Source: an uncultured Cetobacterium sp. | Lineage (GTDB): Bacteria; Fusobacteriota; Fusobacteriia; Fusobacteriales; Fusobacteriaceae | Reading direction: 5' to 3' | Length of the DNA: 64,000 nucleotides | NCBI RefSeq assembly: GCF_947072685.1 | Contig: NZ_CAMTIK010000006.1 | Coordinates: 1 to 64,000, forward strand | Shown: piece by piece, positions 1 through 64,000 of the stretch | How positions within the stretch are numbered: position 1 is the first letter of the stretch | Layout of the letters: each line of letters begins with the position of its first letter | Program-made: the position numbers and the translations under genes | Notes under the pieces: generated by a model | What the model was told of the DNA's origin: nothing | Databases searched by the model: none | What the model saw: the letters and a program-made list of their open reading frames with translations, nothing else

Positions 1-31
1 AGCCCTCTGGGAGGATAGGAAGTTGCCAATC
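1..31 (+). rRNA. 5S rRNA, 3' end only
   Basis: The first 31 bases match the conserved 3' part of bacterial 5S rRNA: a CTGGGAGGATAGGA-type loop E/helix IV segment followed by GTTGCCAATC, the 3' strand of helix I. A long T-rich tract follows at once (32-46), as expected where an rRNA operon ends. Only the tail is in the window, so the 5' partner of helix I cannot be checked. Confidence 0.8.
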
Positions 32-160
32 TTTTTTTTATTTTTTGTAAAATTAATTTTAGTCAGAAAAAGGATATATAGATTTTTTAGATATATAAAA
101 GTATATGGATTTTAGGGATAAAAAATCTAATTTTATAAAAAATAAGAGGAGGGAAACAAT

Positions 161-295
161 ATGAAAAATATTTTTTTAATAACTATAATATCTCTATTTG
201 TTTTAATAATCGGTGGATGTTCAAATGTTGAAATTGAAAGAGAGGCTGTAGAAGTTCCACAACAGGATTTTCCATTCGAACCAAGAGGATTTTAG
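161..295 (+). CDS. Small putative lipoprotein, 44 aa
   Basis: This short frame starts at an ATG placed 8 bases after a strong ribosome site (AGAGGAGGG, 144-152). The product has a basic start (MKN), a hydrophobic stretch (residues 4-17), then a lipobox-like IIGGC with Cys at residue 20. The tail of about 24 residues is acidic and proline-rich. This layout predicts export and lipid anchoring, leaving a very short mature peptide. I do not recognise a family. It lies between the end of an rRNA operon and a ferredoxin. The good ribosome site and lipobox support a real gene; the small size is the main doubt. Confidence 0.6.
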   Translation: MKNIFLITIISLFVLIIGGCSNVEIEREAVEVPQQDFPFEPRGF

Positions 296-373
296 TATAG
301 TTTACAAAGTTAATTATAATGTTTGATTATCAAACCTTTTATAAAAAAATGTATTTTTTTAAAGCAAAATATC

Positions 374-402
374 TTGACTTTTTCCATAGAATTCGATATA
401 TT
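374..402 (+). promoter_or_regulatory. Promoter of the ferredoxin gene
   Basis: TTGACT (374-379) and TATATT (397-402) are separated by exactly 17 bases, a near-consensus housekeeping promoter. It lies after any longer upstream start for the ferredoxin, which supports the ATG at 439 and a leader of about 30 bases. Confidence 0.65.
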
Positions 403-438
403 AGTAATAGAAACAAAATAAAACTTGGAGGTAGTGTT

Positions 439-609
439 ATGCATATAATAGATAAAGAGATTTGTATCGGATGTGGAGCTTGTGAGGGAGTTTGTCCAGT
501 ATCAGCAATATCAGCAGATGAGAATGGGAAATACGAAATATCTGATTCTTGTATCGACTGTGGAGCTTGCGAGGGAGTTTGTCCAGTATCAGCAATATCA
601 GCAAACTAA
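439..609 (+). CDS. 2[4Fe-4S] ferredoxin, 56 aa
   Basis: This is a small clostridial-type electron carrier. Two CxxCxxCxxxCP motifs (CIGCGACEGVCP, residues 9-20, and CIDCGACEGVCP, residues 38-49) each supply ligands for a 4Fe-4S cluster, and the 56-residue length is usual for the family. It would carry low-potential electrons in the cytoplasm, for example between pyruvate:ferredoxin oxidoreductase and other anaerobic enzymes. The start at 439 is chosen because GGAGGT (427-432) lies just upstream and a good promoter ends at 402; a frame open from 319 would include that promoter. The two halves are almost identical at DNA level (see findings). A hairpin terminator follows at 621. Confidence 0.95.
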   Translation: MHIIDKEICIGCGACEGVCPVSAISADENGKYEISDSCIDCGACEGVCPVSAISAN

Positions 610-620
610 TTGAACTTTAT

Positions 621-651
621 AAAGCTTAGGTATTCCTAAGCTTTATTTTTT
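621..651 (+). terminator. Hairpin terminator after ferredoxin
   Basis: Perfect 10-base stem AAAGCTTAGG / CCTAAGCTTT (621-630, 635-644) with loop TATT, followed by a run of T. It ends directly at the first base of the tRNA gene. Confidence 0.8.
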
Positions 652-727
652 GCCTTTTTAGCTCAGTAGGTAGAGCAATACCATGGTAAGGTAGAGGTCG
701 CTGGTTCAATTCCGGTAAGAGGCACCA
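652..727 (+). tRNA. tRNA-Thr (anticodon GGT)
   Basis: The cloverleaf folds as acceptor stem 652-658 / 717-723, D arm 661-676, anticodon arm 678-694, T arm 700-716 and an encoded CCA at 725-727. The seven-base anticodon loop ATGGTAA gives anticodon GGT, which reads ACC and ACU threonine codons. The outermost anticodon-stem pair (A678 with G694) is a mismatch. The T arm contains TTCAATT in the loop and two weak G-T pairs. No promoter fits between the ferredoxin terminator and the tRNA, so it is probably made by readthrough and processing. Confidence 0.92.
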
Positions 728-741
728 TAAGGTTTTTAAAG

Positions 742-767
742 AAGCTAGATTTTCTAGCTTTTTTTTT
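742..767 (+). terminator. Terminator after tRNA-Thr
   Basis: Stem AAGCTAGA / TCTAGCTT (742-749, 753-760) with a three-base loop, followed by seven further T residues. Confidence 0.8.
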
Positions 768-797
768 GTATACTTAAAAGAAAAGTAGGTGTTTATT

Positions 798-3581
798 GTG
801 AATTTAAATAAAAGCCAAAAAGAAGCAGTTGAGAATATATATGGCCCCACACTTATAATAGCAGGTCCTGGATCAGGAAAAACTAAAACTTTAGTGGAAA
901 GAATGGTTTATATGATAAAGGATAAAAACATTTCTCCTGAAGAGATTCTGGTGAGTACTTTTACAGAAAGAGCAGCAAGAGAACTTACAACAAGAATAAC
1001 TGATCGGTTAAGTAATAGTGATTTTCATTTAGAGGCAGTATATATAGGAACGATTCATTCTATATGTTTGAAAATAATAGATGAAAATATAGAATATTCA
1101 AAGTTAAAAAAAGGTTATAAAGTTTTAGAGAGTGTGGATCAAAAATTTTTTATGTTTTCAAAATTAAAGTTATTTAAAGAGATTCAAGGATTTGAAAAGT
1201 TTTTTAAGAACAAAAGTTATTTTAATAACTGGAAAAAAAGTGAGAATCTTTTAAAATGGTTTAATAGATTCACAGAAGAGGGAGCAGAGATAAAAAGTTT
1301 AAGTTTTTTAGGTGAGGCCTATATGTTATATAGAAATATTCTTTTAAAAGAAAATAGACTTGATTTTTCTATGATTCAATATGAAGCCTACAGGATACTA
1401 AAAGATAATCCAGAAATTTTGAAAAAATTTCAAAAAAAAATAAAATATATAATGATTGATGAATATCAAGATACAAATACAATACAAGAAAAATTAATAT
1501 TTTTGATAGGAAGCAAAACTAAAAATATTTGTGTTGTAGGAGATGATGATCAGGGGATTTATAGATTTAGAGGAGCTACAATAAAAAATATTTTACAGTT
1601 TGAAACAAAGTTTGGTGAAGAATGCAAAGTTATAAAATTAGAGATAAACTATAGATCGGAAAAAGATATTGTTAAATTTTGTAAAGAGTGGATTGATAGT
1701 TTATATTGGGGTGGTTTTAGACATTCTAAAGAGTTAAGAGTCCCACAAAATAAGGATGTTGATAGAACTCGAGTTGTAAAAATGTCTGTTGCTAATTCTG
1801 AGGGTAAATGGCAAGAAAGAATAGCTGAATTTTTAATATTTTTAAAAAGAAGTGGAAAAATTCAAGATTTTAATCAAGTGGCATTTTTATTTAGATCAGT
1901 TAAAAACAAAAGGATAGTCTCGTTAGCCCATTATTTGGAGTATAAGGGCATAGGGGTATACTCTCCTAGGTCCAATCTTTTTTTTAATAGGAAAGAGATT
2001 ATGGAGGTTATAGGGATATTTCTATATGTGTTGCTCAGAGATGAAAATAAAATATTTAAAAGAGAAATAAAACTAGATATATCAGATTACTATAGAGATT
2101 GTTTAAATCAATTAGGAAAAAAGTTAAAAATGAATGAAGAGTACAGAAATAGTCTAGAGGACTTAAAAAGACAATATCAAAAAATTGATGAAAAAATTGG
2201 AAAACTTTTAGATCTTTATTATAAAATTATTTGTCTTGATGAATTTAAAAATGTTTTGGAGAATTCAAAAGAAGGAGTTTTAGAAAATAGAGTATTGTAT
2301 AATTTAGGAATTCTATCTAAAATTATTGAAAAAGCTGATATTTTATCAATGGTATCTGATTTGACAGAAGGAAATGTTCAAAAAATAACAGATTATTTTT
2401 TTACAATGCATTTAAAGTATTTAAAAGATAGTGGAGTGGATGAATATGAAGATATAAAAGAATTTGCCCCGAAGGGAGCAGTTTCTTTTTTAACAATACA
2501 CCAATCTAAAGGACTAGAGTTTCCAGTCGTGGTTGTGGGGTCCCTAGAGTCTTCACCAGATATAGATAAGGAAAATGAAAAAAATATTGAAAGAGAGTTC
2601 ATGCCTTTTGACGATTTTGAACCGGATTACAGAATAAAAGATTTTGATTTCTGGAGGTTGTATTACACCGCATTTTCAAGAGCTAAAAATCTCTTGATCT
2701 TAACATGTGTAGAATCATCGAAAGGAAAGTATCAGGTCCCATCCCTACCGTTTAAGAGCATATATGAAAGACTGCCAGATATTCTTTCTGGAGATTTAAA
2801 TTTTAAAGAACTCCAGATTGAGAGTATAAATAGTGTAGAATTAAAGGAAAGGTTTTCTTATACATCACATCTCTTAAAATATAAAGAGTGCCCTTTCAAG
2901 TATCGACTTGACAAAATCTATGATTTTCAAAAGATAAAATCTCCAGAGAATTTTTACGGAACTTTAGTTCACCAAAGTTTGGAGTATATTAATAAAAAAG
3001 TTATAGATAAAATATTACTCACTGAAGAGGAGTTAGAAATAGATTACTATCTTAATTATGAGGGCTTAAAAAAAAGTGAAGGATTTTTCTTAGACGAGGA
3101 TATATTGGAGAATGGACTGTTTCAAGTTAAAGATTATTTTAAAAATGCTATCGATATATATTCGAAGGCTATAGATGTAGAAAAAGAATTGTTTGTATTG
3201 AGAAAAGACTACTTAATAGAGGGAAAACTCGATCTAATCATAGAGAACGAAGATGGAATAAAGATAATTGATTTTAAAACGGGGTCAAATGAGTTGGATG
3301 AGGAGAATTTAAAAAGCTATATCAACCAAATAAAGCTTTATTGTTATCTTCTAAAAATGAATACAGATAAAAACGTTATGGGTGGACAGATTTATTTTGT
3401 TAAAAATAGAAAAAAAATAGAAGTTCCTTACACGGTTGGAGATGAAGTTCAAATCTTAGAAGATTTTGACTTCATAACAGATAAAATAAAAAAAAGAGAG
3501 TTTTCTGAAAAGAGACAGGCAGATAAAAAATGTTTAAAATGTGAATTTAAAAAGCACTGTTTTGGTATAAATATGATATAA
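798..3581 (+). CDS. UvrD/Rep-type DNA helicase fused to an Fe-S RecB-like nuclease
   Basis: This is a superfamily 1A helicase of about 927 residues. Visible motifs in order: Q motif (NKSQKEAV), Walker A AGPGSGKT (22-29), Walker B IDEYQDTN, motif III GDDDQGIYRFRGA, motif IV NYRS, motif V TIHQSKGLEFP and motif VI YYTAFSRA. The C-terminal third looks like a PD-(D/E)XK nuclease: a YKECPFKY segment, then GKLDLI and IIDFKTG (catalytic Asp and Lys region), then CLKCEFKKHC at the end. The single upstream Cys plus CX2CX5C is the Fe-S pattern of AddB- and Cas4-type nucleases. It probably unwinds and trims DNA ends in repair. It is shorter than AddA and no addB is adjacent. The GTG at 798 is preferred over the GTG at 789 because AGGTG lies just before it. 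Confidence 0.85.
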   Translation: MNLNKSQKEAVENIYGPTLIIAGPGSGKTKTLVERMVYMIKDKNISPEEILVSTFTERAARELTTRITDRLSNSDFHLEAVYIGTIHSICLKIIDENIEYSKLKKGYKVLESVDQKFFMFSKLKLFKEIQGFEKFFKNKSYFNNWKKSENLLKWFNRFTEEGAEIKSLSFLGEAYMLYRNILLKENRLDFSMIQYEAYRILKDNPEILKKFQKKIKYIMIDEYQDTNTIQEKLIFLIGSKTKNICVVGDDDQGIYRFRGATIKNILQFETKFGEECKVIKLEINYRSEKDIVKFCKEWIDSLYWGGFRHSKELRVPQNKDVDRTRVVKMSVANSEGKWQERIAEFLIFLKRSGKIQDFNQVAFLFRSVKNKRIVSLAHYLEYKGIGVYSPRSNLFFNRKEIMEVIGIFLYVLLRDENKIFKREIKLDISDYYRDCLNQLGKKLKMNEEYRNSLEDLKRQYQKIDEKIGKLLDLYYKIICLDEFKNVLENSKEGVLENRVLYNLGILSKIIEKADILSMVSDLTEGNVQKITDYFFTMHLKYLKDSGVDEYEDIKEFAPKGAVSFLTIHQSKGLEFPVVVVGSLESSPDIDKENEKNIEREFMPFDDFEPDYRIKDFDFWRLYYTAFSRAKNLLILTCVESSKGKYQVPSLPFKSIYERLPDILSGDLNFKELQIESINSVELKERFSYTSHLLKYKECPFKYRLDKIYDFQKIKSPENFYGTLVHQSLEYINKKVIDKILLTEEELEIDYYLNYEGLKKSEGFFLDEDILENGLFQVKDYFKNAIDIYSKAIDVEKELFVLRKDYLIEGKLDLIIENEDGIKIIDFKTGSNELDEENLKSYINQIKLYCYLLKMNTDKNVMGGQIYFVKNRKKIEVPYTVGDEVQILEDFDFITDKIKKREFSEKRQADKKCLKCEFKKHCFGINMI

Positions 3582-3587
3582 TATAAT
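3574..3587 (+). promoter_or_regulatory. Possible extended -10 promoter for aroF
   Basis: TGATATAAT (3574-3582) is an extended -10 element, overlapped by a second TATAAT (3582-3587). It straddles the end of the helicase gene about 20 bases before the aroF ribosome site. No convincing -35 is seen. Confidence 0.4.
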
Positions 3588-3607
3588 AAAAAATTTAGGT
3601 GATAAAA

Positions 3608-4627
3608 ATGTATGTAGTTATAAAAAAAGGCGCTACAAAAAATGAGATTGATGTATTAAAACAATATATAAAAGATACAGACCACGGTATTTTAGAGGTA
3701 GTCGACAAGGGATTAAAAAAGATTGGAATAATGGGTAAAAGTGATGTTTTGTTTAGAGACGAATTGATGAAATATTCGGCTGTAGAAAGAGTAGAAAAAA
3801 TTGCAAAACCTTTTAAATTTGTGAGTAGAGAGTTTAAAAATGAGGATACAATTATAGAGGTAAAAGGAAGAAAAATTGGTGGAACGGATATGGTTGTAAT
3901 GGCCGGACCATGTTCTATAGAAAATAAAGAGATGATAATGGAGATTGCAAAAGTTGTAAAAGAAAATGGAGGAGAATTTTTAAGGGGTGGAGCATTTAAA
4001 CCTAGAACCTCACCATATGATTTTCAAGGACTGGGTGAAGAAGGGCTTAAATACATGAGAGAAGCATGTGATACCCACGACCTTGTTATGATTACAGAGA
4101 TAATGGATACTAGAGAAGTTGAGCTAGTTGGGGAATACACAGACATATTTCAAGTTGGTGCTAGAAATATGCAAAATTTCAGTTTGTTAAAAGAGCTTGG
4201 TAAATCAGGAAAACCAGTCCTATTAAAACGAGGAATGAGTGCTACAATTAAAGATTTGTTGATGGCAGCAGAGTATATAGTTGCATTTGGAAATAAAGAG
4301 GTTATTTTATGTGAAAGAGGGATTCGAACTTTTGAAATTGCAACAAGAAACACTGTAGATATAAACGGGATAGCACTTTTAAAGGAAAAGTCACATCTAC
4401 CGATTATAATTGATGCAAGTCATGGAACAGGGAAAAGAAGTTTAGTTGAGCCAGTGACACTTGGTTGTATACTTGCGGGCGCAGATGGAGCTATGCTAGA
4501 GATACATAAAAATCCAGATTGTGCTTTTTCGGACGGGGATCAAAGTGTAGATTTTGCGGCATTTAAACTTTTATCAAAAAAAATTCAAAAGACATTAGAA
4601 TTTAAAGAGTCTTTGAAATGTTTGTAG
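3608..4627 (+). CDS. aroF: 3-deoxy-7-phosphoheptulonate synthase (DAHP synthase)
   Basis: The enzyme joins phosphoenolpyruvate and erythrose 4-phosphate in the first step of the shikimate pathway. The N-terminal 70 or so residues form a ferredoxin-like regulatory domain, as in the Thermotoga-type (AroAI-beta) enzymes. The barrel follows with MAGPCSIE, GGAFKPRTSPYDFQG, VGARNMQNF, LKRGMSAT, ILCERG and DASHGTGKR, which are the PEP, metal and sugar-phosphate sites. Length 339 aa is normal. The ATG at 3608 is preferred over the GTG at 3599 because TAGGTG lies just upstream. The last ten bases overlap pgeF, so the two are co-transcribed. Confidence 0.95.
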   Translation: MYVVIKKGATKNEIDVLKQYIKDTDHGILEVVDKGLKKIGIMGKSDVLFRDELMKYSAVERVEKIAKPFKFVSREFKNEDTIIEVKGRKIGGTDMVVMAGPCSIENKEMIMEIAKVVKENGGEFLRGGAFKPRTSPYDFQGLGEEGLKYMREACDTHDLVMITEIMDTREVELVGEYTDIFQVGARNMQNFSLLKELGKSGKPVLLKRGMSATIKDLLMAAEYIVAFGNKEVILCERGIRTFEIATRNTVDINGIALLKEKSHLPIIIDASHGTGKRSLVEPVTLGCILAGADGAMLEIHKNPDCAFSDGDQSVDFAAFKLLSKKIQKTLEFKESLKCL

Positions 4628-5349
4628 ATAAAGGATTATATTTTGAGATAGAAGAGTTTTCTAAAAAGGGTATAAAAGCAATATATACAACAGCTGAAAT
4701 GGGGAATTTTCAAGAAGAAGCTGACAGAAAAAGAGCTATAAACATTTTGAAGTTGCAAGGGGACCAAGTATATACAGGATATCAGACACATTCTGAAAAT
4801 ATAGTGGCAATAGATAAAAATACAGTTAATTATACGGAAGATACCGATGGCTTTATAACGGATAGGGATGATGTCGTAATTTTTACGAGATATGCGGATT
4901 GTTTGCCTATATATTTCTTAGATTTAGCGAGTGGAGCTTTCGGTTGTGTTCATTCTGGTTGGTTAGGGAGTTATAAAAAGATAGTTTTAAAAACAGTAGA
5001 AAAATTTCAAACAGAATATAGAAGTGAACTTGAAAATCTACTGATAGGATTTGGAATAGGAATATCTCAAATAAATTATGAGGTAGGGGTGGAGTTTTTA
5101 GAAAAATTTAAATTTAAATTTACAGATTCTCAACTAAAAGATGTTTTTTTAGAAAGAGAAGGTAAAATATTTTTTGATAATCAACAGTTTAATTACAATA
5201 TTTTACTTGAAAAGGGAATAAAGAAGGAACAAATAATTAGAAATGATCTGTGTACTTTTCAAGATAAAAGATTTCATTCATATAGAAGAGATAAAAAAGA
5301 CTCAGGTAGGAATGCAGCCTATATTTTTATTGACAAAAATGAAAAATAG
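4618..5349 (+). CDS. pgeF: Laccase-domain protein, peptidoglycan editing factor PgeF (YfiH)
   Basis: This 243-residue protein belongs to the YfiH/DUF152 multicopper-oxidase-like family. The family removes misincorporated residues from peptidoglycan precursors and has purine-nucleoside activity in some members. The metal-site residues are visible in QTHSEN, RYADCLP and CVHSGWLGS (His, Cys, His). The C-terminal NDLCTF and FHSYRRD block is also typical. It starts inside the end of aroF with only a weak ribosome site, which suggests translational coupling. The promoter for rpsB lies in its last 20 bases. Confidence 0.88.
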   Translation: MFVDKGLYFEIEEFSKKGIKAIYTTAEMGNFQEEADRKRAINILKLQGDQVYTGYQTHSENIVAIDKNTVNYTEDTDGFITDRDDVVIFTRYADCLPIYFLDLASGAFGCVHSGWLGSYKKIVLKTVEKFQTEYRSELENLLIGFGIGISQINYEVGVEFLEKFKFKFTDSQLKDVFLEREGKIFFDNQQFNYNILLEKGIKKEQIIRNDLCTFQDKRFHSYRRDKKDSGRNAAYIFIDKNEK

Positions 5350-5358
5350 TGGTACAAT
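5330..5358 (+). promoter_or_regulatory. Promoter of rpsB
   Basis: TTGACA (5330-5335) and TACAAT (5353-5358) with 17-base spacing form a near-perfect housekeeping promoter. It overlaps the 3' end of pgeF and predicts a transcript start near 5365, giving a leader of about 100 bases. Confidence 0.8.
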
Positions 5359-5377
5359 AATTTGCTAATAAAATGCA

Positions 5378-5433
5378 CATTGATTATTTCTAAACAAGGT
5401 GCCCTTAGGGGATGTTTAGTTTTGAGATCAATG
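5378..5433 (+). promoter_or_regulatory. Structured mRNA leader of rpsB, candidate autoregulatory element
   Basis: Three nested helices are visible between promoter and start codon: CATTGAT / ATCAATG (5378-5384, 5427-5433), CTAAAC / GTTTAG (5390-5395, 5414-5419) and an inner CCC / GGG (5402-5404, 5408-5410). There is no T run, so it is not a terminator. Ribosomal protein operons are often controlled by binding of their own product to such leaders; that S2 binds here is inference. Confidence 0.5.
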
Positions 5434-5467
5434 GAAGAAAAAACCAAAAAATAGGAGGAATTAAAAA

Positions 5468-6211
5468 ATGGCAGTAATTACTATGAAACAATTACTTGAA
5501 GCTGGAGTTCACTTTGGACACCAAGCTAAGAGATGGAATCCAAAGATGTCTAGATACATCTTCACTGAGAGAAACGGAATCCACGTAATCGACTTACACA
5601 AGTCTTTAAAGAAAATCGAGGAAGCTTATGCTGTAATGAGAGAAATCGCATCTAACGGTGGAAAAGTTCTTTTCGTAGGAACTAAGAAACAAGCTCAAGA
5701 GGCTGTAAAAGATCAAGCTGAGAGATCAGGAATGTACTACATCAACAACAGATGGTTAGGTGGAATGTTAACAAACTACAAAACTATCCAAACTAGAGTA
5801 GAGAGATTAAAAGAGTTAGAGAGAATGGAAGCTGACGGAACTTTAGATAAAGCTTATACAAAGAAAGAGGCTGCTAACTTCAGAAAAGAGTTAACTAAAC
5901 TTTCTAAAAACTTATCTGGAATTAAAGATATGAAAGAAGTACCAGCTGCTATATTCGTAGTAGACGTTAAGAAAGAAACTCTTGCAGTAGTAGAAGCTGC
6001 TAAATTAGGAATCCCTGTATTCGCTATGATCGATACAAACGTAGATCCTGATTTAATAACTTACCCAATCCCTGCAAACGATGACGCTATCAGATCTGTA
6101 AAATTAATATCTTCAGTAATGGCTAACGCTATAATCGAAGGAAACCAAGGTAAAGAAAACGCTGCGGTTGCATCAGATGAGATCGCTATCGAAGAAGGAT
6201 CAGCTGAGTAA
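5468..6211 (+). CDS. rpsB: 30S ribosomal protein S2
   Basis: This is the S2 protein of the small ribosomal subunit, needed for S1 binding and initiation. The N-terminal S2 signature ([19 protein letters not shown], residues 9-27) and the second signature region (IFVVDVKKE through IPANDDA) are both present. Length 247 aa is typical. AGGAGGAA lies 8 bases before the ATG. Codons end in C far more often than in neighbouring genes, as expected for a very highly expressed protein. It is followed by tsf, the usual order. Confidence 0.98.
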
Positions 6212-6228
6212 TTAATACTTAAAATTAT

Positions 6229-6255
6229 GGAATTGAGTGCTTAGCCCTCAATTCC
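6229..6255 (+). other. Hairpin between rpsB and tsf
   Basis: Perfect nine-base stem GGAATTGAG / CTCAATTCC (6229-6237, 6247-6255) around a nine-base loop. No T run follows, so it is unlikely to stop transcription. It may be a processing or stability element that separates the two messages. Confidence 0.5.
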
Positions 6256-6311
6256 TTGTACTATATAGGCATATAGAAAATAAAGAAATTCTAAAAAATT
6301 AGGAGGCAAAA

Positions 6312-7199
6312 ATGGCAGAGATCACAGCAAAATTAGTAAAAGAACTAAGAGATAGAACTGGTGCTGGAATGATGGATTGTAAAAAAGCATTAGGAGAAAC
6401 TAACGGAGATATCGAAAAAGCGATTGACTTATTAAGAGAGAAAGGAATCGCTAAAGCTGCTAAAAAATCAGGAAGAACAGCTGCTGAAGGATTAATATTC
6501 GACGGTGTTTCTGCTGATAATAAAGTAGCGGTAGTATTAGAGTTTAACTCTGAAACTGACTTCGTTGCTAAAAATGACGAGTTCAAAGCTTTAGGACAAA
6601 ACATGGTAGAAATCGCATTAAGACCTGAAATCAAAACTCTTGAGGATTTAAAAGCTGCTGATTTAAACGGAAAAACAGTTGAAACAACAATAACTGATTT
6701 AATCGCTAAAATCGGAGAAAATATGTCTTTAAGAAGATTTGAAAAAGTAACAACTGAAGGGTTTGTAGCTACTTACAATCACTTAGGTGGAAAATTAGGA
6801 GTTATAATAGAGATGACTGGAGAGGCTACAGAAGCTAATGTAGTTAAAGCTAAGGATATCGCAATGCACGTAGCTGCAATGGATCCTAAATATGTAGATA
6901 GATCAGTAGTAACAACTGATGATTTAGATAGAGAGAGAGAAATTTCTAGAAAGCAATTAGAAGCTGAAGGAAAACCTGCTCAAATTATCGAAAAGATATT
7001 AGTTGGAAAAATGAACAAGTTCTATGAAGAGAACTGTTTAATCGACCAGATCTTTGTTAAAGCTGAAAATAAAGAAACAGTTGCACAATACGCAGGAGAT
7101 ATTAAAGTAGTTTCTTTCGCTAGATATAAAGTTGGAGAGGGAATCGAAAAAGAAGAAGTAGATTTCGCAGCAGAAGTTGCAGCTCAACTTAACGCGTAA
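6312..7199 (+). CDS. tsf: Elongation factor Ts
   Basis: EF-Ts is the nucleotide exchange factor that recycles EF-Tu from the GDP to the GTP form. Both family signatures are visible: [16 protein letters not shown] (12-27) and [13 protein letters not shown] (76-88). The latter includes the TDFV motif that contacts EF-Tu. Length 295 aa is normal. TTAGGAGG lies upstream of the ATG. C-ending codons are enriched as in rpsB. A strong terminator follows at 7215. Confidence 0.98.
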
Positions 7200-7214
7200 T
7201 ACAACAAAAATATA

Positions 7215-7241
7215 GGGGTGCGACTTAGCACCCCTTTTTTT
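7215..7241 (+). terminator. Terminator after tsf
   Basis: Stem GGGGTGC / GCACCCC (7215-7221, 7228-7234) with a six-base loop and seven T residues. Confidence 0.85.
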
Positions 7242-7243
7242 AA

Positions 7244-7990
<747 letters not shown>

Positions 7991-8011
7991 AATATTTTAG
8001 GAGGGTAAAAA

Positions 8012-8572
8012 ATGAGCGCACAAATTTTAATGAATGATTGTAAAGATAAAATGGTTAAAGCTATTGAATCAACAAAACATAAATTTGCATCAATAAGAGC
8101 AGGAAGAGCAAGTGTATCTATGTTAGATGGAATAAAAATCGAGCAATATGGATCATTAATGCCTTTAAATCAATTGGGATCAGTATCAGCACCTGAAGCT
8201 AGATTACTAGTAATTGATCCATGGGATAAATCAGTAATCCCTATGATAGAAAAATCTATAATGACATCTAATTTAGGATTAACTCCAAATAATGATGGAA
8301 AAGTAATCAGACTTATGATTCCTGAATTAACAGCAGATAGAAGAAAAGAGTATGTTAAGTTTGCAAAGTCAGAAGCTGAAAATGGAAAAGTTGCTGTTAG
8401 AAATATCAGAAAAGATATGAATAATAGTTTGAGAAAGCTAGAGAAGGACGCTGAGATAACTGAAGACGATTTAAAAAGATTTGAAGATGAAGTTCAAAAG
8501 ATAACAGATACAACAATCAAAACAATAGATCAACTATTGGCAATAAAAGAAAAAGAAATAACAACTGTGTAA
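8012..8572 (+). CDS. frr: Ribosome recycling factor
   Basis: RRF splits post-termination ribosomes together with EF-G. The 186-residue length and the whole sequence fit the family: a triple-helix bundle containing IRAGRASVSMLDGIKIEQYG, PLNQLGSVSAPEARLLVIDPWD and TADRRKEYVKFAKSEAE. AGGAGGGT lies just before the ATG. It follows pyrH with a 21-base gap, so the two are probably co-transcribed, ending at the hairpin at 8580. Confidence 0.97.
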   Translation: MSAQILMNDCKDKMVKAIESTKHKFASIRAGRASVSMLDGIKIEQYGSLMPLNQLGSVSAPEARLLVIDPWDKSVIPMIEKSIMTSNLGLTPNNDGKVIRLMIPELTADRRKEYVKFAKSEAENGKVAVRNIRKDMNNSLRKLEKDAEITEDDLKRFEDEVQKITDTTIKTIDQLLAIKEKEITTV

Positions 8573-8579
8573 TATATAG

Positions 8580-8613
8580 GAGCTGAATTCAATAGATTCA
8601 GCTCTCTTTTTTT
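8580..8613 (+). terminator. Terminator after frr
   Basis: Stem GAGCTGAAT / ATTCAGCTC (8580-8588, 8596-8604) followed by TCTTTTTTT. It also overlaps the 3' end of modB on the other strand, where the trailing T run is weak. Confidence 0.8.
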
Positions 8614-9266
8614 GAAAAAAATATGTATAGTCCTAAAAATATTCCTGAAAAACTTAATAGAATAAATAAGATTTTATTAGCTGAAATATAGTCTCCAGAC
8701 TCAATAGCAGAATATAAAGCTAGAGGAAGTGTCTGAGTTTTTCCAGGAATATTTCCAGCGATTAAAATAGTAGCTCCAAATTCACCAAAAGCTCTTCCGA
8801 TACCTAAAACAAAACCAGATAAAACTTTCGAATAACTGAGAGGTAAATAGATATGTAAGAGCATATTGGGCATGGAAACACCAAGGCATTCAGCCGTTTC
8901 TATATAGGCTCTGTCGATAGAATCAAAAGATACCTTGATACTCTGATAGATTATAGGTAAAGAGACGATAATAGCAGCGATGGTAGCTCCTTGTATAGTA
9001 AATAAAAATCTAAAATTAAAAAATTTATTGAAAAATATTCCTATAGGACTATTTCTACCAAGTGATAGAATCAGGATGTATCCAATAACAGATGGAGGTA
9101 AAAAAATAGGGATAGTAATAAAAAATTCAATAATTTTTTTGAACAATCCATTTTTAGTATCAGAAGAAAAATATAATAAAATACTAAAAATAAAGTTGAA
9201 AACTATGGCAATAGAAATAACTATAAGAGAGAGTTTTAAAGCACTATTCATTCCAATTCTTTCCAT
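8598..9266 (-). CDS. modB: Molybdate ABC transporter permease
   Basis: This 222-residue protein is an inner-membrane permease with about five to six hydrophobic segments. It carries the EAA loop typical of binding-protein-dependent permeases (AECLGVSMP through GIGRAFGEFGA). GEFGATILIAGNIPGKTQTLPLALY is characteristic of ModB. It would move molybdate, or tungstate, into the cell. Its start overlaps the end of modA. An ATG at 9251 that overlaps the modA stop is an equally possible start. No ATPase gene (modC) follows: the next gene is frr, facing it. Confidence 0.85.
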   Translation of the reverse strand: MERIGMNSALKLSLIVISIAIVFNFIFSILLYFSSDTKNGLFKKIIEFFITIPIFLPPSVIGYILILSLGRNSPIGIFFNKFFNFRFLFTIQGATIAAIIVSLPIIYQSIKVSFDSIDRAYIETAECLGVSMPNMLLHIYLPLSYSKVLSGFVLGIGRAFGEFGATILIAGNIPGKTQTLPLALYSAIESGDYISANKILFILLSFSGIFLGLYIFFSKKES

Positions 9267-9909
9267 TTAGAAAGTTCAAAAACTTAAGACTTTCAATTTT
9301 ATTGGGGGAGTTGGATAAAATACCAATAGAATATTCTATTGGTGAATGGCTTGAAGTATCAAAAATTTTAATTATTTTAGAATTTTTTAAAAGTTTTGTA
9401 TCGCTCAAATATACTATTCCATAATCAACTTCACCTAATTCAACATAATTTAAAACACTTCTAACATCTTTAAGATAAATTAGAGAGTAGGATATGTCTA
9501 AAGGTTCTTTTGCTAAGGCTTGCTCAGCATATCGACCAGCTGGAACATATTTAGGATCTCCAGTTGCAAGAAGAGCGATAGGATTTTCATTATATCTATT
9601 TTTTATTAAAACAACTTTATTTTCTAAAATTGGATATTCATCTAAAATTATTTTCTTCTTTTTTAAATCAATCATCATCTCACGGTCAGCAAGAAAAACA
9701 ATGTCTACAGGAGCACCTTGTTCTATTTGATTTTTCAATGTGCCAGATCCACCTAAGTTTACTACGATGTTAGTATTGGGGGATTGTTTTTTATATTCTG
9801 AAATATTTTTAGTTAAGAACTCTCTTAAAGAAGCCGCTGCACTTATTAAAATATCCTCAGCAAACAAAGAGTGTACCACTATCATAAAAAGAGTTACTAT
9901 TTTTTTCAT
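9244..9909 (-). CDS. modA: Molybdate ABC transporter, periplasmic binding protein
   Basis: This is a secreted solute-binding protein. Residues 1-17 form a signal peptide (basic start, hydrophobic core, SLFA cleavage site), and the mature part begins EDILISAAASL, the usual ModA opening. NLGGSGTLKNQIEQGAPVDI and a C-terminal FLNFLNGKNW block also fit. Length is 221 aa. The ATG at 9909 is chosen because AAGGA lies 8 to 9 bases before it; the ATG at 9918 would fall on top of that ribosome site. It follows coaX closely and overlaps modB, so all three form one operon. Confidence 0.85.
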   Translation of the reverse strand: MKKIVTLFMIVVHSLFAEDILISAAASLREFLTKNISEYKKQSPNTNIVVNLGGSGTLKNQIEQGAPVDIVFLADREMMIDLKKKKIILDEYPILENKVVLIKNRYNENPIALLATGDPKYVPAGRYAEQALAKEPLDISYSLIYLKDVRSVLNYVELGEVDYGIVYLSDTKLLKNSKIIKIFDTSSHSPIEYSIGILSNSPNKIESLKFLNFLNGKNWNE

Positions 9910-9928
9910 AATACACATCCTTCAAAAG

Positions 9929-10696
9929 TTATTTATTCATTTGATAAAGAGTATATAATCCTTTTATACTAAGTTCTGGACAGTATTCATCTATCTCTTG
10001 AATTTGAGCAAATAAAATTTTCCCTAAACCACCAGTGGCTATTATATATGGATTTGAAACGATTTTTTTAATTTCCTGTATAATATTTTTTATTTGTCCG
10101 GCATATCCATAAAAAATACCGGCTTGAATTTGTTCAGCTGTATTTTTTCCTAAAACAGTATCAGGAGTGCTAAATTTAACTTTAGGAAGTTTAGCAGTAT
10201 TTCCGAAAAGTGCGTTGATAGACATTTCGATACCAGGAAGAATTCCACCACCTATATAGACTCCATCTTTTAAAACTTCGTAAGTTGTAGCAGTTCCCAA
10301 ATCAAATATAACCAAATTTCTGTCAGGATAATCTATAACAGCTTGAGATATATCAATTATTCTGTCCGCTCCAAATCCATTGATTTGTAAGTCTTCAGAA
10401 AAAGTGAAGGGCATTTTTAGATTTAAATCTACAACTAAGGGTTCAATATCAAAATATTTTCTTCCTAAAAATTGGAAAATTCCAATAAGATTAGGTACAA
10501 CAGAGGATATAATAATTCCATTTAAATTTTTGATTTCAATTTCATTGAAATCAGATATGTTTTTTAGATATGAAAAATATTCATCCTCTGTTAATTTTTC
10601 ATTTGAAGATACTCTAAAAGTAAGTAAAACTGTACCGTCCTTATCAAGTAGACCAGTAACTATATGAGTATTTCCAATATCTACAGCTAAAAGCAT
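9929..10696 (-). CDS. coaX: Type III pantothenate kinase
   Basis: This enzyme phosphorylates pantothenate in the first step of coenzyme A synthesis and belongs to the ASKHA superfamily. Visible motifs are LLAVDIGNTH (2-11, phosphate-binding loop with catalytic Asp), GFGADRI and FDLGTATTYEV with GGGILPG. Length 255 aa is normal. It is the first gene of a minus-strand unit with modA and modB. A TTTACA / TATAAT promoter lies just upstream. Confidence 0.95.
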   Translation of the reverse strand: MLLAVDIGNTHIVTGLLDKDGTVLLTFRVSSNEKLTEDEYFSYLKNISDFNEIEIKNLNGIIISSVVPNLIGIFQFLGRKYFDIEPLVVDLNLKMPFTFSEDLQINGFGADRIIDISQAVIDYPDRNLVIFDLGTATTYEVLKDGVYIGGGILPGIEMSINALFGNTAKLPKVKFSTPDTVLGKNTAEQIQAGIFYGYAGQIKNIIQEIKKIVSNPYIIATGGLGKILFAQIQEIDEYCPELSIKGLYTLYQMNK

Positions 10697-10730
10697 GTAA
10701 CCACCGCCTATAAAGATTTTAATAATCCAT

Positions 10731-10759
10731 ATTATAAACTAAAATTAAAAAAATGTAAA
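10731..10759 (-). promoter_or_regulatory. Promoter of coaX-modA-modB
   Basis: On the minus strand TTTACA (10759-10754) and TATAAT (10736-10731) are spaced by 17 bases, about 35 bases before the coaX start. Confidence 0.65.
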
Positions 10760-10824
10760 TTTTTCTCGGATAAATTATTTAAATATCTTATAATGTAGTA
10801 AATTATAAATAAATGAGGTGTTTT

Positions 10825-12000
10825 ATGGACAGTAAGTTAAAAGGGGTAGGAGTTGTCGTAGAGTATAATCCTTTTCATAATGGTCATAAATATCACTATG
10901 AAAAAGCAAAAGCTGAAGGGGATGTAGTTATAGCTATTATGAGTGGAGATTTTGTTCAAAGGGGGGAGCCAGCTGTTGTAAATAGGTGGGAACGAGCTGA
11001 AATGGCTTTGAGAAATGGAGTGGATATAGTTGTAGAATTACCAATTTTTTACTCGACTCAAAGTGCTGAAATATTTTCTAGAGGTGCTGTAGGAATACTG
11101 GATAAATTAAAAGTGAAAAAAATTGTTTTTGGATCTGAGACAGGAGATATAGAAAAACTTTTAGAAAGAGGCAAATTGGAAGAAAAGGAAGAGTTTCAAG
11201 AGAATTTGAGAAAAGAATTAAAAAAAGGTCAATCTTATCCAACCGCATATTCAAAAACACTTGAAATCTTGGGGATAAATAATACTTTAAATTCAAATGA
11301 TATATTGGGTGTAGAATATATAAAAGCTATTGAGTTTTGGAAAAGTTCAATTGTACCTGTAGCTATAAAAAGAGAAAAAGCAGGATATTATAGTGAGGAT
11401 TCTGTAGAGGGGATTTCAAGCGCTACTGGAATAAGAAAAAGATTGGAAAAAAATGAAGATTATAAGGATGTGGTTCCAGAAGCAACGTATAATTTATTAA
11501 AAAATGCTTATGAAAATGGAAGTATTGCTAAATTAGAGGATTTTTATCCATTGATTAGACATAAGATTTTGTTGGATAGAGAAAAAATATTTGAGATACA
11601 GGATATAGAGATTGGATATTCCAATAAATTATTTGAGGTAGCTTTGAAAAATAGATATTATAAAGAGTTTTTCCAAGAATTAATAACAAAACGATTTACT
11701 ATTGGAAGAACACAAAGAATGCTTATACATATACTTTTAGGAATAACTAAAAAAGATACTGAGGTGGTAAAGAACAGAGTTCCATATATAAGAGTTTTAG
11801 GGTTTAACAAAAATGGACAAGAATATTTAAAGCAAATAAAAAAAGATGAAGATTTAATAGTTTTAACCTCTTTAAAAAATATAAAAAAAATGATGGGAGA
11901 TGAAGATTTAAAACTACTAGAATTAAATGAAGTTGCAAGCAAGATATATTCGATGATAAATAATTATGAAGATAAAAAAATTCCACTGATATTTAAATAG
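10825..12000 (+). CDS. tmcAL: tRNA(Met) cytidine acetate ligase
   Basis: This is a member of the YlbM/DUF795 family, whose Bacillus member makes N4-acetylcytidine at the wobble base of elongator tRNA-Met using acetate and ATP. The nucleotidyltransferase HxGH motif (FHNGH, 17-21) follows VVVEYNPF. Conserved GDFVQRGEPAVVNRWERA and LGVEYIKA with the SSATGIRKRL segment are present. Length 391 aa is typical. The ATG at 10825 is preferred over the ATG at 10813 because GAGGTG sits between them. A TATAAT at 10789-10794 may serve as -10. It is followed within 9 bases by cca. Confidence 0.92.
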   Translation: MDSKLKGVGVVVEYNPFHNGHKYHYEKAKAEGDVVIAIMSGDFVQRGEPAVVNRWERAEMALRNGVDIVVELPIFYSTQSAEIFSRGAVGILDKLKVKKIVFGSETGDIEKLLERGKLEEKEEFQENLRKELKKGQSYPTAYSKTLEILGINNTLNSNDILGVEYIKAIEFWKSSIVPVAIKREKAGYYSEDSVEGISSATGIRKRLEKNEDYKDVVPEATYNLLKNAYENGSIAKLEDFYPLIRHKILLDREKIFEIQDIEIGYSNKLFEVALKNRYYKEFFQELITKRFTIGRTQRMLIHILLGITKKDTEVVKNRVPYIRVLGFNKNGQEYLKQIKKDEDLIVLTSLKNIKKMMGDEDLKLLELNEVASKIYSMINNYEDKKIPLIFK

Positions 12001-12008
12001 GGGTGCTA

Positions 12009-13202
12009 ATGAAAGAAATAACGCTGACAAAAGATGTGAAAAAAATTCTTCATATCTTAAATGCAAATGGAAAGGGATATGTTGTAGGCGGATACATTCG
12101 AGACACTCTTTTGGGAATAAAACCTAAAGATTGTGACTTTTGCACAGATATGGATTATGAAAAATTAAAAGAAATATTTAAAGATTATTGTCCAAAGGAG
12201 ATAGGGAAAGCTTTTGGGATAATTCAAATATATTTTAGAGGAAATACTTATGAAATAGCGAAATTGAGAAAAGATATTGAGTTCACTAAACAAAGAAATA
12301 TTACGGAGATAAAGTTTATAAATTCTATAGAAGAGGATTTACAAAGAAGAGACTTTACTGTAAATGCAATAGCTTTTGATGGAAAGAAGCTAATATTTTC
12401 TTCAGAAATAGGGAGATATGATATCGAAAAAAAAATATTGAGATTTGTAGGAGATGCCAATAGAAGAATAGATGAGGATCCTTTAAGAATTTTAAGAGCA
12501 ATCAGAATAGCTAGCGAAAAAAATTTAAAACTTTTGTTGGAAAGTAAAAAAGCTATTTTCGAAAGGAGAGAAACAATAAAAAGAGTTTCTATTGAAAGAA
12601 TTCAAGAAGAGCTTTTTAAAATGCTAAGGGGTGAAAAGTCAGCTGAAGCTATAGGGCTACTAAATTTATTAGGAATTTTAGAACAAATTTTGCCAAATGC
12701 AAGTAAGAATATAGAAAAAAAAATAGAATGTTTAAAATTTTTAGATAAAAATTATAAAAATGAAGATGTCGTTTTAAAATTAGTTATTTTATTTTTAAAT
12801 AATCAAGAGGATATAGGGAATTTAAAACTTGATGGGAAAAGAGAAAAAATTTTAAAAGATATACTTATAAATTTTAGTTCGATTGAAATGCTAAAAACAG
12901 ATTATGATATAAAAAAAATGTTGCAAGTAGTAGGAAAGGAAACTTTATTAAAGATGCTACAAATAAAATCGTGTGACTATGATATAAGTTTTTTAAAAAA
13001 TAAAATTGATGAAATTTATTTGAAAAATGATCCGATTCAACTGAAGGATTTAAAAATAAAGGGAGGAGATATTATAAGTTTAGGCGTAACAGATGGATTG
13101 GAAATAAAAAAATATTTAGAGTTTGGATTAAAAAAAGTTCTGAAAAATCCAGAGTTAAATAACAAAGATATATTACTAAAATTAATAAAGGAGGATTTGT
13201 GA
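12009..13202 (+). CDS. cca: CCA tRNA nucleotidyltransferase / poly(A) polymerase family
   Basis: This class II nucleotidyltransferase would add or repair the 3' CCA of tRNA, or less likely add poly(A). The head domain shows VVGGYIRDTLLG (25-36) with catalytic Asp pair D41 and D43 (KDCDFCT), then RRDFTVNAIAFD and DEDPLRILRAIR. A helical neck and tail follow. I see no HD phosphohydrolase motif. Length is 397 aa. The tRNA in this window already encodes CCA, so a repair role is plausible. The start is the ATG at 12009, after AGGGGTG. The end overlaps the next gene by four bases (GTGA). Confidence 0.88.
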   Translation: MKEITLTKDVKKILHILNANGKGYVVGGYIRDTLLGIKPKDCDFCTDMDYEKLKEIFKDYCPKEIGKAFGIIQIYFRGNTYEIAKLRKDIEFTKQRNITEIKFINSIEEDLQRRDFTVNAIAFDGKKLIFSSEIGRYDIEKKILRFVGDANRRIDEDPLRILRAIRIASEKNLKLLLESKKAIFERRETIKRVSIERIQEELFKMLRGEKSAEAIGLLNLLGILEQILPNASKNIEKKIECLKFLDKNYKNEDVVLKLVILFLNNQEDIGNLKLDGKREKILKDILINFSSIEMLKTDYDIKKMLQVVGKETLLKMLQIKSCDYDISFLKNKIDEIYLKNDPIQLKDLKIKGGDIISLGVTDGLEIKKYLEFGLKKVLKNPELNNKDILLKLIKEDL

Positions 13203-14488
13203 GCAGAATACCATTGAAAACACAGATATTTTATGGAGTAGGAGTGAGTTATGCGATAGTTGATCAAATTTTTGCTCAGTGGATATTATACTTTTATTTA
13301 CCGCCAGAAAATTCTGGATTAAAACCTTTTTTAGCGCCTGTTTTAATATCTTTAGCTCTTGCGATATCAAGGGTTGTAGATATGGTATCGGACCCTGTAG
13401 TGGGGTATCTATCTGATAAATTTAACAGTAGATGGGGAAGAAGAATTCCGTTTATAGCGGTTGGGGCAATTCCGTTATCACTTTCAACTATAGCATTTTT
13501 TTATCCACCAAAAGGAAGTGAAAGTGCAACTTTTATGTACTTAGCATTGGTGGGATCTTTATTTTTTGTTTTTTATACAATCGTGGGAGCTCCATATAAT
13601 GCTTTAATTCCAGAGATAGGAGAAAACTCGAGTGAGAGATTAGACCTTTCAACTTGGCAATCGGTCTTTAGATTGTTATATAGTGCTATAGCTATGATTT
13701 TTCCAGGAATACTCATAAAATATTTTGGAAATGGGGATGTATTAATTGGTGTTCGAGGAATGGTTATATTTTTGAGTGGACTATCGGCTATTGGTCTTTT
13801 TGTAACTGTTTTTTTAGTTCCAGAAAAAAAATATTCAAGGCCTGTTGAAGAGGTGGGGAATATAAAGGATATTTTAAAAGAGATTATACGGGATAAAAGT
13901 TTTAGAAATTATTTGTTAGGAATGTTATTTTTCTTTGTGGGATTTAACTCTTTAAGAGCTATGATGAACTATTATGTAGAGGATATAATGGGATATGGGA
14001 AAGGAACGATAACGATAGTTTCAGCTCTTCTGTTTGGAGCTTCAGCGTTATTTTTCTATCCAGTAAATAGACTTTCAAGAAAATATGGATATAGAAAAAT
14101 AATGTTAGCATCTTTAATAATGTTAATTATTTTAACTTTGGGATTGTCTCTTTTAGGAAAAGTTATTCCCGTAAAATATGGATTTATTATTTTTGGATTA
14201 TTAGGAATACCAATATCTGGAGCAGCTTTCATATTTCCTCCTGCAATGATGAGTGATATCAGCGAAAAAATAAGCAGAAGAATTGGAAATAGGATTGAGG
14301 GGGTTTGCTTTGGAATACAGGGATTCTTTCTAAAAATGGCGTTTCTAGTCTCCATTGTAATCCTACCCTTAATGTTGGTTTTGGGTGGAAGTGGAGAGGT
14401 AACAAAATTTGGAATATATTCTTCTGCAATATTTTCAGCAATATCTTTTGTGATTTCATATATATTTTATTTTAAATATGAGGAATAA
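13199..14488 (+). CDS. GPH-family sugar:cation symporter (MFS superfamily)
   Basis: This is a membrane transporter of 429 aa with about 12 hydrophobic segments. SRVVDMVSDPVVGYLSDKFNSRWGRRIPFI is cut here by the membrane but clearly matches the glycoside-pentoside-hexuronide (MelB-like) signature DPxxGxxxDxTxxRxGRxRP. VGAPYNALIPEI is also typical. It probably takes up a sugar or glycoside with sodium or protons; the substrate cannot be told. The GTG start at 13199 overlaps the cca stop, with GGAGGA seven bases upstream. Confidence 0.85.
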   Translation: MSRIPLKTQIFYGVGVSYAIVDQIFAQWILYFYLPPENSGLKPFLAPVLISLALAISRVVDMVSDPVVGYLSDKFNSRWGRRIPFIAVGAIPLSLSTIAFFYPPKGSESATFMYLALVGSLFFVFYTIVGAPYNALIPEIGENSSERLDLSTWQSVFRLLYSAIAMIFPGILIKYFGNGDVLIGVRGMVIFLSGLSAIGLFVTVFLVPEKKYSRPVEEVGNIKDILKEIIRDKSFRNYLLGMLFFFVGFNSLRAMMNYYVEDIMGYGKGTITIVSALLFGASALFFYPVNRLSRKYGYRKIMLASLIMLIILTLGLSLLGKVIPVKYGFIIFGLLGIPISGAAFIFPPAMMSDISEKISRRIGNRIEGVCFGIQGFFLKMAFLVSIVILPLMLVLGGSGEVTKFGIYSSAIFSAISFVISYIFYFKYEE

Positions 14489-14505
14489 ATAGAGAGGGGT
14501 GAACC

Positions 14506-15624
14506 TTGAAGAATCTTCGAATATATGGGATGTTTTTTTTGGTTGTATCAATTTTCTTTTTTCAATTAAATTTAAAAACATTTGAAAACAATATTGAAAT
14601 TGGGGATTTAGTAAAAATTTATGGGAGAATAGACGGTGGGAAAGGGAAAATACTAAAAATAGATGATAAAATTCCTAAAGAAAGACTATATTTTCTTGCC
14701 AATAAAATAGATGATGGTTTTGTAGAGATATTTGGTGAAGTTGAAAAAATAAAAATTAATAGTTGGGGAAAGGACTATAAGATATTGCCTGTAGAGGTTT
14801 TAAAAAAAGAAGATTATATAAAAAATTATTTTATAAAAAAAGTAAAAGAGATAACAAAGGATTACTCTATAGAACTTGAAGATTTTTATAGAGCAGTTAT
14901 TTTGGGCGAAGGAGATTTACTTCAAGAAGATTTAAAAGAAATTTTTAAATATACAGGAACAGCTCATCTATTGGTGATATCCGGACTACATATTGGTGTG
15001 GTAATAGCAGGAATAATTTTAATATTAAACCAACTAAAGTTAGAAAAACCAATAAGATTCTCACTGGCTTTTGGAGTTTTGACAATATATATAGTCGCGG
15101 TGGGATTGACACCATCAATACTGAGAGCGTATATAATGGGTGGAATCTATATTTTAGGAAATGTTTTATATGAGAAAATCGATTCTAAAAAAAGCTTAAT
15201 GATAGCTTTTGTAATCTCTCTTTTGATATTTCCACTTTGGATATATTCTTTATCTTTCTGGATGTCATATATAGCCGTATTTTCAATAGTGATTGTATAT
15301 CCAAAAATTAAAAAAATTAGAGTTTTTAAATCAAAATATATAAATAAAATTATAGATATATTAGTACTCCTATTAACTATTCAGATTTGTATGACACCAA
15401 TATTCTATATATATTTTGAAACTATTCCTTGTTTAGCATTCATAACGAATTTTATAATAGTTCCAATAGGGTCAGTTTTTATTATCGTTAGTTTTTTAAC
15501 TCTTTTTTTATCAAATTTTTATTTAGGTTTTTTAGGAGCACCGATAGTAAATATAGTATATATTATTTTGATAAAGTTAATTACAGTTCTTTCTGATATT
15601 CCTTATTTGACTTTGGAATTATAA
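14506..15624 (+). CDS. ComEC/Rec2-type competence membrane protein, short form
   Basis: This 372-residue membrane protein has an N-terminal membrane helix and a soluble OB-fold-like region (about 25-100), then the Competence domain with TAHLLVISGLHIGVV (152-166) and about seven hydrophobic segments. In transforming bacteria ComEC forms the inner-membrane DNA channel. The usual C-terminal metallo-beta-lactamase domain is missing: the frame ends right after the last membrane part. The start is TTG at 14506, after GAGGGGTG. Whether it works in DNA uptake here is unknown. Confidence 0.8.
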   Translation: MKNLRIYGMFFLVVSIFFFQLNLKTFENNIEIGDLVKIYGRIDGGKGKILKIDDKIPKERLYFLANKIDDGFVEIFGEVEKIKINSWGKDYKILPVEVLKKEDYIKNYFIKKVKEITKDYSIELEDFYRAVILGEGDLLQEDLKEIFKYTGTAHLLVISGLHIGVVIAGIILILNQLKLEKPIRFSLAFGVLTIYIVAVGLTPSILRAYIMGGIYILGNVLYEKIDSKKSLMIAFVISLLIFPLWIYSLSFWMSYIAVFSIVIVYPKIKKIRVFKSKYINKIIDILVLLLTIQICMTPIFYIYFETIPCLAFITNFIIVPIGSVFIIVSFLTLFLSNFYLGFLGAPIVNIVYIILIKLITVLSDIPYLTLEL

Positions 15625-15652
15625 GTGTGATAATCTATTGTTGAGGTGAGGT

Positions 15653-16255
15653 ATGATGTTAGTTTTTAAAATTATAATTTTATTATTTTCTTTAGTTTTA
15701 CATGAGTTAGCACATGGATATATGGCTTATTTTTGCGGGGATAAGACAGCTAAAAATTATGGAAGACTATCATTTAATCCATTAAAACATTTAGATCCAA
15801 TAGGTGCGTTGATACCGATAGTGATGTTGTTGAGTGGATCAAATTTTGTAATTGGATGGGCAAAACCAGTACCAGTTAATTATTTTGCATTAAAAAATGG
15901 GAGAGTTGGAGAATTTCTTGTATCGATAGCAGGAGTTGCGACCAACTATTTGCTTATGTTTTTAGGAGCACTTTTAATAAGGTTTGGGATAATTCCATTT
16001 GGACCGCTGTCTATTTATTTTATAATAATAAATATGGCTTTAGGAACATTTAATCTTTTGCCGATACCACCATTAGATGGATCAAGGGTTATTGCTTCAT
16101 TTTTAAATGATGAAAATAGGATAAGAGTATTCACATTTGATACGTATGGTATTTTAATAATAATAGGTCTTAGCTATTTTGGATTATTATCTAAAATGAT
16201 ATCTCCTATATATAATTTAATGATAGGATTTGTAGATATGATAATTAGGAGTTAA
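15653..16255 (+). CDS. Site-2-type membrane metalloprotease (M50 family)
   Basis: This is a small integral-membrane protein of 200 aa with about five hydrophobic segments. The zinc site HELAH (17-21) lies in the first one, and NLLPIPPLDGS (134-144) supplies the third ligand Asp. This is the minimal YwhC-like S2P form without PDZ domains. Its substrate is unknown; the family cuts membrane-embedded regulators or proteins. GAGGTGAGG precedes two adjacent ATG codons at 15653 and 15656. The next gene starts five bases after its stop. Confidence 0.88.
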   Translation: MMLVFKIIILLFSLVLHELAHGYMAYFCGDKTAKNYGRLSFNPLKHLDPIGALIPIVMLLSGSNFVIGWAKPVPVNYFALKNGRVGEFLVSIAGVATNYLLMFLGALLIRFGIIPFGPLSIYFIIINMALGTFNLLPIPPLDGSRVIASFLNDENRIRVFTFDTYGILIIIGLSYFGLLSKMISPIYNLMIGFVDMIIRS

Positions 16256-16259
16256 ATTG

Positions 16260-16835
16260 ATGAAAAGTATAAAAAATCAAGTTAGAATAGATTTTGAAGA
16301 AAGAAAATCAAAGTTTATAGGCTATGCAAAACCGATAGCGACAAAAATGGAAGCAGAGGAGTTTATAAAAACGATAAGAGAGTTACATCCTGACGCAACT
16401 CATAACTGTACAGTTTATAGAGTCGTAGATAGTGGGCAGGAGTATTTTAAAGCGGATGATGACGGAGAACCTAGTGGCACGGCAGGAAAGCCTATGGGAG
16501 AGATTTTGACCTATATGGACGTGCATAATGTTGTGGTTGTTGCCACTCGATATTTTGGTGGGATAAAATTAGGCGCGGGAGGACTTGTCAGAAACTACGC
16601 TAAAACTGCAAAACTGGCAATATTAGAGGGTGAAATTATAGAGTTTGTTGAAAGGAAAGAGTGTCTTTTAGATTTTTCATATGAAAAAATAGGAGAAGTA
16701 GAATCGCTACTGATAGCTGGAAGTGATGAGTTATTGAATAAAGATTTCAATGAAAGAGTGACGTATAGAGTTAAAATATGTGACGATACACTCATAAAAA
16801 TAAAAGAAATGAAAGATATTTTAATAATAATGTAG
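16260..16835 (+). CDS. yigZ: YigZ/IMPACT family protein
   Basis: This 191-residue protein has the UPF0029 (Impact N-terminal) domain with ERKSKFIGYA, THNCTVYR, DDDGEPSGTAGKPM and TRYFGGIKLGAGGLVR, followed by a small ferredoxin-like DUF1949 domain. The family is linked to translation control, but its biochemical role is not settled. The ATG at 16260 is chosen because AGGAG ends nine bases upstream; a TTG at 16257 is less likely. It is last in a plus-strand run ending at the hairpin at 16836. Confidence 0.88.
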   Translation: MKSIKNQVRIDFEERKSKFIGYAKPIATKMEAEEFIKTIRELHPDATHNCTVYRVVDSGQEYFKADDDGEPSGTAGKPMGEILTYMDVHNVVVVATRYFGGIKLGAGGLVRNYAKTAKLAILEGEIIEFVERKECLLDFSYEKIGEVESLLIAGSDELLNKDFNERVTYRVKICDDTLIKIKEMKDILIIM

Positions 16836-16866
16836 AACAGGTAGCTAATTCGCTACCTGTTTAATT
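16836..16866. terminator. Terminator between yigZ and the facing YwaF gene
   Basis: Stem AACAGGTAGC / GCTACCTGTT (16836-16845, 16852-16861) with a six-base loop. T-rich sequence follows on the plus strand. The facing gene ends within the stem, so it may serve both directions. Confidence 0.7.
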
Positions 16867-17536
16867 TTAATTTATAGTCTTTTTTTCTAAATAAAAACAG
16901 AAGTAAAAGGGTCAGTAAAATATATGCAAATTCAACAACAATTATGTAGTAAGGCCATTCTCCGAAATGATTTAGCGGCGATTGGAACGTTGGTTTTTCA
17001 CTGATGTATAAATAATTTGTTCCAAGTACTGAATTTATAAAGAAAACGCCGACCATAATAAGATTGATTCCTAAAAATGATGCTAACCAAGCCTCGAAAG
17101 TAGGTCTTAGTTTGAAAATTTTATACTGAACAATAGCTATAAAAATTATATATATATGGGTAGAAAAAAAACTTATATTTAAAAAATGTGGAAAAGTTTC
17201 TCTAACTTCAGGTGTCAGTAAAGCGAATAAAGCTCCTACAGACCAAAAAAATGTTGCGTATAAAAATGGTTTAAAATTAAAGATGGAGCCTAAAATAGCA
17301 AAGATTAGTGTTATGTTACAAAGATGTAAAGGAAGTAGATTGTACCAAGCTTCCCCTATAAGTTTGTATCTAATAAAAAGTTCTCCACACTTAACAAATA
17401 AAATGAAAATGGATATTATTTTTATAACTTTTTGTGGATACGGACTATAAGCTACTCCAAAATAAAGAAGTACAAAAATTAAAGAATAACCTAAAAGATA
17501 GTAGATGTGTAGATTACTAAAAAGTTCAAACTCCAT
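16853..17536 (-). CDS. TIGR02206/YwaF family membrane protein
   Basis: This 227-residue integral-membrane protein has six to seven hydrophobic segments. The central LLPLHLCNITL motif is the hallmark of the YwaF (TIGR02206) family, whose function is unknown. AGGAGGT lies just before the start. It follows rnhA by 17 bases on the same strand, so the pair is an operon; this tells little about its job. Confidence 0.8.
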   Translation of the reverse strand: MEFELFSNLHIYYLLGYSLIFVLLYFGVAYSPYPQKVIKIISIFILFVKCGELFIRYKLIGEAWYNLLPLHLCNITLIFAILGSIFNFKPFLYATFFWSVGALFALLTPEVRETFPHFLNISFFSTHIYIIFIAIVQYKIFKLRPTFEAWLASFLGINLIMVGVFFINSVLGTNYLYISEKPTFQSPLNHFGEWPYYIIVVEFAYILLTLLLLFLFRKKDYKLKLNR

Positions 17537-17553
17537 AAGAAAACCTCCTAAAA

Positions 17554-18174
17554 CTATTTATGAAATCCTAAATCTGCGGGATTGATATCTCCAGAAACAT
17601 GTTTTATTTCTCCGCCTAATTTTTCAAATATAACTCTTCTTTCACTTGTTTTTTGTATAAGATTTATAGTTTTTTCATTCAATGATGTTTTATTACAAAG
17701 ACCTTTTGACCAATAATCTATAACTAGTTTGCTGTCTCCAAAGATTTTAGATTTACCTTTTTTTATAGCGATATCGATAGCTAAGTAGACTCCGATAAGC
17801 TCACCATAATTATTTGTACTTCCTTTGGGAGCGAGATAATTTCCAAATTCATTAATCATATCTTCGGGCATAAGAATATCGAGTAAAGAATCACCATTTT
17901 TATTTGTAACCCTAACCTCTACACCAATTCCTCTTCCAGTACCGGCATCAAAGTAGATTTCATCCTCTAATAAATCTTTAGCAGCTCTATGTTTAGCTTT
18001 TTTATCTTCATATATTCCACCAGCCTTAATCCATTCTAAAGCCTCTAAGTGAGTTTTAAAAGATTTATAACGTGCACCCTTCCCCTTTGTTTTTATTTGA
18101 CACTCATCCCATGTTAAGACTATTCCATGAGTATTCTCCCTATCAATAACAAAAGCATAGTATTTTGTAGCCAT
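17554..18174 (-). CDS. rnhA: Ribonuclease HI with N-terminal viroplasmin-like domain
   Basis: The enzyme cuts the RNA strand of RNA-DNA hybrids, removing primers and R-loops. Residues 1-50 form the hybrid-binding domain seen in many RNase H1 proteins (YYAFVIDREN, GARYKSFKTHLEALEW). The catalytic domain follows with the acidic residues in FDAGTGRG (D76), NNYGELIGVYLA (E125), FGDSKLVIDYW (D147) and INPADLGF (D201). Length 206 aa fits. AAAGGAG precedes the ATG. It is the first gene of a two-gene operon with ywaF. Confidence 0.93.
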   Translation of the reverse strand: MATKYYAFVIDRENTHGIVLTWDECQIKTKGKGARYKSFKTHLEALEWIKAGGIYEDKKAKHRAAKDLLEDEIYFDAGTGRGIGVEVRVTNKNGDSLLDILMPEDMINEFGNYLAPKGSTNNYGELIGVYLAIDIAIKKGKSKIFGDSKLVIDYWSKGLCNKTSLNEKTINLIQKTSERRVIFEKLGGEIKHVSGDINPADLGFHK

Positions 18175-18256
18175 AAAACTCCTTTGAAATGTTTTACACT
18201 ATTCTATCATAAAATTGCAAAAAAATAAAAAAAATAATCTAGAACAGAAAAAATAG

Positions 18257-18285
18257 TTGCAAAAGTTGGAAAATTATGATAAAAT
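18257..18285 (+). promoter_or_regulatory. Promoter of rpmE
   Basis: TTGCAA (18257-18262) and TAAAAT (18280-18285) with 17-base spacing, with an extended TGA just before the -10. Transcription would start near 18292, so the gene must start at the ATG at 18326. Confidence 0.75.
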
Positions 18286-18325
18286 CTTTACGATAAATAG
18301 AAAGATTTTAGGGAAGGTGAAATTA

Positions 18326-18538
18326 ATGAAAAAAGGAATTCATCCTGAGTACAAAGTAATAACTGTTGATTGTACTTGCGGAAACAAGTTTGAAACAAGA
18401 TCAACTTTATCAAAAGGGAACGAGCTTAAAATAGCTGTTTGTTCAAACTGTCACCCATTCTACACTGGAAAAGCTAAGTTTATAGATGCAGCTGGAAGAG
18501 TAGAGCAATTCAACAAGAGATTTGGATTAAAGAAATAA
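18326..18538 (+). CDS. rpmE: 50S ribosomal protein L31 (zinc-binding type)
   Basis: L31 bridges the large and small ribosomal subunits. The 70-residue product begins [10 protein letters not shown] and has four cysteines (C16, C18, C39, C42) in the zinc-ribbon pattern, so this is the zinc form rather than the zinc-independent paralogue. GGGAAGGTG lies before the ATG. The reading frame extends 23 codons further upstream, but that part contains the promoter. A terminator follows directly. Confidence 0.97.
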
Positions 18539-18541
18539 GAG

Positions 18542-18568
18542 AAACGGGACGATGTCCTGTTTTTTTTT
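18542..18568 (+). terminator. Terminator after rpmE
   Basis: Stem AAACGGGAC / GTCCTGTTT (18542-18550, 18554-18562; one G-T pair) with a GAT loop and further T residues. Confidence 0.8.
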
Positions 18569-18594
18569 AAAGTATAATACAGAGGGAGGCAAAA

Positions 18595-19218
18595 ATGGCT
18601 GTAATAGAAATAAATCATCCGTTAATACAACATAAGTTAACAATATTAAGAAATAAAAATACGGATACAAAGAGCTTTAGAGAGAATTTAAATGAGATTT
18701 CAAAGTTAATGACTTATGAAGTTACTAAAAATCTTGTTTTAGAGGAGATTGAAGTAGAAACACCATTGATGAAAACAGTAGGATACACATTGGGGACAAA
18801 TATAGCTGTTGTACCTATTCTAAGAGCTGGATTAGGAATGGTAGACGGTATAGTATCTCTTATCCCAACTGCCAAAATAGGTCATATAGGAGTTTATAGA
18901 GATGAAGAAACTCTTCAACCAGTATATTACTACTGTAAACTTCCGGTAGATGTACAAAATAAGCAAGTTATATTAATAGACCCAATGTTAGCAACTGGAG
19001 GATCAGCAATCTATGCAATTGATTATCTAAAAAATGCAGGGGTTAAAAATATAGTGTTTATGTGCTTGGTAGCTGCACCAGAGGGAATAGCTAAAGTTTT
19101 ACAAACACACCCAGATGTAGCTATATATACAGCAAAAATTGATCAAGGTCTAGACTCTAACGGATATATTTATCCAGGACTTGGAGATTGTGGAGATAGA
19201 ATTTTTGGAACAAAATAG
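18595..19218 (+). CDS. upp: Uracil phosphoribosyltransferase
   Basis: This salvage enzyme makes UMP from uracil and [18 protein letters not shown], the PRPP-binding [10 protein letters not shown] and the C-terminal [13 protein letters not shown] (uracil binding) are all present. Length 207 aa is standard. AGAGGGAGG lies before the ATG. It stands alone between two terminators. Confidence 0.96.
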
Positions 19219-19228
19219 TAAAGTTTAA

Positions 19229-19254
19229 AAAAGCGGTAGTTTTATCGCTTTTTT
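19229..19254 (+). terminator. Terminator after upp
   Basis: AAAGCG / CGCTTT stem around a ten-base T-rich loop, followed by TTTT. It is short and A-T rich at the base, so moderate in strength. Confidence 0.55.
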
Positions 19255-19281
19255 ATATTTCGGTTATATTGTTTTAAAATA

Positions 19282-19290
19282 TGGTATTAT
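19282..19290 (+). promoter_or_regulatory. Possible extended -10 of the glycan gene cluster
   Basis: TGGTATTAT (19282-19290) forms an extended -10, followed by an overlapping TATAAT (19290-19295). No clear -35 is seen. It lies about 60 bases before the glycosyltransferase start. Confidence 0.4.
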
Positions 19291-19350
19291 ATAATAATTA
19301 ATCAAACTTTGATAAATTATTTTATCAAGAATTTAAAAATGGGGGATATT

Positions 19351-20304
19351 ATGATAAGTATAATTATTCCAGCTTTCAATGTGGAGAGATACATAAAAAG
19401 ATGTGTAGAATCGGTATTGAATCAAACTTTAAAAGATATTGAAATAATAATAATTGATGATGGTTCAACAGATAAGACATCTGAAATATGTAAAGAGTTA
19501 GAGAAAAAAAATAAGAATATAAAATATAAATTAATTAAAAATAGTGGTTGTAGTGCTGCAAGAAATATAGGATTATCTCTTTCAACAGGTGAATATGTTG
19601 CATTTTTAGATTCCGATGATTGGATAGAAAGTAAAATGTATGAAGAGCTATATAGAAAGGCCAAAAATGAGAATTCGGATATAGTAATTTGTGGATTGAA
19701 AAAAATAAATGAAAATGGGGAAAAAATAGCGGAAGTTGAAGTACCTACGGGATTATCAAAAGATGACTATTTGGATTGTAAAGCGGAATGGTTTTCATCA
19801 CCGTGCAATAAGATATATTCAAAAGAGATGCTGATAAAAAATTCCTTGGATTTTCTTTTAAATATTTATACAGGTGAAGATATGTTTTTTAATTTTAAAG
19901 CATTTTTTTTTGCAAAAAAAATATCAGCAGTAGATACTCCTTATTACAACTACTATATGAACCAATATTCGGTTTCAAACAACTATAAAAATAGAACAGA
20001 TATATATATTGTTTTAGAAAAATTAATAGATTTTTATAAAATGAATGGATGTTATGAAAAAAACTTTAAAAAAATACAGGAGTGCTTTTTATATCATGGT
20101 ATAATATATCCTTTTGATGTGCTTCAAAAAATAAAAGAAAATAAAGTAGATGGATGGGAAAGAATTTATAAAGATATAAAAAATAATATAAAAAACTTTA
20201 AAAAATTAGAAAGTATAGAGATAAAAGGATATTATTTATATAGGGTGTTTAGATTAAAAATGATAGTTTTAAAAAAATATAAAAAAAAATTACTTAAACA
20301 ATAG
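19351..20304 (+). CDS. Family 2 glycosyltransferase
   Basis: This GT-A fold enzyme of 317 aa transfers a sugar from a nucleotide donor. MISIIIPAFNVERYI opens the domain, IIIDDGSTD (33-41) binds the nucleotide, and AFLDSDDW (84-91) carries the metal-binding acidic motif. The C-terminal third is Lys- and Tyr-rich with no clear membrane helix, so it is cytoplasmic or peripheral. GGGGGAT marks the ATG at 19351. The next two genes (pyruvyl transferase, flippase) follow closely, so it probably helps build a surface glycan; donor and acceptor are unknown. Confidence 0.88.
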   Translation: MISIIIPAFNVERYIKRCVESVLNQTLKDIEIIIIDDGSTDKTSEICKELEKKNKNIKYKLIKNSGCSAARNIGLSLSTGEYVAFLDSDDWIESKMYEELYRKAKNENSDIVICGLKKINENGEKIAEVEVPTGLSKDDYLDCKAEWFSSPCNKIYSKEMLIKNSLDFLLNIYTGEDMFFNFKAFFFAKKISAVDTPYYNYYMNQYSVSNNYKNRTDIYIVLEKLIDFYKMNGCYEKNFKKIQECFLYHGIIYPFDVLQKIKENKVDGWERIYKDIKNNIKNFKKLESIEIKGYYLYRVFRLKMIVLKKYKKKLLKQ

Positions 20305-20318
20305 GAGAGGGGGAAATT

Positions 20319-21398
20319 TTGAAGAAAGTTTTAATTAAAGCTTATGCTCAGCTTAATCTAGGGGATGATTTATTCATAAAAATGTTATGTGAAAGATATG
20401 AGAATACAAATTTTTATATTTTTACAACTTCAGAATATGAAAATTTGAAAGGTATAGACAGTAATAATTTGAAAATTATGTACAACAACAGTCTTTTGAA
20501 AAGAGTTTTATCTAATTTGGGAAGAAAATGTGGGATTCCAAATATTTTAGAAGATATATTTTCAAAAAATATTGATGCTGTAGTAAATATTGGTGGCTCT
20601 ATATTCATAGAGAATAAATTTTCAGAGGAAGATTTTAAAATAAGAGAAAGAAATTTAAAAAATGGGAAAAACTATTTTGTTTTAGGATCAAATTTTGGAC
20701 CTTACAAAGATGAAGAGTTTAAAGAGAAGTATTATAATTTTTTTGAAAAGTGTCAAGATGTTTGTTTTAGAGAAAGATACTCATATGATATATTCAAAGA
20801 TTTAGAAAATGTAAGGTTTGGAAAAGATATAGTTTTTAACTTGAAAGGAAACAGTGTAGAGGGAGACTATGTGCTTTTTTCGATAATACTTCCATCTAAA
20901 AGAGATGAACTTATTAAATTTGAATCTGAGTATTTTAATAGATTAAAAGCATTGGTTTTAGAGATAGTAAAAAATGGAAGAAAAATTAAATTTATGTCAT
21001 TTTGTAAAGGTGAAGGTGATGAAGAAGCAATTGAGAAACTTTTTAATATGATACCCAACAAGTACCATAAAAATATATCAATTTATTTTTATAGAGGGGA
21101 TTTGAAAGAAGCTATTGAAATTATAGCAAATGCTAATAGTATTGTAGCTACGAGATTTCATGCCATGATTTTAGGATTTGTATTTAAAAAAACAGTTTTT
21201 CCAGTAGCTTATAGTAAAAAAATGACAAATATATTAGATGAGCTTGAATTTAAAGGGAATTTTGTAACACTTCAAAATATGAGAGATTTAACGTATGAAA
21301 AATTTATTGAAAATACACCTTTACCTTTAAATGTTTTAGCAAGAGCTAGTCAGGATGGAGAGCGACATTTTATTAAATTAGATGAATTTTTACAATAA
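20319..21398 (+). CDS. Polysaccharide pyruvyl transferase family protein
   Basis: This 359-residue protein belongs to the CsaB/WcaK-like family that adds pyruvate ketals to sugars of surface polymers. The N-terminal AYAQLNLGDDLFI and the C-terminal VATRFHAMILGF motif, with the conserved Arg-Phe-His, are typical. The start is TTG at 20319 with AGGAGAGGGGG upstream. It lies 14 bases after the glycosyltransferase, and its end is 13 bases before the flippase gene start, so the three genes form one operon. Confidence 0.85.
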   Translation: MKKVLIKAYAQLNLGDDLFIKMLCERYENTNFYIFTTSEYENLKGIDSNNLKIMYNNSLLKRVLSNLGRKCGIPNILEDIFSKNIDAVVNIGGSIFIENKFSEEDFKIRERNLKNGKNYFVLGSNFGPYKDEEFKEKYYNFFEKCQDVCFRERYSYDIFKDLENVRFGKDIVFNLKGNSVEGDYVLFSIILPSKRDELIKFESEYFNRLKALVLEIVKNGRKIKFMSFCKGEGDEEAIEKLFNMIPNKYHKNISIYFYRGDLKEAIEIIANANSIVATRFHAMILGFVFKKTVFPVAYSKKMTNILDELEFKGNFVTLQNMRDLTYEKFIENTPLPLNVLARASQDGERHFIKLDEFLQ

Positions 21399-21411
21399 TT
21401 TAAGGAGAAGT

Positions 21412-22905
21412 ATGGATAGAAACGAGTTAAAAATAGGGACAGCTCTTTCAATGTTTACGATAATAGTGAGTTCTTTAATACAGATAATTTATACACCTTT
21501 GTATATGAAATACCTAGGACCTGGAGACTATGGGATTAACTCTTTGATTCAGTCTATAATGGGGTATATGTCAATGCTTAATTTAGGACTTGGGAATGCT
21601 ATGTTAAGATATACAGTTCGTTACAGAGCAGAGGGGAAGATAGAGGAAGAAAAATCACTAAATGGAATGTTTTTAATAATTTTTATTGTTCTAATGGGTG
21701 TTGCATCTCTTCTTACAGCGTATATTTATTTTAATTTAGGAGAATTTTTTGGGAGTAGATTTACTTTAGAGGAATTAGCAAAAACAAAGATTGTTTTTTT
21801 AATAATGGCTTTAAATGTTGTGATATCCTTTCCTTTGGGAGTCTTTTCAACAAATATTAGTTCTAAAGAAAAATTTATATATCAAAGGGGAATAAAACTC
21901 ATAACTTTAGTTTTAAATCCTATAATTGGAGCAACTTTGATGATAAATGGATATGGACTTATAGCTGTGACCATATCAACGGTTATATTTGCTATAATCT
22001 CATCAATATTTGATGTGTTCTATGCACTAAGGCTTGGAATGGGAATCAAGTTTTCAGGATTTAGATTATATATTTTAAAAGATATATTTGTATACTCATT
22101 TTTTATATTTATTAATATCTTAATAGATCAAATATACTGGGGAACAGATAGAGTAATCATAGGGAAATATGTTGGTATTCAAGCTATTGCAATTTATTCT
22201 GTAGGAGGCATATTCAATACGTTGTATATGGGATTTGCATCTGCGGTTTCGGGAGTTCTTTTTCCCAGAATAAATAGATTGATAGCAGAGGAAAAAAATC
22301 AAGAAGTTTCAGATATGTTTTTAAAAATAGGAAGATTACAATATATTCTTTTGGGTTTAATCTCATCAGGATTTATACTTTTTGGGAAAGAATTTATAAA
22401 CTTATGGGTTGGAAGAGGGTATAGTGAAGCCTATAAAATAGCTCTTTGGATAATGATACCTTTAACGGTTCCTTTAATTCAAAGTACGGGTGTAAGTATT
22501 ATGCAAGCTAAAAATATGCATCAGTTTAGATCTGTAATTTATTTTATAATAGCTATATTAAATTTAGTTTTAAGTATTTTTTTAGTTCAGAAAGTAGGAG
22601 CTATAGGGTGCGCAATAGCGACGGGAATTTCGTTTATATTGGGGCAAATAATAGTTATGAATATTTATTATCATAAAGTCATGGATTTGAATATGATAAT
22701 ATTTTGGAAAAATATATTAAAGATGTCTATTCCAATTATGATGGCAATGATTGTTGGTGTGGGATTGAATAGATATATTATAGAGGCCGATTATTTGAGT
22801 TTTTTAATTAAGGTTTTTCTTTATACATCAGTCTATTCAGCATTGTTATGGTTTTTAGGATTAAATAGTTATGAAAAAAATCAGCTATATTTTTTTAAAA
22901 AATAA
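21412..22905 (+). CDS. Oligosaccharide flippase (MOP superfamily, Wzx-like)
   Basis: This is a polytopic membrane protein of 497 aa with about 12 to 14 hydrophobic segments. The opening (IGTALSMFTIIVSSLIQIIYTPLY cut short here) and GDYGINSLIQSI are typical of lipid-linked oligosaccharide exporters. It would flip a glycan unit made by the two upstream enzymes across the inner membrane. AAGGAGAAG places the start at 21412; an upstream ATG at 21382 lies inside the previous gene. A long perfect terminator hairpin follows. Confidence 0.88.
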   Translation: MDRNELKIGTALSMFTIIVSSLIQIIYTPLYMKYLGPGDYGINSLIQSIMGYMSMLNLGLGNAMLRYTVRYRAEGKIEEEKSLNGMFLIIFIVLMGVASLLTAYIYFNLGEFFGSRFTLEELAKTKIVFLIMALNVVISFPLGVFSTNISSKEKFIYQRGIKLITLVLNPIIGATLMINGYGLIAVTISTVIFAIISSIFDVFYALRLGMGIKFSGFRLYILKDIFVYSFFIFINILIDQIYWGTDRVIIGKYVGIQAIAIYSVGGIFNTLYMGFASAVSGVLFPRINRLIAEEKNQEVSDMFLKIGRLQYILLGLISSGFILFGKEFINLWVGRGYSEAYKIALWIMIPLTVPLIQSTGVSIMQAKNMHQFRSVIYFIIAILNLVLSIFLVQKVGAIGCAIATGISFILGQIIVMNIYYHKVMDLNMIIFWKNILKMSIPIMMAMIVGVGLNRYIIEADYLSFLIKVFLYTSVYSALLWFLGLNSYEKNQLYFFKK

Positions 22906-22907
22906 AT

Positions 22908-22957
22908 AAAAGATGGTATTGTTTCAAATTTTTATATTTGAAACAATACCATCTTTT
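22908..22957. terminator. Long bidirectional terminator
   Basis: A 22-base perfect inverted repeat (22908-22929, 22936-22957) encloses the loop TTTTAT. A-rich and T-rich ends suit termination from both sides. It separates the flippase gene from the facing DUF308 gene. Confidence 0.85.
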
Positions 22958-23494
22958 TTACTGCTTTGTAACAAACTCTTCAGAAATAAAATGGATACCT
23001 AAGAAGAGGATATACCAACCAAAGACAACGTATACAGCCCCATCAGTCAAAAGGGGTAAAATTATGATCAATGAACCAAAAAGGAAGTGAAGAAGTCCTT
23101 TTATAATGACTAAAATTTTTACTTTTGCCTTGGTATTCTCCCAAGATGTAAATTTATTGTCTCTACCCAAAACTAAGATTAACCCTTTTAAGCAAAGTAA
23201 TACTCCTATATAGCTAGTAAAAAATAACTGTGTTGTAAATGTATTGAGTAAAATAATTGCAACAGAAATAAGTTCAATAAGGCCTTCAGCAAGAACTAAC
23301 CCCCAATGAAAATAAGGGTCTTTTCTTTTAGTCATAGAATATATGATGTGGTATATTCCATTTAAGAATAAAACTAAACTAAGAATATATTCGATGTTTT
23401 TAACAAAAAATCCCATGTTACTAATCCCTAAAGCTCCTATTAACACATATAAAATGCCTAATGTTAGAAAGAATGATTTCATTTTTTTATCCAT
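22958..23494 (-). CDS. DUF308/HdeD-like membrane protein
   Basis: This integral-membrane protein of 178 aa has six hydrophobic segments in three pairs, the layout of the DUF308 family that includes HdeD. In enterobacteria HdeD is linked to acid resistance, but the family's role is generally unknown. Each repeat has a small-residue-rich turn (YVLIGALGISNM, FGSLIIILP). AGGAGAGG lies six bases before the ATG at 23494. It is a single-gene unit with its own promoter. Confidence 0.75.
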   Translation of the reverse strand: MDKKMKSFFLTLGILYVLIGALGISNMGFFVKNIEYILSLVLFLNGIYHIIYSMTKRKDPYFHWGLVLAEGLIELISVAIILLNTFTTQLFFTSYIGVLLCLKGLILVLGRDNKFTSWENTKAKVKILVIIKGLLHFLFGSLIIILPLLTDGAVYVVFGWYILFLGIHFISEEFVTKQ

Positions 23495-23531
23495 TTTAAC
23501 CTCTCCTTTAAAAATATTATCTATTTATAGA

Positions 23532-23560
23532 ATTATAACAAAGTTTTATGCTCAGTTCAA
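23532..23560 (-). promoter_or_regulatory. Promoter of the DUF308 gene
   Basis: Minus-strand TTGAAC (23560-23555) and TATAAT (23537-23532) with 17-base spacing; TGT precedes the -10 as an extended element. Confidence 0.65.
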
Positions 23561-23571
23561 TGAAAAAAAAC

Positions 23572-23600
23572 TTCACGAAAAACATATATGATGATATAAT
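23572..23600 (+). promoter_or_regulatory. Promoter of the aminotransferase gene
   Basis: TTCACG (23572-23577) and TATAAT (23595-23600) are spaced by 17 bases, about 30 bases before the start codon. Confidence 0.55.
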
Positions 23601-23631
23601 AACTGAAAAAAAGTTCGCATAGGAGGGACAA

Positions 23632-24822
23632 ATGTTTTCTAAAAATATACAAAACTTAAAAACTTCTCCAGTTAGGGAGTTAATGCCATATTCAAAAAAG
23701 GCTAAAGAAGCAGGTGTAGGGATAATTCATCTAAATATAGGACAACCGGATTTAGAAACTCCAAAGGAATTTTTTCAAGCGATAGAGAATTTTGAAGAGA
23801 AAACCATAGCGTATTCTGATTCATCTGGGCAAAAGGAATTGATTGAGGCAATAAAAAAATACTATAAAAATATGGATATAAACTATAAAAATGACGAAAT
23901 ACTTATAACAGCTGGTGGAAGTGAAGCACTGCTTTTCACTTTGATGACTTTATTCAATGAAGGTGAGGAAGTCCTAATACCAGAGCCTTATTATGCAAAT
24001 TATAATAGTTTTTTTGCAATGTTAGGAATAAAAGTTGTAGGGATACCTACATCTTTTGAAAAAAATTTTAAATTACCTTCAAAAGATATTATTGAAAACT
24101 TAATTACAGAAAAAACAAAAGCAATTATGTTTTCAAATCCAGGAAATCCTACAGGTGCAGTTTATTCAAGAGAAGAGTTAACAATGTTAAATGAGATTTC
24201 AAAAGAGAAAAATCTATTCATGATAAGTGATGAGGTATATAGAGAATTTATTTATGATGGTAAAGATACTGTAAGTTGCGGAACATTTGAAGACAACTTA
24301 GAAAGAATAATAATAATAGATTCAATCTCGAAAAGATTTTCAACTTGCGGGGCTAGAGTGGGGACAATATTAAATAAAAATAAAGAGTTCATGGGTTATA
24401 TATTAAAACTATGTCAATCAAGACTTGCTATCTCAACATTGGATATGATAGGAGCAGAAGCACTGTACAGGTGTTTAGGGAGTAGTTATTATGATGCTGT
24501 AAATAAAAAATATATGGAAAGAAGAGATTTTTTATTCGAGGGATTAAAGAAAATAGATGGTGTTATTTTAAATAAGCCAGAAGGAGCTTTTTATTGTATT
24601 GTGGAGTTACCTGTAAATGATGCAGCAGATTTTTCAAAATGGTTATTGGGAGAGTTTTCATATGAGGGTGAAACAGTGATGTTAGCTCCTGCAAAAGGAT
24701 TCTATCAAAATGAAGAACTAGGAATGAATAAGGTTAGAATCTCTTATGCACTTGAACTAGATAGACTGGAGAAAGCTATAGAGATAATTGAATTAGGATT
24801 AAAAAAATATAAGAGCAGATAA
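23632..24822 (+). CDS. PLP-dependent class I/II aminotransferase
   Basis: This cytoplasmic aminotransferase of 396 aa has the fold-type I layout: INIGQPD-like opening (HLNIGQPDLETP), ITAGGSEALLFTLMTL cofactor loop, FSNPGNPTGAVYS, ISDEVYREFIYDG and SISKRFSTCGARVG. The last segment holds the PLP-binding lysine, and near the C-terminus MNKVRISYAL supplies the substrate-binding Arg. It resembles aspartate and aromatic aminotransferases; the exact substrate cannot be fixed. GGAGGGAC precedes the ATG. It is transcribed alone and ends in the large hairpin at 24829. Confidence 0.88.
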   Translation: MFSKNIQNLKTSPVRELMPYSKKAKEAGVGIIHLNIGQPDLETPKEFFQAIENFEEKTIAYSDSSGQKELIEAIKKYYKNMDINYKNDEILITAGGSEALLFTLMTLFNEGEEVLIPEPYYANYNSFFAMLGIKVVGIPTSFEKNFKLPSKDIIENLITEKTKAIMFSNPGNPTGAVYSREELTMLNEISKEKNLFMISDEVYREFIYDGKDTVSCGTFEDNLERIIIIDSISKRFSTCGARVGTILNKNKEFMGYILKLCQSRLAISTLDMIGAEALYRCLGSSYYDAVNKKYMERRDFLFEGLKKIDGVILNKPEGAFYCIVELPVNDAADFSKWLLGEFSYEGETVMLAPAKGFYQNEELGMNKVRISYALELDRLEKAIEIIELGLKKYKSR

Positions 24823-24828
24823 TAAAAC

Positions 24829-24929
24829 AAAGAAGCTAGTTGTAAAATGATCCGCTCCCTTAATAATAAACAGATTTATACTATCTTATCTGTCTATTAT
24901 GAAGGGAGAATATCAAAACTAGCTTCTTT
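24829..24929. other. 101-base long hairpin between convergent genes
   Basis: The outer stem AAAGAAGCTAGTT / AACTAGCTTCTTT (24829-24841, 24917-24929) encloses TGAT / ATCA (24848-24851, 24912-24915), CTCCCTT / AAGGGAG (24855-24861, 24902-24908), ATAATA / TATTAT (24863-24868, 24895-24900) and ACAGAT / ATCTGT (24870-24875, 24888-24893). The outer stem alone would be a normal bidirectional terminator; the inner part looks like an extra hairpin inserted in its loop. Confidence 0.65.
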
Positions 24930-25503
24930 ATTTGTTTATAAGGAGTTCACGAAACTCTTTAGCGGTCATTCGATTAGTTTTAATTTCTTTTTCAGTCTTT
25001 AATGTTGTTACATGTTTAGGAGAATACAGACTATTTGTGAGACTATTTATATGAGTTATGGCAACAGCAATAGCATCAGCAGCGTCATCAGGTTTTGGTA
25101 TTTCAACAAGTTTTAGTAATTTTTGTACCATGAGCTGAACTTGCTTTTTATCAGCTTTACCATAACCAGTTATACCCATTTTAACTTGAAGAGGGGTATA
25201 ATTTTCGATAAGTAGTCCATTTTTTTTCCCAGCTAAAATAATAACTCCTCTAGCCTGTCCGACGCTGATTACCGTTTTATTATTTTTAAAAAAGAAAAGT
25301 TCTTCAACCGCCATATGCTGTGGGGAATATTCCTCTATAATAGTCTCTAGTTCGTTGAATATTTGCAACAATCGCTCCTCCATAGGAAGCTCTTTAGCAG
25401 TATAGATACATCCATATTTAATAAGAGTGTATTTATTATTTTTAAAATCTAAAATTGAATAACCAACAATAGCAGTTCCAGGATCTATACCTAAAATTCT
25501 CAA
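24928..25503 (-). CDS. ruvC: Holliday junction resolvase RuvC
   Basis: RuvC cuts four-way DNA junctions made in recombination, together with RuvAB. The RNase H-like fold shows GIDPGTAIVGY (catalytic D7), EELFF (catalytic Glu), GKADKKQVQ and DDAADAIAVA (final Asp residues). The start is taken as TTG at 25503, giving MRILGIDPGT and 191 aa, because GAGGTG lies just upstream; a GTG three codons earlier is part of that ribosome site. ruvA is in this window but far away at 61705. Confidence 0.95.
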   Translation of the reverse strand: MRILGIDPGTAIVGYSILDFKNNKYTLIKYGCIYTAKELPMEERLLQIFNELETIIEEYSPQHMAVEELFFFKNNKTVISVGQARGVIILAGKKNGLLIENYTPLQVKMGITGYGKADKKQVQLMVQKLLKLVEIPKPDDAADAIAVAITHINSLTNSLYSPKHVTTLKTEKEIKTNRMTAKEFRELLINK

Positions 25504-25577
25504 AAAAATCACCTCATAAAATAGTTTAACATGTGAGAAGAAAAAAAACTAGCAGGTATGTATAAGTTTAAAAATTA

Positions 25578-25586
25578 TGGTATAAT
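25578..25586 (+). promoter_or_regulatory. Extended -10 promoter of rfaE2-tsaE-tsaB
   Basis: TGGTATAAT (25578-25586) is a consensus extended -10, about 40 bases before the start of the first gene. The -35 position holds no good match. Confidence 0.5.
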
Positions 25587-25624
25587 AAAACATAAAAAAA
25601 TAAATAAATGGGAGATGTAAAATT

Positions 25625-26086
25625 ATGATATTGAAAAGAGCTATGGCCATAGAATTAATAGATGAGTTAAAAAATCAAAGTAAAAAGGTAGTCTTTACTA
25701 ATGGTTGTTTTGATATTTTACATGTTGGACATTTGACATATTTAAATGAAGCAAAAAGACAAGGAGATATTTTAATTGTTGGAGTAAATTCAGATGCTTC
25801 TGTAAAAAGATTAAAAGGGGAGTCAAGACCTATAAACACAGAGATAGATAGAGCTGAAATGCTATGTGGATTAAAAGCGGTGGATTATACAGTTATTTTT
25901 GAAGAGGATACACCTTGTGAACTATTGGATGAATTAAAACCTTCTATTCACGTTAAGGGAGGAGATTATACAAAGTATGATTTGCCTGAGACAAAAATAG
26001 TGGAAAAAAATGGTGGAGAGGTTAGAATTTTAGGATTTGTTGAGGGGAAATCAACAACTAGCATAGTGAATAAGATTCAAGGATAG
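25625..26086 (+). CDS. rfaE2: D-glycero-beta-D-manno-heptose 1-phosphate adenylyltransferase
   Basis: This enzyme activates heptose 1-phosphate to ADP-heptose for the LPS inner core. It matches the C-terminal half of HldE (RfaE domain II): FTNGCFDILHVGH (25-36) with the HxGH nucleotidyltransferase motif, GVNSDASVKRLKG and EGKSTTSIVNKI. Length 153 aa indicates the stand-alone form. Its presence supports an LPS-bearing outer membrane with a heptose core. No kinase domain is adjacent. It is first in a run with tsaE and tsaB. Confidence 0.9.
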   Translation: MILKRAMAIELIDELKNQSKKVVFTNGCFDILHVGHLTYLNEAKRQGDILIVGVNSDASVKRLKGESRPINTEIDRAEMLCGLKAVDYTVIFEEDTPCELLDELKPSIHVKGGDYTKYDLPETKIVEKNGGEVRILGFVEGKSTTSIVNKIQG

Positions 26087-26094
26087 GTGAAAAG

Positions 26095-26571
26095 ATGAAA
26101 AAAATATTAACTTTTAAGCAAATTGATGAATTGGCAAAGAAATTATCAGACTATGTATCTAAAAATACAGTTTTAGCCTTGATAGGAGATTTAGGAACTG
26201 GGAAAACAACATTTACAAAAAATTTTGCCAAAGAGTTTGGAATTCATGAAAATTTAAAAAGTCCGACATTTAATTATGTATTAGAGTATTTAGATGGAAG
26301 GTTGCCGTTATATCATTTTGATGTATATAGACTTGGAAGTGCTGAAGAGATATATGAAATAGGATATGAAGATTATATAAATAATGACGGAGTAGCCCTT
26401 ATTGAGTGGGCAAATATAATTGAAAGTGAACTTCCAAAAAAATATATCAGAATCGAATTTGAATATGCCTTAGGAGAGAGTGACGAGGAGTTGAGAACTG
26501 TCGATTTAAGCTATGTTGGAGATAAAGAGAAAGAGGAGGAGATGTTAAAGTATGTTGATTTTAGCAATTGA
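26095..26571 (+). CDS. tsaE: tRNA threonylcarbamoyladenosine biosynthesis ATPase TsaE
   Basis: TsaE is the small ATPase that works with TsaB and TsaD to make t6A37 on tRNAs reading ANN codons. The P-loop GDLGTGKTTF (31-40) and conserved SPTF, YHFDVYRL and LIEWAN motifs are visible. Length 158 aa is typical. AGGTGA precedes the ATG. It overlaps tsaB by 20 bases, which suggests coupled translation. tsaD is not in this window. Confidence 0.95.
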   Translation: MKKILTFKQIDELAKKLSDYVSKNTVLALIGDLGTGKTTFTKNFAKEFGIHENLKSPTFNYVLEYLDGRLPLYHFDVYRLGSAEEIYEIGYEDYINNDGVALIEWANIIESELPKKYIRIEFEYALGESDEELRTVDLSYVGDKEKEEEMLKYVDFSN

Positions 26572-27223
26572 TACATCAACAAGTATAGGAACACTAGCAC
26601 TATATGATAGCAAAAATGGTGTGGTTGGAGAGATAACACTAAATGTGAAACAAAATCATTCAGCGATAACAATGACAACTCTTGATACACTTCTTAATTT
26701 AACGGGAACAGAAAAAAAAGAGATAGACAAGGTTGCAGTGAGCACTGGTCCAGGGTCTTTTACAGGGATAAGAATTGGAGTTGGACTTGCAAAAGGATTA
26801 GCTTATGCATTAAAAAAACCGATAGCGGGGATAAATGAATTAGATTTATTGGCTCATATGTATACGGGAGATAAAAAAGTTGTGGCTATGTTGGATGCTA
26901 GGAAGGAAAGAGTTTTTTGTGGAGTATATAGAAGAGAAAACGAAACTTTCATCCTTGAAGGAGAATATATGGCAGAGGAACTTGAGAAAATTTTGGAAAA
27001 TATAGTTGAAGAAACTGTTTTTGTTGGAGATGGAGCTTTTATATATAAAGAGCTTATCAAAAATAAGATAGGAGAAAAGGCTATTTTTATACCAAACTCT
27101 TTAAATATTTCAAGAGCTTCATTATTAGCTGAATTAGCAGTAGATAAAGAGGACAACCTATTTACATTGGAGCCTTATTATGTGACAAAATCACAAGCTG
27201 AGAGGGAAAAAGAGAGTAAGTAA
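26552..27223 (+). CDS. tsaB: tRNA threonylcarbamoyladenosine biosynthesis protein TsaB
   Basis: TsaB is the partner that binds TsaD and TsaE in t6A synthesis. It belongs to the ASKHA fold: LILAIDTSTSIGTLAL opening and VSTGPGSFTGIRIGVGLAKGLA, the family's best-conserved stretch. The catalytic metal-binding residues of TsaD are absent, as usual. Length is 223 aa. The start lies within the tsaE 3' end, after AGAGGAGG. Confidence 0.93.
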   Translation: MLILAIDTSTSIGTLALYDSKNGVVGEITLNVKQNHSAITMTTLDTLLNLTGTEKKEIDKVAVSTGPGSFTGIRIGVGLAKGLAYALKKPIAGINELDLLAHMYTGDKKVVAMLDARKERVFCGVYRRENETFILEGEYMAEELEKILENIVEETVFVGDGAFIYKELIKNKIGEKAIFIPNSLNISRASLLAELAVDKEDNLFTLEPYYVTKSQAEREKESK

Positions 27224-27245
27224 AAAAAACCCGGGAGGTATTTTT

Positions 27246-29834
27246 ATGGAATCTTTTAAAATAAAAGAGAATCTTTATTGGGTCGGGGCTCTAAATCCTG
27301 ATTTAAAAATATTTGATATAATAATGGAAACGCAGTTTGGAACAACCTATAACTCTTATATACTAAAAGGGAGTGAAAAAATTGCGATATTTGAAACTGT
27401 AAAAGAGTGGAAATTCCCAGAGTTTTTAGAAAGAATAAAAACATGTATAGATAAAGTTGAGGATATAGATTATATAGTATTAAACCATACAGAACCAGAC
27501 CATTCGGGATCTGTAGGTAAATTATTAGAGCTAGCCCCAAATGCAAAAGTTGTAGGGTCTAAAAATACAATTGAGTTTCTTAAAAACATTTTAAATAAAG
27601 ACTTTCCATATATAGTTGCAAATAATGGTGATAGTTTATCTTTGGGGAACAAAACTTTGAAGTTTATATCAGCACCATTTTTACATTGGCCAGACTCAAT
27701 GTATACCTACATTGTTGAAGATAAAACATTAATAACTTGTGATTCTTTTGGAGCTCACTATAGCTTTGAAGAAATACTACTATCTAAGCTTCCAGAGAGT
27801 AAGAAAAAAGACTACATGGTGGCTTTAAGATATTATTACATGTGTATATTTTCTCCTTTTAAAAAATATGTTTTAGAAGGAATCGAAAAAATAAAGAATC
27901 TAGACATAGATTTAATACTTCCTGGGCATGGTCCAGTTTTAGATGTCGATATCTCCCAAGTGATAAAAACTTATAAAAATTGGTCGACGATAAAAAATCC
28001 AAATGAGTATAGAACTATTATAATTCCATATACAACAGCTTATGGATATACAAAAGAGATTGCAGAAGAGATTGAGAAGGGCATAAAAGATTATAATTCA
28101 AGTATAGTTGTAAAAAGTTATAATTTAGATATTGAAAATTTCGGTAAACTGGAGGGAGAAATTTTAAGAGAGTTTCAATGGGCAGATGGAATAATATTTG
28201 GAAGCTCTACTATAAATGGAGATGCTCTACCTATCATTTGGGATCTTTTAACTTCGTTAAATCCAATAGTTCATGGTGGGAAATATGTTTCAGCTTTTGG
28301 AAGTTATGGTTGGAGTGGAGAGGCAGTTCCAAACATAATATCGCGTTTAAACCAATTGAGAATGCATGTGATAGAAGGATTTAGAGTTAAATTTAGAGCT
28401 TCTAGAGTAGATTCACAAAAAGCTTTCGATTTTGGGAGGAGGTTTGCAGAGAATATGGTATTGAAAACTATTCCTAAAAAAGATACGGCAGAAAAAGAAG
28501 AGATTTTAAATCCAGATAAAGAGATTTTAAATTGGACTTGTACTGTGTGTGGAGAATCTTATATACAGATTGATGCACCAGAAGTTTGTCCAGCCTGTGG
28601 AGTGGGAAAAGAATTTTTTATATCGTCACCAGTTATAAAAAAGATTGAAAAAAAGGATAAATTTGAAAAAGTAGTAATAATAGGTGGAGGAATTTCAGCT
28701 CTATCAGCGGCTCAAAATATAAGAGAAAGAAATGAGAAAGCTCATATCTTGTTGATTTCTAAAGAAAGAGAGTATCCCTACTATAGAACTCTTCTATCGG
28801 AAATGATTGGAGAGGAGATAAAAAGAGAAAAGTTTTTGGTTAAACCTGAGACATGGTACGAAGAACAAAAGATAGATATTCGGTTGGACTCTGTTGTAGA
28901 AGAGATTGATTCAAAAGATAAAGTTGTAAGATTAAATACAGGAGAAGAGATAGGGTATGATAAGTTAATTATAGCAACCGGTGCAAGAGCGATGGTTCCT
29001 TGTATTGGAAATTCAAATTTATCGGGAATATTTACAATCAGAGAAAAATATGATTTGGATGAGGTTAAAAAATATTGTGTAGGAAAGAAAAAAGCCGTTG
29101 TTATTGGTGGAGGAGTTTTGGGATTAGAGGCCGCATGTGGACTTAAAAAATTAGGGTTAGATGTGACTGTAATTGAGATGATGCAACGTGTTTTGCCAAG
29201 ACAGCTAGATAATGAAGGTTCAGAAATATTTGAAAAATGTATATCTAAAAGTGGTGTTAAATTATATAAAAATTCGAAGGTTGAAAAGTTTGAAGGTGAA
29301 TTGAGTGTTGAAAAAATTTGTTTAGATACTGGAGAAAAGATAGAAACAGATCTTGTTATAATAAGTTCTGGAATTATTCCAAATAAGGAGCTTGCTGAAA
29401 AAGCGGGATTAGAAGTAAACAGAGGAATAGTTGTAAATGAGAGGATGGAAACCTCAAAAGAGAATATTTATGCTTGCGGAGATGTAGCAGAATATGGGGG
29501 GAACATCACAGGACTTTGGCAGATAGCATTAGAACAAGGAAAGGTTGCAGGAGTAAACTCCAGTGGAGTCGAGAATTTATATGTTCCAAGGATACAACCT
29601 GTTACATTTGAAGGGATGGGAACAAAGATTTTTTCAGTAGGTGGAGCTGTGGAAACAGAGAACTCTATCTGTGAAAAAAATGAAGAGTCATTAAATTACA
29701 AGAAAATATATTTTAAAGATGATGTCATTACATCAGGAATTTTAATAGGAGATATACAAAAGGGAATTTTAATAATAAAAGCCTTAAAAGAGAAAGAGAA
29801 TAGAAGCTATATGTTAACTCAATTCTATAAATAG
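27246..29834 (+). CDS. Flavodiiron protein fused to rubredoxin and NADH:rubredoxin oxidoreductase
   Basis: This 862-residue protein joins a full electron path in one chain. Residues 1-250 are a metallo-beta-lactamase-like diiron domain with every ligand visible (H81, E83, D85, H86, H147, D166, H228). Residues about 255-405 are a flavodoxin (PYTTAYGYT, GSSTINGDALP, GSYGWSGEAV). Residues 430-452 are a short rubredoxin-like knuckle (C432, C435, C448, C451). From about 475 there is an FAD/NADH reductase (VVIIGGGISALSA, VVIGGGVLGLEAA, YACGDVAEYG). Electrons from NADH would pass to the diiron site to reduce oxygen to water, or nitric oxide to N2O. The layout matches class F flavodiiron proteins. 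GGGAGGT marks the start. Thioredoxin follows with its own promoter. Confidence 0.92.
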   Translation: MESFKIKENLYWVGALNPDLKIFDIIMETQFGTTYNSYILKGSEKIAIFETVKEWKFPEFLERIKTCIDKVEDIDYIVLNHTEPDHSGSVGKLLELAPNAKVVGSKNTIEFLKNILNKDFPYIVANNGDSLSLGNKTLKFISAPFLHWPDSMYTYIVEDKTLITCDSFGAHYSFEEILLSKLPESKKKDYMVALRYYYMCIFSPFKKYVLEGIEKIKNLDIDLILPGHGPVLDVDISQVIKTYKNWSTIKNPNEYRTIIIPYTTAYGYTKEIAEEIEKGIKDYNSSIVVKSYNLDIENFGKLEGEILREFQWADGIIFGSSTINGDALPIIWDLLTSLNPIVHGGKYVSAFGSYGWSGEAVPNIISRLNQLRMHVIEGFRVKFRASRVDSQKAFDFGRRFAENMVLKTIPKKDTAEKEEILNPDKEILNWTCTVCGESYIQIDAPEVCPACGVGKEFFISSPVIKKIEKKDKFEKVVIIGGGISALSAAQNIRERNEKAHILLISKEREYPYYRTLLSEMIGEEIKREKFLVKPETWYEEQKIDIRLDSVVEEIDSKDKVVRLNTGEEIGYDKLIIATGARAMVPCIGNSNLSGIFTIREKYDLDEVKKYCVGKKKAVVIGGGVLGLEAACGLKKLGLDVTVIEMMQRVLPRQLDNEGSEIFEKCISKSGVKLYKNSKVEKFEGELSVEKICLDTGEKIETDLVIISSGIIPNKELAEKAGLEVNRGIVVNERMETSKENIYACGDVAEYGGNITGLWQIALEQGKVAGVNSSGVENLYVPRIQPVTFEGMGTKIFSVGGAVETENSICEKNEESLNYKKIYFKDDVITSGILIGDIQKGILIIKALKEKENRSYMLTQFYK

Positions 29835-29850
29835 AGGGGCTAAATTAAAA

Positions 29851-29879
29851 TTGACAAAAGTAGTTGTCTATGTTAAAGT
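29851..29879 (+). promoter_or_regulatory. Promoter of trxA
   Basis: TTGACA (29851-29856) and TAAAGT (29874-29879) with 17-base spacing and a TGT extension before the -10. The predicted leader is about 35 bases. Confidence 0.7.
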
Positions 29880-29923
29880 ACATGTGCATTTAAAGGATAT
29901 TTTCCATATTAAGGAGGAAGACG

Positions 29924-30238
29924 ATGGGAAAGGTTTTAAGTTTAAATAATTCAAATTTTAAAAGTGAAGTAATTGAAAAAAAAGGAATTGTTTTAGTTGA
30001 TTTCTGGGCTGACTGGTGTGGGCCTTGCAAAATGTTAGCTCCAGTATTAGAGGAGTTATCAGAAGAGACTGAAGCTAAGATATGTAAAGTTAATGTTGAT
30101 GAAAGTGGAGATTTAGCAGGAGACTATGGGATTAGAAGTATTCCAACAATGATAATATTTAAAGATGGAGTAAAAGTAGATCAAATAGTTGGATTAAGAC
30201 AAAAATCAGAGCTTTTAGAGAAATTAAAATCTTATTAA
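29924..30238 (+). CDS. trxA: Thioredoxin
   Basis: This is a 104-residue thiol-disulfide reductant with the active site WADWCGPCKM (C32, C35), the buried Asp in VDFWA and the cis-Pro loop SIPTM. It is reduced by thioredoxin reductase and in turn reduces ribonucleotide reductase, peroxidases and other proteins. AAGGAGG precedes the ATG. It lies next to the flavodiiron fusion, so an oxygen-stress context is plausible, but it has its own promoter and terminator. Confidence 0.96.
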   Translation: MGKVLSLNNSNFKSEVIEKKGIVLVDFWADWCGPCKMLAPVLEELSEETEAKICKVNVDESGDLAGDYGIRSIPTMIIFKDGVKVDQIVGLRQKSELLEKLKSY

Positions 30239-30248
30239 AATGATAAAT

Positions 30249-30278
30249 AAAAAGGTTGCTACTGGCAACCTTTTTTGT
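30249..30278 (+). terminator. Terminator after trxA
   Basis: Stem AAGGTTGC / GCAACCTT (30252-30259, 30265-30272), extended by A-T pairs, loop TACTG, then a run of T. Confidence 0.85.
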
Positions 30279-30285
30279 TTTATGA

Positions 30286-30291
30286 TATAAT
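30286..30291 (+). promoter_or_regulatory. Probable -10 of the lptD-thrS unit
   Basis: TATAAT lies 36 bases before the lptD start, directly after the trxA terminator. The -35 region overlaps that terminator stem and shows no good match. Confidence 0.4.
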
Positions 30292-30326
30292 TAAACCTAA
30301 TATAAATGTTTAAAATGGGAGGGGCA

Positions 30327-33300
30327 ATGAAAAGGAAAATCTATTTAATTCTAGCTTTAATGGTTGTTGCGACAACAAGTTTGAAAGCAACAGTAGATAA
30401 AGAAAAAGATACAAAAGACGAAGTAGAAATAGATTTAAACTCAAATACGATGACTTCAACAGACGGAGTCAATATGAGGTATGGGGATTTAAAACTGAAA
30501 GCTTTCGAAGTTAAAGTGAATAGAGAACAAAATAGAGCCTATGTTCCTGGAGAGTTTTTTTTAGAAGTGGATGAACCTACTGGAAAATTAAAATTTGACT
30601 CATCTGATGGAGAGTTTGATATGAATGGAAGTACGGGATACTTTGGAAGAAGTTTTGGATATTTAGAAGTTGGGCAAGTAACTGGTGCAGAAAAGCCAAA
30701 TGATAGGATATATTTTGGTGGAAATAGAACAGAATATATAAATGGAAAAACCTATTTAAGGGATGGATGGTTTACAACAGATCCTAAGATAATTCAAACG
30801 AAAGATCCTATGCAGGTTGGGTATCACTTACAATCAGATACAATTATAATAGAACCAGATAAACAAGTAACATTTAAAAATACAAATTTATTTATAGGAA
30901 GTACAGATGTAATACCATTTTCATTACCTTGGTATAGATTTAATATAAGACAAGGATCGGAAGTACCTTTGTTTCCAAGTTGGGGAACAGATACAGATTA
31001 TGGTTGGTATATAACATCAGGAGTTTTATGGGGAGATAAAGATAGTAAATTTAAGGGTGGTATTGCTCCAAAGTTTGGGGATCAAATAGGGCTTTTAATA
31101 GGAAGAATGGAAAATTGGTATGACCTTGGTAAATATGGAAAGGGTCAATTAAATATAAACGATTGGTTGATTGATAAAAAAGCTGGTGCAGACGATGTAG
31201 AAAGAAATTTTGATAGATGGGACTTTAACTACAATCACAGCTATTCTGGTGAGAACGGATATTTAAATGCTAACTATCAAAATGCAACGTATAACATGAT
31301 TCCAACTCTTGATGATGCGATAGACAAGTATTTTTTTGGAAGAGGAGATGCAATCCCGTCTAATGGATGGAAATATATAGATGGCGTTCCGGATAAGGGT
31401 GGAAATATAGGTTTTTATCAATTAAATACAGAGCTTATAAACTTGGGTGAGAATAAGGACATAACATTAAAAGCAGATTTAAATCTTGTTTCAGATAAAA
31501 AAGTTTATGGAGTTATAGTAGCAGATCAGCTAGATGATATGGATTATGGAGCATCAACAGATTATGAATTGACAAGTGATGTATCGATAAAAAAAGAGAA
31601 TGACAGATACTCAATGGGTGCGTATTATAATTATCTTTATGACATGGATCCAGGGTCTACTAAGGATGATTTACAGTCTAGAGCCGAAAATTTTGGATTT
31701 AATTTTAATGATAAAAAATATAAAATTAATATGTCTTATGACGATAAAAAGGGCGATAAATATAGAGAGTTAAATTCTTGGGAGAGAGATCCTAATTTTA
31801 GCAAACTCGACAATGAAGGTTATTATGGAATAAAGTTTGATTATACACCGTGGACAGTTGCAGAATATAATATCTATGATAGCAAAGATTTAAAAACATC
31901 ACTGGGTGAGTATAGACTTTATGGTGATGTAGATTATAAAATAGGTTATGATTATTCTGAATTTGAGCACGAATTAAGTCTTCAAGATGATCCATTTAGA
32001 AAAACAGCTCTATTAGAAGGAAATTTAGGTAAAACTAAAAATTTAAGAGATGTTGAATATAATAGATATAAAAATATTATTTATAACAAAACATCAGAAA
32101 ATAGAGCGTATATAGATTTTATATATGAAAGTGTAAAATTAACTCTAGCTGGTGGTAATACTAAAGAGGAAATTTGGGATAGAGAAGGTATTTATAGCAA
32201 GTCAGCTTGGGATAGAGATTCGTATAAAATTTATATAAATAATTCAAATTTCTATGAAATTGGATTATCAGATGAAAAAATTTCACTCTCAAACCTGGGT
32301 AATTTAGAAGTTTATGGAAATGTTAGATTTGATCAGTATAGTGATGGATATAATCAAAAGTTTAAAAAAGAGGTATCTACAAGTGATGACTCTACAAGAA
32401 TAAGAGCTGGGTTTACTCATGATGTTGTAATATTTGAAAATACAGAAAATAAAGAGAGAAAAACCGACTTATCACTTTCGAATAGATTGACTTATATGTA
32501 TCAAGACTACTCTTATAACTCGGATTCAGAGATGACAAAAGAGATTAGAATGAAACATAAAGAGAATATACACGAGGTTTCGGATAGGATAACATTTGAT
32601 TTGGGAAATACTCAAACTATTTACACAGTGGACTATAAAGATATAAAAAGAGCGAGCAATGACAATAAAAAAGGTGAGATATTAAATCAAAAATTAGAGT
32701 TCTTAATTGATGAAAAAAATACATTTGGACTTGAATATGATTCAGATAAGAGATATACTGATGAAAATAGATTTGATAAAAATCATAAGGATTTGACATT
32801 TGAAAATTATGGTGCAAACTATCGGTATAACAATAATAACTTTTATTATAAAAATCGAAGAATAGATTCAAGCATTTGGGAAATTGATGACGTAGCAAAT
32901 GCTGAAGAGAAAATAAAAGAAAATGTATATGGATATACTTATGATTTTGGTAAAAATAAGTTGAACTTAGAATATATAGAAGGTAAAGATAAAAGGGAAG
33001 AGAATGAATCTCAAGTGGTAAATACAAAAAATCATACTTATTCAGCTTCATATTTAGTTGGTGGAGATGTGGAACATTTATATAGAGCGAGCTATGAGGA
33101 TTATAAAAATGAAGGAGATTGGAATACAGCACTTTCAAATTATAACTCAGATATTATGTTTTTATCGTACTCATATAAAGATAAAAGATTTACAGATCAA
33201 GAGTTAGTCTCTTATGCAGCTTCAGAATATAAAAAAACGCCGGATCAACTATCTCAAATAGAGATTGATAGGATAAGACAGGTTCTACAGGACAGAGAAA

Positions 33301-33926
33301 ATTCAAGAGCTAGAACTTTTAACTTAAATAGAATAATTGATGATAGGACCTATTTTGGAGACTATAAAAGAGGTTTTTATTCATCAGTAATGATGCAAAG
33401 AAATGAAAAAAGATATGAACAAACAGGAGATTATTTAAAATCTCTTGAAGAATTTGAAGCGAGATTATTCTATTCTTATAACAGAATTGGAGTGGGATAT
33501 ATTTATAATCAAAAATCAAATTTTAAAGACTATTCAAATCCTATAGTTTGGCAGGACACTGAAAAGGAGCATGAATTTAGTTTAAATGCTAAGGTTGGAA
33601 AGCCAAGTGATGGATGGAGAACAAAAGCATATGTAAAATTTTATGACCAACTCTCTGGAGCAGATACAAATGGAAGAAGTACTTTTGATGGATTTGGAGT
33701 TGAAGTTGGAAAAGAGTTTGGATACTACGAATGGGCTATCGCTTATGAAAGAGACTATTCATATAGAACAAAAGATTATGAGTGGAGTATGGCCGTTCAA
33801 TTTAAATTATTAACATTCCCAGATAGTAATATATTTGGATTAGGAGCTTCAACCGATAAAAATAAGAAAACATCGCCAGAAATATATCTGTTTGATGGAA
33901 TAAAAATAGATGATTTAGAAGATTAA
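30327..33926 (+). CDS. lptD: LPS-assembly outer-membrane protein LptD
   Basis: LptD is the beta-barrel that inserts LPS into the outer leaflet. Residues 1-21 form a signal peptide (MKRK, hydrophobic core, LKA cut). An OstA-like jellyroll follows (about 30-180: ITMTSTDG-like repeats, YINGKTYLRDGWFTTDP). FSLPWYRFNIRQGSEVPLFPSWG with YGWYITSG leads into a very long, Tyr/Asp/Lys-rich region of alternating strands. At 1199 aa it is longer than the enterobacterial protein (roughly 780) and contains no cysteine, so the disulfides of E. coli LptD cannot form. A charged helical segment (about 955-998) interrupts the barrel. GGGAGGGG places the start at 30327. thrS follows after 18 bases. Confidence 0.85.
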   Translation: MKRKIYLILALMVVATTSLKATVDKEKDTKDEVEIDLNSNTMTSTDGVNMRYGDLKLKAFEVKVNREQNRAYVPGEFFLEVDEPTGKLKFDSSDGEFDMNGSTGYFGRSFGYLEVGQVTGAEKPNDRIYFGGNRTEYINGKTYLRDGWFTTDPKIIQTKDPMQVGYHLQSDTIIIEPDKQVTFKNTNLFIGSTDVIPFSLPWYRFNIRQGSEVPLFPSWGTDTDYGWYITSGVLWGDKDSKFKGGIAPKFGDQIGLLIGRMENWYDLGKYGKGQLNINDWLIDKKAGADDVERNFDRWDFNYNHSYSGENGYLNANYQNATYNMIPTLDDAIDKYFFGRGDAIPSNGWKYIDGVPDKGGNIGFYQLNTELINLGENKDITLKADLNLVSDKKVYGVIVADQLDDMDYGASTDYELTSDVSIKKENDRYSMGAYYNYLYDMDPGSTKDDLQSRAENFGFNFNDKKYKINMSYDDKKGDKYRELNSWERDPNFSKLDNEGYYGIKFDYTPWTVAEYNIYDSKDLKTSLGEYRLYGDVDYKIGYDYSEFEHELSLQDDPFRKTALLEGNLGKTKNLRDVEYNRYKNIIYNKTSENRAYIDFIYESVKLTLAGGNTKEEIWDREGIYSKSAWDRDSYKIYINNSNFYEIGLSDEKISLSNLGNLEVYGNVRFDQYSDGYNQKFKKEVSTSDDSTRIRAGFTHDVVIFENTENKERKTDLSLSNRLTYMYQDYSYNSDSEMTKEIRMKHKENIHEVSDRITFDLGNTQTIYTVDYKDIKRASNDNKKGEILNQKLEFLIDEKNTFGLEYDSDKRYTDENRFDKNHKDLTFENYGANYRYNNNNFYYKNRRIDSSIWEIDDVANAEEKIKENVYGYTYDFGKNKLNLEYIEGKDKREENESQVVNTKNHTYSASYLVGGDVEHLYRASYEDYKNEGDWNTALSNYNSDIMFLSYSYKDKRFTDQELVSYAASEYKKTPDQLSQIEIDRIRQVLQDRENSRARTFNLNRIIDDRTYFGDYKRGFYSSVMMQRNEKRYEQTGDYLKSLEEFEARLFYSYNRIGVGYIYNQKSNFKDYSNPIVWQDTEKEHEFSLNAKVGKPSDGWRTKAYVKFYDQLSGADTNGRSTFDGFGVEVGKEFGYYEWAIAYERDYSYRTKDYEWSMAVQFKLLTFPDSNIFGLGASTDKNKKTSPEIYLFDGIKIDDLED

Positions 33927-33944
33927 GAATAAAAGGAGAAAAAC

Positions 33945-35855
33945 ATGAAAGTAATATTACCAAGTGGAGATATAAAAGAATTTGAAAACAGTGTAAATAT
34001 GTTTGAAATTGCAAAATCGATAAGCAATTCATTAGCTAAAAAAGCTATTGGAGCAAAAGTTGATGGAGTAGAAGTGGATATGAGTTATATATTGGATAGA
34101 GATGCTAAAGTTGAACTTATAACTCCTGAAACAGAAGAGGGAGAAGAGATAATAAAACACTCAACAGCACATCTTTTGGCACAAGCTGTTATTAGACTTT
34201 TTCCAGAAACAAAGGTTGCGATAGGACCATCTATTGAAAATGGATTCTATTATGACTTTGATCCAGTTGAGCAGTTTACTGATGAGGATTTAGCTAAAAT
34301 TGAAGCTGAAATGAAAAAAATAGTAAAAGAAAATATAAAAATTGAAAGAATAGAGATGGTTAGAGAGGCTGCTATAGAGCACTTTAAAAACTTAGGAGAA
34401 AACTATAAAGTAGAAATTATAGAGAGTATTCCAGCAAATGAGATGTTAACTTTCTATAAGCAAGGTGACTTCATTGATTTATGTAGAGGACCACATGTAC
34501 CATCAACATCTTATTTGAAAGCATTTAAATTAAAATCAGTAGCAGGAGCTTATTGGAGAGGGGATTCTAACAATAAAATGTTACAAAGAATCTATGGATT
34601 TGCATTTGCAACTGAACCTCAATTAAAGGCACATTTAAAATTCCTAGAAGAAGCAGAAAAAAGAGATCATAGAAAATTAGGAAAAGAATTAGAGTTATTT
34701 TTTACAAGTGACTTTGGACCAGGATTCCCATTTTTCTTACCAAATGGAATGAAGATGAGAAATGTATTGACTGATCTTTGGAGAAGAGAACATGAGTTAG
34801 CTGGATATGAGATGATCCAGACTCCAATCATGTTAAATAAAGAGTTATGGGAAACTTCAGGACACTGGATGAACTATAGAGAAAATATGTATACATCTGA
34901 AATTGATGAGACTGAGTTTGCTATAAAACCTATGAACTGTCCAGGAGGAGTTTTAGTTTATAAACATGGAATGCATTCATATAAGGATTTACCTATAAGA
35001 GCCGGAGAGTTAGGAATTGTTCATAGACATGAATTTTCAGGTGCATTACATGGTCTTATGAGAGTTAGAAACTTTACTCAAGATGACGCACATATATTTA
35101 TGACTCCAGAACAAATCGAAGATGAAATTATAGGTGTAGTAAACTTAATAGATAAGTTCTATAGAGGACTTTTTGGATTTGAATATTCTATTGAACTTTC
35201 AACAAGACCTGAAAAAGCTATCGGATCTCAAGAGATTTGGGATAAAGCAGAATCAGCTTTAGAAGGAGCACTAAAAAAATTAGGAAGAGACTATAAACTA
35301 AATCCTGGAGACGGAGCGTTCTACGGACCTAAATTGGATTTTAAAATAAAAGATGCAATTGGAAGAACATGGCAATGTGGAACAATTCAATTAGACTTTA
35401 ACCTTCCTGAGAGATTTGATATCTCTTATGTTGGAGAAGACGGAGAAAAACACAGACCAGTTATGATTCATAGAGTTGTTTACGGATCTTTAGAAAGATT
35501 TATGGGAATATTAATAGAACACTATGCGGGAGCATTCCCTACTTGGTTAGCACCATGCCAAGTTAAAGTGTTGACAATAAATGACGAAGTAGCTCCTTAT
35601 GCCAAAGAGGTTGTTGAGTTGTTAAAAGCTGCAGGAATAAGAGCAGAGATTGACACTAGAGCAGAGTCAATAGGATATAAAATAAGAGAAGCAAATGGAA
35701 AATATAAAGTTCCAGTTCAATTAATCATAGGAAAAAATGAGGTAGAGAATAGAGAAGTTAATGTAAGAAGATTTGGATCGCAAGATCAAGAATCAATGAA
35801 TCTAAATGACTTTGTAAATATGATGGAGATTGAAGCAAAACCAAAATTTAATTAA
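33945..35855 (+). CDS. thrS: Threonyl-tRNA synthetase
   Basis: This is a class II synthetase charging tRNA-Thr. The 636 residues show an N-terminal TGS domain (1-60), the editing domain with HSTAHLLAQAV and LCRGPHVPST, and the catalytic core with MNCPGG, RHEFSGALHGLMRVRNFTQDD cut short here, and VHRVVYGSLERF, then the anticodon-binding domain. The zinc ligands (Cys in MNCPGG, plus downstream His) are visible. AAAGGAG precedes the ATG. There is no T-box leader: it follows lptD directly. A terminator follows. Confidence 0.97.
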   Translation: MKVILPSGDIKEFENSVNMFEIAKSISNSLAKKAIGAKVDGVEVDMSYILDRDAKVELITPETEEGEEIIKHSTAHLLAQAVIRLFPETKVAIGPSIENGFYYDFDPVEQFTDEDLAKIEAEMKKIVKENIKIERIEMVREAAIEHFKNLGENYKVEIIESIPANEMLTFYKQGDFIDLCRGPHVPSTSYLKAFKLKSVAGAYWRGDSNNKMLQRIYGFAFATEPQLKAHLKFLEEAEKRDHRKLGKELELFFTSDFGPGFPFFLPNGMKMRNVLTDLWRREHELAGYEMIQTPIMLNKELWETSGHWMNYRENMYTSEIDETEFAIKPMNCPGGVLVYKHGMHSYKDLPIRAGELGIVHRHEFSGALHGLMRVRNFTQDDAHIFMTPEQIEDEIIGVVNLIDKFYRGLFGFEYSIELSTRPEKAIGSQEIWDKAESALEGALKKLGRDYKLNPGDGAFYGPKLDFKIKDAIGRTWQCGTIQLDFNLPERFDISYVGEDGEKHRPVMIHRVVYGSLERFMGILIEHYAGAFPTWLAPCQVKVLTINDEVAPYAKEVVELLKAAGIRAEIDTRAESIGYKIREANGKYKVPVQLIIGKNEVENREVNVRRFGSQDQESMNLNDFVNMMEIEAKPKFN

Positions 35856-35883
35856 AAAATAGACCTTAGGGTCTATTTTTTTT
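35856..35883 (+). terminator. Terminator after thrS
   Basis: Stem AAAATAGACC / GGTCTATTTT (35856-35865, 35870-35879) with loop TTAG, followed by T residues that lead straight into the next promoter. Confidence 0.8.
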
Positions 35884-35910
35884 GATTTTTACAATAAAAT
35901 ATGTTAAAAT
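35882..35910 (+). promoter_or_regulatory. Promoter of the preQ1-controlled operon
   Basis: TTGATT (35882-35887) and TAAAAT (35905-35910) with 17-base spacing and a TGT extended -10. It starts within the T run of the thrS terminator and predicts a leader of about 155 bases. Confidence 0.6.
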
Positions 35911-35940
35911 AAGGTGAATTAAATAAAAATCCATTTATAT

Positions 35941-35978
35941 GGTAGATGTTCGTAAACCTCCATCTTAAAAAAACTAGG
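35941..35978 (+). promoter_or_regulatory. preQ1-I riboswitch
   Basis: The short H-type pseudoknot of preQ1-I riboswitches is visible. P1 is AGATG / CATCT (35944-35948, 35961-35965), the loop TTCGTAAACCTC carries the conserved cytosine region, and an A-rich tail (TTAAAAAAACTAGG) supplies AGG (35976-35978) to pair with CCT (35957-35959). Ligand binding should fold the tail and change the fate of the downstream terminators. The two genes behind it fit queuosine salvage. Confidence 0.85.
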
Positions 35979-35995
35979 CTTAAACTATTAAGTAT

Positions 35996-36018
35996 AAGGG
36001 GTAAATTTACCCTTTTTT
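35996..36018 (+). terminator. First terminator of the preQ1 leader
   Basis: AAGGGGTA / TACCCTTT (35996-36003, 36008-36015) around AATT, then more T. ACCTC in the riboswitch loop (35956-35960) can pair with GGGGT (35998-36002), an obvious alternative fold. Confidence 0.75.
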
Positions 36019-36025
36019 AATTTTG

Positions 36026-36049
36026 AGCAGGGGTTTCCCTGCTTTTTTT
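36026..36049 (+). terminator. Second terminator of the preQ1 leader
   Basis: GCAGGG / CCCTGC (36027-36032, 36037-36042) with a GTTT loop and seven T residues, just 27 bases before the start codon of the first gene. Confidence 0.8.
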
Positions 36050-36075
36050 ATTTTTAAAAACTAGGAGAAATGAAA

Positions 36076-36780
36076 ATGGGAATTAGGTATAATAGAATTG
36101 AAAATGGGAACAGAAGAGAGATTGTTTTGTTAAAAGGGTATCCTTGCAAGTATGGGAAATGTAAATTTTGTAACTATATAGAGGATAACTCAACAGATGA
36201 GGTAGAGATTGAAAAAATAAATTTTGAGACTTTAGAAGAGGTTACAGGAGAATTTGAGGCCCTGGAGGTTATAAATTCAGGTTCAGTATTTGAACTTCCA
36301 AAATCAACATTAGAAAAAATAAAAGAGGTAGCTCTTCAAAAAGGAATAACATTAATTTATTTTGAAATATATTATGGATATAAAAATAGGCTATCAGAAA
36401 TAAGAGAGTTTTTCAAGGGGATAGACATAAGGTTTAGGATGGGAATGGAGACATTTGATGATGAATTTAGAATAAATAACTATGGTAAAAATTTTAAAAT
36501 CACGGATGAAGAATGTGAATCTTTAGGAAAAAAACTCTATTCAGTATGTCTTCTAATATGTGCTAAAGGGCAAACAAAAGAGATGATAGAAAAAGATTTA
36601 GAATTAGGATTAAAATATTTTAAAAGTATAACAATAAATATATTTATAAACAATGGAACAGTGGTTGAAAGAGATGAAGAGTTGGTAAAATGGTTTGTAA
36701 AAAAATATCTTTATTTACAAAACGATCCAAGAGTGGAATTGCTTATCGACAATAAAGATTTAGGAGTATTTGAGCAATAA
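36076..36780 (+). CDS. Radical-SAM-like protein, candidate queuine lyase (QueL-like)
   Basis: This 234-residue protein has a cysteine cluster GYPCKYGKCKFCNY (C24, C29, C32) in the place of a radical-SAM 4Fe-4S site. The spacing is CX4CX2C rather than the usual CX3CX2C. The rest fits a short TIM-barrel-like domain (EALEVINSGSVFELP, FRMGMETFDDEFR, KSITINIFINNGT). It is the first gene after the preQ1 riboswitch and lies beside a queuosine-precursor transporter. A radical-SAM enzyme, QueL, is known to release preQ1 from queuine in some gut bacteria; this gene is a good candidate for that role by context. The start at 36076 is preferred over 36070 because AGGAG is too close to the latter. Confidence 0.6.
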   Translation: MGIRYNRIENGNRREIVLLKGYPCKYGKCKFCNYIEDNSTDEVEIEKINFETLEEVTGEFEALEVINSGSVFELPKSTLEKIKEVALQKGITLIYFEIYYGYKNRLSEIREFFKGIDIRFRMGMETFDDEFRINNYGKNFKITDEECESLGKKLYSVCLLICAKGQTKEMIEKDLELGLKYFKSITINIFINNGTVVERDEELVKWFVKKYLYLQNDPRVELLIDNKDLGVFEQ

Positions 36781-36804
36781 GATAAGAAATGTAGGAGAGA
36801 TGAT

Positions 36805-37515
36805 ATGAGAAACGAAATTTTATGGGGAATAATGCTTTTGGTAAACTTTTTTAGTATAATTTTTATTTATAAAAAATTTGGAAAGTTAGGATTGTTTATG
36901 TGGGTTCCTATAAGTAGTATTTTAGCTAATATTCAAGTTGTATTGTTGGTTAATCTTTTTGGATTTGAAACAACACTTGGAAATATAATGTATGCTGGAG
37001 GATTCTTAGTTACAGATATACTTTCTGAAAATTATGGTGAGGATGAAGCTAAAACAGCTGTTAAATTAGGATTTTTTAGTATGATTGTAACAGCTATAAT
37101 AATGAAAATAGCAGTTTCTTTTGTGCCGAGTGCAGTTCAAGAGGGTGTTGCTAATTTTCAAAGTTTAAAAATGATATTTGATTTTATGCCAAGAATATTA
37201 TTTGCAGGATTAGTAGCTTATGGAATATCTCAGAGACATGATGTATGGGCTTATAAATTTTGGAAAAATAGATTTCCATCTAAAAAACATATTTGGATTA
37301 GAAATAATTTTAGTACATTGATTAGTCAATTAATAGATAACTTGATATTTACAACAATAGCTTTCGCAGGAGTATACCCTATGCAAGTTTTAGTAGAGAT
37401 ATTTATAGTGACATATGTTATGAAGGTAATAGTTGCGACATTAGATACACCATTTGTATATTTAGCAAGCTATTTAAAGGAAAATAAAAAAGTAAGTGAA
37501 AATATTTTAATTTAG
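36805..37515 (+). CDS. yhhQ: Queuosine precursor transporter (YhhQ / VUT family)
   Basis: This membrane protein of 236 aa has about six hydrophobic segments and the DUF165 signature (GGFLVTDILSENYGEDEAKTAVKLGFF, cut short: FLVTDILSENYG). YhhQ imports preQ0, preQ1 or queuine. It is the second gene of the preQ1-riboswitch operon, which fits feedback control of uptake by the ligand. GGAGAGATGAT precedes the ATG. A strong terminator follows at the stop codon. Confidence 0.93.
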   Translation: MRNEILWGIMLLVNFFSIIFIYKKFGKLGLFMWVPISSILANIQVVLLVNLFGFETTLGNIMYAGGFLVTDILSENYGEDEAKTAVKLGFFSMIVTAIIMKIAVSFVPSAVQEGVANFQSLKMIFDFMPRILFAGLVAYGISQRHDVWAYKFWKNRFPSKKHIWIRNNFSTLISQLIDNLIFTTIAFAGVYPMQVLVEIFIVTYVMKVIVATLDTPFVYLASYLKENKKVSENILI

Positions 37516-37541
37516 TGCCGAGAGCTTCTCGGCATTTTTTT
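37516..37541 (+). terminator. Terminator after yhhQ
   Basis: Stem TGCCGAGA / TCTCGGCA (37516-37523, 37527-37534) with a GCT loop and seven T residues. Confidence 0.88.
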
Positions 37542-37556
37542 ATTTTGTAAATATTG

Positions 37557-37585
37557 TTGAAAAAAAAGGAGAATAGTACTAAAAT
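37557..37585 (+). promoter_or_regulatory. Promoter of the glycerate operon
   Basis: TTGAAA (37557-37562) and TAAAAT (37580-37585), 17 bases apart, about 40 bases before the glycerate kinase start. Confidence 0.65.
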
Positions 37586-37625
37586 AGGTAGTTAATTACT
37601 AAATAGTTTTACATAAGGAGGAGAT

Positions 37626-38780
37626 ATGAAAGTTGTAGTAGCAATAGATTCATTTAAAGGAAGTTTAAGCTCGTACGAATTGGGAGAAGCGATTGAATCA
37701 GGAGTAAAAGTAGTTTATCCAGATGCTAAAGTTATAAAAGTACCAATTGCAGATGGGGGAGAAGGAACAGTTGAGTCTCTTGTTGAAGGAACCGAAGGAA
37801 AGTTTGTAAAAGTAGTTGCAAATAATCCGTTAATGGAAAAAATTGAAGCAGTATATGGAATAATGGGTGATGGGAAAACAGCGGTTATAGAGATGGCTGC
37901 AGCCTCAGGATTACCGCTAATTGAAAAAGAAAGAAGAAACCCAATGAAGACAACAACTTATGGAACTGGAGAGTTGGTTAAAGATGCTGTTTTAAAAGGT
38001 TGTCGTGAATTTGTAATTGGAATTGGTGGAAGTGCAACAAATGATGCAGGATTAGGGATGATGCAAGCTCTAGGATATAAATTTTTGGATGAAAATAAAA
38101 AAGAGTTAGGGTTTGGAGGAGAGATATTATCAAAAGTTAAATATATTGATGCTTCAAATAAAATAAAAGAATTGAATGAGTGTAATTTTTTAGTAGCTTG
38201 TGATGTAGATAATCCATTTTATGGACCAAGAGGTGCTGCTGAGATTTATTCTAGACAAAAGGGTGCAACCGAAGATATGGTTAAACTTTTGGATAAGGGA
38301 CTTTGCGACTTAGCTACAGTAATAAAAAAAGAGCTTGGAATAGATATTTCGAATATGGCAGGAGCTGGAGCAGCAGGTGGACTAGGTGGAGGACTTGTTG
38401 CATTTCTAAATGGAAAATTGTCTCCAGGAATTGATATGATTTTAGAGAAAGTAGGGTTAGAAAAAGAACTGGAAGGTGCAGATTTTGTAATCACTGGGGA
38501 AGGCAGGCTCGATCATCAAACAGCAATGGGAAAAGCTCCTGTAGGAGTGGCAAAAATAGCTAAAAAGTTTTCAATTCCTGTAATTGCTTTAGCTGGTGGA
38601 ATTACAGATGAGGCTGTAGAAACTCATAAAAAAGGTATTGATAGCTTCTTTTCTATAATGAATTATCCAATTACTTTGGAAGAGGCTATGAAAAAGGAGA
38701 ATGCAAAAAAATTTGTAAAAAGTAATACAGAAGAGATTTTTAGATTAATAAAAGTATGTGAAAATAAATATACAAAATAA
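37626..38780 (+). CDS. garK: Glycerate kinase (GarK/GlxK type)
   Basis: The enzyme phosphorylates D-glycerate, feeding it into lower glycolysis. The class I glycerate kinase sequence is clear: VVVAIDSFKGSLSS opening, PIADGGEGTVESLV, GIGGSATNDAGLGM, AGAGAAGGLGGGLVAF and DFVITGEGRLDHQTAMGKAP. Length 384 aa is normal. AGGAGGAG precedes the ATG. A GntP-type permease follows 20 bases later, so the pair forms a glycerate uptake and activation unit. Confidence 0.93.
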   Translation: MKVVVAIDSFKGSLSSYELGEAIESGVKVVYPDAKVIKVPIADGGEGTVESLVEGTEGKFVKVVANNPLMEKIEAVYGIMGDGKTAVIEMAAASGLPLIEKERRNPMKTTTYGTGELVKDAVLKGCREFVIGIGGSATNDAGLGMMQALGYKFLDENKKELGFGGEILSKVKYIDASNKIKELNECNFLVACDVDNPFYGPRGAAEIYSRQKGATEDMVKLLDKGLCDLATVIKKELGIDISNMAGAGAAGGLGGGLVAFLNGKLSPGIDMILEKVGLEKELEGADFVITGEGRLDHQTAMGKAPVGVAKIAKKFSIPVIALAGGITDEAVETHKKGIDSFFSIMNYPITLEEAMKKENAKKFVKSNTEEIFRLIKVCENKYTK

Positions 38781-38800
38781 GATAGGAAAAGGGAGGAAAA

Positions 38801-40045
38801 ATGACAGCATTTGGAGCAGTTTTAGGGTTGTTAATAGCAATTATTTTAATTATAAAAAAGGCAAATCCAGCATACAGTTTGATTTTAGGAGCAGTAATTG
38901 GAGGATTAGCAGGTGGGGTTTCACTTCCAGAAACAGTTAATTTGATGATCAGTGGAGTTAAAGATGTTACCCCTGCAATAGTTAGAATTTTGACGGCCGG
39001 TGTATTGGCAGGAATACTTATAAAAACAAATGCAGCTACTAAAATAGCTGAAACAATAATAGAAACTTTAGGTGAAAAAAGAGCAATATTTGCATTGGCG
39101 CTATCAGCACTTATACTGACGGCAATAGGAGTTTTTATAGACGTTGCAGTTATAACAGTATCTCCAATTGCATTAGCTATTGCCAGAAGATTGAAAATAT
39201 CAAAAATGGCAATTTTATGTGCGATGGTAGGTGGAGGGAAAAGTGGAAATATAATCTCTCCTAATCCAAATACAATAGCAGCAGCAGAGAATTTTGGAGC
39301 ATCATTGTCATCAGTTATGTGGGTAAATATTATTCCTGCAATTGTAGGACTTATGGCAACGGTTTTAATAGCAAAAGTTTTAGTAGAAAAGGGAGAAAAA
39401 GTTTTAGAAGCTGATGAAAGTTTTGAAAATGAGGATTTACCAAGCTTTTTTGGAAGTGTGACAGGACCAGTTGTGACAATAGCACTATTGGCATTAAGAC
39501 CTCTTTTAGGAATAAATATAGACCCATTAATAGCTCTTCCTGTTGGAGGATTAGTTGGAATGGTAGTTATGGGAAAATCTTCAAAATTAAGAGAGTCAAT
39601 GGACTATGGTTTACAAAAGATGTCAGGAGTAGCGATTTTATTAGTTGGAACAGGAACTGTTGCAGGAATAATTAAAAACTCAACATTAAAAGATGTAATA
39701 TTATCAGTTTTAGCAAAAGCAAGTATTGGTCAAGATTTGATAGCACCAATATCTGGAGCATTGATGTCAGGAGCAACAGCCTCGACAACAGCGGGAGCAA
39801 CAATAGCCTCGGCAACATTTTCAGGAACAATATTAGCCGCTGGAGTAAGTGCAGTTTGGGGAGCAGCTATGATAAATTCAGGAGCAACAGTATTGGATCA
39901 CTTACCACATGGATCTTTTTTTCATAGTACTGGTGGAGCAAATAATATGAAATTAGAAGAAAGATTAAAGTTAATACCGTATGAATCAGCAATAGGATTG
40001 GTTTTAGCGACTTCATCTTTTGTCACATATATGATTTTAGGATAA
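38801..40045 (+). CDS. GntP-family permease, probable glycerate/gluconate transporter
   Basis: This 414-residue integral-membrane protein has about 12 hydrophobic segments rich in Gly, Ala and Ile. It has the features of the GntP family (ILTAGVLAGILIKTNAA, DVAVITVSPIALAIARR, GGGKSGNIISPNPNT, PHGSFFHSTGG). The family takes up gluconate, glycerate or related hydroxy acids with protons. Pairing with glycerate kinase argues for glycerate. GGGAGG precedes the ATG. It ends at the hairpin at 40047. Confidence 0.88.
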   Translation: MTAFGAVLGLLIAIILIIKKANPAYSLILGAVIGGLAGGVSLPETVNLMISGVKDVTPAIVRILTAGVLAGILIKTNAATKIAETIIETLGEKRAIFALALSALILTAIGVFIDVAVITVSPIALAIARRLKISKMAILCAMVGGGKSGNIISPNPNTIAAAENFGASLSSVMWVNIIPAIVGLMATVLIAKVLVEKGEKVLEADESFENEDLPSFFGSVTGPVVTIALLALRPLLGINIDPLIALPVGGLVGMVVMGKSSKLRESMDYGLQKMSGVAILLVGTGTVAGIIKNSTLKDVILSVLAKASIGQDLIAPISGALMSGATASTTAGATIASATFSGTILAAGVSAVWGAAMINSGATVLDHLPHGSFFHSTGGANNMKLEERLKLIPYESAIGLVLATSSFVTYMILG

Positions 40046-40046
40046 A

Positions 40047-40076
40047 AAAATGCTAGAGATTATTCTCTAGCATTTT
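40047..40076. terminator. Bidirectional terminator
   Basis: Stem AAAATGCTAGAGA / TCTCTAGCATTTT (40047-40059, 40064-40076) with loop TTAT, between convergent genes. A and T runs on the two sides suit both directions. Confidence 0.85.
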
Positions 40077-40761
40077 AAATTTGGATATCCTCTCTCAGGA
40101 TCTCTCTAACTTCACCTGGGTGCATATCACCTAAAGTTAGGTTTCCAAATTGAATTCTCTTAAGGTAGGTAACCCTATTTTGAACAGCTTTTAACATTTT
40201 TTTAACCTGATGATACTTACCTTCAGTTATAGTTAAATTAATTGATTTGGGTGAGATATATTCGACTTTACCTGGAAGGGCAGCATAACCTGTATCTAAG
40301 ACAACACCAGATTCAAGAGCTAAAATATCATCACAGCTTATTTCTCGAGCAAGTTCAACGTAGTATGTTTTTTCCATTTCTTTATCGGGATGTGACATAG
40401 TATAGCTTAAATCTCCATCACTTGTAAAAAGAAGTAATCCTTCGGTATCCTTATCCAATCTTCCAACAGGGAAAACAGAGGATCTGTTGATGTATGCTGG
40501 TAAAAGCTCAACAACAGTTTTTCTATGTTCATCTGCCATCGCAGTTATATAACCAGCAACTTTATACAAAATGTAATATTTAAGTTCTTTTCTCATTGGA
40601 GTTATTCCATCAAAAGTGATAGAATCAATTCCCCATTCCACTTCAGTACCGTCGTTATATTCAACGTTTCCATTAAGTGTAACTCTTCCTTCTAAAATAG
40701 CTTTTTTTATTTTTCTTCTACTAGCGACACCACATTCAACCAAATATTTTTCTAATCTCAA
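40075..40761 (-). CDS. Ribosomal pseudouridine synthase (RsuA/RluB/E/F family)
   Basis: This enzyme converts a specific rRNA uridine to pseudouridine. An N-terminal S4 RNA-binding domain (MRLEKYLVECGVASRRK, GRVTLNG) precedes the catalytic domain with FPVGRLDKDTEGLLLFTSDG, cut here to its core GRLDKDTEG that holds the catalytic Asp, and EGKYHQVKKML. Length is 228 aa from a TTG at 40761. That start is chosen because AGAGGT lies 8 bases before it and the S4 domain begins there. Which rRNA position it modifies cannot be told from sequence. Confidence 0.88.
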   Translation of the reverse strand: MRLEKYLVECGVASRRKIKKAILEGRVTLNGNVEYNDGTEVEWGIDSITFDGITPMRKELKYYILYKVAGYITAMADEHRKTVVELLPAYINRSSVFPVGRLDKDTEGLLLFTSDGDLSYTMSHPDKEMEKTYYVELAREISCDDILALESGVVLDTGYAALPGKVEYISPKSINLTITEGKYHQVKKMLKAVQNRVTYLKRIQFGNLTLGDMHPGEVREILREDIQI

Positions 40762-40793
40762 ATTATTACCTCTCAAATTTTGTTTTACTTTAG

Positions 40794-40822
40794 ATGTTAA
40801 CATATTTTTGACAAATATGCAA
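40794..40822 (-). promoter_or_regulatory. Promoter of the pseudouridine synthase gene
   Basis: Minus-strand TTGCAT (40822-40817) and TAACAT (40799-40794), 17 bases apart, with a TGT extended -10. It lies inside the longer open frame, which supports the internal TTG start. Confidence 0.55.
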
Positions 40823-40885
40823 AAGAGACTATTTTTTTTTAACAAATTATGATATTTTATATGTATATTTAAAGGAGGGAGATTT

Positions 40886-41263
40886 ATGTTAAAAGAGGGA
40901 TTAGTTTTTTCTCAAGATAAAATAGTTCAGAAAAATGAAACTGCAGCTGTTTTGGGTTCAGGTGGTGTGGATGTATTTTCAACTCCAATGCTTATAGCGT
41001 TTATGGAAAATACGGCATATAAACTGGTTCAAGAACATCTTGAAAAAGGCGAGAGTACAGTAGGAACAGTTGTTAATATTGAACATTTAAAAGCAAATTT
41101 GGTTGGGGATGAGCTAAAGTGCCAAGCTATTTTAAAAAAAATTGAAGGGAAAAAACTTGAATTTGAAGTTTTAGTAAGCTTCAGAGAAGAAATAGTAGGA
41201 AAAGGTAATCATACAAGATATATTGTAAATCTTGAAAAATTTTTGGGAAAATTAAAAAGATAA
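40886..41263 (+). CDS. Thioesterase of the FlK-like hotdog family
   Basis: This 125-residue single-domain protein has the hotdog fold pattern of FlK-type acyl-CoA thioesterases: GSGGVDVFSTPMLIAFMENTA, VGTVVNIEHLKANLVGDE and a C-terminal VSFREEIVGKGNHTRYIV. The Thr/Ser and Glu in the first helix region (FSTPMLIAFMEN) match the family's catalytic area. The substrate here is unknown; a general acyl-CoA clearing role is likely, not necessarily fluoroacetyl-CoA. AAGGAGGG precedes the ATG. pepT starts 12 bases downstream. Confidence 0.8.
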   Translation: MLKEGLVFSQDKIVQKNETAAVLGSGGVDVFSTPMLIAFMENTAYKLVQEHLEKGESTVGTVVNIEHLKANLVGDELKCQAILKKIEGKKLEFEVLVSFREEIVGKGNHTRYIVNLEKFLGKLKR

Positions 41264-41275
41264 TTGGAGGGTAAA

Positions 41276-42499
41276 ATGAGTTTTTTAATAGAAAAATTTT
41301 TAGAATATATAAAAATAGATACAACATCAGATTCAGGAAGCAAGACTTGTCCTAGTTCAAACATTCAATTTGACTTAGCAAAAGTAATAGTAAAAGATTT
41401 AGAGATGATAGGATTAGTGGATATATCTCTTGATGAAAACGGCTATATAATGGGAACATTACCATCAAATACGGAAAAAGATATTCCAACAATAGGATTT
41501 ATAGCACATATGGATACAGCTCCATCATTTAATGGAACTAATGTAAATCCAAGAGTTATTGAAAAATACAATGGTGAAGATATTATTTTAAATAAAAATT
41601 TAAATGTGAAGATGACTATTAAAGATTTTCCAGAATTGAAAAACTATGTAGAGCAGGATTTAATAGTTACTGATGGAACAACTCTTTTAGGAGCAGATGA
41701 TAAGGCTGGAATAGTAGAGATAATGACAGCTCTTAAATATTTGAAAGAGAATCCTCAAATAGAGCATGGTGAAATTAAAATAGGAGTAACTCCAGATGAA
41801 GAGATTGGTAGAGGAGCAAATCTGTTTGATGTAGAAAAATTTGGAGCAAAGTTTGCATATACAATAGATGGTGGAGAGATTGGAGAATTAGAATATGAGA
41901 ATTTTAATGCAGCTTCAGCTAATGTTGTAATAAAAGGAAGAGATATCCATCCAGGAGCTTCTAAAAATAAAATGATAAACTCTATGCTTATTGCAATGGA
42001 GTTAAATTCACTATTACCTGTGAATGAAAGACCAGAATATACAGAGGGATATGAAGGGTTTTTCTTACTTACAGACTTTAGTGGAAGTGTTGAAACAACA
42101 GAGATCAGTTATATTATAAGAGATCATTCGAAAGAAAAGTTTTTACAGAAAAAAGCACTAATAACTGAGGCAGTAAAGTACTTACAAGTAAAATATCCAG
42201 ATGCAGAATTAATCTTAACATTAAATGATAGTTACTATAATATGAGAGAGATGATAGAACCTGTTTATCATATTGTAGAGCTAGCGAAGGAAGCAATGTT
42301 AGAGGTGGGTGTAACTCCAATAATAAAACCAATCAGAGGAGGGACAGACGGAGCAAGACTTTCATTTAAAGGTCTTCCTTGTCCAAATATATTTACTGGT
42401 GGGCATAATTTCCACGGAAAATTTGAATTTATTCCAATTCAATCTATGCAAAAATCAGTAGAAGTTATTTTAAAAATTGTAGAAATATTATCAAAGTAA
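41276..42499 (+). CDS. pepT: Peptidase T (tripeptide aminopeptidase)
   Basis: This is a dizinc M20B aminopeptidase that removes the N-terminal residue of tripeptides. Metal ligands and motifs are visible: GFIAHMDTAP, LLGADDKAGIVEIM, VTPDEEIGRGA, AYTIDGGEIGELEYENFNAA, HPGASKNKMINS and a C-terminal IRGGTDGARLSFKG with GGHNFHGKFEF. Length 407 aa is normal. The ATG at 41276 follows GGAGGG. It fits a peptide- and amino-acid-fermenting life style. Confidence 0.95.
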   Translation: MSFLIEKFLEYIKIDTTSDSGSKTCPSSNIQFDLAKVIVKDLEMIGLVDISLDENGYIMGTLPSNTEKDIPTIGFIAHMDTAPSFNGTNVNPRVIEKYNGEDIILNKNLNVKMTIKDFPELKNYVEQDLIVTDGTTLLGADDKAGIVEIMTALKYLKENPQIEHGEIKIGVTPDEEIGRGANLFDVEKFGAKFAYTIDGGEIGELEYENFNAASANVVIKGRDIHPGASKNKMINSMLIAMELNSLLPVNERPEYTEGYEGFFLLTDFSGSVETTEISYIIRDHSKEKFLQKKALITEAVKYLQVKYPDAELILTLNDSYYNMREMIEPVYHIVELAKEAMLEVGVTPIIKPIRGGTDGARLSFKGLPCPNIFTGGHNFHGKFEFIPIQSMQKSVEVILKIVEILSK

Positions 42500-42524
42500 T
42501 TCCTTAGGAGTAGGAGGTATTTTT

Positions 42525-42797
42525 ATGCAAACGTACCACTTTATAGTAAAAGGACATGTTCAAGGGGTCGGTTATAGATTTACTATGTATTTAAATGCTA
42601 CTAAGATTGGGATAAAAGGAACTATAAAAAACTTAATAGATGATGATAATGTTGAAGTTTTTGCTCAAGGGGATATTGAGCAGATAGAAAAATTTAGGAA
42701 ATGCTTAAGATTAGGTTCTCTTACGAGTCGAATATATTCAATATCTGAAAATGTTATTGAAGGTGAAAAGTATGATTCATTTGAAATAATATATTAA
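42525..42797 (+). CDS. acyP: Acylphosphatase
   Basis: This small 90-residue enzyme hydrolyses acyl phosphates such as acetyl phosphate. GHVQGVGYRF holds the catalytic Arg (in GYRF), and IKGTIKNLIDDDNVEVFAQG holds the catalytic Asn and the following strand. TAGGAGG precedes the ATG. It follows pepT by 25 bases and ends at a perfect hairpin. Confidence 0.93.
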   Translation: MQTYHFIVKGHVQGVGYRFTMYLNATKIGIKGTIKNLIDDDNVEVFAQGDIEQIEKFRKCLRLGSLTSRIYSISENVIEGEKYDSFEIIY

Positions 42798-42836
42798 TAA
42801 TAAGGGTGGCAAAATTTTGCCACCCTTATTATTAAT
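42793..42836. terminator. Bidirectional terminator, 22-base perfect palindrome
   Basis: A continuous palindrome centred at 42814/42815: the arm reads ATTAATAATAAGGGTGGC plus AAAA and its exact complement follows. It separates acyP from the facing gene and overlaps both stop codons. Confidence 0.82.
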
Positions 42837-43440
42837 TTACAGAGAAAAATAGATTGTTTAAAAGCATTGCTAAATCAGCAGCATTACATTCGACGATATG
42901 TACAGCAATATCTTTGTTATCCTCATCATTTTTGATATTAAAGAAAACTCTATTGTTAATTAATAAAATTTCAGCAGCTATTCCTTCCGCCAATTGGTAG
43001 GTTCCAGTAGCTTTTGAAATTGCTAAAATTTCAAACCCATACTCTTCAATAGGAAGGGTATCTAAATTTTTCTTTTTTAAAAATTCTCTCACTTGATTTT
43101 CAGAATCGACATAAAAAGTTTCTAAAATTTTAGTATATTTTTCTTTTTTAATTATTTTGTCAGCTAGAATAGCTAAAGAAAATGGATGGAAAATCTCTTC
43201 AACAGTGTATCCGCTAGGAATTTGTTCTTTGTTTTTAAGATATAACAAAACTCCTTCGGGAGTTTCTTTAATAGTTTCGATAACAGGAGTTTTGCTGTTA
43301 TCTAAGTAGTCGATCACATCAACTTCAAATTCGCCTACAGAAAGTTTTTTAGATTTTTCTTTTTTCATAGCATTTTCAAATTCGATTTCAATAGCTTCAA
43401 AGAAATTAACAATAAAATTATTAAAAAAATCTTTATTCAT
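42832..43440 (-). CDS. Conserved-looking protein of unknown function, 202 aa
   Basis: I do not recognise a family. The product is soluble and acidic, with many Lys and Glu, no signal peptide and no membrane helix. The N-terminal third (FFNNFIVNFFEAIEIEFENAM) is helical. The middle has EEIFHPFSLAILADKIIKKE, and the end alternates strands (AAEILLINNRVFFNI, IAVHIVECNAADLAMLL). GGTGGTGA precedes the ATG at 43440; an upstream start at 43467 lacks a ribosome site. It has its own extended -10 promoter and no operon partners, so context says nothing about its role. Confidence 0.7.
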   Translation of the reverse strand: MNKDFFNNFIVNFFEAIEIEFENAMKKEKSKKLSVGEFEVDVIDYLDNSKTPVIETIKETPEGVLLYLKNKEQIPSGYTVEEIFHPFSLAILADKIIKKEKYTKILETFYVDSENQVREFLKKKNLDTLPIEEYGFEILAISKATGTYQLAEGIAAEILLINNRVFFNIKNDEDNKDIAVHIVECNAADLAMLLNNLFFSVN

Positions 43441-43467
43441 AATTATCACCACCCTATTTTTTAGCAT

Positions 43468-43476
43468 ATTATATCA
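43468..43476 (-). promoter_or_regulatory. Extended -10 promoter of the 202-aa protein gene
   Basis: TGATATAAT on the minus strand (43476-43468), about 30 bases before the start. It lies 12 bases from the extended -10 of rlmA on the other strand. Confidence 0.45.
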
Positions 43477-43485
43477 TATTTTTTA

Positions 43486-43494
43486 TGTTATAAT
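43486..43494 (+). promoter_or_regulatory. Extended -10 promoter of rlmA
   Basis: TGTTATAAT (43486-43494), a consensus extended -10, about 40 bases before the rlmA start. No good -35. Confidence 0.5.
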
Positions 43495-43532
43495 ATACAG
43501 AAAGATATTTAAAAAATAGTGAGGTATTCAAA

Positions 43533-44357
43533 ATGATGATTTGTCCGGTTTGTAAGGGAAAAATGAAAAAAATAGAAAAAAAATATATTTGTGAGGGAAA
43601 TCATAGTTATGATCTTTCTAAATATGGTCACGTTAATCTACTTTTATCAAATCAAAAAAACAGTAAAATTCCAGGAGATAGTAAGGAGATGGTTTTAAGC
43701 AGAAAAAACTATTTAGAGAAGGGATATTATAAAGGGATTTCAGATGCTGTAAATAGAGCTGTTGAAAAAAATTTAACTGAAAAAAAAGATGTGAGAATAT
43801 TGGATATTGGGTGTGGAGAAGGATATTATACAAACAGATTAAAAATGATGTTAGAGAATTTAGGAATAAAAAATGAGATAGTAGGGATAGATATTTCAAA
43901 AGAAGCTATAATCTCAGCAGCAAAATCATATAAAGATATGGAGTGGGTAGTGGCAAGTGCGAGTGCTCTTCCGATAGAAGATGAGTCTTTAGATTTTATA
44001 ATCTGTATGTTTGCAAAAATAATTCCTGAAGAAAAGATAAGGACGTTAAAAAAAGGTGGGAAATTAATTGTTGTTTCTACAGGAGAAAATCACTTGTTAC
44101 AATTGAAGGAAGTAGTCTATGAAGTTGTAAGAAAAGAGTTCTATTCTCCGGTTGAAGATTTAAATATTTTTGAGCATATAGAAACTTTAAATGAAAAATA
44201 TCTTGTAAAAATATTAGAAAAAGAAAGCATTGAGAATCTCTTCAACATGACCCCTTATAGATGGAGAAGTCCACAAAAAGGTGTTGAAAAATTATTTTCT
44301 TTAAATGATTTAGAAATAACAGTTGAAGTGAATATAGATATTTTTGAAAAAAAATAA
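43533..44357 (+). CDS. rlmA: 23S rRNA (guanine-N1) methyltransferase, RlmA family
   Basis: This SAM-dependent enzyme methylates a guanine of 23S rRNA helix 35 (G745 or G748 in known members). The N-terminal zinc site is visible as C4, C7, C20 and H24 (MICPVCKGKM and CEGNHSYD), followed by KYGHVNLL. The Rossmann domain has LDIGCGEGYYTNRL, VVGIDISKEAI and SALPIEDESLDFI. Length 274 aa fits. Two adjacent ATG codons (43533, 43536) follow GTGAGG. Which guanine is modified cannot be told; members acting on G748 can influence macrolide binding. Confidence 0.85.
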   Translation: MMICPVCKGKMKKIEKKYICEGNHSYDLSKYGHVNLLLSNQKNSKIPGDSKEMVLSRKNYLEKGYYKGISDAVNRAVEKNLTEKKDVRILDIGCGEGYYTNRLKMMLENLGIKNEIVGIDISKEAIISAAKSYKDMEWVVASASALPIEDESLDFIICMFAKIIPEEKIRTLKKGGKLIVVSTGENHLLQLKEVVYEVVRKEFYSPVEDLNIFEHIETLNEKYLVKILEKESIENLFNMTPYRWRSPQKGVEKLFSLNDLEITVEVNIDIFEKK

Positions 44358-44397
44358 ATATTTTAAAACTTTTTAAAACATACTGTCGTCAAAATAT

Positions 44398-44430
44398 TGT
44401 AATTAAAAATAAGAAAGTTTTTTAATTACA
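44398..44430 (+). other. A-T rich hairpin, first of three in this intergenic region
   Basis: TGTAATTAAAAA / TTTTTAATTACA (44398-44409, 44419-44430), a 12-base perfect stem with a nine-base loop. No T run follows, so it is not a simple terminator. Its outer arms (TGTAATTA, TAATTACA) could also be an operator. Confidence 0.5.
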
Positions 44431-44464
44431 GAAAGACTTTATACTTATAAGAGTATTATTTAAT

Positions 44465-44507
44465 CCCCCCCTGTAAACGGTTCTCTACCCCCCCCGGAGA
44501 ACCGTTT
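44465..44507 (+). ncRNA. C-rich stem-loop, possible small RNA or leader element
   Basis: A run of seven C (44465-44471) precedes an 11-base perfect stem AAACGGTTCTC / GAGAACCGTTT (44475-44485, 44497-44507). Its loop is almost entirely eight C residues (44488-44495). In such AT-rich DNA, two C tracts held in single-stranded positions stand out. Together with the terminator at 44519 this resembles a small RNA with C-rich seeds able to pair with G-rich ribosome sites. No clear promoter was found, so the transcript is inferred. Confidence 0.45.
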
Positions 44508-44518
44508 CAACTTTTTTG

Positions 44519-44552
44519 TACTTCTAAATTTATTTAGAAGTATTTTTTTTTA
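44519..44552 (+). terminator. Terminator after the C-rich element
   Basis: TACTTCTAAA / TTTAGAAGTA (44519-44528, 44533-44542) with a four-base loop and about nine T residues. Confidence 0.8.
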
Positions 44553-44604
44553 CAATTTTATATTGTATAATGTAATAAGTCGTTCGAGTTTATTAGGGGG
44601 AAAA

Positions 44605-45798
44605 ATGAGAGAGATTAAAAAAATATTTTTTATAAATTTTATAACTACATCTGTTATGTTAGGAGTGTACAATGTATTTACAGGTATTCATATAAAAAAT
44701 TTGGGATATGGTGAGGGGGTCGTAGGACAAGTTTTATCTGTAAGCAGTATATCAATAGCTTTAGGATCGATGATAAATGCATATTTAAGCTCAAAAATAG
44801 GATTTAAAAAAACTATTGGAATAGGTTTGGGATTGATGTGCATTGGTATTTTTGGAGTAGGATTTTTGACGAATCCATTTTATATAAAGATATTTTCAGC
44901 ATTGATGGGTATGGGCTATGGATTTCCTTTTTCTTCAGTGGGAGTTTTACTTATAGAAAATTCTAAAGAGGATGAGAGAGTAAAGGCTTTTAGTACAAAT
45001 TTTGTTATCCAAAGTTTAGGGATGGTTGGGGGAAGCTATTTAGCTGGAAAATTGATTAAAATCTTTGGAAATATTTTCACAATAAGCAGAGCTATACCTT
45101 TAGTTTATGGAGTATGTGTATTTATAATTTTATTAGGATTTTTACCTCTGAAAAATTTAAAAGAGATTAGCAAAAAAAAAGATAGTAAAAATAGAGATTT
45201 TTTTAAAGGGTTTAAAGATATATTTAGCGGTCAATCGTTAAAGTTTGTTATATATAATACGGTAATTGGATTTGGAGCGGGATTAGTAATTCCGTTCTTT
45301 AGCGTATATTTAAAATTTTCATTAAATATAGATAATGAAAGAGTTGGAATAATTATGGGATTATCTCAACTAGGACTTGTTATAGGTGGACTTTCAGTGC
45401 CGTATATAACAAAAATTTTAGGAAGAGAAAACACGGTTGTGATATGTCAATTGCTTTCAATTCCATTTTTAATATCAATAGCTTTTCCACAGGGAATATT
45501 TGTACTGGGAGTTTCATTTTTATTGAGATCAACACTGATGAATTTAAATCAGCCGTTAATTCAAAATATATCTTTAGAAACTGTAGAATATGAAAATAGG
45601 GCATTGATGAGCAGTGTTGTATCCATGTCTTCAAATGTAACAAGAGCAATAAGTATGATAGTGGCGGGCTATTTAATGGAAAATATTTCATATAACTTTC
45701 CGTACTATATAACAGTAGTACTTTATTTAATAGGCACATTTATTTTTTATAGAAGTTTTAAAGTTGCTAGACCACTAGAAGGAGGAGCGAATGAGTAA
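44605..45798 (+). CDS. Major facilitator superfamily transporter
   Basis: This is a 397-residue inner-membrane protein with about 12 hydrophobic segments in two six-helix halves. The loop SSKIGFKKTIGIG between helices 2 and 3 and GFLPLKNLKEISKKK before the second half fit the MFS. It may be a drug or metabolite exporter; the substrate cannot be told. The ATG at 44605 follows a GGGGG ribosome site. A TATAAT lies at 44566-44571. Its stop overlaps the dnaE start, so dnaE is probably read from the same message. Confidence 0.83.
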   Translation: MREIKKIFFINFITTSVMLGVYNVFTGIHIKNLGYGEGVVGQVLSVSSISIALGSMINAYLSSKIGFKKTIGIGLGLMCIGIFGVGFLTNPFYIKIFSALMGMGYGFPFSSVGVLLIENSKEDERVKAFSTNFVIQSLGMVGGSYLAGKLIKIFGNIFTISRAIPLVYGVCVFIILLGFLPLKNLKEISKKKDSKNRDFFKGFKDIFSGQSLKFVIYNTVIGFGAGLVIPFFSVYLKFSLNIDNERVGIIMGLSQLGLVIGGLSVPYITKILGRENTVVICQLLSIPFLISIAFPQGIFVLGVSFLLRSTLMNLNQPLIQNISLETVEYENRALMSSVVSMSSNVTRAISMIVAGYLMENISYNFPYYITVVLYLIGTFIFYRSFKVARPLEGGANE

Positions 45799-48700
45799 AA
45801 ATTTTGTTCATTTACATTTACATACTGAGTACAGTCTTCTTGATGGGGTTGGAAAAATAGAAGAGTATGTAGAGAGAGCAAAACAGTTAAATATGAAAGC
45901 CATGGCGATAACAGATCATGGAAATATGTTTGGTGCTATTGAATTTTACAAGAATGCAGTATCAAAAGGTATTAAGCCAATTATAGGATTAGAAGCATAT
46001 GTTTCGGAATTTGGAATGGAACAAAAAGAAGGAAGAAATTTTCATATAGTGCTTTTAGCTAGAGATGAAAAAGGATATAAAAATCTTTTGAAAATATCAT
46101 CTGAAGGATTTTTAAAAGGATTTTACTACAGACCTAGAATTGATAAGGAATTTTTAAAAAAGCACAGTGATGGAATTATAGCTTTATCAGCTTGTATGCA
46201 GGGTGAGATTTCAAGAGCAATTTTAGATGAGGAATCTGAACGTAGAGTAGAGTTTAAAATAAAGGAATACATAGAAATTTTTGGGAAAGAAAATTTTTAT
46301 TTAGAAGTTCAAGGGAATGGTATAGAAGCGCAAAATGGGCTAAATGATCAACTTTTTAGATATTCAAAAAAAATGGATATAAAATGCGTTGCAACCAATG
46401 ATACTCACTATGTCTACGAGGGAGATCATGTACTTCAAGATTTGGTGATATGTATTCAAACTGGGAGCAAGGTTTCTGATAGTAATAGAATGAAAATAGA
46501 GAGTAAGGAGTTATTTTTAAAAAGTAGAGAGGAGATAATAGACTCTCTAGGTGAAAAATACTTAGATGCTATCAATCAAACAGAAGAGATTGCAAATCGT
46601 TGTAATTTAAAATTGGAGTTTGGAGAGCTAAAGTTTCCAAAATATGAAATTCCAAGTTGTTCAAAAAATGCGAAAGAATTCTTAAGAAAAATAGTTTATA
46701 GAGGCTTAGCTGAAAGATATCCTAGTGGATTAAATGAGGATCTTTTAAAGAGAATAGAATATGAGTTAGACGTTATATTAAAAATGGGGTATGAGGAGTA
46801 TTTTATAGTTGTTTGGGACTTTATATCCTACGCAAAAGGAAAAAATATTCCAATAGGTCCAGGAAGAGGTTCGTCAGCAGGGAGTTTGGTAGCTTATGCT
46901 TTAAAAATAACAGATTTAGATCCTATAAAATATAATCTAATTTTCGAAAGATTTTTAAATCCAGAAAGAATTTCTATGCCAGATATAGATATAGATATCT
47001 GTCAAGAGCGAAGAGGAGAAGTTATCGATTATGTAACAAAAAAATATGGAGAAGATAAAGTAGCCCAAATTATAACTTTTGGAAGAATGAAGGCAAGGGC
47101 TGCATTAAGAGATGTTGGGAGAGTATTGGATATAAATTTAGCGAAAGTGGATAAAGTAGCTAAACTTATACCTGTATTTACAACATTGGAAGGGGCTTTG
47201 AAAGAATCACTAGAGTTAAGAGATATATATTCTGAAGATAGAGAGATTAGAAATTTAATAGATTTATCTCAAAGATTAGAAAATAAAGTAAGACATGCTT
47301 CAATTCATGCTGCAGGAGTTGTGATAACGAAAGATCCGTTGACAGATATAGTTCCTTTGTACAGTGATAATAAGGAGAAAACAATTTCAACACAGTATCA
47401 AATGAAGGAGTTAGAAGAGTTAGGCTTGTTAAAAATGGATTTTTTAGGACTCCGAAATTTAACAAATATTCAAAGAACTATTGATTATATAAAAGAAACA
47501 AAAGGAAAAAATATCAAATTGGACGATATTCCTTTAGGGGAAAAAAAGGTATATGAAATGCTATCAACAGGGGATAGTTTAGGTGTTTTCCAATTGGAAT
47601 CAACGGGGATTAGAAAAATTTTAGTACAATTAAAACCAAATAAATTTGAAGATATAATAGCCCTTTTAGCACTCTATAGACCAGGACCGCTTGGATCGGG
47701 AATGGTTGAAAGTTTTATTAAGTGTAAAAATGGCATAGAGGAGATAAAATACCCTCATCCAACCTTAGAGAAAATTTTAAAAGAAACTTATGGTGTGATT
47801 CTTTATCAGGAACAAGTTATGAAAATAGCTAATGTAATGGCGAACTATTCTCTGGGTGAAGCAGATTTATTGAGAAGAGCAATGGGGAAAAAACAAGCGT
47901 CTATAATGGATGAAAATCGAGAAAAATTTATAGAAAGAGCAGTGAAAAATAATTATTCTAAAGAAAAAGCAGAAGAGATATTTGATTTGATAGATAAATT
48001 TGCAGGGTATGGTTTCAATAAATCTCATTCGGCTGCTTATGCAATGATAGCTTATTGGACAGCGTACTTTAAATTTTTCTATCCTGAAGAGTATTATGCT
48101 TCCATAATGACTTCGGAAAAAAGTAATGTCGAAAATGTTGCATTTTATATAGAGGATGCAAAAAATCATAAAATAAAGTTAAGATTATCCGATGTGAATA
48201 ATCCCGTTTCAAAATTTACAGTTGAAAATGGTGGGATTAGATTTTCTTTAGCGGCTATAAAAAATGTAGGAGAAAGTTTAGCAGAAAAAATAAAGTTAGA
48301 GTTTAACACCAATGGTCAATATATGAGATTTGAAGATTTCATATATCGTCTTCGAGCTCAGGGGTTAAATAAAAAAAATATAGAAGCACTTGTTTATTCA
48401 GGTGCATTGGATTCTGTACCTGGAAATAGAAAACAAAAGATAGAATCAATTGAAAAAGCGATAGACTATGCCAATAAAAAGATAAAAGAGGATGATATTC
48501 AGCAGATGAATTTATTTGGTGGAGCTAAATCAGAGATTGTAAATTTTAGTTTTCCAGAGGTCACTGATTTTTCTATGGATGAAAAATTAGAAAAGGAGAA
48601 AGAGTATTTAGGATTTTATTATAGTGCACACCCTTTAGATAAATATAGATGGATTATAACGACATATAAAATGGATAGAATTTCAGAAGTTAAAAATGAA

Positions 48701-49207
48701 AATTCTCAGCATAGTATAAAAACTTATGGTATACTAAGGGATATGAAAAAAATTCTAACAAAAAAAACTGGGGAAGCAATGAGTACTTTTATTTTAGAAG
48801 ATTATTACGATAAAATAAGTGGAATAATATTTCCTAGAGAATATAAAGAATTTTTAAGCCAAGAGTTAGAAGGAAAGGCAGTTTTTATTGAAGGGAATAT
48901 ACAAATTGATTACTTCAATGGAAATGAAAATAAAAAAATAGTTGTAAAAAAAATGATTCCTATATCAAGTGTAGAATTTGGGAAAAAAAATAGAATATAT
49001 ATATTAATAAAAGATTCATCAAAAGAAAAATATAATAGATTAAAAGAGATTCTTTTAGAAAATGAAGGAGAGGTTTCTTTAAGTTTTGCAATAGATATAA
49101 ATGGAGAAAAAGAGATTAAAAACTCGAAAATAAAAGTTAGAGTCTCTCAATATTTGATAAGAGAGATAGAGGATTTAATGGGAGATGGAAGTGTTGTAAT
49201 AAAGTAA
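45791..49207 (+). CDS. dnaE: DNA polymerase III alpha subunit
   Basis: This is the replicative polymerase of the C family, DnaE1 type. The 1138 residues begin with a PHP domain (FVHLHLHTEYSLLDG, AITDHGNMFG), then the palm with GPGRGSSAGSLVAYAL and MPDIDIDIC (catalytic aspartates), a fingers region (GRMKARAALRDVGR, ARPGPLGSG-like YRPGPLGSGMVE), tandem HhH and an OB-fold near the C-terminus. The PHP metal residues look intact, so pyrophosphatase or proofreading activity is possible. No separate exonuclease subunit is near. GGAGGAG precedes the ATG, which overlaps the transporter stop. Confidence 0.96.
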   Translation: MSKNFVHLHLHTEYSLLDGVGKIEEYVERAKQLNMKAMAITDHGNMFGAIEFYKNAVSKGIKPIIGLEAYVSEFGMEQKEGRNFHIVLLARDEKGYKNLLKISSEGFLKGFYYRPRIDKEFLKKHSDGIIALSACMQGEISRAILDEESERRVEFKIKEYIEIFGKENFYLEVQGNGIEAQNGLNDQLFRYSKKMDIKCVATNDTHYVYEGDHVLQDLVICIQTGSKVSDSNRMKIESKELFLKSREEIIDSLGEKYLDAINQTEEIANRCNLKLEFGELKFPKYEIPSCSKNAKEFLRKIVYRGLAERYPSGLNEDLLKRIEYELDVILKMGYEEYFIVVWDFISYAKGKNIPIGPGRGSSAGSLVAYALKITDLDPIKYNLIFERFLNPERISMPDIDIDICQERRGEVIDYVTKKYGEDKVAQIITFGRMKARAALRDVGRVLDINLAKVDKVAKLIPVFTTLEGALKESLELRDIYSEDREIRNLIDLSQRLENKVRHASIHAAGVVITKDPLTDIVPLYSDNKEKTISTQYQMKELEELGLLKMDFLGLRNLTNIQRTIDYIKETKGKNIKLDDIPLGEKKVYEMLSTGDSLGVFQLESTGIRKILVQLKPNKFEDIIALLALYRPGPLGSGMVESFIKCKNGIEEIKYPHPTLEKILKETYGVILYQEQVMKIANVMANYSLGEADLLRRAMGKKQASIMDENREKFIERAVKNNYSKEKAEEIFDLIDKFAGYGFNKSHSAAYAMIAYWTAYFKFFYPEEYYASIMTSEKSNVENVAFYIEDAKNHKIKLRLSDVNNPVSKFTVENGGIRFSLAAIKNVGESLAEKIKLEFNTNGQYMRFEDFIYRLRAQGLNKKNIEALVYSGALDSVPGNRKQKIESIEKAIDYANKKIKEDDIQQMNLFGGAKSEIVNFSFPEVTDFSMDEKLEKEKEYLGFYYSAHPLDKYRWIITTYKMDRISEVKNENSQHSIKTYGILRDMKKILTKKTGEAMSTFILEDYYDKISGIIFPREYKEFLSQELEGKAVFIEGNIQIDYFNGNENKKIVVKKMIPISSVEFGKKNRIYILIKDSSKEKYNRLKEILLENEGEVSLSFAIDINGEKEIKNSKIKVRVSQYLIREIEDLMGDGSVVIK

Positions 49208-49228
49208 AATAACACGTGTAATGCTATC

Positions 49229-49257
49229 TTGAATGATTTTAAAAATTGTGATAAAAT
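49229..49257 (+). promoter_or_regulatory. Promoter of accB-accC
   Basis: TTGAAT (49229-49234) and TAAAAT (49252-49257), 17 bases apart, with TGA as extended -10. The leader to accB is about 25 bases. Confidence 0.68.
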
Positions 49258-49286
49258 AAGTAATATAAATATAGGTGGAGGAACTT

Positions 49287-49700
49287 ATGAAAAAAGAAGA
49301 GTTTCAAGTTGAAGATTTAATTAATATTTTAAGTGAGTGTGGTCTTACAGAGTTAGAGTACCAACAGGATGAAAATATAAAGATTAAAATAAAAAAATCA
49401 CCTGAACCTAAAAAAACATTTGTGAAAGAAAAGCTAGAGGTTTCTAAAGTAGTTCAGAAAAAAGATGAACTGATAAAAACAATAGTTTCTACAGGTATAG
49501 GTAAATATTATTATGAAAATTTAATATCTATTGGAGATAAAATAAAAGTAGGTCAAGATTTAGGATATATTTTTGTAATGGGATTAAAAACTCCTTTAAG
49601 AGCTACCGTAGGTGGAGAAATAACTGAGATAACTGTTGAAAATGGTGGGATAGTAGATTATGGAAAAATTCTAATAAAAGTGAAGTCTACAGGAAGATAA
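49287..49700 (+). CDS. accB: Biotin carboxyl carrier protein of acetyl-CoA carboxylase
   Basis: This 137-residue protein would carry biotin between the carboxylase and transferase parts of acetyl-CoA carboxylase, the first step of fatty acid synthesis. It has the usual layout: an N-terminal helical segment (about 1-25), a charged linker (35-60) and a C-terminal biotinyl beta-barrel (65-135). The attachment region reads [18 protein letters not shown] with Lys at 101. The canonical family motif is EAMKM, so this site is unusual (see findings). The ATG at 49287 follows GGTGGAGG. accC follows 14 bases later. accA and accD are not in the window. Confidence 0.85.
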
Positions 49701-49714
49701 TCGGGAGGAAACAG

Positions 49715-51061
49715 ATGTTTAAAAAGATATTGATTGCCAATAGAGGGGAGATTGCAGTAAGAATAATAAGAGCTGCAAAAGAACTTGGTATAAAAACTGT
49801 TGCTGTTTATTCGGAAGCAGATAAAGAGAGCTTGCATGTTAGATTAGCTGATGAAGCTGTTTGTATAGGTGGAGCATTAAGTAATGATTCATATTTAAAA
49901 ATTCCTAATATTTTAGCAGCCGCGGAAATAACAGGAGCAAATGCAATACATCCTGGATATGGATTTTTATCAGAAAATGCAAGATTTGCTAGAATTTGTG
50001 AAACGCATAATATAACTTTCATAGGACCAAGTCCTGAAGCGATTGAAAGAATGGGAGATAAAGCTACAGCAAGAAAAACCGCAATAGAGAACAATGTACC
50101 CTTGACAAATGGAACAGGCATTGTTAGAAATATTGAGGATGCTAAAAAAGAAATTCAAGAAAGAATTGGATATCCCGTGATGGTAAAAGCAACTGCCGGT
50201 GGTGGTGGAAAAGGGATGAGACTTGCTAGAACAGAAGAGGAGTTAGAAAGCAAGATTATAGCTGCTCAAACAGAAGCGGATTCAGCTTTTGGAAATCCGG
50301 ATGTATACATAGAAAAATTTGTAGAGGATCCTAGACATGTTGAGGTACAAATTATTGGAGATAAACATGGAAATGTAATCCATCTAGGAGAAAGAGATTG
50401 TTCAATCCAAAGAAGACATCAGAAGTTAATAGAGGAGTCACCATCATATAAGCTACCATCAAAAGTTAGAAAAGCTATGGGAGAGGCTGCAGTTAAACTG
50501 GCAAAATCAATAAGCTATGATTCCGCAGGAACACTTGAGTTTTTAGTAGATAAAGATGATAATTTTTATTTTATGGAGATGAACACAAGAGTTCAAGTTG
50601 AACATACAGTAACAGAGATGGTAACAGGAATAGATATTATAAAACTTCAGATAAAGGTAGCTGAAGGAGAGAGAATAAATATATCACAAGAAGATGTAGT
50701 TCTATTTGGCCATGCTATAGAGTGTAGAATTAATGCTGAGGACACAGCAGCAGGATTTTTACCTTCACCAGGGAAACTAGAAACATATATTGTTCCAGGT
50801 GGACCAGGAGTAAGAGTGGACTCGCATTCATATCAAGGATATGAAATATCTCCATATTATGATTCGATGATTGGAAAGTTAATAGTTCACGGCATAACAA
50901 GAGAAGAGGCTATTGAAAAAATGAAAAGAGCCTTAAGTGAGTATATTATCGAGGGAATTGATACAACAATTCCTTTCCATTTAAGTGTTTTAGATAATAA
51001 AGTTTATAGAAACGGAAAAGTGACTACAAAGTTTATAGAGGAAAATTTCGAAAAAAAATAA
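49715..51061 (+). CDS. accC: Biotin carboxylase subunit of acetyl-CoA carboxylase
   Basis: This ATP-grasp enzyme carboxylates biotin on AccB using bicarbonate. [24 protein letters not shown], cut here to its core [10 protein letters not shown], opens the N-terminal domain. [13 protein letters not shown] is the ATP-binding Gly loop, and [24 protein letters not shown] and [12 protein letters not shown] hold metal and bicarbonate-site residues. Length 448 aa is standard. GGGAGG precedes the ATG. It forms an operon with accB. Confidence 0.97.
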
Positions 51062-51127
51062 AAGAAAAGCTAGGAAAAAAATAAAATTAATGTAATAATA
51101 TAAATATAAAATCTACGGAGGTGTTTT

Positions 51128-51508
51128 ATGAACGAATTAGGGAATATAAAGATAGCAGATGACGTTGTAAAAACTATATCAGCTAAAGCAGCTCAAGATG
51201 TTTCGGGAGTTTATAAATTAGCAGGTGGAGTAGCAGATGAAGTGAGTAAAATGCTAGGAAAAAAAAGACTTACAAATGGGGTTAAAGTTGAAGTCGGAGA
51301 AAAAGAGTGTAGTGTAGAGGTTTATATTATTGTAGAGTATGGATATCAAATTTCAGAGGTAGCTCAAAATGTTCAGAAGAATGTTTTAGCGGCTATAAGT
51401 ACAATGACTGGATTGAAAGTTGTAGAAGTAAATGTTTTTGTTCAAGATGTAAAAATCCTATCGGATTCAGATCAAGACGAGAGACATGAAGATATAGAGA
51501 TTGTATAA
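51128..51508 (+). CDS. Asp23/Gls24 family envelope stress protein
   Basis: This small soluble protein of 126 aa has the Asp23 domain: LGNIKIADDVVKTISAKAAQDVSGV and VEVYIIVEYGYQISEVAQNVQKNVLAAI, shown here only by their cores KIADDVV and VEVYIIVEYG. In Gram-positive bacteria Asp23 is held at the membrane by AmaP and is linked to envelope and alkaline stress. The next two genes encode AmaP and a DUF2273 protein, completing the usual set. ACGGAGGTG precedes the ATG. A hairpin (51518) separates it from amaP. Confidence 0.9.
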   Translation: MNELGNIKIADDVVKTISAKAAQDVSGVYKLAGGVADEVSKMLGKKRLTNGVKVEVGEKECSVEVYIIVEYGYQISEVAQNVQKNVLAAISTMTGLKVVEVNVFVQDVKILSDSDQDERHEDIEIV

Positions 51509-51517
51509 AAGGAACAA

Positions 51518-51552
51518 AGAGGCGTTCAAAATACGCCTCTAATCTTTCTTTA
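51518..51552 (+). terminator. Hairpin between asp23 and amaP, possible partial terminator
   Basis: Stem AGAGGCG / CGCCTCT (51518-51524, 51534-51540) with a nine-base loop, then a broken T-rich stretch. Partial termination would give more Asp23 than its membrane anchor. Confidence 0.6.
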
Positions 51553-51567
51553 TAGGGGTGAGTTTTA

Positions 51568-52077
51568 GTGATAAAAAAAATAATATTTTTCTTTGCTTGG
51601 ATAGGAATATTTGTGATATCTGTTATAGGAGTCGCGTATATAGCAATGCCTAAATACTTTGTTACTGTGGATACGAGCTCACTTTTGTTTAAATTAACAA
51701 TATTAAATGTAGCTTTAGTTTATATGTTTATATCAATTTTAAAACTATTTTCCAATTTTTCAAAAGAGGAAGATTATGTTATAAAAAATGAATATGGATC
51801 AGTTCATATATCAACAGATACAGTAAAAAATCTAATTAGAGAGATATTATCAAAAGATAGAGATATAAAAGGATTAAAGATCGATTGTGGGAATAAAGGT
51901 AAAAAATACTTTGTAAAAATAAATTTAGATATGCTATCGAATTCTAGTTTATCAACAAAAACAACGGATATACAGAGTTTGATAAAAGATAACTTAGAAG
52001 AAAAACTAGATTTAAAAGTTGATTATATAGAGGTAAAAATATCAAAATTATCTATAAAAAAAGATCCAGTTGAATAA
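51568..52077 (+). CDS. amaP: Asp23 membrane anchor protein AmaP
   Basis: This 169-residue protein has two N-terminal membrane helices (about 5-27 and 42-60), then a soluble domain with YVIKNEYGSVHISTDTVKNLI and a C-terminal LDLKVDYIEVKISKL. This is the AmaP arrangement that anchors Asp23 to the membrane. The start is GTG at 51568, after AGGGGTGAG. It is 12 bases from the DUF2273 gene. Confidence 0.85.
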   Translation: MIKKIIFFFAWIGIFVISVIGVAYIAMPKYFVTVDTSSLLFKLTILNVALVYMFISILKLFSNFSKEEDYVIKNEYGSVHISTDTVKNLIREILSKDRDIKGLKIDCGNKGKKYFVKINLDMLSNSSLSTKTTDIQSLIKDNLEEKLDLKVDYIEVKISKLSIKKDPVE

Positions 52078-52089
52078 GGAGGCATAGAG

Positions 52090-52302
52090 ATGAACTTAGA
52101 AAAAATTATTGAAAATTTTATTCTTAACTTTAAAAAATATCTATATGCTATAATAGGCCTTATAAGTGGAGTTCTTTTAATTGAATATGGAATTTTAAAG
52201 GCAATATTTATATTGGTTTTAGGTTTTGTAGGATATAAAATAGGAGATACAGGGTTTCAAAACAAAATAAAAAAACAAATATTAAATAGATTAAAGGATT
52301 AG
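52090..52302 (+). CDS. DUF2273 small membrane protein
   Basis: This 70-residue protein has two membrane helices (about 17-35 and 37-52) separated by a short turn with GILKA, and basic ends. DUF2273 proteins regularly sit beside asp23 and amaP and probably join that membrane complex; their exact role is unknown. AAGGAGG precedes the ATG. nusB follows 12 bases later. Confidence 0.85.
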   Translation: MNLEKIIENFILNFKKYLYAIIGLISGVLLIEYGILKAIFILVLGFVGYKIGDTGFQNKIKKQILNRLKD

Positions 52303-52314
52303 AAAGGAAACAAA

Positions 52315-52722
52315 ATGAGTAGAAGAGTAGCGAGAGAAGAGTTATTTAAAATAGTTTTTGAGTCGGAGTTAAATGAAGTTAAAATTGATGAGACTTTAGA
52401 AAGTTATTTGTTGAGAGATGATACTAAATTGAATACAAATGAGAAGGAGTTTATAGAGAAATATTCAAAAGGAATGTCTATAAATGATGAAAAAGTGGTA
52501 GAAACTTTAAAAAATAACATAACAGGTTGGAGCTTAGAAAGGGTTGGAAGTGTAGAAAAAGCACTTTTAAAAATAGCAACTTATGAGGTTTTATTTGAAG
52601 ATGTTCCAGCAGAAATTGTGGTTAACGAGGTTGTAGAACTAGCTAAAAAATATGGGGACGAAAAATCTCATGAATTCATAAATGGAGTTTTAGCTAAAAT
52701 AGTAGTTGAAAAGAATAGTTAA
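52315..52722 (+). CDS. nusB: Transcription antitermination factor NusB
   Basis: NusB binds boxA RNA with S10 and prevents early termination in rRNA operons. The all-helical family pattern is visible: SRRVAREELFKIVFESEL, LERVGSVEKALLKIATYE and ILFEDVPAEIVVNEVVELAKKYGDEKSHEFINGVL, here represented by AEIVVNEVVELAKKYG. Length 135 aa is typical. AAAGGAAAC precedes the ATG. It is the last gene of the Asp23 cluster. Confidence 0.95.
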   Translation: MSRRVAREELFKIVFESELNEVKIDETLESYLLRDDTKLNTNEKEFIEKYSKGMSINDEKVVETLKNNITGWSLERVGSVEKALLKIATYEVLFEDVPAEIVVNEVVELAKKYGDEKSHEFINGVLAKIVVEKNS

Positions 52723-52734
52723 TTAGCTTCAATG

Positions 52735-52767
52735 GAAGAGCAAAATTATTTGCTCTTCTTTTTTTTG
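52735..52767 (+). terminator. Terminator after nusB
   Basis: Stem GAAGAGCAAA / TTTGCTCTTC (52735-52744, 52749-52758) with an ATTA loop and eight T residues. Confidence 0.85.
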
Positions 52768-52792
52768 TATTTTTTATTTGTGGGAGGTTTTT

Positions 52793-54292
52793 ATGTTAGT
52801 AAAAATATTGAGCTCAAGTTATTTAGGGATTGAACCATTTTTAGTAGAGGTAGAAGTGGATGTTGTGAATGGATTGCCAATATTCAATATAGTAGGACTC
52901 GGTGATGCCACAATATCAGAAAGTAGAGATAGAATAAGATCGGCTATAAAAAATATGGGTTATATGCTTGAACCGAGAAGATTGATAGTAAATTTGACTC
53001 CTGCAAATATAAAAAAATCTGGATCCCAATTTGATTTACCAATAGCTTTGGGGATTATGTTGGGAATGAAATTTATTTCTGATTATAGAGGAGTATTGAG
53101 TGAATATTTAGTTATGGGAGAACTTTCATTAACTGGTGAAGTTAGAAGAACTGAGGGGGTTATAAGTGGAGTTTTAATGGCAAAATCTCAAGGATTTAAA
53201 GGGGTTATAATTCCAGAAACAAACTTTGAAGAAGCTTCAATAATAAAAGGAATCCACATAGTTCCAGTAAAAAATATAAGAGATGCTGTCAATTTTATAG
53301 AGTTGGGTGAGGTTAGAAGTAAAAGAACAGCTTATAATTTTAAGGAAAAAGAGCTATTGATGGATATGTGGGATGTAAAAGGACAAAGCACAGCTAAAAG
53401 AGCTTTAGAAATATCGGCAGCGGGAGGACATAATATAATAATGGTGGGATCTCCCGGAAGTGGGAAATCAATGTTGGCAAAAAGGTTGATAACTATTTTG
53501 CCATCGATGTCTGAAAAAGAGATTATAGAGACGACAAAAATATATAGTGTTTCAGGAGAATTGGATGAAAAAAATCCAATTATAGTAAATAGGCCATTTA
53601 GGGATCCTCACCATACATCAACAGCGACAGCTATAATTGGTGGTGGAAGAATACCAAAACCGGGAGAGATTAGTTTAGCAAATAACGGTGTGTTATTTTT
53701 AGATGAATTTACAGAATTTGATAGAGTAGTAACTGAAAGTTTAAGGGAACCTTTAGAAGAAAAAAGAATATCCATAACAAGAAGTTTAGGTAAAATGGAG
53801 TTCCCAGCTAAAATGATATTTGTAGCAGCTTGTAATCCGTGTCCGTGTGGAAATGGGTTTGATGAAGATTTATGTACATGTACACCTTTTGATATAAGGA
53901 GGTATTTAAAAAAACTTTCTGGGCCTATAATAGATCGAATAGATTTATATATAGAGATATACCGTTTAAATGAGAATGAAATATTAAAAGATAGTCGTGG
54001 GGACAAATCAGAAGTGATTAGAGAAAGAGTTTTAAAAGCTAGAGAGTTTCAAAAAAATAGATTTGGAAAAGAGAAATTAAATGGAGATATGCTCAACCAT
54101 GATATTGAAAAATATTGTGTTTTAGATAAAGAGTGTGAAAAAATAATGAGAGGAGCAATTAGGAGTTTAAATCTTTCGATGAGAACATACCATAAAATAT
54201 TAAAAGTAGCAAGGACAATAGCCGATTTAAGTTCGAGTAAAGATATAGAAAAATCACATTTAATGGAAGCTATAACATATAGAAAAAATTAA
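52793..54292 (+). CDS. comM: YifB/ComM family AAA ATPase
   Basis: This 499-residue protein belongs to the Mg-chelatase-like AAA+ group. An N-terminal Lon-like domain (VEVDVVNGLPIFNIVGL, LTPANIKKSGSQFDLPIALG) precedes the ATPase with Walker A VGSPGSGKSML, RPFRDPHHTST, Walker B GVLFLDEF, and a cysteine cluster AACNPCPCG. In naturally competent bacteria ComM is a hexameric helicase that speeds branch migration during transformation. The ATG at 52793 follows GGGAGG. With the ComEC-like protein it hints at, but does not prove, DNA uptake ability. Confidence 0.9.
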   Translation: MLVKILSSSYLGIEPFLVEVEVDVVNGLPIFNIVGLGDATISESRDRIRSAIKNMGYMLEPRRLIVNLTPANIKKSGSQFDLPIALGIMLGMKFISDYRGVLSEYLVMGELSLTGEVRRTEGVISGVLMAKSQGFKGVIIPETNFEEASIIKGIHIVPVKNIRDAVNFIELGEVRSKRTAYNFKEKELLMDMWDVKGQSTAKRALEISAAGGHNIIMVGSPGSGKSMLAKRLITILPSMSEKEIIETTKIYSVSGELDEKNPIIVNRPFRDPHHTSTATAIIGGGRIPKPGEISLANNGVLFLDEFTEFDRVVTESLREPLEEKRISITRSLGKMEFPAKMIFVAACNPCPCGNGFDEDLCTCTPFDIRRYLKKLSGPIIDRIDLYIEIYRLNENEILKDSRGDKSEVIRERVLKAREFQKNRFGKEKLNGDMLNHDIEKYCVLDKECEKIMRGAIRSLNLSMRTYHKILKVARTIADLSSSKDIEKSHLMEAITYRKN

Positions 54293-54312
54293 TAAAAAAA
54301 AATAAAAAAAGT

Positions 54313-54341
54313 TTGACATAACTACGAAAAAGGTGTATATT
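54313..54341 (+). promoter_or_regulatory. Promoter of reverse rubrerythrin
   Basis: TTGACA (54313-54318) and TATATT (54336-54341) with 17-base spacing, a strong housekeeping promoter. The start is near 54348 and the leader about 90 bases. Confidence 0.8.
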
Positions 54342-54355
54342 ATATTTATGAACAG

Positions 54356-54374
54356 ATTTGTAACGATTACAAAT
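54356..54374 (+). promoter_or_regulatory. Palindromic operator or hairpin in the rubrerythrin leader
   Basis: ATTTGTAA-CGA-TTACAAAT (54356-54374) is a perfect inverted repeat about 8 bases after the predicted transcript start, well placed for a repressor. A peroxide or redox regulator (PerR-like) is the obvious guess. It could also fold as an RNA hairpin. Confidence 0.5.
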
Positions 54375-54437
54375 TAGAAATCAAAACAAAAATGAAAAAA
54401 TAAATATAAAATACAATATTTCGAGGAGGATTTTAAA

Positions 54438-54986
54438 ATGGCAAAAGTAAAATGTACAGTATGTGGAGAAGTTTTTGAAGAGGCTTTAGGGGCATGTCCT
54501 TTATGTAAAGTTGGATTAGATAAATGTGTTGCTTATGATGAAACAGCAGGAAGAGTTTGGGCAACTGAACATAAAGTAGGAGAAGGTTTAGCTTGTAATG
54601 ATCAAGAGATTCTTGAAGGATTAAGAGCAAACTTTAACGGTGAGTGTATGGAAGTTGGTATGTACTTAGCTATGGCTAGAGTTGCAGATAGAGAAGGGTA
54701 CCCAGAAGTAGCAGAAGCTTATACAAGAATAGCTTTTGAAGAAGCTGGACATGCGGCAAGATTTGCTGAGTTATTAGGAGAAGTAGTAACTGATTCAACT
54801 GAAGAGAACTTAAAAAGAAGAGTGGAAGCAGAATACGGAGCAACTTCAGGGAAGTTTGAGATTGCAAAGAGAGCAAAACAATTAGGACTTGATGCTATCC
54901 ATGATACAGTTCATGAAATGGCAAAAGACGAAGCAAGACATGGAAGAGCATTCTTAGGATTATTAGAAAGACATTTCCAAAAGTAA
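54438..54986 (+). CDS. Reverse rubrerythrin
   Basis: This diiron peroxidase of 182 aa helps anaerobes remove hydrogen peroxide and oxygen. Unlike classical rubrerythrin, the rubredoxin knuckle comes first (C6, C9, C20, C23: CTVCG and CPLCK). The four-helix diiron domain follows with ExxM/ExxH ligands ([37 protein letters not shown]). Electrons could come from NADH through a rubredoxin reductase, such as the reductase part of the fusion at 27246. GAGGAGG precedes the ATG. The gene stands alone with strong promoter and terminator. Confidence 0.92.
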
Positions 54987-54999
54987 AAAATTGTAAACA

Positions 55000-55036
55000 A
55001 AGAGCACTTAACATTAGAGGTTAAGTGCTCTTTTTC
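55000..55036 (+). terminator. Terminator after reverse rubrerythrin
   Basis: Stem AAAGAGCACTTAAC / GTTAAGTGCTCTTT (55000-55013, 55021-55034) with a seven-base loop and further T. Confidence 0.88.
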
Positions 55037-55039
55037 GTT

Positions 55040-55069
55040 TGTTGAAGTTTTGACTGTATTGTGATACTA
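55040..55069 (+). promoter_or_regulatory. Possible promoter of the cob operon
   Basis: TTGTTG (55040-55045) and GATACT (55064-55069), 18 bases apart, with a TGT extended -10. It is a modest match. No cobalamin riboswitch fits in the short leader. Confidence 0.4.
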
Positions 55070-55103
55070 TTAAGATATTATAAGACTGGAAAAGGTGAGT
55101 GAA

Positions 55104-55664
55104 TTGGGGAAAATAATTTATATTACAGGTGGAGCTAGAAGTGGGAAAAGTAGATTGGCAGAAGAGCTAATTTTTGAAAGTAAAAAGGATAGGATTTATG
55201 TAGCAACCTCGATAACGTTTGATGAAGAGATGAGAGAAAGAGTAAGGCTTCATAAACTTCAACGAGGCGAAGAATGGATAACTATTGAGGCATATAAGGA
55301 TATTTATAAATATCTAGAGATGTATAAGAATAAAAATATGATTGTCCTTTTAGATTGTTTAACAAATATGGTCAGCAACAATATGATTTTGGATACGGAA
55401 AGAGACTGGGATAATCTTTCTCAGGAGGAGTTAGCGAAAATAGAGAAAAATATAGAGAATCAAGTAATAAAAACTTTAGAATTTGTAAAAGAGAGTACAC
55501 TTGATATAATTGTTGTTTCAAATGAGATAGGGATGGGGGTTGTACCGCCATACGCATTAGGGAGATATTTTAGAGATATCTGTGGAAGAATGAATCAACT
55601 AGTTGGAAATAGATCGGATGAAGCTCATTTAGTAGTTTCAGGTTTTAAATTAAAATTAAAATAG
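55104..55664 (+). CDS. cobU: Adenosylcobinamide kinase / adenosylcobinamide-phosphate guanylyltransferase
   Basis: CobU phosphorylates adenosylcobinamide and then makes adenosylcobinamide-GDP, in the late steps of vitamin B12 synthesis. The P-loop YITGGARSGKSRLAE (GGARSGKS at 9-16) and the VSNEIGMGVVPPYALGRYFRDICGRMNQ region, shown by its core NEIGMGVVP, are diagnostic. Length is 186 aa from a TTG at 55104. That start is chosen because AGGTGAG lies just upstream; a GTG at 55095 is part of this ribosome site. It leads a four-gene cob operon. Confidence 0.93.
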   Translation: MGKIIYITGGARSGKSRLAEELIFESKKDRIYVATSITFDEEMRERVRLHKLQRGEEWITIEAYKDIYKYLEMYKNKNMIVLLDCLTNMVSNNMILDTERDWDNLSQEELAKIEKNIENQVIKTLEFVKESTLDIIVVSNEIGMGVVPPYALGRYFRDICGRMNQLVGNRSDEAHLVVSGFKLKLK

Positions 55665-55679
55665 AGTTTGGAGGAAGAT

Positions 55680-56444
55680 ATGAAAGGTTTAGCATTACTT
55701 TTTAAATTTATGACAAGGCTGCCATTTCCTGGTGGAAATAATTTCGATTCAAAAGAACTAGGAAAAGGGATGAAGTGGTTTCCAGTTGTTGGTATGGTAA
55801 TAGGGGCTATAAATTTGATAGTCGCAACAGTTTTAGAAGGGAGTATACCATCACCTTTGTTGATGTCAATAATTTTGGTAACACTGGATGTAATAATGAC
55901 GGGTGGACTTCATTTGGATGGATTAGCTGACACTTTTGATGGAATTTTTAGTTATAGAAGTAAACAAAAGATGTTAGAGATAATGAAAGACTCTAGGGTA
56001 GGAACAAATGGAGTCTTAGTATTAGTACTGTATTTTATATTTAAAATAGCATTTTTAATGGAAACATCAGAATTTTTTGGAGTTAGTCAAGGTGTAATAA
56101 TGCTGATAGTACCTGTTTTGTCAAGGATTAATAGTGTTGTTAACTGTACATTTGAGCCATATGCAAGAGCGAGTGGCATGGGAAAAACATTTGTAGATAA
56201 CACTGATGGAATGGGATTAGGTATTTCATACTTATTAGTAACAGGATTTTTATATTTAGTATCAAACTACTTTAATCTTCCTTTTGTGAATATGTTTATA
56301 ATTTTAAATATAATGACAGCGACAGGATTTTTCTTTGGAAAATTAATAACTAAAAAAATTGGTGGAATTACGGGTGATACTTTGGGGGCACTGCTAGAAC
56401 TCTCATCGGTTTTAGCATTAGTTCTTATGTATATAATATTGTAG
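55680..56444 (+). CDS. cobS: Adenosylcobinamide-GDP ribazoletransferase (cobalamin synthase)
   Basis: CobS is the inner-membrane enzyme that joins adenosylcobinamide-GDP to alpha-ribazole, completing B12. It has about six hydrophobic segments. The signature FMTRLPFPGG near the start and the acidic GGLHLDGLADTFDG motif with metal-binding Asp residues are clear. Length is 254 aa. TTGGAGGAAG precedes the ATG at 55680. It lies 15 bases after cobU. Confidence 0.93.
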   Translation: MKGLALLFKFMTRLPFPGGNNFDSKELGKGMKWFPVVGMVIGAINLIVATVLEGSIPSPLLMSIILVTLDVIMTGGLHLDGLADTFDGIFSYRSKQKMLEIMKDSRVGTNGVLVLVLYFIFKIAFLMETSEFFGVSQGVIMLIVPVLSRINSVVNCTFEPYARASGMGKTFVDNTDGMGLGISYLLVTGFLYLVSNYFNLPFVNMFIILNIMTATGFFFGKLITKKIGGITGDTLGALLELSSVLALVLMYIIL

Positions 56445-56451
56445 GTGAAAA

Positions 56452-57039
56452 ATGGGGAAGATAATTTTAGTTAGGCATGGAGAAACGGAATTAAATACGG
56501 CAGGAGTATTTTTTGGTATAATGGACCCTATACTTACTCCTGAAGGAATGGAACAAGCGGAGAGTGCTAAGAAAATATTAAAAGAATTAGAATACCATAA
56601 AATATATACAAGCGACTTAAAAAGAGCAAAAGAAACAGCAGAAATTATAAATTATAAAAAGATAAATTTAGTATTAACAAAAGAGTTAAGAGAGATAAAT
56701 TTTGGAATATTTGAAGGTTATAGTTATCAACAACTCTTAGAAAAATATCCAGCAGAAGTGAAAAAAAGTCAAGAAGACTGGGAAAATTATAATTATGAAA
56801 CGGGCGAGAGTGTATTACAACTCCAAAAAAGAGCGATAGATTTCATTGAAAAAGAGTTAGATTTAAATAAAAATACTGTTTTAGTAACCCATTGGGGAGT
56901 TATTAATACAATTTTGAGTCATTATTTTTCTGTTGGATTAAATGCTTATTGGAAATTTAGTGTGAAAAATGGCGGAATAGTAATTATAGAATTTTCAGAA
57001 GGGTATCCAATTTTAAAAGGGCTCAATATAGGGGGATAG
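56452..57039 (+). CDS. cobC: Histidine phosphatase, probable alpha-ribazole phosphatase CobC
   Basis: This phosphoglycerate-mutase-like phosphatase of 195 aa has the catalytic RHGET motif (LVRHGETELN, 6-15), the second Arg/His region (TSDLKRAKETAE) and VTHWGVINTI near the end. In B12 synthesis CobC removes the phosphate of alpha-ribazole phosphate. The family is broad, but the position between cobS and cobT makes this role very likely. AGGTGA precedes the ATG. Confidence 0.85.
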   Translation: MGKIILVRHGETELNTAGVFFGIMDPILTPEGMEQAESAKKILKELEYHKIYTSDLKRAKETAEIINYKKINLVLTKELREINFGIFEGYSYQQLLEKYPAEVKKSQEDWENYNYETGESVLQLQKRAIDFIEKELDLNKNTVLVTHWGVINTILSHYFSVGLNAYWKFSVKNGGIVIIEFSEGYPILKGLNIGG

Positions 57040-57044
57040 TAAAA

Positions 57045-58094
57045 TTGAAAGAGATTGAAAATATTAAAAGAGAGATAAGGGCTGTAGATGAAGAAGCTAT
57101 GAGAACTTGCAAAGAGATTTTGGACTCACGAATGAAACCAGAAAAAAGTTTAGGAATATTAGAAGATTTATCAATAAAAGTTGCAGGAATAACTGGAAAA
57201 CCATTGAATGAATTAAAAAGAGGATGTCATTTTATAGCATCAGCAGATAACGGTGTTATAGAGGAAGGGGTATCATCTTGTCCACTTGAGTATACAAGAA
57301 TTGTGTCGGAAGCCATGCTAAGTTCTTTTGCTGCAATTGGTATTTTATGTAAAAGTCTAGATATTCCATTAAATTTAATAGATGTTGGAATAAATGGGGA
57401 TATTTTAGGTAATTATGAAAATTTATATAAAAGAAAGGTTGCCTATGGGACAAAAAATTTTGTTTTAGAGCCAGCTATGAGCGAATCTGAGGTTATAAAA
57501 GCGATATCTGTCGGAGTGGAAATGATAAGGAGTAAAAAAACTTTTGATTTTTATTCAAATGGAGAGATGGGGATAGCTAATACAACGACAAGTTCAGCAG
57601 TTCTTTATGCTTTAACTGAGGAAAGTATAGAAAGAGTTGTTGGAAGAGGTGGAGGACTCTCAGATGAAGGATTAGAAAAAAAGAAAAATGTTATACTTGG
57701 GGCCTGTAAAAAATATAATCTATTCAATAAAGATCCGATTGAAGTTCTAAGAACAGTAGGGGGATTAGATATAGCTTGCATGGTTGGACTTTATCTGGGT
57801 GCAGCTCTGGAAAGAAAACCTATGTTGATAGATGGATTTATATCGGCAGTAGCAGCTCTGGTAGCCACAAGAATAGAGCCAAAAGTTAAAGGGTATATAA
57901 TAGGAACTCATATGAGTGAAGAACCAGGTATGAAAATAGTTATGGACGCTTTAGATTTAAGCACTTTTTTACAATTAGAGATGCGTTTAGGTGAAGGAAC
58001 AGGAGCAGTTTTGGCATATCCAATTTTAAAGGCAGCTGTAGAAATTCCTAAAGTTATGAAAACTAAGGATGAGGTTTATAAAATATTTCAATAA
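57045..58094 (+). CDS. cobT: Nicotinate-nucleotide:dimethylbenzimidazole phosphoribosyltransferase
   Basis: CobT makes alpha-ribazole phosphate from the lower-ligand base and nicotinate mononucleotide. Visible parts: KPLNELKRGCHFIASADNGV (core ASADNGV), MGIANTTTSSAVLYAL, VGRGGGLSDEGLEKK, and LRLGEGTGAVLAYPI with the catalytic Glu. Length 349 aa is normal. The start is TTG at 57045 after GGGGGATAG. It ends the cobU-cobS-cobC-cobT unit, which would let the cell finish or remodel scavenged cobinamide. The corrin ring genes are not in this window. Confidence 0.94.
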   Translation: MKEIENIKREIRAVDEEAMRTCKEILDSRMKPEKSLGILEDLSIKVAGITGKPLNELKRGCHFIASADNGVIEEGVSSCPLEYTRIVSEAMLSSFAAIGILCKSLDIPLNLIDVGINGDILGNYENLYKRKVAYGTKNFVLEPAMSESEVIKAISVGVEMIRSKKTFDFYSNGEMGIANTTTSSAVLYALTEESIERVVGRGGGLSDEGLEKKKNVILGACKKYNLFNKDPIEVLRTVGGLDIACMVGLYLGAALERKPMLIDGFISAVAALVATRIEPKVKGYIIGTHMSEEPGMKIVMDALDLSTFLQLEMRLGEGTGAVLAYPILKAAVEIPKVMKTKDEVYKIFQ

Positions 58095-58109
58095 AAGTAG
58101 TGAGGGGTG

Positions 58110-58808
58110 ATGGATTTGGAAAAAGACCAAATGTTAGGACACCGAAAGAGATTACGTGAGAAGTATTTAAAAACGGGTTATAAAGGGTTTGAAGATTATG
58201 AAATTTTAGAACTTATATTAACGTATTCAATAAAATTGAGGGATTGTAAAAGTATCGCTAAAGATCTGTTGGGTAGATTTAAAACCATTGAAAAGGTTTT
58301 AAAAGCTGAGGTCAATGATTTGCAAAAAATAGATGGGATAGGAAAAGAGACAGCAATATATTTAAAAGTTATAGGAGATGTGACTCTGAACCAATACTAT
58401 AAAAATATTCATAAAATGAATATTACATCTTTAAAAGGTAAGAGCGAATTAATAAATTATTTAAAAGGAGATGTGGGCTTTTTAAAGAGTGAAGAGTTTA
58501 AAGTGATATATCTAAGTAGTGATAATAAAATAGTTTGTGATGAAATTCTTTTTAAAGGAACAATTGACAGAAGTGTTGTATATCCTAGGAAAATAATGGA
58601 GAGAGCTATAGATAATAGAGCTAAAGGAATAATTTTTGCACACAATCATCCAAGTGGGAATTTAACACCTTCTAAAAAAGATATAGAGCTAACTTTAGAA
58701 ATGCAGAGTATATTAGAGAAAGTTGATATAAAACTTTTAGATCACATAATTGTGAGCGAGGAGTCACATTTTAGTTTTTATGAAAATGGATTAATAGAAT
58801 ATTATTAA
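58110..58808 (+). CDS. radC: RadC/JAB-domain protein
   Basis: This 232-residue protein has an N-terminal helix-hairpin-helix part (LQKIDGIGKETAIYLKVIG core KIDGIGKETA) and a C-terminal JAB/MPN metalloprotease-like domain with HNHPSGNLTPSKKD, the zinc-binding HxHPS...D pattern. RadC was named for DNA repair, but that role has been questioned, and its true function is unclear. The ATG at 58110 is used; GTG at 58107 overlaps the ribosome site GAGGGG, and TTG at 58116 is a possible alternative. Confidence 0.88.
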   Translation: MDLEKDQMLGHRKRLREKYLKTGYKGFEDYEILELILTYSIKLRDCKSIAKDLLGRFKTIEKVLKAEVNDLQKIDGIGKETAIYLKVIGDVTLNQYYKNIHKMNITSLKGKSELINYLKGDVGFLKSEEFKVIYLSSDNKIVCDEILFKGTIDRSVVYPRKIMERAIDNRAKGIIFAHNHPSGNLTPSKKDIELTLEMQSILEKVDIKLLDHIIVSEESHFSFYENGLIEYY

Positions 58809-58813
58809 CTTTT

Positions 58814-58841
58814 ACCCTCTTATCAATTAAGAGGGTCTTTT
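58814..58841 (+). terminator. Hairpin after radC
   Basis: Stem ACCCTCTTA / TAAGAGGGT (58814-58822, 58828-58836) followed by only CTTTTA, so probably a weak terminator before uvrA. Confidence 0.6.
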
Positions 58842-58859
58842 ACTAAGGAGTGAGAAAAT

Positions 58860-61694
58860 ATGTTAGATAAAATAATAATAAAAGGTGCAAGAGAGCACAA
58901 TTTGAAAAATTTTGATATAGAGATCCCTAAATATAAATTTGTTGTGGTAACAGGAGTGAGTGGAAGTGGGAAGTCATCACTTGCTTTTGATACAATCTAT
59001 TCTGAGGGGCAAAGAAGATATGTCGAGAGTTTATCAGCGTATGCTCGGCAGTTTATTGGGCAGATGAAAAAACCAGAGGTAGATAGTATTGAAGGGTTAG
59101 CTCCAGCAATTTCAATAGAACAAAAAACAACGAATAAAAATCCTAGATCTACAGTGGGGACAGTTACAGAGATATATGATTACATGAGACTTCTATTTGC
59201 ACATATCGGTGTTGCTCATTGTCCCATTTGTGGAAAAGTTGTTGAAAGACAAAGTGTTGATGAAATTGTAGAAAATATTTATGAAAAATTTAAAAATAAA
59301 GATAAGTTAGTAGTGATGAGTCCAGTTATAAAAGATAAAAAAGGAACCCATAAAAATTTGTTTTTAAATTTAGTAAAAAAAGGATTTGTAAGAGCTAGAG
59401 TAGATGGTGAAATACTATACTTGGAAGAGGAGATAGGTTTAGATAAAAATAAAAAACATAATATAGAAGTTGTTGTGGATAGAATTGTTGTGGATAAGGA
59501 GGAAGATGAGTTTAAAAGTCGGTTAACCCAGAGTATTGAACAGGCAATTGAACTTTCAGAAGGAAAGGTAATAATAAATTGGGGTGAAGCAGAACATATA
59601 TACAGTGAAAATTTTTCTTGTCCAGATCACGAGGATATAAGTATTCCAGATTTAACTCCAAGATTATTTTCTTTTAATGCACCATTTGGAGCTTGTCCTG
59701 AGTGCAAGGGAATAGGTAAAAAGTTAGAAATAGATGAAAGTCGTTTAATAGAGGATGAAAATTTATCAATATTAAAGGGTGGGCTTTATGTGCCGGGAGC
59801 AGCCTCGGCTAAGAAGGGATATGCTTGGACAATATTTGAGTCTATGGCTAAAAAATATGATATTGATTTAGAAAAGTCTGTAAAAAATCTATCAAAAAAG
59901 GAGTTAGATATAATATTTTATGGTACAAGTGGTAAAAAGTTCAGAGTAGATTATGACTCAAAAGAATTTAGTTTTCACGGAGAAAAGGACTATGAAGGTA
60001 TTGTTAAGAACTTAGAAAGAAGATATAATGATTCATTTTCAGAAAGCATGAGAGAAGAGATTGAAAATCGTTTTATGATTGATAGAATATGTAAGGTTTG
60101 TAATGGAAAAAGGTTAAAACCAGAAGTTTTAGCAGTGACAGTTTGTAATAAAAATATAATTGAAATAACGGAGATGAGTATAAAGAATTCACTTTTATTT
60201 TTTGAAAATATTATACTTACAGAAAAAGAGACTCAGATTGCTTCTGAAATTTTGAAAGAGATAAAAGAGAGAATAAGTTTTATGATCAATGTTGGATTGG
60301 ATTATTTAAGTTTGTCTCGAGAAACAAAGTCTTTATCAGGTGGTGAATCTCAAAGAATAAGGTTGGCAACCCAGATTGGATCCGGTCTTACAGGTGTATT
60401 ATATGTTTTAGATGAACCGAGCATAGGACTTCACCAAAGAGATAATGACAAACTATTATTAACTTTAAACAGATTAAAAGATTTAGGAAATACTTTAATT
60501 GTAGTGGAGCACGATGAGGATACCATGTATCAAGCGGATTATATATTGGATATGGGTCCTGGAGCTGGAAGTTTTGGAGGTGAAATTGTAGCCAAAGGAA
60601 CACCAAGTGAGATTATAAATAATCCTGATTCTATGACTGGAAAGTATTTAAAAGGAGAGATAGGAATACCTGTACCAAAGGTTCGAAGAGATTCTCAGGG
60701 ATATATCTCATTAAAAGGTGCTAAAGGAAATAATCTAAAGAATATTGATGTGGATATTCCTTTAGGCATACTTACTGTTGTGACAGGAGTGAGTGGAAGT
60801 GGGAAATCAACACTTATAAATCAGACGCTATATCCAATACTGTTTAATAAACTAAATAAAGGGAAACTCTACCCTTTAGAATATAAAAATATAGAGGGCA
60901 TTGAACAATTAGATAAAGTTATTGATATAGATCAAAGTCCGATTGGAAGAACTCCACGTTCAAATCCAGCTACATATACAAAGGTTTTTGACGACATAAG
61001 AGATATTTTTTCTCAAACAAAAGATGCTAAATCTAGGGGATATTCAAAAGGAAGATTTTCTTTCAATGTAAAAGGTGGACGGTGTGAGGCTTGTCAAGGA
61101 GCCGGAATAATAAAAATTGAGATGAATTTTTTACCGGATGTATATGTGGAGTGTGAAATTTGTAGAGGTAAAAGATATAACAGAGAGACTTTAGAAGTTT
61201 ATTATAAAGGAAAGAATATATCGGACGTTTTGGATATGAGTGTTGGAGAGGCCTATGATTTTTTTAAAACTATTCCAAGTTTAGAAAGAAAATTAAAAGT
61301 TTTGGTGGATGTGGGTCTGGATTATATAAAATTGGGGCAACCAGCAACAACTTTATCTGGAGGAGAGGCTCAAAGAATAAAACTAGCTAGTGAACTTTCG
61401 AAAGTTTCTAAAGGGAAAACAATATATATTTTGGACGAACCGACAACAGGATTACACTTTGAGGATATAAGAAAGTTATTAGAAGTTATAGATAGGCTTA
61501 TAGAAAGAGGTAGTACAGTTATAATTATTGAACATAATCTAGATGTTATAAAAAATGCTGATTATATAATAGATATAGGACCTGAAGGTGGAGATGGTGG
61601 TGGAAAAGTAATTTTAACAGGAACGCCAGAGAAAGTAGCATCATCTAAAAAAGGATATACTGGAAAATATCTAAAGAAAATTTTGAAAAAATAG
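58860..61694 (+). CDS. uvrA: Excinuclease ABC subunit A
   Basis: UvrA is the damage-sensing ATPase of nucleotide excision repair. The 944 residues hold two ABC units: Walker [11 protein letters not shown] near residue 33 and [10 protein letters not shown] in the second half, each with a signature ([16 protein letters not shown]) and Walker B ([20 protein letters not shown]). Zinc-finger cysteines are seen in CPICGK, CPECKG, CEACQG and CEICRG. AGGAGTGAG precedes the ATG. uvrB is not nearby; ruvA follows after 10 bases. Confidence 0.98.
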
Positions 61695-61704
61695 GGAGAT
61701 AAAA

Positions 61705-62304
61705 ATGTTTGAGTATTTAAATGGAGTTATAAAAGTAAAAAAACCGGAATATTTAGCTATAGATGTAAATGGTGTAGGTTATAGAGTCTATATAACTTTA
61801 AAAACTTATGATCAAGTACAGATAGATGAAAGAAAAGAGTTGTTTATTTATAATGTTATAAAAGAGGATGCATTTAAACTTGTTGGGTTTTTACAGGAGA
61901 GAGAGAGAGTACTTTTTGAGATGCTTATTGGAATAAGTGGAATAGGGCTATCTTTAGCGCTTTCTATAATGTCAACTTTTTCAATAGATAACTTAAGAGA
62001 GATTGTTTTAAATGAAGATTTTAAAACTTTAAAAAGAGTTCCAAAATTAGGTGAGAAAAAATCTAAGCAAATAATAATTGATTTGAATAATAAAATAAAA
62101 ACTTTAAATCTTATGTCAATGGAGGATCCGGCTGGAGAAAGTCTGAATAACTTGATTGAGGATGAGCTTTATTTAGCACTGGAATCTTTAGGCTATAGTA
62201 AAAAGGAAATAGATACACTGATAAGTAAAGATGAGTTGAAAGGGTTTAAAACTATTGAAGAAGCAGTAAAAGGAGTTTTAAAGAAAATTCAATTAAGGGG
62301 ATGA
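61705..62304 (+). CDS. ruvA: Holliday junction branch migration protein RuvA
   Basis: RuvA binds four-way junctions and loads the RuvB motor. Domain I is an OB fold (MFEYLNGVIKVKKPEYLAID start, VGYRVYI), domain II has two helix-hairpin-helix motifs (LIGISGIGLSLALSI, LKRVPKLGEKKSKQII), and the C-terminal domain III (about 150-199) contacts RuvB. Length is 199 aa. GGGAG precedes the ATG. It lies 10 bases after uvrA and just before the phoH-like gene; ruvB is not in the window. Confidence 0.96.
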   Translation: MFEYLNGVIKVKKPEYLAIDVNGVGYRVYITLKTYDQVQIDERKELFIYNVIKEDAFKLVGFLQERERVLFEMLIGISGIGLSLALSIMSTFSIDNLREIVLNEDFKTLKRVPKLGEKKSKQIIIDLNNKIKTLNLMSMEDPAGESLNNLIEDELYLALESLGYSKKEIDTLISKDELKGFKTIEEAVKGVLKKIQLRG

Positions 62305-62308
62305 TTCT

Positions 62309-63613
62309 ATGAGAAAAATCTATGTTCTAGACACAAATGTTTTAATACATGATCATCGAAGTATTTACAGTTTTGAAGACAACGAAGTAGTTGTTCCAAT
62401 ATTTGTAATAGAGGAGATTGATAAATTAAAAAGGAATACAACAACGGCAATTCAAGCTAGATTAGCTGCTAGAGAGTTGGATGAAATTAGAAAAAAAGGG
62501 TGTATAGCAAAGGGTGTAGAGCTAGATAAGGGAATAACCTTTAGAGTGGATATAGGAAATTATTCAGAACTGTTACCGCCTCCTTTAAAGAGCGATTCAG
62601 TGGACAATATGATAATTTCAACAACAATAGGAATAAAAAATAAAAATCCAGATATGAAAGTTATATTGATTACAAAAGATATCAATATGAGAATAAAAGC
62701 TGATGCTTTAGGAATAGAAGTTCAAGATTATGAAACAGATAGAACAGATTACACAACTCTTGATGATGGATATACAGAGATCGAGGTAGAAAAAGAGGTA
62801 TATGAGAAATTTGATAGCTCTGGAAAGATAAATGTTTGGGAACTTGGAAAAGAATATCATTTTACAGAAAATATGTTTATAAAATTTAAATATAACGAGA
62901 AAACAACATTTGGAAGGTATCAAGGTGGTAAAATTAGAAGAAATTTGGAAGGGAAAGTTGTTGCTTGGGGAGCTAGAGCTAGAAATGATGAGCAAGAATA
63001 TGCTATGGAGCTTTTGATGGATGAAAATATAAAGGTTGTGAGTTTAGTTGGAAGAGCTGGGACAGGGAAGACTTTATTAGCAATAGCATCCGGATTAGAG
63101 CAGGTTGTGGAGAGAAAAAAGTATAAAAAACTTTTAATAGCAAGACCAATTATCCCTATGGGAAAAGACTTGGGATATCTTCCAGGAAGTGAAGAAGAAA
63201 AGTTAAGACCGTGGATGCAACCGATCTATGACAATATAGATTTTTTAGCTGAAACGAAGGGCGAAAGAACGGGTGAAATAGTTATAAACGGTCTTCAAAC
63301 TATAGGATTATTGAAGATAGAAGCTCTTACTTATATCAGAGGAAGAAGTATTCCAAATGGATTTATAATAATAGATGAAGCTCAAAATTTGACGCCTCTT
63401 GAAGTTAAAACGATAATAACAAGAGCTGGAGAAAATACTAAGATAGTATTGACAGGAGACCCTGATCAGATAGATAGTCCATATCTAGATGCGGATACAA
63501 ATGGTTTGACATATCTTTCTGATAAGTTAAAAAATGAGGGGATTGCCGGACATATAACTTTAAAAAAAGGTGAACGTTCCGCTTTGGCTGAAATAGCTGC
63601 GAAACTTCTATAA
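62309..63613 (+). CDS. PhoH-family ATPase with N-terminal PIN domain
   Basis: This 434-residue protein joins a PIN nuclease-like domain (1-150: YVLDTNVLIHD, SVDNMIISTT, ITKDINMRIKADALG) to a PhoH ATPase (about 215-434: LVGRAGTGKTLLAIA, IIIDEAQNLTP, LTGDPDQIDSPY). PhoH2-type and YlaK-like proteins of this layout act as RNA helicase-nucleases. The PIN acidic residues (Asp in LDTNVL, Asp in SVDNM, Asp in TKDINM) appear intact. AAGGGGATG precedes the ATG. It lies four bases after ruvA, so it is in the same operon. Confidence 0.9.
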   Translation: MRKIYVLDTNVLIHDHRSIYSFEDNEVVVPIFVIEEIDKLKRNTTTAIQARLAARELDEIRKKGCIAKGVELDKGITFRVDIGNYSELLPPPLKSDSVDNMIISTTIGIKNKNPDMKVILITKDINMRIKADALGIEVQDYETDRTDYTTLDDGYTEIEVEKEVYEKFDSSGKINVWELGKEYHFTENMFIKFKYNEKTTFGRYQGGKIRRNLEGKVVAWGARARNDEQEYAMELLMDENIKVVSLVGRAGTGKTLLAIASGLEQVVERKKYKKLLIARPIIPMGKDLGYLPGSEEEKLRPWMQPIYDNIDFLAETKGERTGEIVINGLQTIGLLKIEALTYIRGRSIPNGFIIIDEAQNLTPLEVKTIITRAGENTKIVLTGDPDQIDSPYLDADTNGLTYLSDKLKNEGIAGHITLKKGERSALAEIAAKLL

Positions 63614-63643
63614 TTTTTTCTTTTATTTTAGCGATATATATAT

Positions 63644-63649
63644 TATAAT
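63644..63649 (+). promoter_or_regulatory. Probable -10 of secG
   Basis: TATAAT lies 42 bases before the secG start, in an AT-rich gap after the phoH gene. The -35 region is only T-rich. Confidence 0.4.
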
Positions 63650-63690
63650 ACTGTATAAGATAGAAGTCTAAATTTGGGAGGAGTAAAGTT

Positions 63691-63915
63691 ATGGAAACAT
63701 TATTGACAGTATTCTTATTTGTATTTGCTGTAGCTTTAATTATATTAGTTCTTATTCAACCAGATAGAAGCCATGGTATGTCAGGTAGCATGGGAATGGG
63801 AGGTTCAAACACTGTATTTGGAGTTTCAAAAGATGGTGGACCACTAGCTAGAGCAACTGAAGTAGTAGCATTTTTATTTATACTTTCAGCACTTCTTCTG
63901 TATCTAGTAAAATAG
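63691..63915 (+). CDS. secG: Protein-export membrane protein SecG
   Basis: SecG is the small auxiliary subunit of the SecYEG translocon. The 74 residues have two membrane helices (about 3-21 and 53-72) joined by a Gly/Ser/Met-rich loop (SHGMSGSMGMGGSNTVFG), as in the family. GGGAGGAG precedes the ATG. Confidence 0.95.
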   Translation: METLLTVFLFVFAVALIILVLIQPDRSHGMSGSMGMGGSNTVFGVSKDGGPLARATEVVAFLFILSALLLYLVK

Positions 63916-63928
63916 TTAAAAGAGTTAA

Positions 63929-63959
63929 AGGCGTGTTGGGGTACACAATGCGCTTTTTT
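63929..63959 (+). terminator. Imperfect terminator after secG
   Basis: AG-CGTGTTG pairs with CAATGCGCT (63929-63938, 63946-63954; one bulged G and two G-T pairs), followed by TTTTT. Confidence 0.5.
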
Positions 63960-64000
63960 ATATTTAAAGGATAGGTTGTGATTTGAGATGCAAAGTATTT

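What the first reader, a model, noticed from the sequence alone, without database searches (positions are those of the whole stretch)
35882..36075. preQ1-I riboswitch leader with two tandem intrinsic terminators
Directly visible are a promoter, a preQ1-I pseudoknot (P1 35944-35948/35961-35965; CCT with AGG) and two separate terminator hairpins (35996-36018, 36026-36049) before the first gene. Most preQ1-I leaders use one expression platform. ACCTC of the riboswitch loop can pair with GGGGT of the first terminator, which gives a simple on/off model. The second terminator has no obvious antiterminator. It may set a low baseline or respond to something else.
Basis: partly seen in the sequence, partly recalled or inferred. 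Interest (0 to 1): 0.7.

Follow-up and report, generated by a model that had tools for sequence, protein, structure and literature searches.

The report
PreQ1 riboswitch with weak–strong double terminator

Summary
Window 35939-35983 is a class I preQ1 aptamer (Rfam RF00522, 39.7 bits, just above cut-off), subgroup type I by sequence signatures. Two hairpin-plus-U-tract terminators follow, T1 (35996-36018) and T2 (36025-36049). The proposed mechanism is largely inverted. T2 is strong in all tandem leaders and has an antiterminator: the aptamer tail AAACU-AG-GCUUAAA pairs with UUUGAGC-AGG-GGUUU of T2. That pairing is kept, with covariation, in Cetobacterium, a sister genus and Propionigenium; a shorter version precedes the single terminator of several Fusobacterium. 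T1 lies inside the loop of this antiterminator, is weak in most relatives and is only weakly coupled to the aptamer. In three sister species that lost promoter, aptamer and T1, T2 alone remains and its tail complementarity has decayed. Double terminators also occur in 13 of 34 preQ1-I leaders sampled from Clostridia, and one dual-terminator c-di-GMP riboswitch (Bc1) is published. New variant of a known kind; function untested.

The parts
35854..35881 (+). intrinsic terminator of the upstream gene thrS
   Evidence: 12-pair stem and U-tract; thrS identified by four Pfam domains
35882..35910 (+). candidate promoter of the leader, TTGATT-17-TAAAAT
   Evidence: consensus scan (not above chance alone); same hexamers and spacing visible in Cetobacterium relatives
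35931..35942 (+). P0 hairpin CCAU-UUAU-AUGG abutting P1
   Evidence: such a hairpin abuts P1 in 23 of 35 Fusobacteriaceae and 28 of 32 Clostridia leaders, 2.3 and 2.6 expected, with different sequences
35939..35983 (+). preQ1-I aptamer, type I by signatures; P1 35944-35948/35961-35965, P2 35957-35959/35976-35978
   Evidence: RF00522 39.7 bits; UC before the 3' strand of P1, UU after its 5' strand, CUA in the tail (criteria: PMC11625349, PMC8752633)
35971..35984 (+). 5' strand of the T2 antiterminator, AAACU-AG-GCUUAAA (overlaps L3 and P2 of the aptamer)
35996..36018 (+). terminator T1 (weak), nested in the loop of the antiterminator
   Evidence: core -5.0 kcal/mol, score 2.7
36022..36036 (+). 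3' strand of the T2 antiterminator, UUUGAGC-AGG-GGUUU
36025..36049 (+). terminator T2 (strong)
   Evidence: core -10.1 kcal/mol, score 48.6; positive score in all 16 tandem leaders
36063..36067 (+). Shine-Dalgarno AGGAG
   Evidence: sequence
36076..36780 (+). queL-like queuine lyase gene (start at 36076 from conservation and SD spacing; the longest ORF starts at 36070)
   Evidence: PDB 6p78 queuine lyase, E 1e-58
36805..37515 (+). QPTR queuosine-precursor transporter gene
   Evidence: TIGR00697 214.5 bits, cut-off 50.95; PF02592

Best explanation
A transcriptional OFF switch. When preQ1 is plentiful the aptamer closes its pseudoknot and ties up its A-rich tail (35967-35978). The tail then cannot pair with the 5' arm and loop of T2, T2 forms, and RNA polymerase stops before queL-QPTR. 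When preQ1 is scarce the tail AAACU-AG-GCUUAAA pairs with UUUGAGC-AGG-GGUUU around the T1 hairpin and T2 is pre-empted long enough for read-through. T1 is a leaky accessory terminator or pause element in the loop of that antiterminator: it trims expression and delays polymerase before the T2 decision. Shown by sequence and comparison: the aptamer, the genes, both hairpins, conservation of the pairing, T2 stronger than T1. Inferred: ligand dependence, direction of switching, the role of T1.
For: Tail x T2 pairing: -9.5 kcal/mol, reached by 14/1000 shuffles of the T2 arm and 30/1000 of the tail, and similarly rare (7 to 61 per 1000) in nine more leaders of Cetobacterium, its sister genus, Propionigenium and Fusobacterium. 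Inner helix GCUUAAA x UUUGAGC: covariation score 0.203 against 0.125 in shuffles (16/500 reach it) and below 0.15 in every slid register; four pairs have changes on both sides. The tail end AAACU pairs with AGUUU or GGUUU in all 12 leaders listed. Energy lost on aptamer closure is larger at T2 (-5.3 to -15.7) than at T1 (-0.1 to -3.9) in 16 of 16 tandem leaders, and lies below the shuffle mean for T2 in 16 of 16. T2 outranks T1 in predicted strength in 15 of 16. Aptamer-less sister species keep T2, but its match to the tail falls from -9.8 to -5.4. Precedent: in B. subtilis the A-rich L3 forms part of the antiterminator (PMC11625349).
Against: No expression or binding data. At equilibrium the completed T2 wins in the model with or without ligand (0.98 or more), so switching must be kinetic. 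For Cetobacterium alone the T2 coupling is only modestly beyond shuffles (z about -0.3 to -1.7). Three of the four doubly changed pairs change both sides only in Propionigenium, and the leaders are related. T2 survives without the aptamer in three species, so it also works as a plain terminator.
Confidence: 0.6

Rival explanations
1. One reading: T1 is the preQ1-controlled terminator through loop ACCUC x GGGGU, and T2 is an uncontrolled attenuator that sets a low baseline.
For: ACCUC x GGGGU forms in about half of the ligand-free ensemble at transcript ends 36004-36010 and disrupts P1; T2 persists without an aptamer in three sister species.
Against: T1 scores below zero as a terminator in five of eight Cetobacterium and most Psychrilyobacter; its coupling is no stronger than shuffles; T2 has a conserved antiterminator.
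Confidence: 0.15
2. Double checkpoint: T1 and T2 are both ligand-gated by the one aptamer, one after the other, giving a second window for preQ1 to bind and a tighter OFF state.
For: Both 5' arms carry loop complements in the window species (ACCUC x GGGGU and AAACCUC x GGGGUUU). In several Clostridium leaders T1 and T2 match different parts of the aptamer (AGAGGUUC x GAGCCUCU; CCAUCCC x GGGAUGG).
Against: Loop x T1 pairing is 3-4 bp in most Cetobacterium; 7-bp loop x T2 pairing occurs within the genus only in the window species and its nearest relative; swapping loops and T2 arms between lineages gives no clear native advantage.
Confidence: 0.2
3. The switch acts mainly on translation and the hairpins are incidental.
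For: Other type I preQ1-I switches studied act on the Shine-Dalgarno sequence (PMC11625349).
Against: Here the Shine-Dalgarno sequence lies behind two U-tract hairpins, 85 nt from P2, and no pairing of the aptamer with it was seen in the fold (that fold ends just before the Shine-Dalgarno).
Confidence: 0.04

Closest known systems
B. subtilis queC preQ1-I riboswitch (type II, transcriptional)
   Same: H-type pseudoknot aptamer; A-rich L3 tail forms part of the antiterminator; ligand promotes termination (PMC11625349).
   Different: Here type I signatures, two terminators, and the downstream genes are queuine salvage rather than synthesis.
C. difficile preQ1-I leader of queK-qrtT-queL
   Same: preQ1-I switch ahead of queuine-salvage genes including queL (PMC11477304).
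   Different: Other transporter family, no QueK in this operon; terminator layout of that leader not examined here.
Bc1 c-di-GMP-I riboswitch of the Bacillus cereus group
   Same: One aptamer followed by two intrinsic terminators 28 bp apart, weak then strong, with T2 dominant in vivo (PMC11218506).
   Different: Other ligand and aptamer; downstream genes of Bc1 showed no response to the ligand because T2 stayed formed.
Carnobacterium antarcticum type I preQ1-I riboswitch
   Same: Type I signatures (UU, UC, CUA) (PMC8752633).
   Different: That one controls translation and binds two stacked preQ1; ligand number here untested.

Membership tests
preQ1-I riboswitch (RF00522) | covariance-model score at or above gathering score | tested here: met
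   39.7 against 39 bits; a narrow margin, and most homologous leaders in the family score a few bits lower
preQ1-I riboswitch (RF00522) | P1 hairpin and P2 pseudoknot | tested here: met
   P1 5 bp, P2 CCU x AGG in sequence
preQ1-I riboswitch (RF00522) | binds preQ1 | not testable with these tools
   needs a binding assay
preQ1-I type I | UC before P1 3' strand, UU after P1 5' strand, CUA in the tail | tested here: met
   AGAUG|UUCG, CUC|CAUCU as UC then P1, and AACUAGG; criteria from PMC11625349 and PMC8752633
preQ1-I type I | two stacked preQ1 in one pocket | not testable with these tools
   needs calorimetry or a structure
intrinsic terminator T1 | stable GC-rich stem then U-tract | tested here: inconclusive
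   passes the scan in the window but borderline score 2.7, below zero in most relatives
intrinsic terminator T2 | stable GC-rich stem then U-tract | tested here: met
   score 48.6; positive in all 16 tandem leaders
queuine lyase QueL | homology to the solved queuine lyase | tested here: met
   6p78 E 1e-58 over residues 6-233, same cysteine spacing; activity untested
QPTR transporter | TIGR00697 above cut-off | tested here: met
   214.5 against 50.95 bits

The most novel reading that the evidence does not exclude
One preQ1 aptamer gates two consecutive terminators through different antiterminator strands (loop or stem strand for one, tail or loop for the other), a serial double checkpoint that has arisen repeatedly in queuine-salvage operons of Cetobacterium, Psychrilyobacter and Clostridium.
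Probability: 0.22. Interest if true: 0.65.

Novelty: new variant of a known kind. Interest (0 to 1): 0.42.

Why it matters
Dual terminators under one riboswitch are described as rarely seen (PMC11218506), yet this survey finds them in three Fusobacteriaceae genera and in over a third of the sampled preQ1-I leaders of Clostridia. With a natural series of one-terminator, two-terminator and aptamer-less relatives of the same operon, the question of what a second terminator buys a riboswitch becomes directly testable. It also supplies a likely transcription-terminating member of the type I preQ1-I subgroup, whose studied examples act on translation.

Tried and rejected
Loop x T2 pairing as the conserved antiterminator: 7 bp in the window, but 25/500 and 43/500 shuffles reach it, it is absent in most Cetobacterium, and a lineage swap test showed no native advantage. 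A second preQ1 aptamer between the terminators: none found in eleven tandem Clostridium leaders nor in the window. A second preQ1 switch in the genome: the weak hit on contig C24 looks like an ordinary terminator. QueC: only partial hits of 33 bits or less in the window's genome. The papers on QueL discovery, F. nucleatum preQ1 folding and preQ1 class diversity were not held.

Full report
What is there. The window lies in a Cetobacterium-like genome: contigs of its genus match, by length and content, public contigs named Cetobacterium. Between thrS and the next gene lie a promoter-like site, a small upstream hairpin, a preQ1-I aptamer, two hairpin-plus-U-tract terminators and a Shine-Dalgarno sequence. 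RF00522 scores 39.7 bits, just over its gathering score of 39. The same locus scores 35.6 to 39.7 bits in eight Cetobacterium genomes. A model built from Fusobacteriaceae aptamers gives 61 bits here and finds counterparts in most genomes of the family; that model was trained on the window sequence among others, so its score there is not independent. The aptamer carries the type I signatures given by PMC11625349 and PMC8752633.

What it controls. The first gene is a homologue of the solved queuine lyase 6p78 (E 1e-58). The second is a queuosine-precursor transporter of family TIGR00697. Tgt is present in nine of 12 Cetobacterium genomes including the window's own. The QueC family gives only weak, partial hits. 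The operon therefore looks like queuine salvage: take up queuine or a precursor, cut queuine to preQ1, and insert preQ1 into tRNA. A preQ1 switch on such genes is ordinary feedback and is already described for C. difficile (PMC11477304). From start-codon conservation and Shine-Dalgarno spacing the gene probably starts at 36076, not at the first ATG at 36070.

The two terminators. T2 is strong everywhere and T1 is weak. With a d'Aubenton-Carafa style score (formula from memory) T1 of the window gets 2.7 and T2 48.6. In the five Cetobacterium relatives L003-L007 T1 falls below zero while T2 stays at 41 to 45. An automatic detector finds both terminators only in L001, L002, L065, the sister-genus leader L013 and one Psychrilyobacter leader, and one terminator in the other 35 Fusobacteriaceae leaders. 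A hairpin followed by a U-tract at the T1 position is nevertheless visible in all eight Cetobacterium leaders, in L013 and in seven Psychrilyobacter leaders. Fusobacterium leaders have one terminator. Outside the family, 12 of 34 sampled leaders of Clostridia have two terminators and one has three; those inspected mostly precede a gene resembling queK, a nucleoside hydrolase, and no second aptamer lies between the terminators in the eleven checked.

Which terminator is switched. I folded growing transcripts with and without the aptamer's loop and tail blocked. The blocked state is a stand-in for ligand binding, since these programs cannot model the pseudoknot. In all 16 tandem leaders the energy that depends on a free aptamer is larger at T2 than at T1, and T2 lies below its shuffled mean in all 16. 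The effect is strong in Psychrilyobacter (z about -2 to -6) and modest in Cetobacterium (z about -0.3 to -1.7). Part of the T1-T2 difference comes from the longer transcript at T2, which is why the z-scores against shuffles are given. The structure responsible in most Cetobacterium leaders is the aptamer tail, AAACU-AG-GCUUAAA in the window, paired with UUUGAGC-AGG-GGUUU of T2, with T1 inside the loop. Such a pairing is matched by 0.7 to 6 percent of shuffles in each of ten leaders from four genus-level groups; these leaders are related, so the figures must not be multiplied. The inner helix covaries: Propionigenium has GCCAU x AUGGC in its place, and the covariation score is reached by 16 of 500 shuffles and by no slid register. 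In Propionigenium the T1-position hairpin has no proper U-tract. This suggests, as inference, that T2 with its tail antiterminator is the older platform and T1 a later addition in its loop.

Natural deletion. Three sister species (genomes G004, G005, G008) keep thrS and queL but have lost the thrS terminator, promoter, aptamer and T1, and have no QPTR directly behind queL; T2 alone stands between thrS and queL. There the match of T2 to an aptamer tail has dropped from -9.8 to -5.4 kcal/mol. T2 can therefore serve as a plain terminator, and its tail complementarity appears to be kept only where the aptamer is present. This may be a single event and so is weak evidence.

Loop ACCUC (35956-35960) can pair with GGGGU (35998-36002), and the folds show it in about half the ligand-free ensemble before the 3' arm of T1 appears. 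In relatives the pairing shrinks to 3-4 bp. The window species and its nearest relative also have a 7-bp loop pairing with T2, AAACCUC x GGGGUUU, stronger than with the other terminators of the window but reached by 5 to 9 percent of shuffles. A double checkpoint in which both terminators are gated is therefore possible and is kept as the novel case; in Clostridium some leaders show separate aptamer matches for T1 and T2.

Limits. No transcript ends, binding or expression data were available. Energies come from nearest-neighbour models and the bound state is a constraint. At equilibrium the completed T2 hairpin wins in either state, so control must be decided during transcription. Relatedness of the sequences limits all comparative tests. 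The literature search covered only openly licensed papers, so a description of this leader elsewhere cannot be excluded.

Noticed in passing
window 35931-35942: A hairpin (P0) directly abuts the 5' side of P1 in 23 of 35 Fusobacteriaceae and 28 of 32 Clostridia preQ1-I leaders (2.3 and 2.6 expected), with many different sequences, yet it is not in the 45-nt Rfam model. It may be the variable upstream stem of the original motif description (own memory).
   Followed up: partly
L014, L015, L017-L021 (Psychrilyobacter), aptamer about 1501-1544: These aptamers have loop UUCGAAAAAUC and tail ACCAAAG, so the usual CC x GG pseudoknot pairs seem absent although context and P1 are kept; ligand binding there is an open question. 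In these operons the transporter comes first and queL second.
   Followed up: partly
L044-L046 (genomes G008, G005, G004): Three Cetobacterium species lost the riboswitch and the QPTR gene behind queL; only a 54%-identical QPTR elsewhere remains.
   Followed up: partly
L064 and genome G009 contig C23:6650-7342: A second, 50-51% identical QPTR copy has in-frame stops in two Cetobacterium genomes and is intact in others.
   Followed up: no
L084 and L086, leaders of genus g3: Here the aptamer loop GCUAGC(C) is complementary to the terminator 5' arm (GG)CUAGC, up to 9 bp with flanks, so the expression platform differs between Fusobacteriaceae genera.
   Followed up: partly
L009:279-376 and L027:2273-2370, minus strand: Purine riboswitches in Cetobacterium relatives (67.9 and 56.1 bits).
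   Followed up: no
window 36070-36078: queL start is probably the second ATG (36076), conserved as MGIRY in relatives with proper SD spacing, not the first at 36070.
   Followed up: yes

Follow-up and report, generated by a model that had tools for sequence, protein, structure and literature searches.

A preQ1 riboswitch–queL–QPTR operon and probable queuine salvage in Cetobacterium, with related arrangements across the Fusobacteriota

What would a cell do with a small radical-SAM-like protein whose gene lies between a preQ1 riboswitch and a queuosine-precursor transporter? This question is raised by a locus in the window, by which we mean the whole stretch of 64,000 nucleotides analysed here, taken from contig NZ_CAMTIK010000006.1 of an uncultured Cetobacterium sp. 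(Fusobacteriota). Following the analyses described below, we consider it highly probable that this is a queuine salvage operon under preQ1 riboswitch control, with the order riboswitch–queL–QPTR, which imports queuine and splits it to preQ1.

All features of the locus lie on the + strand. The open reading frame upstream (33945-35855), which from its sequence we take to be thrS, ends in a terminator-like hairpin of 12 pairs (35854-35881), and between this hairpin and the riboswitch aptamer (35939-35983) there is a promoter-like site, TTGATT-17-TAAAAT with TG (35882-35910), which is a consensus match only. The aptamer is followed by two terminator-like hairpins in tandem, the first (35996-36015) in the position of the expression platform and the second at 36025-36044, then by the QueL reading frame (36070-36780, 236 aa) and by the gene for a QPTR (YhhQ/COG1738) transporter of the QueL-linked type (36805-37515, 236 aa). 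Another terminator-like hairpin, of 10 pairs, closes the locus (37514-37536). All these hairpins came from a hairpin scan, and in the scanned stretch such hairpins were enriched (six on both strands against a shuffle mean of 0.2), whereas promoter-like sites showed no clear enrichment (15 against a shuffle mean of 10.6, sd 3.6). The riboswitch, the two leader hairpins, queL and the QPTR gene are apparently a single operon.

The QueL frame is open from an ATG at 36070 and has an in-frame ATG at 36076. An AGGAG at 36063-36067 lies 8 nt upstream of the second ATG and 2 nt upstream of the first, and the starts of relatives, set manually, aligned at or after 36076 in 18 of 19 cases, the longer one being L020. 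Because of this spacing and of these starts, 36076 is favoured over 36070. Counted from there, the CX4CX2C codons (36145-36171), the predicted [4Fe-4S] site, place the cysteines at 24, 29 and 32, exactly as an earlier note on this DNA had stated; counted from 36070 they would be 26, 31 and 34.

The same note had called this spacing non-standard, and this holds in one sense only. CX4CX2C is uncommon among radical-SAM proteins at large, but judging from the aligned sequences it is the QueL family's own normal motif, the three cysteines being invariant in 20 of 20 aligned QueL sequences and present also in the solved structure 6p78 (CKYGKCKFC in the window protein, CIWGKCSFC in 6p78). A contig scan for relatives had returned 19, of which 14 were from Fusobacteriota and five from Bacillota.

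Searches of Pfam and NCBIfam gave no significant family for the QueL frame, and with no model catching it, automatic annotation may leave the protein unnamed. A phmmer search of PDB sequences gave one strong match, 6p78, a 'queuine lyase from Clostridium spiroforme' (E=1e-58, residues 6-233 of 236). Identity over the aligned stretch is 47% (108/228), and of the 54 columns that do not vary among the 20 aligned rows, 53 carry the same residue in 6p78, compared with 55 of 174 at the other aligned positions. An AlphaFold model built from that alignment had a mean pLDDT of 92.8, and Foldseek superposed it on 6p78 ('bound to SAM and queuine') with a TM score of 0.93, an rmsd of 1.4 Å and E=2.4e-26; the second match had E=1.9e-5, and the other 49 listed had TM scores of at most 0.60 by query length. 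The assignment to QueL had previously been drawn from context and cysteines, and both the sequence match and the fold agree with it. In the structure comparison that the note had proposed, 6p78 was the top fold and no other radical-SAM family was comparable. Membership of the window protein in the QueL family is therefore well supported by sequence and predicted fold. It could be argued that a generic radical-SAM fold, in a protein lacking a significant Pfam or NCBIfam family, was called QueL from context only, and that the enzyme is really QueE, lipoyl synthase, HydE or something similar. Given the E value to a queuine lyase and the TM scores of the other listed matches, this has a vanishingly small probability, and these families were ruled out as candidates by the 6p78 fold match.

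QueL enzymes carry a [4Fe-4S] cluster on their cysteines and cleave queuine in a SAM-dependent reaction that leaves preQ1. From its homology we infer that the window protein would be active as a queuine lyase. It is very improbable that, as a QueL homologue, it has shifted to a different substrate, for example the queuosine nucleoside or some other 7-deazapurine. The substrate is fixed by homology alone, at less than half identity; however, the family-invariant positions match, with one exception, those of an enzyme solved with SAM and queuine, and the gene order, the preQ1 riboswitch and the missing de novo genes described next all point to queuine.

The window genome is 2.15 Mb in size and 99.8% complete, and it falls in the same genus as G012. 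The earlier note had proposed a search of this genome for the queuosine genes, and the result was as it expected: tgt (558.6 bits), queA and queH, the downstream genes, are all present, and queC, queD and queF gave nothing over cut-off. The best queC score was 36.7 bits against a cut-off of 150.3, with partial matches covering about 60 of 201 positions; queD had no match; and the one match to queF, itself under the cut-off, fell within the GTP cyclohydrolase FolE. A hidden de novo pathway was rejected on these results, and with it the full pathway that the note had named as evidence against its proposal, as far as queC, queD and queF were searched. The gene content suggests that this bacterium seems unable to make queuine itself. 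In the part of PMC6593275 consulted, a study of gut genomes, pantothenate and queuosine are given as the only vitamins that most Fusobacteria, Cetobacterium and Leptotrichia excepted, do not make.

The TGT of the window genome has the pocket GGLAVG, of the E. coli-like preQ1 type, and the sections of PMC11570991 that we used state that queuine-salvaging TGTs typically carry GG[LS][AS]G. With a GGLAVG pocket, therefore, imported queuine should mostly need prior conversion to preQ1. The same sections describe a Bartonella TGT, also GGLAVG, which uses queuine at elevated concentrations, and consequently the pocket leaves room for some direct queuine use. As for QueK, the window genome has a single PF01156 nucleoside hydrolase. 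Its best PDB match is RihA (E=1.1e-78), its best NCBIfam model is also RihA (333 bits against a cut-off of 433), and it is 33% identical to the riboswitch-linked QueK-like protein of a Haloimpatiens locus (L023). On this basis it was rejected as a QueK, and no QueK was recognised in the window genome.

The protein encoded beside QueL matched TIGR00697 (E=1.3e-63, 214.5 bits, cut-off 50.95) and PF02592 (E=4.2e-48, 164 bits, cut-off 27.2), both well over the curated cut-offs, and the earlier identification of a queuosine-precursor transporter is borne out by these matches. It is 26% identical to E. coli YhhQ and is the single QPTR found in the window genome. Going by gene linkage only, we infer that it carries queuine.

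This linkage is common in the phylum. QueL was found in 70 of 98 Fusobacteriota genomes, with one broken copy (G015), and in 59 of these 70 it adjoins QPTR, as QueL-then-QPTR in 29 genomes and QPTR-then-QueL in 30; in the remaining 11 the QPTR is located elsewhere. The combination of riboswitch, QueL and QPTR recurs in further genera, and because it does so, and because the cysteines are invariant, the locus is not a product of chance. In a QPTR tree, which has long branches and for which no deep branching order is claimed, the QueL-linked genes did not fall into a single group but into the QueL-first type, the type of genus g14 and the genes of family f4.

An alternative is that the window QPTR imports preQ1 and that QueL is an independent source of preQ1, made from queuine entering otherwise, the two genes being paired only since both feed preQ1 and share the riboswitch. 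The E. coli QPTR does take up preQ0/preQ1 and not queuine, according to the portion of PMC11130926 consulted, and there are ten genomes with QPTR but neither QueL nor queC, from which it follows that QPTR works without QueL somewhere. On the other hand, queuine would then need another importer in a genome where a sole QPTR was found, and a common substrate would fit the finding that the two genes are neighbours, in one order or the other, in 59 of the 70 QueL genomes. A QPTR with queuine as its cargo is described for C. trachomatis in the consulted part of PMC11570991. We regard a preQ1 importer as rather unlikely here, and import of queuine as the preferred reading.

The presence of QueL was also compared with that of the de novo genes. 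queC was over its cut-off in 27 of the 98 genomes; 15 genomes had both queC and QueL, 55 QueL only, 12 queC only and 16 neither. The tendency of the two genes to avoid each other is slight (Fisher p=0.045, with kinship uncorrected), and for QueL against strong queD matches, assigned by hand to 28 genomes, p was 0.081. Because 15 of the 70 QueL genomes carry queC, QueL is not confined to queC-less genomes; the 15 (G018-G021, G029, G033, G034, G036, G046, G053-G056, G059 and G060) are likely queuosine makers. A distant PTPS/QueD-like protein of about 190 aa (E ~1e-11) was seen in G005, G007, G010-G014 and others, including genomes where queC did not reach its cut-off.

Two further observations concern individual QueL loci. 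The broken QueL (L091; G015:C1:165212-165915) consists of overlapping pieces with internal stops beside a QPTR without a stop, and its sequence perhaps reflects a natural loss. In Bacillota, partners other than QPTR were found beside QueL, namely QueT in L024 (4995-6168) and an ECF-type transporter subunit in L025 (4469-5678; from Pfam) and in L026 (607-1816; by near-identity to L025).

The earlier note had also placed a preQ1 riboswitch ahead of the gene pair, and here the Rfam model (RF00522) gave a match of 39.7 bits, barely over the gathering cut-off of 39 (E 1.5e-4, model positions 1-45 of 45). No further preQ1-I riboswitch was found in the window genome among the 150 candidates scored out of 1363 from a first look. 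The Rfam score was at or above gathering in the window and in L016, L021 and L023, and slightly under it in L012, L013, L017, L018, L019 and L022, and these ten leaders were used to build a riboswitch model, R2. It was run on the window and on 90 QPTR loci, counting matches to E=0.1 (the weakest at about 19 bits); the tally, like the QPTR tree, covers 89 of the 90, with L152 (G027) left out for its broken QPTR frame. An R2 aptamer precedes 48 of 57 QueL-linked QPTR loci, including L091, where the QueL behind it is the broken copy, and eight of these 48, plus the window, are R2 training sequences. It also precedes 15 of 17 QPTR loci away from QueL in QueL-bearing genomes, and 2 of 15 from genomes without QueL. 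Matches in L015, L038 and L041 (16.7 bits, 13% GC) were taken as chance.

By a simple rule, at least one terminator was present in 56 of 65 riboswitch leaders, compared with 13 of 1300 single-base shuffles, in a count that excludes L148 and the second riboswitch match in L125. Two leader terminators, the arrangement of the window, were seen in 5 of the 65 (L084, L085, L103, L104 and L113). An antiterminator was sought by eye in the leader and no pairing consistent across relatives was found. The leader features, as read from sequence, would fit transcription attenuation by preQ1, and the riboswitch is probably an OFF switch.

Taken as a mechanism, the proposed salvage would run as follows. QPTR would bring queuine into the cell, and QueL, as a minimal radical-SAM enzyme with one [4Fe-4S] cluster on CX4CX2C, would split it with SAM to give preQ1. 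The preQ1-type TGT would then insert preQ1 into tRNA, where QueA and QueH would rebuild queuosine. Accumulated preQ1 would bind the aptamer, and transcription would stop at the leader hairpins.

A second arrangement of QPTR genes was found in ten loci (L078, L086 at 749-2513, L087, L088, L090, L092, L097, L100, L105 and L106), which have the order riboswitch, nucleoside hydrolase, QPTR. The aptamer matches are partial and weak in nine of them (22.5-23.1 bits, E ~0.004-0.006) and reach 41 bits in L105. The hydrolases are 48-54% identical to that of the Haloimpatiens locus L023 and 32-37% identical to the RihA-like protein of the window genome. L023 has the C. difficile-like order riboswitch, hydrolase, ECF, QueL, and from its neighbourhood and these identities the QPTR-linked hydrolases are putatively QueK-like. 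In one genome the QueK-like gene is split across two overlapping reading frames (L105:326-1301). QueK in other genomes was sought in QPTR neighbourhoods only.

In the tree the QueK-linked QPTRs group together with support of 98/99, and all ten loci sit in QueL-bearing genomes. Six of these genomes have both types of QPTR, and within each the QueK-linked and QueL-linked proteins are 52-55% identical. The remaining four are G003, G007, G008 (67% complete) and G011; in these no QPTR adjoins QueL, and the QueK-linked QPTR was the only one found. The two types differ at 22 alignment columns, the QueL-linked set being 28 QueL-first rows; shared descent may account for these differences as much as function does, and no specificity residue is claimed. 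In two Cetobacterium loci, L010 and L011 (5001-5705 each), where the queL coordinates agree with those in G011 and G008, a solitary queL starts 65 and 63 bases downstream of thrS, and neither a neighbouring QPTR nor a match to the riboswitch was found. Such a gene looks like a decayed form of the window operon in which queL was kept, as far as its position and surroundings suggest.

The gene pattern of two branches therefore predicts separate importers, for queuine where QPTR is linked to QueL and for queuosine where it is linked to QueK. Perhaps the Fusobacteriota have two QPTR importers, each with its own enzyme and preQ1 riboswitch, the QueL-linked one taking queuine and the QueK-linked clade taking queuosine, which QueK would cut to queuine for QueL. 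The window species would then have the queuine branch only, and some sister species the queuosine branch and a solitary QueL. We put this forward tentatively, as a possibility with somewhat less than even chances. Clustering of QPTR with queuosine salvage genes, QueK included, is already published (PMC11130926, in its section 2.2). The two-branch pattern had no match in the surveyed parts of PMC11130926, PMC11570991, PMC11477304, PMC6593275 and PMC10570037, with the 2019 QueL paper outside that scope. The six genomes with both types are ready pairs for finding the determinants of QPTR specificity, a question addressed in the part of PMC11570991 consulted.

Compared with known systems, the enzyme route is largely known biology, and the window QueL is an added member of a known family. 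It resembles the C. spiroforme enzyme 6p78 in length, in fold, in the CX4CX2C motif and in nearly all invariant positions, and differs from it in about half of the aligned residues and in its host, which belongs to the Fusobacteriota. The C. difficile operon, riboswitch–queK–qrtT–queL in the consulted part of PMC11477304, likewise has a preQ1-I riboswitch before queL and an importer of queuosine precursors, for indirect salvage via preQ1. Its importer, however, is the ECF subunit QrtT where the window has QPTR, and it includes queK, which the window operon lacks and which was not recognised elsewhere in the window genome. The transporter belongs with QPTR/YhhQ (COG1738, TIGR00697) by the curated cut-offs, although it is distant from E. 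coli YhhQ. In the direct queuine salvage of Chlamydia trachomatis, as the consulted sections of PMC11570991 describe it, QPTR carries queuine, and the window QPTR may do so too; the TGT there is of the queuine type, whereas that of the window genome is of the preQ1 type and is accompanied by queA and queH, so conversion would be expected first. The informative part of the operon is its transporter partner, the enzyme being already known. From the distribution of QueL, salvage by way of queuine lyase, as known from C. difficile, would seem to be widespread in a second phylum (70 of 98 genomes), there with another transporter.

What the first reader, a model, noticed from the sequence alone, without database searches (positions are those of the whole stretch)
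44398..44552. Three-hairpin non-coding region with C7 and C8 tracts
Between rlmA and an MFS gene lie a 12-base A-T hairpin, then an 11-base hairpin whose loop is eight C residues and which is preceded by seven more C residues, then a classical terminator. Long C runs are out of keeping with this AT-rich DNA. It could be a small RNA whose C-rich loops pair with G-rich ribosome sites: the next gene has GGGGG before its ATG, and so do the genes at 19351 and 20319. It could also be a leader that senses something, or a slippage-prone phase-variable tract.
Basis: partly seen in the sequence, partly recalled or inferred. Interest (0 to 1): 0.75.

Follow-up and report, generated by a model that had tools for sequence, protein, structure and literature searches.

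The report
Stress-sigma-driven C-rich small RNA
Downstream of rlmA in this Cetobacterium genome lies a conserved small-RNA gene with its own stress-sigma-type promoter and two runs of cytosines that probably pair with G-rich ribosome sites of envelope-protein messages, a counterpart of the FoxI/FoxJ stress RNAs of Fusobacterium that some relatives have multiplied to about ten copies.

Summary
It is an independent small-RNA gene, not an MFS leader or a phase switch. In 11 of 12 Cetobacterium genomes an orthologue follows rlmA, with an invariant ECF-sigma (sigmaE)-type promoter (AAACTTTT-N13-CGTCAAAA), an invariant C7 run, and a terminator hairpin whose loop is C6-9 and whose stem shows compensatory changes. 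The same promoter motif precedes the genome's own ECF sigma gene. Relatives carry up to about ten dispersed paralogues (61 distinct copies collected; 39 with a C-loop hairpin, 37 different hairpin sequences). Other Fusobacteriaceae genera have such promoter plus C-tract RNAs, many beside fomA-like porin genes. Best explanation: a trans-acting sRNA of the FoxI/FoxJ kind that represses envelope mRNAs by pairing its C runs with G-rich Shine-Dalgarno sites. Target evidence is only class-level: secreted-like proteins are about two-fold enriched among best-pairing sites, but the single best site is not conserved and the adjacent MFS gene ranks 169th of 1940. No expression data were available; orthology to FoxI could not be tested. 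Known kind, new anatomy (second C seed in the terminator loop) and copy-number expansion.

The parts
44365..44394 (+). ECF-sigma (sigmaE)-type promoter: -35 AAAACTTTTT (44365-44374), -10 GTCAAAA (44388-44394); start of transcription expected at about 44399
   Evidence: AAACTTTT and CGTCAAAA with 13 bases between are invariant in 11 of 11 orthologues; same motif 58 bases before the ATG of the genome's own ECF sigma gene; same motif before every paralogue
44399..44429 (+). 5' A-T hairpin, 11 bp, beginning at the expected first nucleotide
   Evidence: 99.2% of cells paired, 2 pairs with changes on both sides
44441..44456 (+).
   Evidence: 100% of cells paired, one-sided changes only
44457..44471 (+). 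Single-stranded seed UAUUUAAUCCCCCCC, with C7 at 44465-44471
   Evidence: AUUUAAUCCCCCCC invariant in 11 of 11 orthologues; AATTTAATCCCCCC recurs in most paralogues
44475..44517 (+). Terminator hairpin (12 bp, 44475-44507) with C8 in the loop (44488-44495), then TTTTTT (44512-44517); second seed
   Evidence: 99.2% of cells paired, 5 pairs with changes on both sides; 39 of 61 copies have such a C-loop hairpin, 37 different sequences
44519..44551 (+). Second, back-up terminator: 10 bp hairpin and T9
   Evidence: 79% of cells paired, stem lost or changed in part of the species
44566..44571 (+). TATAAT, -10 box of a separate promoter for the MFS gene
   Evidence: TTATATTGTATAAT invariant in 11 of 11 orthologues

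Best explanation
The region is a small-RNA gene transcribed from its own ECF-sigma (sigmaE-type) promoter when the cell's ECF stress sigma factor is active. The RNA (about 120 nt to the first terminator, about 150 nt to the second) exposes two C-rich seeds: a single-stranded UUUAAUCCCCCCC and the C8 loop of its terminator. These pair with G-rich Shine-Dalgarno regions, mainly of secreted and outer-membrane protein mRNAs, and block their translation, as FoxI and FoxJ do for fomA in Fusobacterium nucleatum. Shown here by sequence: promoter motif, RNA structure, seed conservation, membership of an expanded family. Inferred: transcription, dependence on the sigma factor, pairing, targets, repression.
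For: Promoter and C7 invariant in 11 of 11 orthologues and structure supported by compensatory changes. Promoter motif shared with the genome's own ECF sigma gene. Tens of dispersed copies in relatives with the same promoter spacing and C runs; no hit of the reversed control pattern that could explain them (0 in the genus). Relatives in other genera carry promoter plus C-tract RNAs beside fomA-like porins, and one lies after der, where foxJ lies in F. nucleatum. FoxI/FoxJ precedent: sigmaE-dependent, cytosine-stretch seeds, repression of fomA and other envelope genes (PMC11005410). Secreted-like proteins enriched among best-pairing start regions, 28 of 100 against 15.4%, p 7e-4.
Against: No transcript data. 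Enrichment of secreted proteins is modest, rests on crude gene calls and several cut-offs were looked at. The best single pairing site (C1:6381) is not conserved in five relatives. Of three fomA-like genes only one ranks high (29th; the others 366th and 793rd). Composition-matched control patterns for the promoter alone hit the own genome as often (2 and 3 against 2), so the promoter call rests on conservation and on which sites are hit.
Confidence: 0.78

Rival explanations
1. A cis-acting leader or attenuator of the downstream MFS gene that senses a ligand or its own product.
For: It lies upstream of the MFS gene in the same orientation; RNAalifold can pair the C7 run with the MFS GGGGG site in most orthologues.
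Against: Two terminators and a separate invariant TATAAT lie between the RNA and the gene. Cetobacterium sp. 2A has the RNA with a different, oppositely oriented gene downstream. Dispersed paralogues have no MFS neighbour.
Confidence: 0.06
2. Only a strong terminator region of rlmA, or a slippage-prone, phase-variable tract, without regulatory function in trans.
For: The structures follow rlmA directly and would terminate its mRNA; the loop C run varies from 6 to 9 between species.
Against: Promoter, 5' hairpin and C7 are conserved beyond what a terminator needs. Dispersed copies keep promoter plus C runs without rlmA. The C7 run does not vary among species and no reading frame depends on either run.
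Confidence: 0.06
3. The RNA is a sponge that titrates a protein or another G-rich RNA through its C runs rather than an mRNA repressor.
For: Multiplication of copies and repeated identical motifs are also seen in protein-titrating RNAs such as RsmX/CsrB (discussed in PMC4132741); stems vary while loops stay.
Against: Nearest characterised RNAs (FoxI, FoxJ) repress mRNAs by pairing (PMC11005410). No poly(C)-binding protein was sought here.
Confidence: 0.1

Closest known systems
FoxI and FoxJ, sigmaE-dependent sRNAs of Fusobacterium nucleatum (PMC11005410)
   Same: Same bacterial family; sigmaE-type promoter shared with the sigma gene; cytosine-stretch seed, linear in FoxI and in a hairpin loop in FoxJ; similar length (FoxJ about 156 nt); independent gene.
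   Different: This RNA has both a linear and a looped C run, the latter in the terminator; it lies after rlmA, not at the der/ylmH place of foxJ; relatives have up to about ten copies.
LhrC1-5 of Listeria monocytogenes (PMC4132741)
   Different: Different phylum; controlled by the LisRK two-component system, not an ECF sigma; short UCCC motifs instead of C7-C8. Analogy only.
6C RNA / B11 of actinobacteria (Rfam RF01066)
   Same: Cytosine runs exposed in hairpin loops, a trans-acting RNA (general knowledge).
   Different: Scores 21.6 bits against a gathering score of 47; one C run here is unpaired; different phylum and promoter type.
MicA, RybB and MicL of Enterobacteriaceae
   Same: Noncoding arm of a sigmaE response that lowers outer-membrane protein synthesis (as described in PMC11005410).
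   Different: Hfq-dependent, no C-run seeds, no sequence relation (general knowledge).

Membership tests
sigmaE-dependent C-stretch sRNAs of Fusobacteria (FoxI/FoxJ kind) | ECF-sigma-type promoter of the same type as that of the sigma gene | tested here: met
   AACTTTT-N14-GTCWAAA hits exactly this RNA and the ECF sigma gene in the own genome; invariant in 11 orthologues. Motif only; sigma dependence itself not testable.
sigmaE-dependent C-stretch sRNAs of Fusobacteria (FoxI/FoxJ kind) | Exposed cytosine-stretch seed, conserved | tested here: met
   C7 invariant and unpaired; C6-9 in the terminator loop
sigmaE-dependent C-stretch sRNAs of Fusobacteria (FoxI/FoxJ kind) | Discrete stable transcript, induced by sigmaE and oxygen | not testable with these tools
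   No expression data held
sigmaE-dependent C-stretch sRNAs of Fusobacteria (FoxI/FoxJ kind) | Represses envelope mRNAs such as fomA by pairing at the start region | tested here: inconclusive
   Secreted-like proteins enriched 28 of 100 against 15.4%; one fomA-like gene ranks 29th of 1940, others 366th and 793rd; best site not conserved
FoxJ orthologue | Position between der and ylmH | tested here: not met
   This RNA lies between rlmA and an MFS gene; nothing of the kind follows der in the own genome
FoxI orthologue | Sequence and position of FoxI | not testable with these tools
   FoxI sequence and the papers that give it were not held
6C RNA (RF01066) | Score at or above the gathering threshold of 47 bits | tested here: not met
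   21.6 bits, E 0.79

The most novel reading that the evidence does not exclude
Cetobacterium has expanded a sigmaE-controlled sRNA into a dispersed multigene family (1 to about 10 copies per genome) with a constant promoter and two constant C seeds but freely varying terminator stems, so that copy number sets the strength of the envelope-stress brake and the terminator loop doubles as a seed; a layout not reported for Fusobacteria in the papers I could read.
Probability: 0.45. Interest if true: 0.6.

Novelty: new variant of a known kind. Interest (0 to 1): 0.5.

Why it matters
It extends the noncoding arm of the fusobacterial sigmaE response from F. nucleatum to Cetobacterium, a genus known mainly from fish guts. 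It gives a simple signature (promoter plus C run plus C-loop terminator) for finding such RNAs across Fusobacteriaceae, and a natural series of copy numbers, one to about ten, for asking why bacteria multiply a stress sRNA. It also explains a striking departure from the AT-rich composition.

Tried and rejected
Rfam: no family (weak BTnc231 and 6C hits far below threshold). MFS leader and phase variation: rejected on synteny, terminators and the invariant C7. FoxJ orthology: rejected by position. Specific target C1:6381 (an exopolysaccharide-cluster gene with G7AUU before its start): striking pairing but not conserved in five relatives. Strict control patterns in the own genome gave as many chance hits as the promoter pattern, so the promoter claim rests on conservation and on which sites are hit, not on rarity. 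A first alignment mixed strands and was discarded; one search replaces it. The two original FoxI papers were not held. No covariance model was built; the pattern searches and pair counts sufficed.

Full report
Observation. As RNA it folds far better than shuffles (-42.1 against -18.9 kcal/mol, z -6.8). In the 2.11 Mb of this genome that I held, C or G runs of seven or more number 20, and only here do two C runs of at least seven lie within 40 bases on one strand. Four hairpins can be named: 44399-44429, 44441-44456, 44475-44507 (loop C8) and 44519-44542 with a T9 tail.

Promoter. Just upstream lies AAAACTTTTT-N13-CGTCAAAA. In 11 Cetobacterium orthologues its core (AAACTTTT and CGTCAAAA, 13 bases apart) is invariant although the bases between vary. 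A search of the own genome for AACTTTT-N14-GTCWAAA gives two places: this one, and a place 58 bases before the ATG of a 150-aa ECF sigma factor (C14:27441; Pfam Sigma70_r2 and r4_2, NCBIfam sigma70-ECF). Control patterns give 2 and 3 chance hits, so rarity is not the argument; the argument is that the hits are exactly the sigma gene and this conserved RNA, and that the motif precedes every paralogue. A looser pattern also finds the region upstream of a Kup-like potassium transporter (C2:13252).

Conservation of the RNA. The genus is Cetobacterium, by the titles of records with the nearest RlmA. Eleven of the twelve genus genomes have the RNA directly after rlmA. The twelfth, an incomplete 1.2 Mb genome, has no clear rlmA match and carries versions elsewhere with a linear C7 and a plain terminator. 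Cetobacterium sp. 2A keeps a diverged version after rlmA (ATCCCCCCACC, then CCCTCACTCCCCCCGAGGG) with a different downstream gene; a more distant Fusobacteriaceae bin has none there. In the alignment the C7 is always seven and the loop run is 6-9. In the named structure 94.4% of cells pair, against 41-52% for slid structures; nine pairs have changes on both sides, five of them in the C-loop stem, and no shuffle of 500 reaches the covariation score. The last hairpin holds in only part of the species, so the C-loop hairpin plus TTTTTT is the universal terminator.

Family. The pattern promoter + C6 within 10-40 bases hits 10 of the 12 genus genomes, and the reversed control none of 61 family genomes. 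With a wider gap and C5 I count nine further copies in G003 (8 contigs, 98% complete), twelve in G001 (some perhaps from duplicated contigs), seven each in G002, G007 and G008, six in G006, and none in G000 and G010. Of 61 distinct copies collected, 39 have a C-loop hairpin by my test, with 37 different hairpin sequences; two or three of these, outside Cetobacterium, have only a C3 loop. Neighbours differ from copy to copy. Outside the genus, G048 has the same layout; G014, G016, G024-G028, G036 and G047 (seen in the loci read: L100, L102, L246, L248, L250, L251, L253) have promoter + C-tract RNAs beside fomA-like porin genes, mostly directly upstream; G015 has one after der, the position reported for foxJ. 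A stricter pattern finds nothing outside Fusobacteriaceae among 98 genomes of the phylum.

Mechanism. PMC11005410 describes FoxI and FoxJ of F. nucleatum: sigmaE-dependent, raised by oxygen exposure, with cytosine-stretch seeds (linear in FoxI, in a hairpin loop in FoxJ), repressing fomA and other envelope mRNAs; its authors call poly-cytosine stretches a possible hallmark of sRNAs in low-G+C bacteria. [quoted passage not shown] By analogy this RNA should repress envelope mRNAs. A crude test: I called 1941 genes and scored pairing of the linear seed with -35 to +25. Strong pairing is far more frequent there than inside genes (51 against 3 at -18 kcal/mol or better), as expected for a C-rich sequence against Shine-Dalgarno sites. 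Secreted-like proteins were enriched: 28 of the top 100 against 15.4% overall, p = 7e-4, also after regression on anti-Shine-Dalgarno strength. But the best site (C1:6381, G7AUU, at the head of an exopolysaccharide-type gene cluster) is not conserved, one fomA-like gene ranks 29th while two others rank 366th and 793rd, and the MFS gene ranks 169th. The target class is therefore plausible; no single target is shown.

Verdict. The finding is a real, conserved sRNA gene. Steps shown: promoter motif, structure, seeds, family. Steps inferred: transcription, sigma dependence, pairing, repression. It most likely works like FoxI/FoxJ and is of the same kind by promoter and seed; orthology to FoxI is untested and to FoxJ is not supported by position. 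New are the double C seed with one in the terminator loop, and the expansion to about ten dispersed copies in relatives.

Noticed in passing
own genome contig C3:105776 (L138) and C10:41405 (L177), outside the window: Two further intergenic C-rich RNAs with a C7-loop terminator hairpin and a linear C5-C6 run but without the sigmaE-type motif (C3 has TTGACA-N17-TATACT upstream): probably two more sRNAs of the genome, under other control.
   Followed up: partly
L246, L248, L250, L251, L253, L100, L102 (other Fusobacteriaceae genera): Promoter plus C-tract RNAs lie beside fomA-like porin genes, the known target of FoxI and FoxJ, sometimes two in tandem: regulator and target are neighbours.
   Followed up: partly
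own genome contig C1:6381, minus strand (L120): UAGGGGGGGAUUGAU before the start of a 105-aa secreted protein in an exopolysaccharide-type cluster matches the linear seed with -28 kcal/mol, but relatives lack the G7.
   Followed up: yes
own genome contig C2:13252, plus strand (L127): Another ECF-type promoter (AAAACTTTTTT-N-CGTCTAAAA) with a transcribable region of about 450 bases before a Kup-like potassium transporter; a similar stretch occurs in L028 of a relative.
   Followed up: no
window 35939-35983 (+): PreQ1 riboswitch aptamer (Rfam RF00522, 39.7 bits, gathering score 39).
   Followed up: no
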